A DNA stretch of 42,059 bases from Bacillota bacterium (GTDB lineage Bacteria; Bacillota; TC1), in contig JAGXHX010000045.1 of the NCBI GenBank assembly GCA_024635955.1, positions 1 through 42,059 of the forward strand, given 5' to 3'. The notes beneath the pieces were generated by a model. It searched no databases. It worked only from the letters and a program-made list of their open reading frames with translations, and was not told the DNA's origin. Positions 1 through 42,059 of the stretch are shown here, piece after piece. Within the stretch, counting starts at the first letter, position 1; every line of letters begins with the position of its first letter. The translations under genes were made by a program, and so were the position numbers.

Positions 1-340
1 TTGCAGCACCCGCTAATCTTGTGCTAAAAGAAACCGATAGACTGGCTATAGGCCACCTTGATGGAATACCTGAATCTTCAAGTTTAAGCAAACAAATTAA
101 TTCAAATAAATCATCAGCCATCTGTTTGATGGAATATTTTTCTACATTTTCCCAGCCGGATTTCCCATGACCTCTACTGTCAAATACTAATATTTGATAA
201 TCATCTTTAAAATATTTTATCTGATTTAAGAAAAACGAACTATCCTCCATGTTGCCATGGAGGAATATCAAGGTCTTATTTTTTTTTAGACCATGAATTT
301 CATAATAAATATTAGTTCCATCAGATAATAGGATTTCCAT
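1..340 (-). CDS. alpha/beta hydrolase-like protein, N-terminal part (runs off window)
   Basis: Minus-strand frame open from ATG at 340 to window edge: MEILLSDGTNIYYEIHGLKKNKTLIFLHGNMEDSSFFLNQIKYFKDDYQILVFDSRGHGKSGWENVEKYSIKQMADDLFELINLLKL..., with oxyanion HGN and DSRGHGKS typical of the fold. Confidence 0.75.
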   Translation of the reverse strand, partial: MEILLSDGTNIYYEIHGLKKNKTLIFLHGNMEDSSFFLNQIKYFKDDYQILVFDSRGHGKSGWENVEKYSIKQMADDLFELICLLKLEDSGIPSRWPIASLSVSFSTRLAGAA

Positions 341-717
341 TAAAATACAATATCAACAATTTGATAAAGCTCGCAAACTTCACCAAAACCTTCAGATATT
401 TCATCTTGTTCAAAATCACATTCCTTCAAAAGTGATTTATCCATTTTAGTCAAGCCATCATAAAAAGCTATGGCAGTATTAAAATTCATGAGATTCATGT
501 CCTTATCTATTTCATAAAATAATAAATTTTCCGCATTATTAATTTCTCTTTTTTTCACCAATTCACCTAGTTCTTTATTAAGGTCATTATTTAAACCAAT
601 TTCCTGACTATTGAATATGATTATGCTATCTTGTCCATTAGTGTCTCTTAATATAAGCTTAGCCGCCATTTGTGTTAGCATTTCTATTTGATTCATTATA
701 TAGTCTTTTTTTATCAT
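340..717 (-). CDS. hypothetical protein (~125 aa, DUF6483-like by impression)
   Basis: ORF track; ATGA overlap with the upstream ung stop at 714-717. Confidence 0.6.
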   Translation of the reverse strand: MIKKDYIMNQIEMLTQMAAKLILRDTNGQDSIIIFNSQEIGLNNDLNKELGELVKKREINNAENLLFYEIDKDMNLMNFNTAIAFYDGLTKMDKSLLKECDFEQDEISEGFGEVCELYQIVDIVF

Positions 718-1382
718 AATTTACACCAATCAATCTCATTTTTCATATTTGCCCTTAAGTAACTATTCGCTTTCGAAAAATGTTTACATCCTAAAAAGCC
801 ATTATAGGCTGAAAGAGGACTAGGATGAACTGTCTCCAACACTAAATGTTTTTCATTTTGAATTAACTCTTTTTTATTTCTAGCATCTCTGCCCCAAAGC
901 ATAAAAACTTTAGGACTATCGTCTTTGTCTATATGTCTAATCACTTCATCAGTTAAAATTTCCCAACCATGTCCTTTATGGGAATTAGGCTTACACTCTT
1001 CTACTGTCAGGCAGGTATTCATTAAAAATACACCTTGTTTAGCCCATCCCAGCAAGTAGCCCATTTCTGGAATACTACAACCAATATCTGATTTCACTTC
1101 TTTAAAGATATTTACTAAAGATGGTGGTTTTTTTACGCCAGGCATAACTGAAAAAGCAAAGCCATGTGCCTGACCTGCTTGGTGATAAGGATCTTGTCCC
1201 AATATAACCACTTTTATATCTTTCAATGGTAACTCTTTAAAGATACTTAATATATTTTCTTTAGGTGGATATATATTATTTTCCAGATATTCTTTTTTCA
1301 AAAAGCTATCCAATTTTATATAATATTCCTTTTGACACTCATTCTTGAAAAATTCATCCCAACTATTACCTATATTAATCAT
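714..1382 (-). CDS. ung: uracil-DNA glycosylase, family 1
   Basis: Motifs VVILGQDPYHQAGQAHGFAFSV and HPSPLSAYNGFLGCKHFSKAN; start more likely at internal Met MINIGNSWDEFF. Confidence 0.95.
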   Translation of the reverse strand: MINIGNSWDEFFKNECQKEYYIKLDSFLKKEYLENNIYPPKENILSIFKELPLKDIKVVILGQDPYHQAGQAHGFAFSVMPGVKKPPSLVNIFKEVKSDIGCSIPEMGYLLGWAKQGVFLMNTCLTVEECKPNSHKGHGWEILTDEVIRHIDKDDSPKVFMLWGRDARNKKELIQNEKHLVLETVHPSPLSAYNGFLGCKHFSKANSYLRANMKNEIDWCKL

Positions 1383-1843
1383 AAATTTACTTTTTTCAAC
1401 CATTTATGAAATCTGTCAATTTCACCTTTTACCAAAGGTCCTTCATTACCAATTACAAAAAATGTTTCTGGTTCTAATAACATTCTGCCACCTGATTTTT
1501 TGATTATCTTAGCCATGTTAGAAACCGCATAACCAAATATTTTTACCATAAACTTTAAAAATTTCGCATTAATTAAATCAGGATTAACTCCAGTATCAAA
1601 TGCAATCCATTTGTATTTTTTTACATCGATTTTTTTTAGGAATTTACTTATTGCTTCAGTTGGTCTAAATGCTCTAGTAGGTGAACCTATGACAATTAAT
1701 TCTATCCCAGCTAAATCCTTGTCTATAAAATCAGAGATTTTTTTTATAGTCACATGATTTTTCTCTGATATGGAATCTTTAATTGCCAAAGCTATTCTTT
1801 CAGTATTACCAAAATAACTATCATAAATAACTAATATATTCAT
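1379..1843 (-). CDS. flavodoxin-like protein
   Basis: N-terminal MNILVIYDSYFGNTERIA FMN-binding pattern; GSPTRAFRPT. Confidence 0.85.
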   Translation of the reverse strand: MNILVIYDSYFGNTERIALAIKDSISEKNHVTIKKISDFIDKDLAGIELIVIGSPTRAFRPTEAISKFLKKIDVKKYKWIAFDTGVNPDLINAKFLKFMVKIFGYAVSNMAKIIKKSGGRMLLEPETFFVIGNEGPLVKGEIDRFHKWLKKVNL

Positions 1844-1851
1844 TTTACCTC

Positions 1852-2676
1852 CTAAAAAGCTATAACTAATCCTTTATTGTCTGCATACATAGAACTTAAT
1901 CCTCTTGTAGGTACAATCTTTATTATAATTGAACTGAAAGCTTCATTTAATGCTGATTGTAAGCTTTCTGCCATTTCATTATTATTGTTATGAGCAATTA
2001 CTAGTTTGAAATTATCATCTGCCTGTTTAGATTCTTTTACCATATTGACCATTTTCCCTATAATCTGTTTTTTACTTCTTCCATAATTATATAATTTTAT
2101 ATTCCCATCTACATCTGCACCCATTATTGGAGATACGTGGAAAGCTGTTATTATTTTCCCTGTTATTTTATTCAATCTGCCATTTTTCATCAGATTATCT
2201 AGATTTTCTAAAACAAAGTACGTTTTCATGTTTTTAACAAATTCTAATATATTTTCCTTAATCTCTTCATAACTAAGACCTTCTTTTATTTGATCAATTA
2301 ACTCATAAGCTATCAGTGCTTCAGCAGCTGAAGCGGATTTAGAATCGATAACTTCAACTCGCACACCTTCTTCTTCAGCCATATCTTTACCTAATATAGC
2401 ACTATTATAGCTTCCAGAGAGGTTAGAAGAAAGAGTTATGCAAAATGTTTTTTCATTATTTAAAAATGCCTCTTTGTATTCTCCAGGAGAAGGACAAGCA
2501 GATCTTGTACGTTCCTTATATAAATTCATTTTTTCATTAAAAGCTTTTATGTCAAGGGTATCATCATCAACAAAGCTTTCCTCACCAAGGTATAATGTTA
2601 ATGGTACTATTTTAATATCAAATTCTTTTTCTTCTTGTGCTGTAATATCACAGCAACTGTCAGCAACAATTTTCAT
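1852..2676 (-). CDS. DegV family (fatty-acid binding) protein
   Basis: MKIVADSCCDIT..., IVPLTLYLGEESFVDD, TRSACPSPGEY, LSSNLSGSYNSA. Confidence 0.95.
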   Translation of the reverse strand: MKIVADSCCDITAQEEKEFDIKIVPLTLYLGEESFVDDDTLDIKAFNEKMNLYKERTRSACPSPGEYKEAFLNNEKTFCITLSSNLSGSYNSAILGKDMAEEEGVRVEVIDSKSASAAEALIAYELIDQIKEGLSYEEIKENILEFVKNMKTYFVLENLDNLMKNGRLNKITGKIITAFHVSPIMGADVDGNIKLYNYGRSKKQIIGKMVNMVKESKQADDNFKLVIAHNNNNEMAESLQSALNEAFSSIIIKIVPTRGLSSMYADNKGLVIAF

Positions 2677-2705
2677 TTAATTCCTCCTTAGCATAAATAT
2701 ATATT

Positions 2706-2732
2706 ATCACAGAAAAGTGATTTTATCACTTT
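2706..2732. promoter_or_regulatory. Alternating half-sites ATCAC-N6-GTGAT-N3-ATCAC between divergent degV and ccdA
   Basis: Direct reading: atcac 2706-2710, gtgat 2717-2721, atcac 2725-2729; AAAGTGAT TTT ATCACTTT 2714-2732. Confidence 0.4.
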
Positions 2733-2785
2733 ATTTTAACATAGTAAAATGATATAATTTGCAAAATATTAGTTGGGAGGATCTC

Positions 2786-3457
2786 ATGAGTTATTTAATA
2801 ACCTTCATTGAAGGTATAGTCGTTTTCATTTCACCTTGTATGTTACCTATGTTACCTATCTATTTTTCATATATGATTGGACAAAAGGATGAAAATAAAA
2901 GCAAAACAACTCTGATAAATTCATTGGGATTCGTATTAGGTTTTACAATTATTTTTGTTACCTTAGGCGCACTAGCCGGAACACTTGGAAGTTTCTTAAT
3001 AATATATAAAACCCCATTAAATATTATATCTGGCTCATTTATTATATTGTTAGGTCTTAACTTCATTGGAGTCATAAAAATTCCATTTCTTAATAGATCT
3101 TTTAAAGTTAATATCAAGAGAAACGGTTCTGGTTTCTTACCTGCCACTTTGTTAGGAATAGTTTTTTCTATAGGCTGGACTCCTTGTGTTGGACCTCTTT
3201 TAAGTACAGCTCTTTTACAAGCTTCAAGTACAGGAAGCATATTCCATGGAATATTGCTTTTACTGACTTTCTCTTTAGGCTTGGGTGTTCCTTTTATTTT
3301 TAGTGCTTTGCTTATTGATAATTTGAAGAAAACTTTTGATTTTATAAAAAAACATTCTAAGATAATTAATCTAATCTCAGGATTGTTTCTTATATTAATT
3401 GGTATACTTATGATAACAGGATATTTCGGATATTTCTTATCACTAATGAGTTTTTAG
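2786..3457 (+). CDS. ccdA: cytochrome c biogenesis/thiol-disulfide transmembrane protein CcdA
   Basis: MSYLITFIEGIVVFISPCMLPMLPIYFSYM... GWTPCVGPLLSTAL; ORF start at 2759 probably upstream of the true start. Confidence 0.9.
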   Translation: MSYLITFIEGIVVFISPCMLPMLPIYFSYMIGQKDENKSKTTLINSLGFVLGFTIIFVTLGALAGTLGSFLIIYKTPLNIISGSFIILLGLNFIGVIKIPFLNRSFKVNIKRNGSGFLPATLLGIVFSIGWTPCVGPLLSTALLQASSTGSIFHGILLLLTFSLGLGVPFIFSALLIDNLKKTFDFIKKHSKIINLISGLFLILIGILMITGYFGYFLSLMSF

Positions 3458-3465
3458 GAGGAAAA

Positions 3466-4017
3466 ATGAATAATACAAAAAAAGGTATTCTAGGGATAAT
3501 AATTTTTATAGTTTTTATGTTAGTTGTATCCTTTATCTACCAAATTATTTCAAAAAATTATAATAATAGTGATCTAAATGGACAACAACAAAATGTAACA
3601 GGCCAGACAGCTAGTAATTTTGAAGTAAAAGATAGTTCAGGAAAGACTGTTTCCTTATCAGACTTTAAAGGTAAACCTGTCGTGGTAAATTTTTGGGCTT
3701 CATGGTGTCCACCATGTAAACAAGAAATGCCATTTTTTAATGAAGTCTATAAAGAAGTGGGATCTGATATTCAATTTATGATGGTTGATTTAGTTGATGG
3801 TAGTAGAGAAACTGAAAGTACAGCTAAGGCCTTTATTAAAGATAATGGATATGTTTTCCCAGTATTCTTTGATACTGACCAAAGTGCTGCAATAGCCTAT
3901 AGTATTTATTCTATTCCAACAACAATATTTATTGATAAGGATGGTAAAATAGTACAAACACATACAGGACCATTTACTAAAAGTGATTTGTTAGCTGAAA
4001 TAGATAAGATAAAATAA
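3466..4017 (+). CDS. TlpA/ResA-like membrane-anchored thioredoxin
   Basis: N-terminal TM; KPVVVNFWASWCPPCKQEMPFF; SIPTTIFIDKDGKI. Confidence 0.93.
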   Translation: MNNTKKGILGIIIFIVFMLVVSFIYQIISKNYNNSDLNGQQQNVTGQTASNFEVKDSSGKTVSLSDFKGKPVVVNFWASWCPPCKQEMPFFNEVYKEVGSDIQFMMVDLVDGSRETESTAKAFIKDNGYVFPVFFDTDQSAAIAYSIYSIPTTIFIDKDGKIVQTHTGPFTKSDLLAEIDKIK

Positions 4018-4067
4018 AATAAAAAGTTATAATAATAATAAAATGTACGAAAAAGAAGTGTAATTTT

Positions 4068-4111
4068 AAAAAAGAGACATAATAGAACTAATTCTTTTAT
4101 GTCTCTTTTTT
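4068..4111. terminator. Bidirectional intrinsic terminator between convergent tlpA-like and fur/znu operons
   Basis: Inverted repeat aaaaaagagacataa ... ttatgtctctttttt with A/T tracts on both sides. Confidence 0.85.
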
Positions 4112-4220
4112 CTATGCTCAATTACTTCTCCACTTGGTCCTTCAATGAAGAAAGTAATTAGATTATCACTTACTACATTAGTGTTTTTCATCAATAAATT
4201 TAATTTCTATTTAATACGCC

Positions 4221-4643
4221 CTACTTTTTTTCTTGGCATTTAGGACAATAACCATATATATCAAGATTATGTCCAACTAAATTATAGTTTGTTTTTTTGG
4301 CAAGATTTTTTTGATAATCCTTTAAAGGGCATGAATCTATCATAACTAGCGCCTTACATTTAAGACAATGAAGATAATGATGATGAACATTTTTATCAAG
4401 CTCAAAAAATATTCTTGCATCATCAGAAAAATTTACCTTTTTCACTATGCCAACTTCGGACATATTCTCTAAAGCTCTATATATAGTGGATAAATTTATT
4501 TCAATATCATTTTCATTAAGCTTGTCTTTTATTTCCAAAACATCAACAGGATGTTCAACTTTTTCTAAAACTTTGAGTATACCAGTTCTCTTTTTAGTTA
4601 TTTTCAAACCTTTGTCCTTTAATATATTCTTAATTTCCATCAC
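4221..4643 (-). CDS. Fur-family regulator (Zur/PerR-type, last gene of metal ABC operon)
   Basis: KGLKITKKRTGILKVLE, NLSTIYRALENM, HHHYLHCLKC, C-terminal YCPKC. Confidence 0.92.
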   Translation of the reverse strand: MMEIKNILKDKGLKITKKRTGILKVLEKVEHPVDVLEIKDKLNENDIEINLSTIYRALENMSEVGIVKKVNFSDDARIFFELDKNVHHHYLHCLKCKALVMIDSCPLKDYQKNLAKKTNYNLVGHNLDIYGYCPKCQEKK

Positions 4644-5459
4644 CTTATTTTTTTCCTTAATTTAATACTTGTTGCTATATATGTAGCTACATAAAATATT
4701 ACTGCAACTAGAACTATCATCGCTCCAGCAGCTGTATTTAAGGTATACGCTAGCCAGATACCCAAAAATATGAATAATACCCCAAATATTACTGACATAA
4801 TAACTCTAGTTCCCATTTTTTTAAACAGGAGTTTAGCATTAGCAGCTGGAGCTATTAAAATTGCCAGAGCCAATATTATTCCAACTATTCTAATTAAAAC
4901 TACTAGTCAATGCTATCATGATAAGTAATAAATACTCTAGAAGTACTACTCCAGTCCCTCTAATCCCTGAAAATTCTTCATCAAATAAATATGCTTTCCA
5001 GTTATTAAATAATGAAATAAATATTATGGATACAACTACAGCTACAACAAACATCATCATCAAATCCGCTTTTGTTACAGCAAGTATATTACCAAATAGA
5101 TAGGATGTTAGATTCGGAGGATATCCTGGCATAAGAGAAATAAAAATTACTCCCAAGGCCATTCCCAAAGACCAAAAAAGACCAATTACAATATCTGAAT
5201 CTGTACCACCTTTTCTTTTAATAAGACCTACAGAAACTGCAGATAATAAGGAAAAGCCCAAGGCTCCATATAAAGGTTCAATTCCGATTAGGTACCCAAG
5301 ACCAACTCCACCATAGGAAGCATGTGCAATTCCACCACTCATCATAATCATCTTTTTTTCCACTATAATAAACCCTATAACACCAGCAAGTACACTGGCT
5401 AATATACCTGCAATAAAAGCATTCTGTAAAAATTGATATTTAAATAAATCAGCTAACAT
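4640..5459 (-). pseudogene. Metal (Zn/Mn) ABC transporter permease, ZnuB/MntB-like, frameshifted
   Basis: Two ORFs (4890..5459 and 4640..4873) together make one ZnuB-like permease; frame switch within 4892-4907. Confidence 0.9.
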
Positions 5460-6219
5460 TATTATCCTCCTGATGTTCTTTTAAAACTCTATGTGGAACT
5501 CCATGAGCAACTAGTTCAACTTGACATCCATATAAACTATTAACTACTTCCTCACTCAATTCTGGATCCCCATGATAAACTAATCTAACATTTAGACAGG
5601 CTAATTCTTTAACGTTTGAAGATATGGCCACCACGTTATGAGTGACCATCATTATTGTTATTTCCTTATTCAAATCACCTAGTAGATTATAAATATCCTG
5701 ACTTGACTTAACATCAACACTAGCAGTTGGTTCGTCTAGAATTAATAGTTTAGGCTCAGTCATCAAGGCTCTGGCTATAAGCATTTTCTGAAATTCTCCA
5801 CCAGATAATTGAGATATATTTCTGTCTGCAAGCTTTTCTAAGCCAACTTTCTTCAGTAATTGTTCAGCTTTTATCCTTTGGTCTTCAGAAAACTTATGAA
5901 AAAAGCTCAGACCTTTATTTAATGCTCCTAAAAGAACTACTTCAATTACAGTTATAGGAAAGTTCTTATCAACAGTGGAAAATTGCGGTACATATCCAAT
6001 TAAATGTCGATTTTTCTTGTTACTTCCACCGAGTATGCTGATTTTGCCACTTTCAATAGGTACTAAACCTAAAACAGCTTTTAACAAGGTAGATTTACCT
6101 CCACCATTAGGTCCCATAATTGCTAAAAAGTCTTTTTCTCTAACTATAAGATTGATTTTTTCTAAAGCTTGTAATTGTCCATAATATACATTTAGATCTT
6201 TTATTTCCACTATATTCAT
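5449..6219 (-). CDS. Metal (Zn/Mn) ABC transporter ATP-binding protein
   Basis: GPNGGGKSTLLKAVLGL Walker A, LSGGEFQKMLIARAL signature, LLILDEPTASVD. Confidence 0.95.
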   Translation of the reverse strand: MNIVEIKDLNVYYGQLQALEKINLIVREKDFLAIMGPNGGGKSTLLKAVLGLVPIESGKISILGGSNKKNRHLIGYVPQFSTVDKNFPITVIEVVLLGALNKGLSFFHKFSEDQRIKAEQLLKKVGLEKLADRNISQLSGGEFQKMLIARALMTEPKLLILDEPTASVDVKSSQDIYNLLGDLNKEITIMMVTHNVVAISSNVKELACLNVRLVYHGDPELSEEVVNSLYGCQVELVAHGVPHRVLKEHQEDNNVS

Positions 6220-7106
6220 TGGAGCAACCCTTCTATTTGTTTGGCAATATTTTCCATTGAACCAATATAATCTTTTGATAGCACTTCAACAACAATAACC
6301 TTACCGCCAATTTCTTCTGCAAATGCCTCTACTTGTTTCGCAGATATTTCTTCGGTTGTAATTATACCCTTAATATTTTTAATTTTCGCCAGGTCTATTA
6401 ATTCTCCTATGTGTCTTGGGTCAGCTTCTTTTCCTTCTTCTTCAAAGGCCAGCATGTCCAATCCATAATCATCTGCAAAATAACCAAGTGCAGGATGATA
6501 AATCAGGAAGGTTTTTTGTTTTTTATCTTTTAATATATTTTGTATCTCCATATCCATATTCTCTATTTTTTTTATGTACTCTTCTTTATTTTTTAAATAT
6601 ACCTCTTTATTAGCTGGATCCTCGTTAATCAAAGTTTCAGCTATTTTTTCTACCATGAGGATAACACGTTTAGGAGATAGCCAGATATGGTGATCTCTGC
6701 TACCAGGTGCAAAATATCTATCTTCATATTTTAATCTTACAGCTGCAGCAAGGTCTATTGTTTTAAAATTGCCGTCAGTTGGTATATTTTTACCATTTTC
6801 AACTGGTAGTTCCATAGCAAAAAATATCTCTGAATCTTTGAATTTTTCAATTTCTAAGGGACTTGCTTCAAAAGTTTCAGGACTTCCACCTTTTGGGACA
6901 AGTGTTGTAATATCAACTAAATCACCCGCCACACCTTCTACAAAAGCTTTTTCCACCTCTATGGTCACAGCAACTTTCAACTTATTATCATCAACAATAG
7001 TTTGATTGCTACATGATGTTAATACCACTATAAATGATACTAACATCATGATTATCATTATTATCATTATTACATTGATTTTACTCGTCTTCTTACTCAT
7101 CTTCAT
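6216..7106 (-). CDS. Metal ABC transporter substrate-binding lipoprotein (ZnuA/TroA cluster A-I)
   Basis: Lipobox VLTSCSN; TTLVPKGGSPETFEASP; DHHIWLSPK; YHPALGYFADDYGL; TTEEISAKQ. Confidence 0.93.
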   Translation of the reverse strand: MKMSKKTSKINVIMIIMIIMMLVSFIVVLTSCSNQTIVDDNKLKVAVTIEVEKAFVEGVAGDLVDITTLVPKGGSPETFEASPLEIEKFKDSEIFFAMELPVENGKNIPTDGNFKTIDLAAAVRLKYEDRYFAPGSRDHHIWLSPKRVILMVEKIAETLINEDPANKEVYLKNKEEYIKKIENMDMEIQNILKDKKQKTFLIYHPALGYFADDYGLDMLAFEEEGKEADPRHIGELIDLAKIKNIKGIITTEEISAKQVEAFAEEIGGKVIVVEVLSKDYIGSMENIAKQIEGLLQ

Positions 7107-7123
7107 TTATTCTCCAAAAAAAA

Positions 7124-7162
7124 AATTATTAATGCAAACTACTTGCGTTTGCATTAATAATT
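7124..7162 (-). promoter_or_regulatory. 16-bp perfect dyad: terminator hairpin for mrp and candidate operator of the metal-uptake operon
   Basis: aattattaatgcaaac-N7-gtttgcattaataatt; on the minus strand followed by T9 then GGAG; preceded by TTGCAA-N18-TATAAT (7184-7189, 7160-7165). Confidence 0.7.
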
Positions 7163-7178
7163 ATATACCTATTAATAT

Positions 7179-8018
7179 TTAAATTGCAACTACCATATCT
7201 GCAGCTTCTTTCAGATTATCTATAGGATAATCTTCTATGGTTCCACTACCAATATTTTCTGCAAGTAAGGGATCAATTGGTATTTTCCCGATAATTTCTA
7301 AATCATATTTTTCAGCAATTTCATCTATGTGACTATTGCCGAATATTTTGTAATCCTTACCATTATCAGGACATTTAAAATAGCTCATGTTTTCAATTAA
7401 CCCAATTATTGGTATATTCATCATTTGTGCCATTTTTACTGCCTTAGACACAATCATGGATACTAGTTCCTGAGGTGATGTGACAATAATGATTCCATCA
7501 ATTTTTATTGATTGGAATATTGTCAGTGATACATCTCCTGTTCCTGGTGGCATGTCTATGAACATATAGTCAATATCTTCCCATATCACTTCTTGCCAGA
7601 ACTGGGTAACAGTTCCTGTTACGATTGGACCTCTCCACAATACTGGGTCTTGTTCATTTTCTAAAAAAAGATTTATACTGATTAAATCTATACCTGTTTT
7701 ACTTTTTGCAGGAATTACTCCATCTTCATTAGTTGTTATAGGTCCAGTTACTCCAAATGATCTAGGAATTGAAGGACCAGTTATATCAGCATCCAAGATG
7801 GCTGTTTTAAATCCTCTTCTGTTCATTTCTATTGCCATAAGTGAGGTTACAAGTGACTTGCCAACTCCACCTTTTCCGCTTACTACTCCTATCACTTTCC
7901 CTATTTTACTTTTAGGGTGTGGTTGTTTTTTTAAATCTTCCGGTTCTTTTTTACTGTCACAGCCGTCTCCACAGCTATCACATGATTTTTCACAATTTTC
8001 GCTCATTATTTCCTCCAT
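7179..8018 (-). CDS. mrp: Mrp/NBP35 family P-loop ATPase (Fe-S cluster carrier)
   Basis: GVVSGKGGVGKSLVTSLMA, FIDMPPGTGDVSLT, N-terminal Cys-rich CEKSCDSCGDGC. Confidence 0.93.
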   Translation of the reverse strand: MEEIMSENCEKSCDSCGDGCDSKKEPEDLKKQPHPKSKIGKVIGVVSGKGGVGKSLVTSLMAIEMNRRGFKTAILDADITGPSIPRSFGVTGPITTNEDGVIPAKSKTGIDLISINLFLENEQDPVLWRGPIVTGTVTQFWQEVIWEDIDYMFIDMPPGTGDVSLTIFQSIKIDGIIIVTSPQELVSMIVSKAVKMAQMMNIPIIGLIENMSYFKCPDNGKDYKIFGNSHIDEIAEKYDLEIIGKIPIDPLLAENIGSGTIEDYPIDNLKEAADMVVAI

Positions 8019-8149
8019 TTAATATATGTCATCATTTATTTAAAATTTCATAGTTTCTAATACTACAAAATTATATTATCATAATTCCAACAAACTTTGT
8101 AGTAATTCAATATATTTTTGTTAATATTTCTAAACATTTTGCTATAAAT

Positions 8150-8163
8150 GTATCTTGAGATAC
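8150..8163. promoter_or_regulatory. Palindrome GTATCTTGAGATAC, CRP/FNR-type site candidate
   Basis: Perfect 6-2-6 dyad upstream of putative promoter TTGCAA-N16-TATTAT (8172-8199) for the DUF1858-DUF438 pair. Confidence 0.4.
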
Positions 8164-8220
8164 GGAAAACATTGCAATATTCTGTTATTATTGTATTATC
8201 AAACATAAGAGGTGAACCTA

Positions 8221-8445
8221 ATGGAAAAACAAATAGATTTAAAGAAATCAGTTTATGAATTAGTTAAAGCATATCCAGAGTTGAAAAGCCTACTAGTTGA
8301 GTTGGGATTCAAGGATATTGTACTTCCTGGGATGTTGGAAACAGCAGGTAGAATTATGACTTTGGAAAAAGGTGCAAAGATGAAACAGTATGAAATAAGT
8401 AAAATAATAAAAAAATTAGAGGACAATGGCTACAAGGTAGTCTAG
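8221..8445 (+). CDS. DUF1858 domain protein
   Basis: MEKQIDLKKSVYELVKAYPELKSLLVELGFKDI...MLETAGRIMTLEKGAKM; RBS aagaggtg upstream. Confidence 0.85.
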   Translation: MEKQIDLKKSVYELVKAYPELKSLLVELGFKDIVLPGMLETAGRIMTLEKGAKMKQYEISKIIKKLEDNGYKVV

Positions 8446-8461
8446 GAAGGTAGTGATATTT

Positions 8462-9703
8462 ATGAGTGCAGAAATAAACAATAGAGAAAACAAACAAATG
8501 AATAATGAGGATAAAGAAGTTAGAAAACAGGTATTAAAGGATATTATTAAAGAACTACACGAAGGTAAAACAGTAGATGAAGTAAAGGCTAAGTTTGAGG
8601 CTACTTTCGGTGAAGTAACAGCAAAAGAGATTACTGAAGCAGAAAAAGAATTAATCCTATCTGGTACTACAGTTGCTGAGATTCAGAGTTTATGTGATGT
8701 TCACTCTGCAGTTTTTAAAGGCTCTATAGAAGAAATTCATAACCCTAAGGATCCTAGTAAAATACCTGGTCACCCAGTTCGTGTCTTATTTTTAGAAAAC
8801 AGAGCTTTGGAAACTTTGATGAATGATATAATCACTGTTCATCTTGATAAATATTTAGACTCTGGAAGTGAAGATGAATATGCTAAATTAAAAGTTGCCT
8901 TTGAGAAGTTATCTAATATAAGTTTACACTATATGAAGAAGGAGACTTTATTGTTTCCATATATGGAAAAGTATGGCATTACTGCTCCACCTAAGGTAAT
9001 GTGGGGTGTAGATGATGAAATTAGAGATGATATTAAGAAAATATTTAATGACATTAAATTGAGAAAAGTTATTAAAGGTTCTGTTGATAAGGTATTCGAA
9101 AGAATAAATGAAATGATTTTTAAGGAAGAAAATATCATGATTCCTATGTTAGTGGAAAATCTTACTGAGGATGAATGGAAGATTGTTGCTGAAGACAATA
9201 AGGAGCTAGGATATTATTTAATTAAAAAACCAGGTGATTGGAGTCCTGAAAAAGCTTATGAAAAAGCATTAGCAACTGATGATGAAATTGCTAGTGGAAC
9301 CATTTCTTTACCAACTGGTAAATTTACAGTTGATGAATTAACTAAGGTTTTGAACATGTTACCTATAGATATTACTTTTGTTGATAAGAATGATAAGGTT
9401 AAGTTTTTCTCTGAGTCTAGTGAGAGAGTTTTCCCAAGGGCTCGTTCTATAATTGGACGTCAGGTTTCAAATTGTCATCCTCCTGCAAGTGTTCATATAG
9501 TTGAGGGTATTGTTAATGACTTTAAATCTGGTAAAAAGGATAGTGAGGATTTTTGGATTAAAATGGGTAACTTATTTGTCTTAATCAGATACTTTGCGCT
9601 ACGAGATGAGAAGGGTGAATATATGGGTACTTTGGAAGTAACTCAAAACATTGCTCCTATCCAAGATATAACAGGTGAGAAAAGGCTAGTTTCTTTAGAA
9701 TAA
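8462..9703 (+). CDS. DUF438 protein with hemerythrin-like and PAS domains
   Basis: HDV/HNPKDPSKIPGHPVRVLFLENRALE, HYMKKETLLFPYMEKYG, PAS-like LPIDITFVDKNDKVKFFSESSERVFPRARSIIGR. Confidence 0.9.
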   Translation: MSAEINNRENKQMNNEDKEVRKQVLKDIIKELHEGKTVDEVKAKFEATFGEVTAKEITEAEKELILSGTTVAEIQSLCDVHSAVFKGSIEEIHNPKDPSKIPGHPVRVLFLENRALETLMNDIITVHLDKYLDSGSEDEYAKLKVAFEKLSNISLHYMKKETLLFPYMEKYGITAPPKVMWGVDDEIRDDIKKIFNDIKLRKVIKGSVDKVFERINEMIFKEENIMIPMLVENLTEDEWKIVAEDNKELGYYLIKKPGDWSPEKAYEKALATDDEIASGTISLPTGKFTVDELTKVLNMLPIDITFVDKNDKVKFFSESSERVFPRARSIIGRQVSNCHPPASVHIVEGIVNDFKSGKKDSEDFWIKMGNLFVLIRYFALRDEKGEYMGTLEVTQNIAPIQDITGEKRLVSLE

Positions 9704-9764
9704 GACACTATGATCGAACATATAATATATAACATATAAATACAGTAAATTGTATAAATAATCT

Positions 9765-9807
9765 AATAAACAGAAGGATAAGCAAATTGCTTATCCTTCT
9801 GTTTATT
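9765..9807. terminator. Bidirectional terminator, 21-bp perfect inverted repeat
   Basis: aataaacagaaggataagcaa-a-ttgcttatccttctgtttatt between convergent genes. Confidence 0.85.
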
Positions 9808-9846
9808 ACTATTAAAAATTATCATTTTATTTCCTAATCAATTCAA

Positions 9847-10797
9847 CTAATATCCAACAACCTCAAAACTTCCAGGCCAACCTAGCTCTTCAAAAACATC
9901 ACCAGTCTTTTTATTAACAAAACTATATTCAACAACAGCGGAAACAGCCTCCTTGATTACCAAAGACATCCTACCTCCAACAGGAGCAATAAGAGAATTA
10001 GTACCGCGAGCACTGACCTTAAGGTACAACCTTATTGGTCCTCTCCACAATTCCACCTCAAGAAGCTCATCTGTAAGAGTAATAATCTTATAACCGCCAT
10101 TCAAATAAGAACCAAATCTATACTCCTTCTTACCATCATGAAAAATAGCAATAAAGCCACCAAAACTAAATCCAGCAAAAGGAATATCAGCTATCGATAA
10201 AAAAAGACTACTACCAGACTTAAAACTATTACATTGTAACCAAATATATTTTTCAGGAAAAGACCTGCCCCAATCCTTCTCTATATATCCAAGCCCACCT
10301 TCAAAAACTACATTTTCACCTTCAATAAATAATGAACCTGATAACTCATGTCTCATACTAACTAAACCATGATAACACTCCATGCGAGGAATATAGGCAA
10401 AAGGTCCCATAATACTCGGAGCATAAGCACTCTTTTTAATATCTAAAAACTCACTAAAGCCGATACTGCCTTTTATTTTAAAACCAGCATCATCAATATC
10501 CACAACAATATTATCCTTAGAAAAAACACAAGCACCGATTTCCACCTTAAAAGGATCTTCTACATATAGAAAGTCAGAGAGCGGATACCTTACGTACCCG
10601 CTCTTAACAACATTATTCTTAACTAAAATATATTGTATAAATGCATGCTGATCCCCTTCCACGGTGCTATACCCTGGAATAAAACTCACAACAACATCCT
10701 CAGACAAACTAACTTGCTTGAAATACCAACCTTCAAAAAAGCCAGCCTTTCTAGTATTAACCTGTTTTAAAATCGGATTATGAATCTTTTTTAACAT
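9847..10797 (-). CDS. Tocopherol cyclase-like family protein
   Basis: GFFEGWYFKQVS, MGPFAYIPRMECYHGLVSM, YIEKDWGRSFPEKYIWLQCN motifs. Confidence 0.8.
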   Translation of the reverse strand: MLKKIHNPILKQVNTRKAGFFEGWYFKQVSLSEDVVVSFIPGYSTVEGDQHAFIQYILVKNNVVKSGYVRYPLSDFLYVEDPFKVEIGACVFSKDNIVVDIDDAGFKIKGSIGFSEFLDIKKSAYAPSIMGPFAYIPRMECYHGLVSMRHELSGSLFIEGENVVFEGGLGYIEKDWGRSFPEKYIWLQCNSFKSGSSLFLSIADIPFAGFSFGGFIAIFHDGKKEYRFGSYLNGGYKIITLTDELLEVELWRGPIRLYLKVSARGTNSLIAPVGGRMSLVIKEAVSAVVEYSFVNKKTGDVFEELGWPGSFEVVGY

Positions 10798-10798
10798 A

Positions 10799-12268
10799 TT
10801 ATAAACTCTTTCCTTTTCTAAAAACCTTATTCATAACAGCCATTATAGAAACTAGGACAATAAATATTTCTAATCTGCCTAGTAACATACCAATCATCTC
10901 GATTATTAAAATATAATTACTAGTCCCTACGTTGGTTACACCAACTGATAGGCCTACTGTTCCAAGAGATGAAGCAAACTCAAACATGGCTTTATCTAAT
11001 GGTATACCACCTAGCATCAACAAATATGTGCCTAAAAAATATATAATCATATAAGTAAAAATGAAACGACCTATTTCTGACATGTATTTATTAGATAAAT
11101 AAACTTTCCCTTCAGGCTTATATATTGCAATTTCATTTACTGCTCTTTCAGGCATGAACCTTTTTTTTATCCCAAAAATAAATGACTTAAACATAGCATA
11201 GATTCTTGTATATTTTATACCACCAGCTGTTGAACCTGCTCCCCCACCGATAAGCATAGCTATTATTACAATAAACAACATATGAGGTTTCCAAGAATTA
11301 AAATCTATGGTTGAAAAACCTGTAGTTGAAAGACCTGATACTATCTGAAAAAAGGCTAATCTAAAACTTTCTCCGAAACTATTATATAGTCCAAATAATC
11401 CTCCAAAAGTAACTACGAAACTCATTATTAATAACAAAATGGCGAAAAATCTTGTTTCTCCAATTTTAAAGAACTTCTTAAATTTGCCTTTAATTAATAA
11501 GGCTAGTATAGCAAAATTTGTAGTTCCTACTAACATTAATAATATAGTAATAACTTCTATCGGTAAACTATGATAATCTGCAATACTTAAAGGAGTTATT
11601 GCAAAACCACCAGTTGATAAAGCAGTCATCGAATTAAACATTGAATCAAACCAAGGCATACCAAAAATCATATAGGCTATGAAACCTAGGAAATTAAAGC
11701 CTAAATAAATGAACATCATTATTTTGGCTGTGCTTCTAAGATTAGGTTCTAGCTTATCTGAATGACCTTCAGCAGAAAATAGCTCCATGGCATTTTTCCC
11801 ACTTGCAAATATCAACATTAACAAGACAAAACCTAAGCCTCCACAAAATTGCATAAAGCCTCTATAGAAATTGAAAATTCTTGGCAAACTAGCCACATCC
11901 ATTACGGATAGTCCAGTTGTAGTCCAACCACTAACTGTTTCGAATAGAGCCTTTACAAAATCAAGTTGACCAGAAATCACAAATGGCATAGATCCAAGTA
12001 GAATAGCATAAATCCAAATAGCTACAACTATAACACTCTCATTGTTTCTGCCCCAAAACTTCATTTTGTTTTCATCATGTTTCTTAGCTCTAAACACCAC
12101 ACCGAAAAAAATAGAAATTAAACCTGGTATTATAAAAGCCAAAGAATAAATTTTATCTTCTGGATAGGGAATTAGCATTAATAAAGGAACAAATTGAATT
12201 ATTCCAAGCATAAGCAATAATTTAGATGCAAAATCTTGTTCTTTTAAGTAATTTAAAAATTTAGTCAT
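10799..12268 (-). CDS. TrkH/KtrB family potassium uptake membrane subunit
   Basis: Filter-like repeats TTGLSVMD, TGGFAITP, TTGFSTID, GTVGLSVG; GGGAGSTAGGIKYTR. Confidence 0.93.
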   Translation of the reverse strand: MTKFLNYLKEQDFASKLLLMLGIIQFVPLLMLIPYPEDKIYSLAFIIPGLISIFFGVVFRAKKHDENKMKFWGRNNESVIVVAIWIYAILLGSMPFVISGQLDFVKALFETVSGWTTTGLSVMDVASLPRIFNFYRGFMQFCGGLGFVLLMLIFASGKNAMELFSAEGHSDKLEPNLRSTAKIMMFIYLGFNFLGFIAYMIFGMPWFDSMFNSMTALSTGGFAITPLSIADYHSLPIEVITILLMLVGTTNFAILALLIKGKFKKFFKIGETRFFAILLLIMSFVVTFGGLFGLYNSFGESFRLAFFQIVSGLSTTGFSTIDFNSWKPHMLFIVIIAMLIGGGAGSTAGGIKYTRIYAMFKSFIFGIKKRFMPERAVNEIAIYKPEGKVYLSNKYMSEIGRFIFTYMIIYFLGTYLLMLGGIPLDKAMFEFASSLGTVGLSVGVTNVGTSNYILIIEMIGMLLGRLEIFIVLVSIMAVMNKVFRKGKSL

Positions 12269-12933
12269 TACTTACCCCAATAGAATAGAGATGTGATTTT
12301 GCCAAAATCTTTACTCCTTGATAGGACAATAACCTTATCTGATATCTTAAGTTCACAATTTCCTTCAGCACAAATAACAAAATCATCATCTCTAATAATA
12401 TAAGCAATAATTGCTTCGTTTGGTAAATCAATATCTTTTATCAACATTTCTGCTACTTTAGATCTAGCATCAACATAAAATTCAGATAAAATAATTTTTT
12501 CGTTTTCCATAGGTAGATAATTGATTAAATTATCAATTACAGCTTCGAACTCAATCATATCAGATAATATTTCAGTTGAACTAATAACCTTGTCCACACC
12601 CAATTTCATAAAAACTTTAATATTCTGAGGATCATTTACAACCGCAAATGTGTTTTTAACTTTAAATTGTTTCTTGGCAACTTCACAAATAACCAAATTG
12701 GCTGAATCTTTATTACATAGAGCAATTACAGTATCCATTTCAATTGCCCCTGCATCTTTTAATACAAAAGGTTTGGTCCCATCACCGTATACACCAACTA
12801 TTCCATGGCTATGAGCCATAATCTTACACCATTCTTTATCTTTATTGACTATAGTCACATTATGTCCACTCTCTTTTAAGGACTTGGTCAAGAAATTAGC
12901 TTTGGCATGACCACCAACAATTAAAATGTTCAT
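12268..12933 (-). CDS. TrkA-like RCK protein (RCK_N + RCK_C)
   Basis: Rossmann-like N domain, C-terminal CELKISDKVIVLSRSKDF. Confidence 0.88.
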   Translation of the reverse strand: MNILIVGGHAKANFLTKSLKESGHNVTIVNKDKEWCKIMAHSHGIVGVYGDGTKPFVLKDAGAIEMDTVIALCNKDSANLVICEVAKKQFKVKNTFAVVNDPQNIKVFMKLGVDKVISSTEILSDMIEFEAVIDNLINYLPMENEKIILSEFYVDARSKVAEMLIKDIDLPNEAIIAYIIRDDDFVICAEGNCELKISDKVIVLSRSKDFGKITSLFYWGK

Positions 12934-13382
12934 TAAAACTCTACCTCCTCACCAAAAATCTTCTTTTGAAATTCCTTGATTGATAAAGTAGTAGGAGAAA
13001 TTACATGAATACCAAAATCCTCACAAGTTATAGCCTTGGAAGTATCATATATTCTTGTTATAACATCAGGAACCTTATAAATCACCTTTGCAATTTGTGA
13101 TATTAATATATTTATATCATCTTCATCAGTTGATGCTATAACAATATCAGTTTTAGCAATTCCGATACTTTCTAACAAATCTATATCTGTTCCATCACCT
13201 TCTTTAGTAAGTCCACCATATGATGATGAAAGTTTTCTAAAACTACTTTGATCCATATCCACAATCATTAGGTTTTTATTTATATCTGATAAATTACCAG
13301 CTATGGTTGAGCCTAAACGACCACAACCAATCACAATGATATTATCTTTTTTATTTTTTTTATCTTTTTCCATATTTTCCAC
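12933..13382 (-). CDS. TrkA-like RCK_N-only protein
   Basis: IIVIGCGRLGSTIAGNL; 149 aa, ends after the N domain. Confidence 0.88.
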   Translation of the reverse strand: MENMEKDKKNKKDNIIVIGCGRLGSTIAGNLSDINKNLMIVDMDQSSFRKLSSSYGGLTKEGDGTDIDLLESIGIAKTDIVIASTDEDDINILISQIAKVIYKVPDVITRIYDTSKAITCEDFGIHVISPTTLSIKEFQKKIFGEEVEF

Positions 13383-13500
13383 CTCTCACACATTCTAATC
13401 CTAATATTAAATATTTTCAACTATAACTTTAATAATTTTAATAAATTTAATATAATAAACATAAAGAATTTATCATTAAGACAAAAAAAGGAGAAAAAAC

Positions 13501-13809
13501 ATGAAAAGACTTTTATTCATAGCCAGATTTATCATCTTTCTACTTGGGGTCTTTTTCGCTGTTTTTTCTCTAGATGCAACTATCGTAGATATTCTTATCA
13601 ATCTGATACCAACATTTATATTGTTATTCATCCTATTGTTAAGTTTAATATCTCGAAAAATAGCAACTTTCCTTCTATTAGTTACAATTATTTTATTTAC
13701 TTACTTTTTCACTACCTATGAATACTATCTTAAATTTTTAATAATCACAATTCCACTTTCAATAGCCTTTATTTTATTACTAATCTATAATATATTAGAA
13801 AAAGAATAA
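13501..13809 (+). CDS. Small integral membrane protein
   Basis: Hydrophobic 102-aa ORF; ggagaaaaaac RBS. Confidence 0.6.
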   Translation: MKRLLFIARFIIFLLGVFFAVFSLDATIVDILINLIPTFILLFILLLSLISRKIATFLLLVTIILFTYFFTTYEYYLKFLIITIPLSIAFILLLIYNILEKE

Positions 13810-15756
13810 CTATTCCCTTCTTAAAGACTCCACAGGATCTAGTTTTGCTGCCTTACTGGCTGGTGCAAGTCCTGCCAAGACACTTATGCCCACACTAACT
13901 AATATAGCAAACAAGGCATATGAGCCACTAATAATAACTAAATCAACACTAAATTGATTTCTAGTTACCGCATTTATAGCAAACATCAATAATACGGCTA
14001 CCATTAATCCAAAAAGACCACTTACTAACCCAATCAAAAAAGATTCAGCTACAAATATTCTTTTAATATCTTTGCGCCTGGCACCAATTGCTTTTAAAAC
14101 ACCAATTTCCCGTGTTCTCTCTACAACCGATATATACATTACAACTAAAATCATAATTGCAGAAACGACTAGAGATATGGCAGCTATTGCAGCAAGAATG
14201 TATGTAACAACCGCTAGCATTTCTGTAAACATTCCAAGCAATCTTTCTTCCATTGAACCTGTATAGCCTAAAGCTAGAACTTTATCTTTAATAGTCTTTA
14301 CATTATCTTGATTATCAGTAACCAAATATACTGTATTAGGTTTAACTACAACATCTTTAGTCTTAGCCAAACTTGTTAGATCTGCATAATTTATAAAAAC
14401 AGTTGAAAAATCATTCATACCATTTTGAGCAATATCTCCAAATATTCCACTAACTTTAAAGCTTTCAGAAAAAGCAGTCTCACCTATCAAGAATTCCACA
14501 TCTATAGTTTTACCTATAATATTATCATCAAGTTCAGAAGCCAAGTTAGCACTTAACATTACTTCACCTGCATTTGGTTTAGTACCAGCTGTTATATTTT
14601 CACTGGTAATATTGCTAGATACTGTGCTTAAGTTTTGAAAACTGCTTTCTTTATCACCTATTTTAGCCACATTTCCTCTGAAACTTAACTTACTATATGC
14701 CAACTCAACCTTATCAACATTCTTTATCTTAGTTAGCTCATCAATATTTGCTTGCTCAAAAGGTTTTGACTCAGTTGTCATTATTCCACCAGGTGAATCA
14801 GTTTGATCATTTTCCTCACTTAACTGGTGTACTTCTACTGCATTGGGGTTAACATATTCATTCATAGTATTAGTCATGTACTTTCCTACACCATTACCAA
14901 TTGATAACATTATAATAACACTAGTAATACCAATAGAAGCACCAATAGAAACTAAAAGGTTTCTACCTATTTTTTCTTTCATATTCTTTAAGGCCATGCC
15001 AACAGCATCTTTAAAGGATAAATTTTGTTTGCCAGTATTTATTTTTTCTTCCCCGATAATCATTTTTTTCTCATTCATTTTTTTCTCATCTTTTATAATT
15101 AAACCATCAGAAATAGTAATTACTCTATCAGAATATTCAGCAACTTTTTCTGAGTGGGTTACCATGATTACAAGTTTCCCTTGATTGGCAATTATTTTGA
15201 TCAAATCTAATATTTGTTCACTTGTTTCAGAATCCAAAGAACCAGTTGGTTCATCTGCAAGAATAATATCAGGATTATTAATTAAAGCCCTGGCAATTGC
15301 TACACGTTGTTGCTCCCCACCTGATAGTTGATTAGGTTTTTTATACATTTGATCTTTTAAACCCACATCTTTTAATATTTTTTTAGCTCTTTTAATTCTT
15401 TCTGACTTTTTAACATTGGACAAAGTCATTGCAACAGTAATATTATCAAGCACCTTTAAATGAGGTATAAGATTAAAACTTTGAAAAACAAAACCTATCT
15501 TGTTTTTTCTGTACTTATCCAATTCTTTTTCTGATTGATTATGAACAGATACTTTATCTAATAATATATCTCCCTGATAATCATTATCAAGTCCACCAAT
15601 TACATTCATCAAGGTGGACTTACCACTACCTGATTCACCAATTATGGACACTAACTGACCTGATTCAAAATTTAAATTTATACCATTTAATGCTCTAAAT
15701 TTATTATTTCTACTTAACTTATAGTCTTTGACTACATTTTTAATATCTAATATCAT
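13810..15756 (-). CDS. ABC transporter, ATPase fused to FtsX/MacB-type permease
   Basis: [43 protein letters not shown]-terminal [25 protein letters not shown]. Confidence 0.93.
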
Positions 15757-16541
15757 TCTAAATTCAACCTCTTCTTCACTATATAATTCGTTGCTAAGTA
15801 ATAACCGATGGCTATTATTCCAGTCTCTATCAATTGTATATTAACTATATTTAAGACAAAAGCTTCATTTGCTTGACTTAAAAAATTCAATCCTCCACCA
15901 AATATCAAAGCATAAATAAACAAGACCATTACCGATATTACCTGAACTGTGAAATACAGGCCAATATAGGCTACAAATGATGCTATAATCCTATTACTAT
16001 TAAACAAATGACCAATGGCCATGGCACAATAAACCATCAAGAAAACATAACAAGCATAAATAATTATCATCATCGCTATTTTCCCTATGACAATTCCACT
16101 ATTCCAACTATATTGCAATATAAAACTATTCCATAATAAAGCAATATTTTCCCAAAAGTCCTTTAATAAACCTCTTGAGACTAATTGTATTAATAATGAT
16201 GATAAAGTAATGATAATACTACCAAAAAGCCAGGTTACTGATGTAGCCAATTTGGAAAAAATCAATTCCCATGGTTTTACAGGAAGAGTATTCATTAAAT
16301 AACCTTCAGCACCTAGTATATTCTTATAAAATCTTTGTATCCGCACGATAAATGTCAAAGCCAAAGTTCCAATAATCATTAAAACATAGGTTGTTACCAA
16401 AATACCGTCAGAGAAAATCATTTTTATATTTAATAAGTCTAATAAAACTCTGATTGCTGTAAAACCTATAATAACACCATAAAGAGGTAAAAATATTCTC
16501 ATAGTACTTTTAAATTCATATTTAATTAGTTTGCCTAACAT
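15753..16541 (-). CDS. ABC transporter permease
   Basis: Multiple hydrophobic segments; overlaps the upstream ATPase gene. Confidence 0.8.
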   Translation of the reverse strand: MLGKLIKYEFKSTMRIFLPLYGVIIGFTAIRVLLDLLNIKMIFSDGILVTTYVLMIIGTLALTFIVRIQRFYKNILGAEGYLMNTLPVKPWELIFSKLATSVTWLFGSIIITLSSLLIQLVSRGLLKDFWENIALLWNSFILQYSWNSGIVIGKIAMMIIIYACYVFLMVYCAMAIGHLFNSNRIIASFVAYIGLYFTVQVISVMVLFIYALIFGGGLNFLSQANEAFVLNIVNIQLIETGIIAIGYYLATNYIVKKRLNLE

Positions 16542-17233
16542 TTGAATACCTCCCTGAATAGATTATCTATTGATTTACCTTCTTCTTCTCTTATTTCATC
16601 CACACTTCCTGATAAAACTACTTTACCATCATCAATAAATATAAAATCATCAAGAACATTCTCTACATCACCAATTAGATGAGTAGCTATAATAACCACT
16701 GCTTCTTCATTATAATTGCTTATTATTGTCTTCAGTATATAATCTCTAGCAGCAGGATCCACTCCTCCTATTGGTTCATCAAGTAAATAAAGCTTTGCTC
16801 TTCTACTCATGACTAATATCAACTGAACTTTTTCCTTAGTACCCTTAGACATTGATTTCAATGATTGTTTAAGATCTATTCCTAGCTTGTCTAACATTGA
16901 TAATGCTAATTTTTCATCAAAATCTTTATAGAAATCTTTAAAAAAGGCTATAACATCTTTAGTTTTCATCCAGTCGAATAAATAATTGGTATCCGGCAGA
17001 TATGAAACTATTCTTTTAGTTTCAACCCCAATGCTAATACCTCCTACTTTAATATCGCCAGCGTCAGCTGTTAAAAGTCCACTTACTAATTTTATAAATG
17101 TGGTCTTTCCACTTCCATTTGGACCTAATAATCCGACAATCTTACCCTTTTCGAACTCTAAATCTCCTATGTTCAAGGCAGTCTTTTTTCCATATGATTT
17201 TTTTAAATTTTTAATTTCTAAAACTGTTTCCAT
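16535..17233 (-). CDS. ABC transporter ATP-binding protein
   Basis: GLLGPNGSGKTTFIKLVSGLL, MSKGTKEKVQLILVMSR, LYLLDEPIGGVDP. Confidence 0.94.
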   Translation of the reverse strand: METVLEIKNLKKSYGKKTALNIGDLEFEKGKIVGLLGPNGSGKTTFIKLVSGLLTADAGDIKVGGISIGVETKRIVSYLPDTNYLFDWMKTKDVIAFFKDFYKDFDEKLALSMLDKLGIDLKQSLKSMSKGTKEKVQLILVMSRRAKLYLLDEPIGGVDPAARDYILKTIISNYNEEAVVIIATHLIGDVENVLDDFIFIDDGKVVLSGSVDEIREEEGKSIDNLFREVFKC

Positions 17234-17597
17234 TATTGACCTCCTTGTCCACTAAATCTTTTATTTCTTCCAAATTATAATCTAGATTTTTCATTTTCCT
17301 GATAAATCGTCCTAATTCTATGACTGCAAGTTTCCTTTTATATGCTGCTATAAGCTCAACATTATTGGTAACATATTTACCTGTAGTTCTAATGGAACTT
17401 ATTAGACCTTCTCCTTCTAATTCTCCCAAGGCCTTTTGCATAGTATTGGGATTAACTTCTGCCGAGGCAGCCAAGTCCCTTACTGAAGGCAGTTTGCTGT
17501 CAGGTGGAAAAATATTCTTGATTATCATCTGTCCTATTATCTCTACTAACTGAGCATAGACAGGTCTATCTCCCTTAATATCCCAAGACATTACCAC
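17211..17597 (-). CDS. GntR family regulator, YtrA subfamily
   Basis: GDRPVYAQLVEIIGQMIIKNIFPPDSKLPSVRDLAASAEVNPNTMQKALGELEGEGLI. Confidence 0.93.
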   Translation of the reverse strand: MVMSWDIKGDRPVYAQLVEIIGQMIIKNIFPPDSKLPSVRDLAASAEVNPNTMQKALGELEGEGLISSIRTTGKYVTNNVELIAAYKRKLAVIELGRFIRKMKNLDYNLEEIKDLVDKEVNNGNSFRN

Positions 17598-17611
17598 TCC
17601 TCCTTTACCTT

Positions 17612-17637
17612 TATTGTATTATTCAACTAATACAATA
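17612..17637 (-). promoter_or_regulatory. Candidate YtrA operator overlapping -10
   Basis: tattgtatta-N6-taatacaata; promoter (minus) TTGACC 17658-17663, N17, TATTAT 17635-17640. Confidence 0.65.
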
Positions 17638-17667
17638 ATACAATATCAAACTATAAAGGTCAATATA

Positions 17668-17705
17668 TAAAAAGAAGAAGATGGAAATTTTACTCCACCT
17701 TCTTC
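17668..17705 (-). terminator. Intrinsic terminator
   Basis: Minus strand GAAGAAGGTGG-loop-CCATCTTCTTCTTTTT. Confidence 0.8.
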
Positions 17706-17738
17706 TCTACATTTACTAAATATTCACTATTTAACTAT

Positions 17739-17978
17739 TTAATAATCTTTACCTGCAGTTCTAACATTATCAACAGAATCTGCATGACATGGAGTTACTC
17801 CATAAACCATACCGCATTTAGGACATTTTCCTTCATATGTTTCTAAAATGAATGTTTCTCCACATTCACATGATATTTCCATTGGTTTATCCATAGGAGT
17901 ATTTGAATACCCTTTACTTCTTACTAAATTAACAACTTCTTGACCTTTTCCTAAGCTACCTTCACAACCTTCTGACAT
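17739..17978 (-). CDS. Small zinc-ribbon-like protein (79 aa)
   Basis: MEISCECGETFILETYEGKCPKCGMVYG: CxC...CxxC; ggagg-type RBS upstream. Confidence 0.65.
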   Translation of the reverse strand: MSEGCEGSLGKGQEVVNLVRSKGYSNTPMDKPMEISCECGETFILETYEGKCPKCGMVYGVTPCHADSVDNVRTAGKDY

Positions 17979-18051
17979 AGGACACCTCCCTTTTTATTCT
18001 AACTATATTATAGCAAATAACTATGAAATTAGAGGTATCACAGGATACCAA

Positions 18052-19371
18052 TTATTCCCACTTTTCTAAATATCCCTCCATTTTAAACTTTCTTATCAAA
18101 CCTTTGGCATTCATATACCTAACCATACCAAATATATCACGCTCGCGCCATGGGCGATCATGTTTGCCAAAACACCAAGCTATTCCAGTATATGAATTAG
18201 GATCAAAACCATCAATTGCATACTTGTTATTCAAATAAATAACGCTTGTGAAAGCTTCCATTGGAGTCGCTGACCATTCTATAATTTTCTTGCCCCAATA
18301 CATTCTCATATAGTTATGCATAATACCACTTTGAACTAATTCATGTTGGGCACTGTTCCAGAAAACATCATGAGTCCTACTACCTTCAAGTTCACTTAAA
18401 TCATAAATATACTCTCTTATATCATCCTTATGTTTGCCCAAAGTATTTATAGCCCAATTAGGTAAGCCAGTATAATCATCATAATTTTTATTATAGTAAA
18501 TAAAATTAAAAGCCAATTCTCTTCTGATAATTAACTCTTCTAAAAAACCAGCAACCTCAACACCTTTACAACTAGATACAATTTTGTATATTTCAATAGG
18601 GCTTATCTGTCCAAAGTGTAAATAGGGACTTAAACCAGATGTCCACTCCTCACTAGGATTATTCCTCATCTGATAATTTTTCAACTTTTCCTTAATAAAA
18701 TATTCTAGTTTCTTCTTTGCTTCTTTCGAGCCACCAATCAAGTCCACTTCCTTACTATCACTTATAGAGAATCTTAAATCTAACTTTAAAATATCAATAT
18801 CAGATTCAGCAATGTTATTAATAGAAGGAAGCTTTACTTCTTCCATTACAAAATCATAGCTTAATAAGCTAATTTCTCTCCAAATTTTCTTTCTTATTGT
18901 TGCTGCTGAATACTCCTCTTTCAAAGAGGCACTTTCTATCGGAACTATTAAATTGCTTTCCAGCTCAACAAAAAGACAATTCAATTTATCTCTAACAGCA
19001 TCAATTTCTTTAATTTCTTCCTTTATATACCCCTTATCGGTAACAACCATACAGGCTAAAGGTGCTATTTTGTCAATTCCTACCTCTCCATTACAATCAC
19101 CAACAATCAGTTTTATACCCCTTGCTTTTAGTCCCTCTTGGACATCAATAAGTCCTTCAAACATAAAATCATTATGTCTTTTATACTGATAATCTCTCTT
19201 AGCTCCAATAAAAACCAGCAAAGGCTTCTTATATTTATTACTCATAAAGATTGCATATTCTAGACTATGATTATATTCACACCTTTGGACATTGATCATC
19301 CAATATATTATGTATGAATTATCTTGCACAGCTAGCTCATTTAAAAACCTTATTCTTTCACTAAACATCAT
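18052..19371 (-). CDS. Deoxyribodipyrimidine photo-lyase, class II
   Basis: YIIYWMINVQRCEYNHSLEYAI; LSPYLHFGQISP; ELAFNFIYYN; C-terminal MHNYMRMYWGKKIIEW, PWRERDIFGMVRYM. Confidence 0.92.
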   Translation of the reverse strand: MMFSERIRFLNELAVQDNSYIIYWMINVQRCEYNHSLEYAIFMSNKYKKPLLVFIGAKRDYQYKRHNDFMFEGLIDVQEGLKARGIKLIVGDCNGEVGIDKIAPLACMVVTDKGYIKEEIKEIDAVRDKLNCLFVELESNLIVPIESASLKEEYSAATIRKKIWREISLLSYDFVMEEVKLPSINNIAESDIDILKLDLRFSISDSKEVDLIGGSKEAKKKLEYFIKEKLKNYQMRNNPSEEWTSGLSPYLHFGQISPIEIYKIVSSCKGVEVAGFLEELIIRRELAFNFIYYNKNYDDYTGLPNWAINTLGKHKDDIREYIYDLSELEGSRTHDVFWNSAQHELVQSGIMHNYMRMYWGKKIIEWSATPMEAFTSVIYLNNKYAIDGFDPNSYTGIAWCFGKHDRPWRERDIFGMVRYMNAKGLIRKFKMEGYLEKWE

Positions 19372-19383
19372 ATCTCTATACCC

Positions 19384-19806
19384 TTATTCTGCTATATACT
19401 TCTTAAATATTTCATAAAAATCTGGATTTATTTTCTTAATAGAAACAGGTACACCCTCTTTATTCAAATAACAATGTGAACTTTCCCCAATCGCTCTTAA
19501 ACCACCCTCTTTAAAATCTATGATTTCATAGTAAATCTTAAATTTATATGGAGTGGCTTCTAATAACTTCAAAGATATTTCAACACTATCGTTAAATCTA
19601 ATCATTCCCTTGTACTCGCAACTAATCTTTAATACAGGACTGATAATTCCATCTTTTTCTAATCGATCATAGCCGTAACCCATCTTTTCTAAAAAATCAA
19701 CTCTAGCTTCTTCAAACCATCTAAAATAGTTTGAATGATGAATAATTCCCATTTGATCAGTTTCATAATATTGTGTTTTATGAATATATTTTGCCATTTG
19801 TTTCAC
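19384..19806 (-). CDS. Acyl-CoA thioesterase, YbgC/FadM-like 4HBT fold
   Basis: YYETDQMGIIHHSNYFRWFEEARVDFLEKMG. Confidence 0.93.
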   Translation of the reverse strand: MKQMAKYIHKTQYYETDQMGIIHHSNYFRWFEEARVDFLEKMGYGYDRLEKDGIISPVLKISCEYKGMIRFNDSVEISLKLLEATPYKFKIYYEIIDFKEGGLRAIGESSHCYLNKEGVPVSIKKINPDFYEIFKKYIAE

Positions 19807-19906
19807 CTACCTTAGTTCATTATATGCTATTTTTCTAATTTGACAATCTAAGTTCTATAAAATACAATGGAAGTGTAAATATCATTTAAAAATTGGAGGT
19901 GTAATT

Positions 19907-20419
19907 ATGGGAGAGAAAGCTGTATCAATAGCAAAACTAGATGTAAAAAAGCTTATTGATATGTTAAACGGAGCACTAGCTGAAGAATGGCTAGCCTATT
20001 ACCAATATTGGATTGGTGCAAGAGTAATGGAAGGTCCTATGCGTAGTGAAGTCGAACCCGAATTACTTCTACATGCAACACAAGAACTTACTCATGCAGA
20101 ATTAGTTGTAAGCAGAATAATTCAACTTGGAGGAACTCCAGTATTAAGTCCAGCAAAATGGTTTGACTTAGCTAGCTGTAGTTATGGAGAACCTAATGAT
20201 CCATATATTGAAGAAATTCTAAAACAAAATCTTGAAGGTGAACGTTGTGCAATTCAAAGGTATGAAGAAATTGCGGATTTTACCAACAATAAAGATTATG
20301 TAACATATCAAATGGCCATTACAATTCTAAATGATGAATTGGAACATGAGCATGATATAGAGGATTTCTTAAAAGATTTAAACAGAATGAAAGAAGAATT
20401 TAAAAAACTAAGACTATAA
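19907..20419 (+). CDS. Ferritin-like (Dps/bacterioferritin-related) protein
   Basis: LNGALAEEWLAYYQYWIG, HATQELTHAELV, LNDELEHEHDIEDFL. Confidence 0.85.
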   Translation: MGEKAVSIAKLDVKKLIDMLNGALAEEWLAYYQYWIGARVMEGPMRSEVEPELLLHATQELTHAELVVSRIIQLGGTPVLSPAKWFDLASCSYGEPNDPYIEEILKQNLEGERCAIQRYEEIADFTNNKDYVTYQMAITILNDELEHEHDIEDFLKDLNRMKEEFKKLRL

Positions 20420-20423
20420 TTTT

Positions 20424-20451
20424 AGACCAGGGATGAACCCTGGTCTTTTTA
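20424..20451 (+). terminator. Intrinsic terminator
   Basis: agaccaggg-atga-accctggtctttttaatt. Confidence 0.9.
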
Positions 20452-20482
20452 ATTGTTTATGTTATTGATGATAAAAATTAAC

Positions 20483-20544
20483 AGGAATAATATCTGAATA
20501 TTTTATATTTTTCCCTTGATATTGTTCCTCATGAGTGATATATT
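20483..20544 (+). promoter_or_regulatory. Promoter with overlapping 12-bp inverted repeat upstream of fic
   Basis: aggaataatatc (20483-20494) / gatattgttcct (20518-20529), one mismatch (wobble); -35 TTGATA 20516-20521, N17, -10 TATATT 20539-20544. Confidence 0.65.
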
Positions 20545-20578
20545 ACAGTTAATGAATATTTTGAACGGAGGTGTGCCA

Positions 20579-21454
20579 ATGAACAATATTAAAGTTGCTG
20601 CAGCAGCAAAAAAATGGGGTCTTTCTGATCGTAGAGTTCGTGTGCTTTGTCAAGAAGCTAAAATTGAAGGTGTCACCAAAATTGGTGGCATTTATTTAAT
20701 TCCGGAAAATGCAGTTAAACCAGCTGACAACAGACGTTTAAAGGGCAAAATCATACCAACGGCCTATAAGTCTCTCTTTGCTAAAATCGATTCCCTTAAA
20801 GAAAAGAATCGGGATAAACAGATAAGAGCTGACTTCCAAGTAGACTTTATTTATAATTCAAATGCCCTAGTAGGTAATACCTTAACTAAAGAAGAAACAG
20901 CTTTGGTACTTGGTGGTAAAACTATTGATAAAAAATCACTCAAGGATCATTTAGAAACTGTTGGTGCCAGAGATGCCTACTCATACATGTTGGAGCTTGT
21001 ATCAAAGAAAGCTGTTTTAAACGAAGAACTCATCAAAAAGCTACACTCTCTAGTTTTATTAGATAAACCTATATACAAGGGTGTTTACAGACATGTGCCA
21101 GTTAAAGTTTTAGGCGCATTTCATATTCCACCTGAAGCTTATAAAATAGGTAATAAAATTGTTAAGTTACTAGATGAGTTTTCTAAAAGCAAAGCTCATC
21201 CAATTGAGAAGGTGGCCTATTTTTTAGTAAAGTTTGAAGGAATTCATCCTTTCTTTAATGGAAATAGTAGAACTGCCAGGATAATTTTAAATATGAATTT
21301 AATGGAAAATGGCTATTTGCCTATAATAATAAAAAAGAATGATAAACTAAGATATTATGAATGTATAGATAGTTTCTCCAGAGATTCTACAACTGAACCT
21401 ATGATCAAGTTGATAGCTGAACGTTTAGAAGATGAATACAATGCTATATCCTAA
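20579..21454 (+). CDS. HTH-Fic domain protein with degenerate Fic motif
   Basis: N-terminal HTH AAAKKWGLSDRRVRVLCQEAKI; Fic core FEGIHPFFNGNSRTARIILN; RBS cggaggtg; ORF start at 20516 lies in the promoter. Confidence 0.9.
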   Translation: MNNIKVAAAAKKWGLSDRRVRVLCQEAKIEGVTKIGGIYLIPENAVKPADNRRLKGKIIPTAYKSLFAKIDSLKEKNRDKQIRADFQVDFIYNSNALVGNTLTKEETALVLGGKTIDKKSLKDHLETVGARDAYSYMLELVSKKAVLNEELIKKLHSLVLLDKPIYKGVYRHVPVKVLGAFHIPPEAYKIGNKIVKLLDEFSKSKAHPIEKVAYFLVKFEGIHPFFNGNSRTARIILNMNLMENGYLPIIIKKNDKLRYYECIDSFSRDSTTEPMIKLIAERLEDEYNAIS

Positions 21455-21501
21455 GGTTTAATTCAAACTAAACCTTGTAATTATTGTTTTAAAAAAGAGG
21501 A

Positions 21502-21532
21502 AAAAGGAGCAACAACTGTTGCTCCTTTTTCT
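21502..21532. terminator. Intrinsic terminator
   Basis: aaaaaggagcaaca-ac-tgttgctcctttttc. Confidence 0.88.
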
Positions 21533-21554
21533 GTTCAATAAAAACTATATTTCA

Positions 21555-21833
21555 TTATTTAATTTCTTTATGCTCTTCGCTGTTTTTAGGATTTTTGTTA
21601 GTAAGAAACAAGGCAATGCCCACAATTATAACATTGGCAATTGATCCTAATAAACTTTTTATTTGATATACCTCTATTCCTTTATTATATGGGTCAACGT
21701 AAGGATCAGCAATAATCAAATCGATAATACTACTTGCTGTAAATACTATAGCTGCAACAAACCAAATCAATAAAATACCGTTAACAATCTTAAAAATCAA
21801 TTCTTTCTCTTTTGTAAATAAGTTCATAAGCAT
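21555..21833 (-). CDS. Small two-TM membrane protein, paralog B
   Basis: MNLFTKEKELIFKIVNGILLIWFVAAIVFTASSIIDLI; close paralog of the adjacent ORF. Confidence 0.75.
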   Translation of the reverse strand: MLMNLFTKEKELIFKIVNGILLIWFVAAIVFTASSIIDLIIADPYVDPYNKGIEVYQIKSLLGSIANVIIVGIALFLTNKNPKNSEEHKEIK

Positions 21834-21843
21834 CTCTCCCTTT

Positions 21844-22170
21844 TCACTTTTTTTTATTTAATACATAAATAGTTCCACCAACAATTACAATGTTAGCCAT
21901 TCCAATTAGCATGCTTTTTAAAGCTTGAACATCACGGCTTGCATATTGTTGGTTATACATGTTTTCCATTTCTACTTCAGATAGTTTATCATTGACTGGA
22001 TAGTTTTTAATTTCTGTTTGTCTATATTCTTGATAGGTAGGTACATTGTCCTTTACAATCAGATCAATTGCACTATTAGCAGTCAATACAACTGCAGCAA
22101 TAAACCATATTAAAAATATTCCATTTACTATTTTAAAGATAAGTTCTTTGTCTTTGGAAAATAAATTCAT
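21844..22170 (-). CDS. Small two-TM membrane protein, paralog A
   Basis: MNLFSKDKELIFKIVNGIFLIWFIAAVVLTANSAIDLI. Confidence 0.75.
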   Translation of the reverse strand: MNLFSKDKELIFKIVNGIFLIWFIAAVVLTANSAIDLIVKDNVPTYQEYRQTEIKNYPVNDKLSEVEMENMYNQQYASRDVQALKSMLIGMANIVIVGGTIYVLNKKK

Positions 22171-22213
22171 TACAGCACCTCCATTTAATATGTTACTATT
22201 GTATCAATTAATA

Positions 22214-23047
22214 TTATTTAATAAAAGTACCTTCATCAAGTTCTTTAAAGGCCAGATTCAGTTCTTCCTTTGTATTCATAACAATTGGTCCACCCCAAGC
22301 TATTGGGTCCTTTAAAGGAAGACCTTCAAGTAGTATAAACCTTATGCCTTTATCTCCACTTACTATCTCTAATAAATCTCCATGATTTAATAGTGCACAA
22401 TTATGTTCTTCAATAAAATCACTTCCTATAGTAGCACTACCTTCAATAATATATATAAATTGATTAAGATTTTTATCAGATCTATATTCCCATAAACAAC
22501 TTTCATTCATAATGACATCTAAATAATTAATATTAACATAATCAGATTGTAAAGCTCCATCCACTTCTTTATATTTACCAGCAATAACCTTAACCAAAGC
22601 CTTTTCTTCTTCATTTTTTGGTATTTTGTCTGTTTCTATACCGTTATATTTTGGTTTTGTCATCTTTTTGTTTTTTGGTAGATTAACCCATAACTGCAAT
22701 CCTCTAAGCCTTGGTGAAACCATAGGCATTTCTTGATGAATTATTCCAGAACCTGCTGTCATCCATTGACACTCTCCAGCTTTAATAAATCCCTTATTAC
22801 CTATATTGTCTCCATGTTCTATGCTCCCATCAAGTAGATAAGTTACTGTTTCAATCCCTCTATGAGGATGCCAGGGAAATCCTTTAATATAGTCCTCACT
22901 GTTAGTTGAATCAAAAGCATCCAACATTAAAAATGGGTCTAGCTCTTTAGTATCTCCAAAGCCAAAGACTCTTATTAGCTTTACTCCTGCTCCATCGATT
23001 GCATTTCTACCTTTAAATATTTTTTTCACTGTTCTTTCTTCTGACAT
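22214..23047 (-). CDS. Pirin family protein
   Basis: FPWHPHRGIETVTYLLDGSIEHGDNIGNKGFIKAGECQWMTAGSGIIHQEMP; start set at MSEERTVKK. Confidence 0.95.
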   Translation of the reverse strand: MSEERTVKKIFKGRNAIDGAGVKLIRVFGFGDTKELDPFLMLDAFDSTNSEDYIKGFPWHPHRGIETVTYLLDGSIEHGDNIGNKGFIKAGECQWMTAGSGIIHQEMPMVSPRLRGLQLWVNLPKNKKMTKPKYNGIETDKIPKNEEEKALVKVIAGKYKEVDGALQSDYVNINYLDVIMNESCLWEYRSDKNLNQFIYIIEGSATIGSDFIEEHNCALLNHGDLLEIVSGDKGIRFILLEGLPLKDPIAWGGPIVMNTKEELNLAFKELDEGTFIK

Positions 23048-23049
23048 TT

Positions 23050-24894
23050 TTATAGCCCCTTTCTTCTTAATAGCCTTAATGAGTTTAATACAGCAATAAT
23101 AGTTACACCTACATCTGCAAAAACAGCCATCCATAAGCTAGCAAGCCCCACTGCACTAAAAATTAAGACAATAACCTTAATACTAATCGCAAATATAATA
23201 TTAGCTGTAGCTACAAGAACAGTTCTTTTTGCTAATTTTATTGCAACTCCTACCTTTATAGGTTCATCTTCCATTATTACAATATCTGCTGCCTCTATGG
23301 CCGCATCTCTACCAAGACCTCCCATAGCTATCCCAATATCTGCTCTTGCTAAAACTGGAGCATCGTTTATTCCATCACCTACAAATACAGTTTTGCCTTT
23401 TTTATTCCGATGTACCATAATATGTTCTAATTGATTCAGTTTATCAATTGGCATTAAATCAGCTTTATAATTTAGAATTCCTAATTCATCAGCAGTTTTT
23501 TTAGCAGATGTATTTGAATCACCAGTTAGCATGATAATTTTAGAAACACCAATTTCTCTTAAATTTTCAATTGCTTTTTTAGAATCTGCTTTTAATTCAT
23601 CTGCTATTGTTATGTATCCTGCATATTTTCCATCTATACCAATATGTACTATAGTTCTTTCTTCATCTGTTTCATCTGCCTCAATTTGTTCCTGATTCAT
23701 AAGTTTCATATTGCCTATAGTAACAATTTTATCATCAACTTTGGCAATCACTCCAAGACCTGCTAACTCATTTACTTCTGTAATTCTAGTTTCAATAATC
23801 TCGGCACCATAAGCTCTTTTTAGTGATTGGGATATTGGATGACTAGAATGAACCTCTCCATAAGCAGCTAATTCCAGCATCTCACTTTTATTAAAATTAT
23901 TAAAAGTTACAATCTTTTGAACCTCAAAAACCCCTTTAGTAAGAGTGCCAGTTTTATCAAAAACTACATTTTCAACTTTAGCCAATGCTTCTAAATAGTT
24001 ACTACCTTTTATTAGAATACCCTCTTTTGAAGCAGTTCCTATTCCAGCAAAAAAACTAAGTGGTATTGATACAACAAGTGCACATGGGCAAGAAACTACT
24101 AAAAATGCCAGGGCTCTGTAAAGCCAAGTGTTTAAAGTTGACAACCCTAGAATAGCTGTAGGTATAACAACTATTGCCAGACCTATGCCAACTACTATCG
24201 GAGTATAGTATCTAGCAAATTTTGTTATAAATTTTTCCTGAGTTGATTTTTTATTACTGGCATTTTCAACCAATTCTAGGATTCTACTAACTGCAGATTG
24301 TCCAAAAGTATTTGTTGTTTTAACTACTAGTACTCCACTTAAATTTATACAACCACTTAGTAATTCTGAACCAGGTGAAACTTCTTTTGGCAGTGTTTCT
24401 CCTGTAAGAGCTGATGTATCAATATAGGATAAACCTTCAGTAATTATTCCATCAAGTGGTATTCTTTCTCCAGGTTTTATTAAAATGAAACTTCCAATTT
24501 CAATATCTTGGGGGTCTGTAATTTTGATTCCATTTTCAGTTTTAAGGTTGGCATGATCTGCTTTTAATTCCATTAAACTTGTTATTGATCTTTTTGATTT
24601 ATCAACAGCATAATCTTGGAAGTACTCCCCTATTTGATAAAATAGCATAATCGCAATTGCTTCTGGATATGCTTTTATATAAAAGGCACCTAATGTTGCA
24701 ATTGACATTAAGAAATTTTCGTCCAGGAAGTTTCCAGGTCTAATATTCCTTATTGCTTTTAAAAGAATTGTGCCACCAACTACTAGATAACTTATTATAA
24801 ATAGTATAATTTGTAATGGTGTTTCAGGTTTCAGAAAAAATGTAGGAATATAAAGTAATGTTGCTAAGATTATTTGTATAAGTTTTCTATTCAT
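23050..24894 (-). CDS. Heavy-metal (Cd/Zn/Pb-type) P1B ATPase without its own HMA domain
   Basis: SCPCALVVSIPLSFFAGIG, DKTGTLTKG, HSSHPISQSL, GDGINDAPVLARADIGIAMG; C-terminal FADVGVTIIAVLNSLRLL. Confidence 0.95.
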   Translation of the reverse strand: MNRKLIQIILATLLYIPTFFLKPETPLQIILFIISYLVVGGTILLKAIRNIRPGNFLDENFLMSIATLGAFYIKAYPEAIAIMLFYQIGEYFQDYAVDKSKRSITSLMELKADHANLKTENGIKITDPQDIEIGSFILIKPGERIPLDGIITEGLSYIDTSALTGETLPKEVSPGSELLSGCINLSGVLVVKTTNTFGQSAVSRILELVENASNKKSTQEKFITKFARYYTPIVVGIGLAIVVIPTAILGLSTLNTWLYRALAFLVVSCPCALVVSIPLSFFAGIGTASKEGILIKGSNYLEALAKVENVVFDKTGTLTKGVFEVQKIVTFNNFNKSEMLELAAYGEVHSSHPISQSLKRAYGAEIIETRITEVNELAGLGVIAKVDDKIVTIGNMKLMNQEQIEADETDEERTIVHIGIDGKYAGYITIADELKADSKKAIENLREIGVSKIIMLTGDSNTSAKKTADELGILNYKADLMPIDKLNQLEHIMVHRNKKGKTVFVGDGINDAPVLARADIGIAMGGLGRDAAIEAADIVIMEDEPIKVGVAIKLAKRTVLVATANIIFAISIKVIVLIFSAVGLASLWMAVFADVGVTIIAVLNSLRLLRRKGL

Positions 24895-24899
24895 TCTGC

Positions 24900-25130
24900 T
24901 TATACCTTGGTTATATTTACTTGTGGTTCAATTTTTTTGATTATTTTTTCTGCTTCTTTTTCAATTTCTAAACTGGTTTCTTCTAAATCATCTATTGTTT
25001 CTATTATAAGTTTTCCAGCAAAGAAGTTTACTGTTGCTTCTGTAACTCCTTTTAGGCCTGATATTTTTCTTTCTATTTTAGCTGAACAGTTAGCACAGCC
25101 TAAATTTTCTAATCTATATATTTTAGTCAT
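24900..25130 (-). CDS. Stand-alone heavy-metal-associated (HMA) protein
   Basis: MTKIYRLENLGCANCSAKIERKISGLKGVTEATVNFFAGKLIIE; GxxCxxC; start after AGAGG. Confidence 0.9.
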   Translation of the reverse strand: MTKIYRLENLGCANCSAKIERKISGLKGVTEATVNFFAGKLIIETIDDLEETSLEIEKEAEKIIKKIEPQVNITKV

Positions 25131-25134
25131 GGTT

Positions 25135-25506
25135 CTAGCCTCTTCTTTCTTTAATATGTTCATAGCCTTTTTCAAATATTTGTTTTACATGATCGTCTGC
25201 TAGGGAATAGTAGACTACCTTACCTTCTTTTCTGAATTTAACTAGTCTGGCTTCTCTTAGTGCTCTAAGTTGATGTGATATTGCTGATTTTGTCATGTTT
25301 AAAAGTACTGCAAGGTCACATACGCATAGTTCTTGTTCGTCAAGGGCTCACATTAGTTTTACTCTAGTGCTGTCTCCTAGTACCTTGAAGAAATCTGCTA
25401 GCTCATAAAGTTGTTCTTCTAAGGGCATTTTTAGTCTGGCTTCTTCTACTACTTCTGCATGTATAACTTCACAATCGCAGATAATATCTTTTTTCTTATT
25501 TATCAA
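25135..25506 (-). pseudogene. ArsR/CadC/SmtB-family metalloregulator interrupted by in-frame TGA
   Basis: Manual minus-strand translation (from ATG 25521): [130 protein letters not shown] at 25348-25350. GGAGG favours the TTG start at 25506. Confidence 0.92.
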
Positions 25507-25524
25507 TTTTAAATCCTCCATTAG

Positions 25525-25582
25525 TTGAATAGGTATTCAATCATCTTACTTTATTATAGTTGAGCAGTCATTCAATTGTCAA
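25525..25582 (-). promoter_or_regulatory. Consensus promoter with two ArsR-like dyads
   Basis: Minus strand TTGACA (25577-25582)-N18-TATAAT (25553-25558); TTGAATG-AC-TGCTCAA in the spacer (25560-25575); TTGAATA-CC-TATTCAA 25525-25540. Confidence 0.75.
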
Positions 25583-25697
25583 GAAATAAGTAAAATTGAT
25601 ATTCTTGTTATTTTACTCCAAATTATATACCAACTATTTATTAAATATGTTATAAATTAAATATAATGGTTAATAAATAAATAAACCTTTATAAAAG

Positions 25698-25751
25698 TTT
25701 ACATGAATTTAACATAAACAAAATGTTAACAAAACATATGCTCTATATAAT
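25698..25751 (+). promoter_or_regulatory. PhoP-box-like repeats and -10 of pst operon
   Basis: TTTACA 25698-25703, TTAACA 25709-25714 (11-bp period), TTAACA 25726-25731, TATAAT 25746-25751. Confidence 0.6.
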
Positions 25752-25762
25752 GTAGACATAAC

Positions 25763-26707
25763 ATGAAATCGAGAGGAGAAATGGAATTGAAAAAAATTAC
25801 AAAAAAGATTATAACAATCATGGCATTAACTTTAGTAACACCACTAGTCTTAACAGCATGTGGACAATCCGGACAATCTGGACAGTCACTAACAGGTGAG
25901 ATAAAAATTGATGGTTCTTCAACTGTCTTCCCAATAACTGAAGCGGTAGCAGAAGAATTTACAGCCCAAAACCCTGACATTAAAATACCAGTAGGAGTAT
26001 CTGGAACTGGCGGAGGTTTTAAAAAATTCGCAATTGGAGAAACTGATATTTCAGACGCATCTAGACCAATCAAAGATGAAGAAGCTGCAATGGCCAAAGA
26101 AAATGGAATTGACTTTACAAAATATACAGTAGCCTATGATGGAATTACTATGGTTGTAAACAAAGAAAACACTTGGGTTAAGAACTTAACAACCGAAGAG
26201 CTAAAAATGATTTGGGCACCAGATAGCAAGGTAACAACTTGGAAAGATATCAGACCAGAATGGCCAAATGATGAAATTAAATTTTATGCACCAGGTACTG
26301 ATTCAGGAACATTCGACTACTTTACAGAAGAAATAAATGGAAAAAGTGGTGCAATCAGACATGACTTTACTGGTAGCGAAGATGATAACGTCTTAGTTCA
26401 AGGTATAGCTGGAGATAAAAATGCAATTGGTTTCTTTGGATTTGCCTACTATGAAGAGAATACAAATAAACTTAATCTAGTAGCAGTAAACGATGTTAAA
26501 CCATCACTTGATACAATAAAAGATGGATCATACGCTCCATTATCAAGACCACTTTTCATCTATGTGAATAATAAATCACTAGATAAAACTGAAGTACACG
26601 CTTTCGTTAAATTCTATATAGAAAATGCAAAGGATTTAGTTAAAGAAGTTGGTTACATACCACTACCTGATAAAATGTATACAGATCAATTAAATCTGTT
26701 GAAATAA
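25763..26707 (+). CDS. pstS: Phosphate ABC transporter substrate-binding protein PstS
   Basis: Lipobox [55 protein letters not shown]. Confidence 0.95.
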
Positions 26708-26722
26708 ATTATCAAGGCAGTC

Positions 26723-26743
26723 AGGCACTTCGGTGCCTTTTTG
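26723..26743 (+). terminator. Internal intrinsic terminator/attenuator with C(UUCG)G loop
   Basis: aggcac-ttcg-gtgccttttt between pstS and pstC. Confidence 0.88.
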
Positions 26744-26758
26744 CCATTTGGAGGATTA

Positions 26759-27643
26759 ATGAAAAGAAAATTAAAAAAAAGAGAGTTTCTAATAGAGAAA
26801 TTATTAATACTATTTGCTGGTATTACTATTGTTACTACATTAGCAATAGTATTAACTCTTTTTGGTGAAACATTCCAATTTTTTAAAGAGGTGCCTATTC
26901 TCGACTTTCTAACAGGAAAAACCTGGGCACCTACATTAGTACCAAAAAGTTTTGGAGTACTTCCTCTTCTAGTTGGAACTTTAATGATTGCTGTATTTTC
27001 TAGTATAATTTCACTTCCTCTCGGACTTGGTAGTGCTATATACCTTAGTGAATATGCAAAAACAAGAACAAGAAAAATAATTAAACCAATACTAGAGCTA
27101 TTAGCCGGAATACCCTCAATAGTCTATGGTTTTTTTGCCTTGACCTTTATAACTCCTTTAATAAGACAAATACTTCCACAAACTCAAGTATTTAACGTTG
27201 CCAGTGCAAGTATTGCAGTAGGCATAATGACTCTACCAATGGTAGCTTCCTTATGTGAAGATGCTATGATGGCAGTACCAAATTCAGTAAGAAATGGTGC
27301 TTATGCGCTAGGCTCGACCAAGATGGAAGTGGCCTTAAAAATTATAATTCCTTCAACTAAATCAAGTATTGCCTCAGCCTTTGTTTTAGCCATATCTAGA
27401 GCAATAGGGGAAACGATGATTGTGGCAATAGCCGCAGGACAAAGCCCTGTTTTAACTTTCAATCCTCTTGAAAGTATTCAAACAATGACTGGTTTTATGG
27501 TAAATATGAGTTTAGGGGAAATATCACAGGGAACTTTAGAATATAAGACAGTATTTGCTGTTGGAACTATGTTGTTCTTTATGACTTTAATCATGAATCT
27601 AATAGCTAGAGGTATTTTATACCGCAATAGAGAGAGGTATTAA
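26759..27643 (+). CDS. pstC: Phosphate ABC transporter permease PstC
   Basis: GETFQFFKEVPILDFLTGKTWAP, YLSEYA, ELLAGIPSIVYGFFAL; ggagg RBS before ATG 26759. Confidence 0.95.
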   Translation: MKRKLKKREFLIEKLLILFAGITIVTTLAIVLTLFGETFQFFKEVPILDFLTGKTWAPTLVPKSFGVLPLLVGTLMIAVFSSIISLPLGLGSAIYLSEYAKTRTRKIIKPILELLAGIPSIVYGFFALTFITPLIRQILPQTQVFNVASASIAVGIMTLPMVASLCEDAMMAVPNSVRNGAYALGSTKMEVALKIIIPSTKSSIASAFVLAISRAIGETMIVAIAAGQSPVLTFNPLESIQTMTGFMVNMSLGEISQGTLEYKTVFAVGTMLFFMTLIMNLIARGILYRNRERY

Positions 27644-27644
27644 A

Positions 27645-28508
27645 ATGGAAAAAAAATTAATTAGAAGAAGAAGATTAAAAAACGCCTTATTCCAAGGTGC
27701 TCTTATTTCTATAATAGTCTTTTCTATTCTTATTCTCTTGCTATTGTTATATCAAGTTTTTAAAGTTGGCTTAAGTCACTTGAGTCTTTCCTTTATTACT
27801 AGTATGCCTTCTAGATTTGCTGCTAGGGCTGGTATAGCTTCAGCTTTGGCAGGAAGTATTTGGACAATATCCTTGACTATTCTTTTTGCTATTCCACTAG
27901 GTGTTGGTACAGCACTGTATCTTGAAGAATATGCAAATAAAAAATCATGGTTTACAAAAATTCTTGAAATTAATATAGCAAATTTAGCAGGTGTACCTGC
28001 AATAGTTTATGGTATGTTAGGTTTGGCTGTTTTTGTGAGATTTTTAAATTTCCAAAGAAGTATTTTATCAGGTGCTCTTACCCTGGCATTATTAATACTA
28101 CCTGTAATCATTGTAGCCTCTCAGGAAGCTTTAAAAAGCGTTCCTAGCACTTTAAAAGAAGGATCCTATGCATTGGGTGTAAGTAAGTGGCAAACAATCA
28201 CAGGGGTTGTTTTACCTTATTCATTACCTGGTATATTAACTGGTTCAATTCTTGCTGTTTCAAGAGCAATGGGTGAGGCTGCGCCTCTAATAATGATTGG
28301 TGCTGCCGGTTATATTGGCTTTATGCCAAAAAGTCCTCTTGATTCATTTACAGTACTGCCAATACAGATATTCAATTGGACCTCTCGTCCTCAGGCTGAG
28401 TTTCAAGATATAGCGGCTACTGGAATAATTGTGCTTTTAGTTCTTCTACTTACAATGAATGCTATTGCGATTGTATTAAGAAATAAATACCAAAACAGAA
28501 TGGATTAG
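27645..28508 (+). CDS. pstA: Phosphate ABC transporter permease PstA
   Basis: [42 protein letters not shown]. Confidence 0.95.
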
Positions 28509-28519
28509 GTGAGATTAAA

Positions 28520-29269
28520 ATGAAAATTATTTGCAATAATATTAACTTCTATTATGGAAGTAATCATGCATTAACAGACTTGAATTTAAATATTGAAGAA
28601 AATAAAATAACTGCTTTAATAGGCCCTTCTGGTTGTGGTAAATCAACATTTATCAGAACACTAAACAGAATGTATGAGCATATACCTAAAACTAAAATAA
28701 CAGGTGAAATTTTTCTTGATGGTGAAAATATTTTAACAGACTCCTACGATTTAGCTGAACTACGAAAAAAAGTAGGTTTAGTTTTTCAAAAACCAAACCC
28801 TTTTCCTAAAAGTATTTATGAGAATGTTATTTATGGTCCTAAAAAGCATGGTCTTAAAAACAAGGATGCTCTTGATACTTTAGTTGAGAAATCCTTGAGA
28901 AAGGCTGCTTTATGGAGCGAGGTAAAGGATAAATTAAACAAGTCAGCCCTAGAACTCTCAGGAGGTCAACAACAACGCTTATGCATTGCTAGGTGTTTGG
29001 CTGTTGAGCCTGAGGTGCTTCTAATGGATGAGCCTACTTCTGCTCTTGATCCTCAAGGTACTCTCAAAATAGAGGAGTTATTTCACACTCTAAAAGAATA
29101 CTATAGTATAGTTGTCGTTACTCACTCTATGCAACAAGCTGCCAGGGTAAGTGACCAAACTGCTTTCTTCCTTAATGGTGAAATAATAGAGACTGGTACT
29201 ACGGATGATATCTTTACCAATCCTAAAGATCAAAGAACTAATGATTATATAACTGGTAGGTTTAGTTAA
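28520..29269 (+). CDS. pstB: Phosphate ABC transporter ATP-binding protein PstB
   Basis: [58 protein letters not shown]. Confidence 0.97.
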
Positions 29270-29386
29270 ATAAGTTAATTAAGAAACAAAAAAACGACCA
29301 ATTGTAGTGTTTTATTTATTTATACTTTACCTATATCTAATATATGAATAAAGCTTATTCACAAATTTATCAAATGGCAGTTTTTC

Positions 29387-30907
29387 TTATTTATTCGCCC
29401 GTGTTCTTTTTCCCAACATATTTATAACCATTATTTTTTCTTCTTGATTCATGCCTAAATTCCATATGAGAAAAACATACACTATAGTAATTAAAACAAC
29501 TTTTATCAAAAAAATAAATACTGTCAACGAATAAATTTGGTTAATAAAGAATGTGAAAATAATAGTTCCAACTATTGGAATCCATAATTTTGCTGTTGTT
29601 AGTTTCATAAATTCAACCATATTCAAATGTAAAACCCTATGAAAATATATTGTGTTGAAAAAAATATAACCCACTGTATATGCAAATGCTGTACCTATTG
29701 CAGCACCGATAATACCAATAACTTTGACTAATAATATTGTTATCACAATGTTTAATAATGAAATTATTAATGAAACTATAGACTTAATTTTATGTTTATT
29801 CTTTGCCCACATAATATATAAGCCAGCATCATATAATGCTGCTATCATTGATGGTATGATAACAAGTAATGCAATTTTATATGCTACACTAAATCCATCT
29901 CCAACCCAAAAATAAATAAAACTTTTACCTAGAAAAATGAATCCTATCACTGGCAAAGCTATAATAATTAATTTGATTCTTCCTATTTTTATAACGCTTT
30001 TCGTCAGTTCCTCGTCAGTTGCATTATTAGTTACTTGGTTTACAATACTAGGCATAATAACATCAGAAACTATAAGTGAGAACGAAAAAAACAAAGTTGA
30101 AATCTGAGTTCCTATAGAATAAATAGCTATTGCAGAACTGGATAAAAATATTCCAATTATAAAGTTATCTGCATTCCAAAACATATGAAATGCTATTGCA
30201 TCAATAAATACTATCATAGAATATGATAGTATTTTTTTAGCATATTTTTTGGTTATTAATTTAAACGATATCCCAATTTTCAAATATAACAAACAATAAC
30301 TACTAGTTACTATTAGTATAATAAAACTTAATATTGTATCTAGTAGAATAATCGAAAATGCCTTGTAACCCATAAATATCAAAATTAATGCTACGCTAAA
30401 TCTTATTACCGTTCTTAATATGTTGATTACTTTTAATAGTGCAAAATTCTCATAAGACTTAATAATTCCTGTAGATAAATTTGTAAATAAATTGAAAATA
30501 CCATTTATCAATGTCAAAAAGAATAAACTTTTCAACAATTCTAATTCATTAGGAAGTAAAGAAAAACCAAAAATTAAAGGTAATTTAGAATATATTAGAA
30601 TACCTATTAGTAAAAGAATAGATACTACTAATATGTCTATCAGCACAATTAAAGAAACAAACTTACTCTCGGATATTTTATCTTTTTTAGCCTTATATTC
30701 TGATATATATCTAACTATAGCATTACTTAATCCAAGATCAGCTAAAGCAAAATATGAAGAAATAGATAAAACTAGTTTATATATTCCAAAATCGCCGTTA
30801 CCAAAGGCAGTAATTAGCAATGGTGTTAATAGAAATGATGCTATATTTTGAACAAACATTGCAATATAGCCGATTAGTACACCAATTTTTTTACCTCTCA
30901 TAGTCAA
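29387..30907 (-). CDS. Polysaccharide flippase (Wzx/MATE-like)
   Basis: Multi-TM ORF, FGNGDFGIYKLVLSISSYFALADLGLSNAIVRYISEY. Confidence 0.85.
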   Translation of the reverse strand: MTMRGKKIGVLIGYIAMFVQNIASFLLTPLLITAFGNGDFGIYKLVLSISSYFALADLGLSNAIVRYISEYKAKKDKISESKFVSLIVLIDILVVSILLLIGILIYSKLPLIFGFSLLPNELELLKSLFFLTLINGIFNLFTNLSTGIIKSYENFALLKVINILRTVIRFSVALILIFMGYKAFSIILLDTILSFIILIVTSSYCLLYLKIGISFKLITKKYAKKILSYSMIVFIDAIAFHMFWNADNFIIGIFLSSSAIAIYSIGTQISTLFFSFSLIVSDVIMPSIVNQVTNNATDEELTKSVIKIGRIKLIIIALPVIGFIFLGKSFIYFWVGDGFSVAYKIALLVIIPSMIAALYDAGLYIMWAKNKHKIKSIVSLIISLLNIVITILLVKVIGIIGAAIGTAFAYTVGYIFFNTIYFHRVLHLNMVEFMKLTTAKLWIPIVGTIIFTFFINQIYSLTVFIFLIKVVLITIVYVFLIWNLGMNQEEKIMVINMLGKRTRANK

Positions 30908-32136
30908 TCTACCTCGTTATTTATTCTAAACTCAATATTTTTAATAACATTTTCTATTGATAAATCATTCTTTTTTAAGTATTTCAATAATTCTTCGTGA
31001 GAATGAATAATATCATTGATACCATAAAGTTTAATAAAATCACCTTTCTCTCTTGTGATTTTATATATTACTCTTTTTATTAAATCTAAATAAGGGCCAA
31101 GCATAAAACTTTTATACAAATTAATCCTAGCTATGTATTTTGGCATTTTTAATTCTTTCATTCGATTAAAATAATGATTTTTTACTAATTTGGAAAACTT
31201 AGGATGTCTATAAATGCAATATGCAATTAACGATTCCTCTCTATACTTCCTAATCATATTTTGATACCCCATTTCTTTTATTGCAGCTAAAGAAGAGTCA
31301 GCCCATATAGTTTCTACACTATAAAACTTAGGTACCTCTGGTGACCATTCATAATTTTCGTGTCCTCTCAAGTGAGGAGCATCTTCATACTTTCCCGTAT
31401 GCTTACCGGTAGCAGAATCTGCAGAACCACTTTTATTGCAAATCCCTGAAATAGTTAATGGATAATCTATACATAAAACTTTCGGTATTGCAATTGATAG
31501 TGATACTGCACCATATATATCTGGTGATAAACCTCCAAAAAACCTGCCTGTTTTTTTTTTAATTATTTCAATTTTTTTTCTTCTAACAATTCCATGATAT
31601 AGTTTTACCAAATCTAGATTTAAATATTTTTGGCAACCATTACGTAATAGTTTAGTCAATTCAGTTTTGGTTTCAACAAACTTAATATCAGATGATACTT
31701 TACTTAATGTCATATAACCAGAATTATCATTTGAATTTATTCCTGAGTTAGGCCAGAAGTAAACACTATTTATAGTAGGTTTGATAGCATCAATATTATT
31801 CTCTTTTGCCCATCTTGAAATCTCTACTATTTCATGATTAATTCCATCATCATCGCCTATCATACAAATATATTCACCATTACTATGGGAAACTGCAATC
31901 CCAAAATTGTCTACGAAAGATAATACATCTGAAGAATAGTTATACTTTAATCTTTTGTCGTGCTTGTATGGCTCGAGCAATTTCTCCAGATCATTATCTT
32001 CACTATTATCTTGAATTACAACTTGAATATCTGGTTCAGGACTAAGTAAAATTTGTTTTATTGTTTTGATTGCATATTCTTTTCTATTTTTTGTAGGAAT
32101 TACAATAGAGATAATATATTCACAAGTTTTATTCAT
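30904..32136 (-). CDS. Glycosyltransferase family 2
   Basis: ISIVIPTKNRKEYAIKTIKQIL; QDNSEDN; YICMIGDDDG. Confidence 0.88.
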   Translation of the reverse strand: MNKTCEYIISIVIPTKNRKEYAIKTIKQILLSPEPDIQVVIQDNSEDNDLEKLLEPYKHDKRLKYNYSSDVLSFVDNFGIAVSHSNGEYICMIGDDDGINHEIVEISRWAKENNIDAIKPTINSVYFWPNSGINSNDNSGYMTLSKVSSDIKFVETKTELTKLLRNGCQKYLNLDLVKLYHGIVRRKKIEIIKKKTGRFFGGLSPDIYGAVSLSIAIPKVLCIDYPLTISGICNKSGSADSATGKHTGKYEDAPHLRGHENYEWSPEVPKFYSVETIWADSSLAAIKEMGYQNMIRKYREESLIAYCIYRHPKFSKLVKNHYFNRMKELKMPKYIARINLYKSFMLGPYLDLIKRVIYKITREKGDFIKLYGINDIIHSHEELLKYLKKNDLSIENVIKNIEFRINNEVD

Positions 32137-32137
32137 A

Positions 32138-33262
32138 CTATTTCCTCCAAACTATTTTATTTATAATCCCTGTATAACTTTGTATCAATTTAACCACCTT
32201 CATACTGACATTCTGGCTTTTGTATGCAGGAATATCTTCACCTAGATCTCCCTGAGCATTCATCTCAACGGCCATCTTTACCGCTTGAAGAACTTGTTCA
32301 GTTGTTATACTGCCAATTACAATATTACCTTTATCAAGTGCTTCTGGTCTCTCTGTGCTAGTTCTTACTGAAACAGCTGGAAATTTGAAGTAAGAAGCCT
32401 CTTCTGCAATTGTTCCACTATCAGATACTACACAGAATGAATTCAGTTGAAGACGAATATAATCGGCAAAACCAAAAGGCTGTAAACATCTTACATTTTT
32501 ATGAAATTCAAATCCTCGTTGTTCTATAATGCTCTTGCTTCTCGGATGAGTGCTGTATATAACTGGAAGTTCATAATTTTCAGCCATGGCATTCACAGCA
32601 TTCATCAATGCCAAGAAATTATCTTCATTATCTATGTTTTCTTCACGATGAGCTGACAATATAATATATTTCCCTTTTTTTAAATTTAAAGTTTCAAGGA
32701 TTTTACTGTTGTTGATTTTTTCTTCATTTATTCTCAAAACTTCAGCCATTGGTGACCCAACCACATAAGTTCTTTCTTTAGGAACACCTTCCCAATTTAA
32801 ATAGTTTCTAGCATGCTCTGTATAACAAAGATTCACATCACTAATATGATCTATTATTCTTCTGTTTATCTCTTCTGGTAAGTTTTCGTCAAAGCATCTG
32901 TTACCTGCTTCCATGTGAAAAATTGGAATCTTTAGTCTCTTAGCCGAAATAACACTAAGACAAGAATTAGTATCCCCTAAAACAATTACTGCGTCAGGTT
33001 CTTCTATCACCATTAAATCATAGGACTTTGCAAGAATATTTCCCAAAGTATGACCTAAATTATCACCTACAACATTTAGATAAAAGTCAGGTTCTCTAAT
33101 ACCTAAATCCTCAAAAAACACTTGATTCAACTCATAGTCATAATTCTGACCTGTATGAACTAAAATATGTTCAAAATATTTGTCGCTTTTTCTTATTACT
33201 TCGGATAGTTTTATGAGTTCAGGTCTAGTCCCAACGATTGTCATCAATTTTAATTTCTTCAT
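32138..33262 (-). CDS. UDP-HexNAc 2-epimerase (non-hydrolysing; WecB/WbjD/WbvD-like)
   Basis: MTIVGTRPELIKLSEVI, VLVHTGQNYDYELNQVFFEDL, FHMEAGNRCFDENLPEEINRRIIDH. Confidence 0.93.
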   Translation of the reverse strand: MKKLKLMTIVGTRPELIKLSEVIRKSDKYFEHILVHTGQNYDYELNQVFFEDLGIREPDFYLNVVGDNLGHTLGNILAKSYDLMVIEEPDAVIVLGDTNSCLSVISAKRLKIPIFHMEAGNRCFDENLPEEINRRIIDHISDVNLCYTEHARNYLNWEGVPKERTYVVGSPMAEVLRINEEKINNSKILETLNLKKGKYIILSAHREENIDNEDNFLALMNAVNAMAENYELPVIYSTHPRSKSIIEQRGFEFHKNVRCLQPFGFADYIRLQLNSFCVVSDSGTIAEEASYFKFPAVSVRTSTERPEALDKGNIVIGSITTEQVLQAVKMAVEMNAQGDLGEDIPAYKSQNVSMKVVKLIQSYTGIINKIVWRK

Positions 33263-33273
33263 TTCACTTCCCC

Positions 33274-34128
33274 CTATTTAAAATAATGTGAATAGAGATT
33301 TTTATGATTATCAATCCACTCTTTCATCTCTTTTACCATGGTTTCATAACTAGGTAAATTAAAAGAAAAATCTTTTCTGTTATTAATTAAAGCCTTATTT
33401 TGTGAAAGCTTATCATTTAGTAAAATTTCAAGTTTGTTATCTTTCATATATTTATTAAACAACTTGAGTAGTTCATATTTACTAATAGTTTTATTATTCA
33501 CAAGATTATAAATCCCTGTTAAGTTTTCTCTAATTGCTTGCTCCATTGCTTTAGCAAGCATAAGTGTAGTAACACCAGTCCAAATAGCTTTAGTAAAGCC
33601 ATTAATTTGCCCTTCTTGCTTCATAAACCAATTAAATAATCCTATCCCATTCTCATTTAAATCAGGACCAATGATTGAATTTCTAAAAGTTAAATCCTTG
33701 TCATTCTCTAATTCGCCTAGAGCTTTAGATCTATCATAAAAGGTTTCTCCATCTCTGAATGATATCTCTGAGTAGCCACCAGTCTTTCCGGAAAAAACAC
33801 AGTCTGTGCTCATATGAATAATTTTAGTCTTCATATTCTGTGTCGTATCACTTAAAAAGTGAGGTAAGTAACTATTCAGTAATACAGCTTTAGACTTGTT
33901 ATCTTCTGCGTCCTGATTTAATATTCCAATTGCATTTATAATTGCGTCATATTGACCTTCATTGATAATCTTCTTTAAACTCTCGAAATCCGTGATGTCC
34001 CCATTTATGTTCTTGCAATAATCTACTTTGCTTCTACTAAAAGCAGTTACATCATGGCCAGCTTCCTTAAAATATATTGAAATTGTATGTCCTGCCATTC
34101 CTGTTCCGCCTAGGACTAAGACCTTCAT
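33274..34128 (-). CDS. RmlD-like SDR reductase (sugar-nucleotide 4-reductase)
   Basis: MKVLVLGGTGMAGHTISIYF; HMSTDCVFSGKTGGYSE; YDRSKALGE. Confidence 0.88.
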   Translation of the reverse strand: MKVLVLGGTGMAGHTISIYFKEAGHDVTAFSRSKVDYCKNINGDITDFESLKKIINEGQYDAIINAIGILNQDAEDNKSKAVLLNSYLPHFLSDTTQNMKTKIIHMSTDCVFSGKTGGYSEISFRDGETFYDRSKALGELENDKDLTFRNSIIGPDLNENGIGLFNWFMKQEGQINGFTKAIWTGVTTLMLAKAMEQAIRENLTGIYNLVNNKTISKYELLKLFNKYMKDNKLEILLNDKLSQNKALINNRKDFSFNLPSYETMVKEMKEWIDNHKNLYSHYFK

Positions 34129-34150
34129 TATCTTCCCTCCCATTATTAAT

Positions 34151-35083
34151 TTATTTGTTATCATTAAACCACTCTATGTACTCTTTTAGTCCCTCGACTA
34201 AACTAATAGACGCTTTAAATCCTAACTCATTATTAGCCTTATTTGTATCAGCCTTACAATGCCGAACATCAGCCGGTCTTTGAAGTTCATATCTTTTTTC
34301 TGTGTTTATCCCAGTAAGTTCTTGCATAATATCAGCTAATTTGTTAATTGTAATACTCTCCCCGCTTCCAAGGTTATACACCCCAGTACCAACATCTGCA
34401 GTAGCAGCTAAGTAGTTAGCAATTGCAACATCTTTCACATTAACAAAATCTCTAGTCTGATCTCCATCACCATAAATTGTTACTGGGTTACCAGAAAAAA
34501 TTCGATTTGCAAAAATCGGTATTACGTTGCCATAAAAATCATATCTTTGATTTACTCCATATATGTTGAAATATCTAAGACAAACTCCTGTCATTTCGTA
34601 TATTCCACAATACGCTAGAATCATTTTCTCTGCTGCAAGTTTACTTACACCATAAGGCGAATCAGCATTCTGCGGATGATCTTCAGCTATTGATTGAGTT
34701 TCTAGTTCCCCAAAAATTGCAGCTGAAGATGAATAAACGATCCTCTTTACCCCATGTTTTCTCATACCTTCCAATAGTTGTATCGTGCCCATAACATTTG
34801 TACTTGAATCTAGTATTGGATCATCTAAAGATTTTTGTCTGCCTACACAAGCTGCTAAATGAAACACAACATCAATCCCCTTACAGGCATCATGAGTAAT
34901 TTTCGCATCATTAATATCACTTTCTATAAAATCAACATTTAGTCCATCTAAGTTTTCTTTATAACCAGAAGATAGGTTATCTATAATACGAACTTCCCAA
35001 TCCTTATTAAGTAAATAGCGCACTACATTTGACCCAATAAATCCTGCTCCGCCAGTAACTAAAGCTTTTCTATTATTCATCAT
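34151..35083 (-). CDS. NAD-dependent sugar-nucleotide epimerase (extended SDR)
   Basis: ALVTGGAGFIGSNVVRYL; VYSSSAAIFGE; SPYGVSKLAAEKM; LRYFNIYG. Confidence 0.92.
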   Translation of the reverse strand: MMNNRKALVTGGAGFIGSNVVRYLLNKDWEVRIIDNLSSGYKENLDGLNVDFIESDINDAKITHDACKGIDVVFHLAACVGRQKSLDDPILDSSTNVMGTIQLLEGMRKHGVKRIVYSSSAAIFGELETQSIAEDHPQNADSPYGVSKLAAEKMILAYCGIYEMTGVCLRYFNIYGVNQRYDFYGNVIPIFANRIFSGNPVTIYGDGDQTRDFVNVKDVAIANYLAATADVGTGVYNLGSGESITINKLADIMQELTGINTEKRYELQRPADVRHCKADTNKANNELGFKASISLVEGLKEYIEWFNDNK

Positions 35084-36099
35084 TTATTCCAACCTTTCAA
35101 TTGTTCTCTGACATAATCAAGCTGTAATAATTTTTCTTTAATCTGTTCTATGTTAAGTCTTTCAGTATTATGTGAATTATACTCATCTTCTGATAAGAGC
35201 TTCTGATCACCTTCAACAAAGTACTTATCATAATTAAGATCTCTTTTATCTGCTGGGACACGATAAAAACTGCCCATATCTCTTGCAACAACATGTTCTT
35301 CTTTTGTCAGGAGTGTTTCATATAGCTTTTCTCCATGACGTGTTCCAATAATATTAATCTCGTTTTCAGCATTGAAAAGTTCCTTTATAGCCTGTGCTAA
35401 GTCCCAGATAGTTGATGCAGGTGATTTCTGAACCATAATATCTCCCGCTTCTGAATTGTGAAATGCAAAGACAACAAGTTCTACAGCCTCTTCTAAGCTC
35501 ATCAAGAAACGAGTCATATTAGGGTCTGTTATGGTAAGAGGTTGTCCATTCTTAATCTGTTCAATAAACAATGGAATGACCGAACCTCTTGAAGCCATAA
35601 CATTACCATACCTCGTACCGCAGATAAGAGTTCTTTTAGAGTCTACAATTTTTGCTTTGGCCACAAAAACTTTCTCCATCATAGCCTTTGAAATGCCCAT
35701 AGCATTGATTGGGTATGCAGCTTTATCTGTAGAAAGACAAATAACCTTCTTAACTTCTAATTCAATAGCACCTGTAAGAACATTATCTGTTCCTAGCACA
35801 TTGGTTTTCACTGCTTCTAATGGAAAAAACTCACATGAAGGCACTTGTTTAAGGGCTGCTGCATGAAAAATATAATCTACCCCACGCATTGCATTTTTAA
35901 CACTAGCAAGATCTCTTACATCACCTAAGTAGAATTTCAATTTATCATTTTTATAAAGCTTTCTCATATCATCTTGTTTCTTCTCGTCACGTGAAAAAAT
36001 ACGTATTTCCTTAATATCAGTGTTAAGAAATCTTTTCATAACTGCATTTCCAAAAGATCCTGTTCCACCTGTGATTAATAAAATTTTATCTTTAAACAT
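35080..36099 (-). CDS. CapD/CapE/FnlA-like UDP-GlcNAc 4,6-dehydratase (5-inverting or multifunctional type)
   Basis: LLITGGTGSFGNAVMKRFL, RIFSRDEKKQDDMRK, AALKQVPSCEFFPLEAVKTNVLGTDNV, STDKAAYPINAMGISKAMMEKV. Confidence 0.92.
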   Translation of the reverse strand: MFKDKILLITGGTGSFGNAVMKRFLNTDIKEIRIFSRDEKKQDDMRKLYKNDKLKFYLGDVRDLASVKNAMRGVDYIFHAAALKQVPSCEFFPLEAVKTNVLGTDNVLTGAIELEVKKVICLSTDKAAYPINAMGISKAMMEKVFVAKAKIVDSKRTLICGTRYGNVMASRGSVIPLFIEQIKNGQPLTITDPNMTRFLMSLEEAVELVVFAFHNSEAGDIMVQKSPASTIWDLAQAIKELFNAENEINIIGTRHGEKLYETLLTKEEHVVARDMGSFYRVPADKRDLNYDKYFVEGDQKLLSEDEYNSHNTERLNIEQIKEKLLQLDYVREQLKGWNK

Positions 36100-36150
36100 C
36101 TAGCTTACCTCCTATAAATTATATGGTTTTTTATATTTATTTCCTTATTC

Positions 36151-37305
36151 CTAAGTAATCAACAGTTCTTTCATTTCTATTAAAAACTTGTCAGCGAGAG
36201 TTTCAACCGTTGCACGCGTATCAACTTCATTAGAAAGATTAATATTTAAAATGGTGTTAGCTATTGATTTGGGTTCATTACTTTCAACAAAATGAATGTT
36301 ATTTGCGATTGAAGAATTCTTAATGCTTTCAATCTCAGTACTAACAACTACCATCCCATGGGCTAAATATGAAATAATTTTGGAAGGGAATGCAGTTTCC
36401 ATTGATTTCCCTAAGTTCTGAGGGTTGAGAGCAATATCACACTTTAATAAGTAGTCAGAATATTGATTACCAAATAATGTCCCAACAAAAAAGCACACAT
36501 CTTTATTTTTTTCATGATTAATGGTATTTATTTTATCTTTAAGCTTATTTATTAATTGTAGTTCGCCATAACCTAATATGTGTAATGTATAATTACTAGG
36601 TAGAAATTTCAAAATATTTATTGCTTTAAAAGCGCCACCTTTAGTTAAATCTACGGATCCAACATAAACTAAATTGATCACATCATTATCTTTTATCTTA
36701 TTTCCTGCATATGTTTCATAGCTTGCATGGTAATAAATATATCTTTTAACTTTATTTTTTAATACTCTTTTTTTTAGACTTGAAGATGCAAATAAATACA
36801 TATCTGAGCACTCAATTAATTTTTTCTCCATATTCTTAAACTTATTTGCTTCAACCCAAATTTCAGAGTACATCTCTCCTATTTCGAGTATTAAATTTAA
36901 CTTTTTAATTCTCTTTGCTGCTCTGATTGGTATAGAAATCCAAGGTACATGATATGCTATTATTTTTTCATGGCTTTTAACATTGAATATTAAATATATA
37001 AACAGCCAGACTAATGAAAACATTACTTTTATATTTCTTGTAACTTTATTTGATGTTTTCCAAGATGGGCAGAAAATAACACTAATGTCTTCATCAACAT
37101 TCACTCTCTTTTGACCTTCATACTTTATATTTGAGTCATCTCTCATCCAGGATGGAGAAATTATTTCCACTTTGTAACCTAGCTTTTTAACTGTTGCTGC
37201 AACTTAATTCATTTTATTAATAGCACCTAAAGTAGCTACTCTTTTTGATTTACTGTTATTAACATCATAAAACCCTATATATTTTATCACTTGCTTTTTA
37301 TCCAT
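36151..37305 (-). pseudogene. Glycosyltransferase (GT4-like) with in-frame TAA at codon 34
   Basis: Frame open from ATG 37305: MDKKQVIKYIGFYDVNNSKSKRVATLGAINKMN*VAATVKKLGYKVEIISPSWMRDD...; TAA at 37204-37206. Confidence 0.85.
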
Positions 37306-37323
37306 CGCAGATACCCTACTTCC

Positions 37324-38361
37324 TTATATAAAAAATTTGAATCCAGTAAACTGACTGCTCCAAAAGATATAACCGATAAGTGCAGCAAGAACAGCGAAAT
37401 ATAGTATTATTTTTAGTTTTTTATCTTTTTCAGCAAAAATTGCATTTGGAATTAACAAAATACTAAAAATAGAAAAGTAAATGCTTATTCTAAAGAACTC
37501 GGCAATAACAGATGAAAAAGCTTGAAATATAAGTCCTATAAACATTAGATTAAAAATTATCTTGTTATCATCATTGTTTTTGGTTAAATCTTTTTTGTAA
37601 ATCAAACAAAAGCTAAGTATAACTAGTTGAATTATAAAGCCAGTATATGATAAAGAATATCCCCCTCCGGAATATGCAGATAAATTCTCTGTCCACCCAA
37701 TAACTCCAACAAGATTATGTATGGCGTTCCCCCAAAATAACGAAATTGCAAAAGCTAATATAGCACCAACAATGTACTTTAATCCTACATTCAATTTTAC
37801 TATTGGATAAGCAATCAGGAATATTAATGCTGATGAATGAAATGCAGATGCTATAATAACCGTTATTATAAAAGGTAATAATTTTCTGTGTTTGAGATAA
37901 TCATATGACAAAAGAACTATAGAAAGTGCCAGTCCTTGTCTTAATCCAGTTAATGTAAAATAAAAATAACCTAATGATATTAATGCAATGAAACTAATGT
38001 AAGGTTCATCTGAATATCTTTTAATCATTTTAGAGATAGAAAATATGAAAGCACTGGATAATATAGCTAACCAACCTTGTGCATTTATTCCTATCATACT
38101 AATGATTTTTGCCAATAAGTAAAATGCAGGGTCCTTTCCACTAAAATTTATAAAATTGTTCCAGAATACAGAGAAATTAATATATTGCAATGTATCGAAT
38201 CTGTTAACATACCTTAAAGTGTCTGGGCCAAAGTAAGGACTGCGAAATGCTGCTATAACAAATAAACCAATGCTGGCAAATAAAATAAAAGTATTTCTTT
38301 TTTTTTGTGTTACTAATCTAAGTATTACTAAAATAGCTATATATCCTGTTATTATTAACAC
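37324..38361 (-). CDS. EpsG/Wzy-like polysaccharide polymerase
   Basis: Multi-TM; RSPYFGPDTLRYVNRF; LRQGLALSIVLLSY; AFHSSALIFL. Confidence 0.82.
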   Translation of the reverse strand: MLIITGYIAILVILRLVTQKKRNTFILFASIGLFVIAAFRSPYFGPDTLRYVNRFDTLQYINFSVFWNNFINFSGKDPAFYLLAKIISMIGINAQGWLAILSSAFIFSISKMIKRYSDEPYISFIALISLGYFYFTLTGLRQGLALSIVLLSYDYLKHRKLLPFIITVIIASAFHSSALIFLIAYPIVKLNVGLKYIVGAILAFAISLFWGNAIHNLVGVIGWTENLSAYSGGGYSLSYTGFIIQLVILSFCLIYKKDLTKNNDDNKIIFNLMFIGLIFQAFSSVIAEFFRISIYFSIFSILLIPNAIFAEKDKKLKIILYFAVLAALIGYIFWSSQFTGFKFFI

Positions 38362-38364
38362 TAT

Positions 38365-39579
38365 TTATTCTCCTTTTATATCAATTATACTATGGTATAA
38401 ACCTAAGTAATCTTTAATTCTTTCGTTCTTACCGAAATTATCTGTAGCAAATCTGATGCAATTTCCACTATAATACATCTTGCTATCTTTTTTTATTTTC
38501 TTTATTTTTTCAGTAATCTCATTTAGTGATTTTCCACCTACAATATACCCACAACTTTCACCTATAAGTTCGGGATTTGCGGTCGAATTATTTGTTATAA
38601 CAGGCGTTCCACAAGCTAGGGCTTCAGCTGTAACTTTACCAAATGACTCTTCTAAAGATAAATTAAGAAGCACATCTGCCATAGAATAGATGGTCACTAA
38701 TTCATCAATATCGTGAGTTTCATTAATGTGTATGATATTATTCGATAATTCAATATCCTTTTCTATATTACCAACAATTACAATGACTTCATCATTATTT
38801 ATTTTCTTCGCTAATTCCATGAATCCACTAAGACCTTTGGCATCAGACCATCCACTAGCCACTCCTAAAATTATAAATTTGCCATCTATACCAAGTTCTC
38901 TTTTTTTACTTTCATATACCACTGGTCTGAATTGTGCTAAGTCTATCCAATTATAAATTCTGGTAATGACTCTAGAAGAAGACAGTATAGATTTTCTAGC
39001 TTCATTAGTTATCCAATCTGACACACCTACAACTGCTAACCTAGGGATTCTACTAAACCATTCTTTTTTATCTTGTAGCATCTTCGAAGTACGGTCAAAA
39101 AACCAGCTTTTATTATCTTTTTTTAATCTTGGACAAACACCACATTTGTCCTGCCACTTGCCACATTTGTCAACTGAGTAGTGAGTGCATTTACCAGTAT
39201 AAAACCAACAGTCGTGGAGTGTTAAAACTGTTGGAATATCGTTAATTGCGAGATAATCTAGAAGCATTTCCAAATTAATATAGTTGCTATGGAGATTTCC
39301 GAGATGGACAACATCCGGTCTGATTTGATCCATATATTCTAGTAATTTATATGTGCCATATTTAGAGTAATAAGCCTGTTTTCCGAAAATTCTAGATAAA
39401 AGTGCATGTGCTTTTTTTTCTATGGTAGTACCTATCTGAAATCCTCTATAGTAAGGTGGTCCATCAGAATAAGCGATATAACTTTTATGTCCATTGCCGT
39501 TCAAATACTCAGCTATCTCAGTAGTTGCTCTCCCAGTACTTCTGATACCATTTACTGCATTTATCTGTAAAACCTTCAT
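38365..39579 (-). CDS. Glycosyltransferase family 4
   Basis: MKVLQINAVNGIRSTGRATTEIAEYL; TLHDCWFYTGKCTHY; LNLSLEESFGKVTAEALACGTPVI. Confidence 0.92.
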   Translation of the reverse strand: MKVLQINAVNGIRSTGRATTEIAEYLNGNGHKSYIAYSDGPPYYRGFQIGTTIEKKAHALLSRIFGKQAYYSKYGTYKLLEYMDQIRPDVVHLGNLHSNYINLEMLLDYLAINDIPTVLTLHDCWFYTGKCTHYSVDKCGKWQDKCGVCPRLKKDNKSWFFDRTSKMLQDKKEWFSRIPRLAVVGVSDWITNEARKSILSSSRVITRIYNWIDLAQFRPVVYESKKRELGIDGKFIILGVASGWSDAKGLSGFMELAKKINNDEVIVIVGNIEKDIELSNNIIHINETHDIDELVTIYSMADVLLNLSLEESFGKVTAEALACGTPVITNNSTANPELIGESCGYIVGGKSLNEITEKIKKIKKDSKMYYSGNCIRFATDNFGKNERIKDYLGLYHSIIDIKGE

Positions 39580-39580
39580 A

Positions 39581-40891
39581 TTAATCTTCCTCTACTAGTT
39601 TCATCAAGTCTGACAATAAGTTACTCTGTATTTCATCAATCTGATGGTTTCTCTTACCGCATTCCCATGATTTTTTCGCATATGTTCTTATTAACTCAGG
39701 ATTAACTCTTATGCTTTGAAGCAATCGAACCACTTCACTTTCAGTAGTTGCAACCAATGCTGCATCATTCTCACTCAAATAATTAATACTTGCCGCTTTT
39801 TCCCAACCAATAGCCATTAAAGCTCTACCACTATTCAAACAATCTACAATCTTTGTTGAGAAAGATAACTTTGTTTTTTGCTTTTCTACATCATCAAAAG
39901 ATTCTAAATGGAGAACAATATCATTATTCATTAGAGTGTATTTTACTTGATCTGACGGGATTTTACCCATAAAAATCGAAGCACCTTCAATTATCATTTT
40001 ATCTTTCATTTCTTGTGTTAATCCGTACTGCGAATAAATTATGAGTTCGAATTTTGTTTTTTCTTTGTTGATTTTACTAATTTCTTTTGCCAATAATGAC
40101 AATGTTTTCCATCTTCCATATAAAATAGATCCGATATAAACTATTTTTATTGGTTTGCCTGCTTTTGGCAATGAATAATCTGGTTGAACAGAAAAATCAG
40201 CGCCTTTATATAGTAATTTCATTTCTTTACCTATCTTTTTTTGATACTCTTCTTGTTGCAGACGTGATATACAATAATTAATATCTGCTTTTAATGCACT
40301 AGACTCAATTACTTTTGCACGTATTTTTTGGTTAACTTTTTCTAAAAAGCTTATGCCGTTCTTATAAATTGACAAATAGTCATCTGCATGAAAAAGGACT
40401 ACTTTTGCATTAGTTTTCTTTTGGATATACCAAAGAATTCTATGAGTGTAGCTGGTATGAAAACTAGGTGAAAAAATGATATCAGGTTTAAATTGATCTA
40501 AAAAATTGTCTAAATTATGATTTTTCCAACATCCTGACCTCCACAGTAAGTCCTGCCCCCAAATTGCCAATACGGAAGAATTTTTTCTAAAAAAGTTATA
40601 TATTTTAGCTTCTTCAATTTCATCTTTTAAGGAACTTTCTGAATTAACATCGGTTCGAATCTCCCAAGTGAATGCTTTTCCTGCATTGTTGTTAAAATTA
40701 AATAATGATTTTAACATATCTTTATCGGAGATAGAATAATAGTTTTCACAAACACGATTATTGGGCATAGCAGATCTTACATACAAATTAGCTATATTTT
40801 CAATGGTATATTTTTGGAAAAAATTAGACATAGTATTTCCAATGCTATTTGAATCATCCCATGCACTTCGAGTTATTATAAGTATTTTCAT
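39581..40891 (-). CDS. Glycosyltransferase-like protein
   Basis: GT-B-like C-terminal region KIVYIGSILYGRWKTL, KIVDCLNSGRALMAIGWEKAASINYL. Confidence 0.75.
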   Translation of the reverse strand: MKILIITRSAWDDSNSIGNTMSNFFQKYTIENIANLYVRSAMPNNRVCENYYSISDKDMLKSLFNFNNNAGKAFTWEIRTDVNSESSLKDEIEEAKIYNFFRKNSSVLAIWGQDLLWRSGCWKNHNLDNFLDQFKPDIIFSPSFHTSYTHRILWYIQKKTNAKVVLFHADDYLSIYKNGISFLEKVNQKIRAKVIESSALKADINYCISRLQQEEYQKKIGKEMKLLYKGADFSVQPDYSLPKAGKPIKIVYIGSILYGRWKTLSLLAKEISKINKEKTKFELIIYSQYGLTQEMKDKMIIEGASIFMGKIPSDQVKYTLMNNDIVLHLESFDDVEKQKTKLSFSTKIVDCLNSGRALMAIGWEKAASINYLSENDAALVATTESEVVRLLQSIRVNPELIRTYAKKSWECGKRNHQIDEIQSNLLSDLMKLVEED

Positions 40892-41475
40892 CGTCTTAAT
40901 CTATCCTTAATAATTTTAGCTGGTACGCCGCCCACTATTTTGTTTTTTTCAATGTTTGATGTTACAACAGCCCCTGCAGCAACAATACTACCTTCTAAAA
41001 TATTAACCCCCGCTAAGATTGTGGCTTTAGCCCCTATCCAAACATTATCAGCTATAACAGTTCTTTTTTCTTCGATTTCTTGATCCTTTATCGACTCAGA
41101 AATATTTTTATACCCATGTGTTGTCGACATTATTGTTGTTCCGTGAGCTATAGAAACATCACTTCCAATAATTATTTCACCAGTTGAGTCTATATAGCAC
41201 ATTGGGTGAATACTTACATTATCTCCAATAGTTATCCTATCAGGTTTCAATAAATATACCCCTGGATGGATAGATACATTATCTCCACATTCCAATGCAA
41301 TTGATTTTAGCAAGGCATATCTCAAGGCAATTCCTTTAACACCTTTTGTCATTCTATGAAATTCAAAAAGTTTTATTCGAATAGTTAAGGGGAACACACC
41401 GTAAAATTCAGATAAAAGAATAACATATTTTTTATACTTATCAAATTTATATCGCCCTCTAACATTTCTGTTCAT
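40888..41475 (-). CDS. Hexapeptide-repeat O-acetyltransferase
   Basis: NVSIHPGVYLLKPDRITIGDNVSIHPMCYID...VWIGAKATILAGVNILEGSIVAAGAVVT; start set at MNRNVRGRYKF. Confidence 0.92.
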   Translation of the reverse strand: MNRNVRGRYKFDKYKKYVILLSEFYGVFPLTIRIKLFEFHRMTKGVKGIALRYALLKSIALECGDNVSIHPGVYLLKPDRITIGDNVSIHPMCYIDSTGEIIIGSDVSIAHGTTIMSTTHGYKNISESIKDQEIEEKRTVIADNVWIGAKATILAGVNILEGSIVAAGAVVTSNIEKNKIVGGVPAKIIKDRLRR

Positions 41476-41476
41476 A

Positions 41477-41971
41477 TTATAAATTCTCCCTATACCACTC
41501 AATCGCAGCCTTAATTCCTTCTTCAAAGTTCCAACTAGGTTCATATGAAAGCATCTCTTTAGCTTTACTAATATCAGCATTACTATGTTTAATATCTCCA
41601 GCTCTATCAGGTCCAAAAATAGGTTCTATATCTTTCCCTAGCGCCTTACAAAGTCCATGATAAATATCAATTAAACATTCTCTTCCACCATATGCAATAT
41701 TAAATGCATCACCTGCAAATTCAGATGATGCTTTACATGCTTTTAAATTTGCCTCAATAACATTTTCTATATATGTAAAATCTCTACTCTGCATTCCATC
41801 ACCATTTATAGTTGGTCGTTCATCATTAAAAAGTTGCTTTAGAAATTTAGGAATAACCGCAGCATAATCTCCTTCTGGATTTTGTCTTCTGCCAAATACG
41901 TTAAAATATCTTAACCCATAAGTATCTAATCCATATAACTTTGAATATAATTTGGCATATTCTTCATCAAC
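41477..41971 (-). CDS. WbpP/GalE-like NAD-dependent sugar epimerase, C-terminal part
   Basis: VDEEYAKLYSKLYGLDTYGLRYFNVFGRRQNPEGDYAAVIPKFLKQLFNDERPTINGDGMQSRDFTYIENVIEANL. Confidence 0.9.
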   Translation of the reverse strand, partial: VDEEYAKLYSKLYGLDTYGLRYFNVFGRRQNPEGDYAAVIPKFLKQLFNDERPTINGDGMQSRDFTYIENVIEANLKACKASSEFAGDAFNIAYGGRECLIDIYHGLCKALGKDIEPIFGPDRAGDIKHSNADISKAKEMLSYEPSWNFEEGIKAAIEWYRENL

Positions 41972-42059
41972 AATCTCAAGTTCTTTCCGTTTTTCTTCGC
42001 AAAGTTTACCAACAGTATTTTCTACAATGTATTTGGTAATGTATTTTGGTGTGTAGAAA
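41972..42059 (-). other. N6-adenine DNA methyltransferase-like coding fragment abutting the epimerase frame
   Basis: FYTPKYITKYIVENTVGKLCEEKRKELEI resembles the YTPxYIxxxIVxNTxGxL stretch of N6_Mtase/Eco57I/PglX-type methylases and not the epimerase SPYAxTK region. Confidence 0.6.

Follow-up and report, generated by a model that had tools for sequence, protein, structure and literature searches.

A repressor gene of the ArsR/SmtB family, hereafter cadC, carries a single TGA in the middle of its reading frame. Is this codon a nonsense mutation, a sequencing error, a stop that is read through, or a selenocysteine (Sec) codon? The original prediction listed these four alternatives, and the list proved right. 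The gene lies in the window, that is, the whole stretch of 42,059 nucleotides that was analysed, which belongs to a draft MAG of 1.44 Mb in 97 contigs with a completeness of 77%.

The minus-strand frame 25521-25135 has one internal stop upon translation, the TGA at codon 58 (25350-25348), which comes directly after TRVKLM; the rest of the frame is intact. When read through, cadC scores 62.3 bits against Pfam HTH_5 (PF01022; cut-off 22), showing that the ArsR HTH domain is present, and 100.8 bits against NF033788 (cut-off 55). Because of the HTH_5 score and the 90% identity of the read-through product to a stop-free same-genus homolog, the frame is not a product of chance. It encodes the alpha3N ligands, namely CDC near the N-terminus and ELCVCD, as aligned with PDB entry 1u2w, and both the CVC motif and the HTH helix are 3' of the TGA. 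Thus, the claim of a full-length ArsR frame with one TGA was confirmed, as was the position of the CVC motif and the DNA-recognition helix after the stop. Judged from its sequence, the frame is that of an ordinary CadC/SmtB-type repressor, predicted to sense cadmium/zinc, and under the genome's own code the TGA at codon 58 keeps it from being completely translatable. Two starts had been proposed, ATG at 25521 and TTG at 25506. The latter is likelier, since a GGAGG (25519-25515) is well spaced from it and is overlapped by the ATG, and the closest relative has GTG there.

cadC is the first gene of an operon, followed by the genes for a heavy-metal-domain protein and a P-type ATPase (Table 1). 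In the relatives the centre bases of the second operator vary and the symmetry of its arms is retained. The heavy-metal-domain protein scores 22.8 bits against NF041115 (UxxU metal-binding (seleno)proteins; cut-off 95), which is a weak match, and carries Cys rather than Sec in its GCANC motif.

Table 1. Features of the cadC locus, with coordinates in the window.
Feature	Position	Strand	Remarks
cadC-like ArsR/SmtB repressor gene	25135..25506	-	TTG start, one TGA inside; predicted product ~52 residues
In-frame TGA of cadC	25348..25350	-	TGG (Trp) in three closest same-genus relatives and 68/79 homologs
Heavy-metal-associated domain protein, 76 residues, CxxC = GCANC	24900..25130	-	Starts 4 nt past cadC stop codon
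Cd/Zn-type heavy-metal P1B ATPase, intact	23050..24894	-	TIGR01512, 488 bits, above cut-off
Promoter: TTGACA 25582-25577, 18-bp spacer, TATAAT 25558-25553	25553..25582	-	Sequence; also in G001, G002, G004
Putative operator 1, TGAATGACTGCTCA, imperfect inverted repeat within promoter spacer	25561..25574	-	Kept in relatives; predicted function
Putative operator 2, TGAATACCTATTCA, inverted repeat, 2-bp centre	25526..25539	-	Sequence; predicted function

To trace the ancestry of the codon, homologs were aligned from two sources, 60 relative genomes and named public genomes. Codon 58 is TGG in the three closest same-genus relatives (G001, G002 and G004) and TTG in the more distant G003. Among 79 further readable homologs, a set that partly overlaps with the relative genomes, it is TGG in 68 and encodes Cys in 6, Ser in 4 and Met in 1; the Cys cases belong to more distant homologs. 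In a survey of 398 genomes from the phylum, 176 had a match, and among the roughly 150 matches listed an internal stop occurs only in this window. Since TGG prevails in the closest relatives and in most homologs, and no other match listed has an internal stop, the ancestral residue is Trp. The expectation of an aromatic residue, Leu or Cys at this site needs correction: Trp is found in nearly all close homologs, and Cys is rare. At codon 58 the gene differs from that of the closest relative by one base, and a single G-to-A transition from TGG would explain the stop. The codon aligns with Tyr in Staphylococcus aureus CadC and with Ser in SmtB, so it does not encode a metal ligand. A TGA in the homolog of one relative (G023) was considered as a same-site stop and rejected, as it is the normal end of that gene. 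The viral contigs searched held no TGA or TGG copy in the same context, and the plasmid records searched for a cadC copy gave distant partial matches only.

Codons 59-128 of cadC differ from those of G004 by 17 synonymous and 2 nonsynonymous codon differences (dN/dS ~0.035), which points to strong purifying selection on the post-stop codons in the past. Most of this conservation predates the TGA, because all the relatives lack the stop, and it does not demonstrate readthrough. From the low dN/dS after the stop and the intact operators, it follows that the TGA is either young or not present in the organism. The reading we prefer, with a probability of about 0.5, is a recent nonsense mutation that turned TGG into TGA in an ordinary CadC/SmtB-type repressor, at a Trp codon that is conserved and does not encode a metal ligand. 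If the TGA is present in the living organism, translation would stop after about 52 residues. The resulting fragment would have neither the CVC ligands nor the DNA-recognition helix, the wing and the C-terminal dimer helix, and thus would be unable to bind the two predicted operators. Barring a polar effect, the operon would then be constitutively on, and with it the genes for the heavy-metal-domain protein and the Cd/Zn ATPase. The codon, its ancestry, the lack of a global UGA=Trp code and the intactness of the operators and downstream genes are established directly; the loss of repression and the reality of the allele are inferred.

Two ways of rescuing the repressor were considered. The first in-frame start after the TGA is the ATG in LLNMTKS; internal restart was rejected, since this ATG has no Shine-Dalgarno sequence and a product starting there would lack the greater part of the DNA-binding domain. 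A second copy was rejected as well, because the other ArsR genes match the query in the HTH only, with 31-38% identity where listed. An intact second repressor had been named as a finding that would overturn the prediction, and no second CVC-type repressor was found in the assembly, from which about one quarter of the genome is missing. A real allele would add to the loss-of-function alleles of metal-efflux repressors and would leave the Cd/Zn exporter permanently on.

A consensus error is nearly as likely as a real nonsense mutation. In that case the repressor of the organism would be intact, with TGG at codon 58, and the TGA would be confined to the draft MAG, as a miscalled base or a minority-strain variant. 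The rest of the gene looks functional, with purifying selection after the stop, conserved operators and an intact operon. Apart from the TGA, the whole frame, the promoter and the operators are perfect and free of lesions, which counts against a real mutation. Other lesions in the same MAG point in this direction. The normally essential murE has a 1-nt deletion about 400 bp from a contig end, a lesion that a living cell would hardly be expected to carry and that therefore suggests consensus errors in this MAG. An indel also interrupts a zinc-permease gene on the same contig as cadC. However, cadC is located mid-contig, and its lesion is a substitution, one belonging to the commonest type of mutation, whereas both other lesions are indels. 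An apparent enrichment of lesions in this contig gave a Fisher p of 0.06 with murE counted; this test was picked post hoc and the result is not firm.

As for the two other damaged genes themselves, murE is split across two contig ends, L254 (G000 C90) at ~7000-7045 and L150 (C6) at 3-707. The zinc-permease gene encodes a znuB-like zinc ABC transporter permease (4649-5474, minus strand), lies between an ATPase gene (5449-6219) and a Fur-family gene (4221-4643), and is split near 4905 in comparison with two same-genus genomes. It is a second broken metal-homeostasis gene on the contig and perhaps a sequence error as well.

If the nonsense mutation is real, the allele might be leaky, that is, tRNA-Trp(CCA) might misread UGA at a low level and insert Trp to yield some wild-type repressor and partial function. 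Near-cognate reading would insert the ancestral residue, the region after the stop is conserved, and in-frame stops under purifying selection have been reported to be common in bacteria (PMC7918605). Nevertheless, we regard such leakiness as improbable. The conservation is older than the stop, given that the relatives all lack the TGA, and the stop was found in no second species. UGA reading has been linked with a 4-bp anticodon stem, A9C and G24A in tRNA-Trp (PMC13092985). The tRNA-Trp of this genome shows none of these features: its anticodon is CCA, the anticodon stem has 5 bp with G-U as the top pair, and both base changes are absent. The RF2 gene is intact and uninterrupted. It is likewise improbable that a real TGA is usefully read through by tRNA-Trp to give a low-dose, possibly stress-tuned metal repressor.

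Sec insertion would make cadC a Sec-containing metal sensor. The original prediction called for a check of selA, selB and selC, and all three were found in this genome: selA and selB on contig C86 (G000 C86:13958-17211) and the tRNA-Sec gene, selC, on contig C34 (C34:22703-22795). selD was not found in this 77%-complete MAG; the selD of same-genus relatives contains an in-frame TGA of its own as a Sec codon. Because selA, selB and tRNA-Sec are in the genome and the selD of relatives has a Sec codon, Sec was worth real testing, and Cys does occur at codon 58 in the distant homologs mentioned above. The bSECIS model requires an MFE of at most -7.5 kcal/mol and a loop 16-37 nt away (PMC13188914). 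For cadC, the 60 nt that follow the UGA have an MFE of -4.0 kcal/mol, and most shuffled versions fold more stably (z = +1.29); among single hairpins at a suitable distance, the best has -2.2 kcal/mol. As a positive control, the 60 nt after the selD UGA in three relatives gave -9.9, -11.5 and -11.6 kcal/mol; these stretches satisfy the energy limit, and some of them fail some loop rules. By the published criteria, then, there is no bSECIS just 3' of the cadC UGA, in line with the original prediction, which had seen no convincing hairpin there. The close homologs have TGG at this position rather than Cys or UGA, so that the residue of the genus is Trp, and no homolog among the roughly 150 matches listed has TGA at codon 58. 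The literature search turned up no ArsR selenoproteins, and the main text of the review PMC13188914 mentions no ArsR or transcriptional-regulator selenoprotein. Since the ancestral residue is Trp and a bSECIS is missing, with selD as the positive control, we reject Sec reading of cadC as very unlikely. An unusual route to Sec insertion that bypasses the SECIS is even less probable than readthrough by tRNA-Trp. Sec had been rated the least supported option, and this rating stands. A nonsense mutation or a sequence error explains everything seen. The case serves mainly as a warning: where homologs have TGG at the aligned codon and no bSECIS follows, a TGA within the frame does not speak for a selenoprotein, even if the genus is capable of making Sec.

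The last alternative is reassignment of UGA to Trp in this organism, with which the TGA at a Trp codon of cadC would agree. About 1.3 Mb of the 1.44-Mb assembly was surveyed, in stretches, against the genes in 400 kb of sequence from two same-genus genomes. The aligned Trp codons comprised 393 TGG, and TGA was found in one gene only, cadC, which was tallied twice because it is present in both reference genomes. With 234 reference genes aligned, cadC had the sole mid-gene stop, and the remaining stops were at gene ends. Among ORFs of at least 100 aa, 135 of 1179 end in TGA, and the genome has no tRNA with the anticodon UCA other than selC. The intact RF2 and the normal-looking tRNA-Trp(CCA) also mean that UGA is not generally read as Trp, so together with the codon counts they rule out a global UGA=Trp code. 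UGA is thus a stop in this organism, and the earlier proposal that TGA works as a normal stop elsewhere, made from the ATGA overlap at 714-717, holds. The overlap is genuine, with the end of one ORF at 714 and the start of the following one at 717.

On present evidence, the cadC TGA is an ordinary nonsense allele or an assembly error and no recoding event. The read-through product aligns over its full length with CadC of S. aureus pI258 (PDB 1u2w; E 1e-18) and with SmtB of Synechococcus (PDB 1r1t; E 3e-24). Like the CadC/SmtB systems, this locus combines N-terminal CDC cysteines with an ELCVCD motif in the repressor, has an inverted-repeat operator at its promoter and includes a P1B ATPase in the operon. 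It differs from them in having a separate heavy-metal-domain gene between the repressor and the ATPase, and in having TGA at the non-ligand site where CadC has Tyr and SmtB has Ser. The cadC TGA resembles the bacterial in-frame stops described by Belinky et al. in 2021 (PMC7918605) in being a single stop with low dN/dS downstream. In that study artefacts were excluded by requiring stops common to at least two species, whereas the cadC TGA is found in one draft genome only. Like the genes of prokaryotic selenoproteins (PMC13188914), cadC contains a TGA within its frame and belongs to an organism that possesses selA, selB and selC; unlike them, it has no bSECIS, a Trp ancestry and no Cys/Sec pattern in its close homologs.
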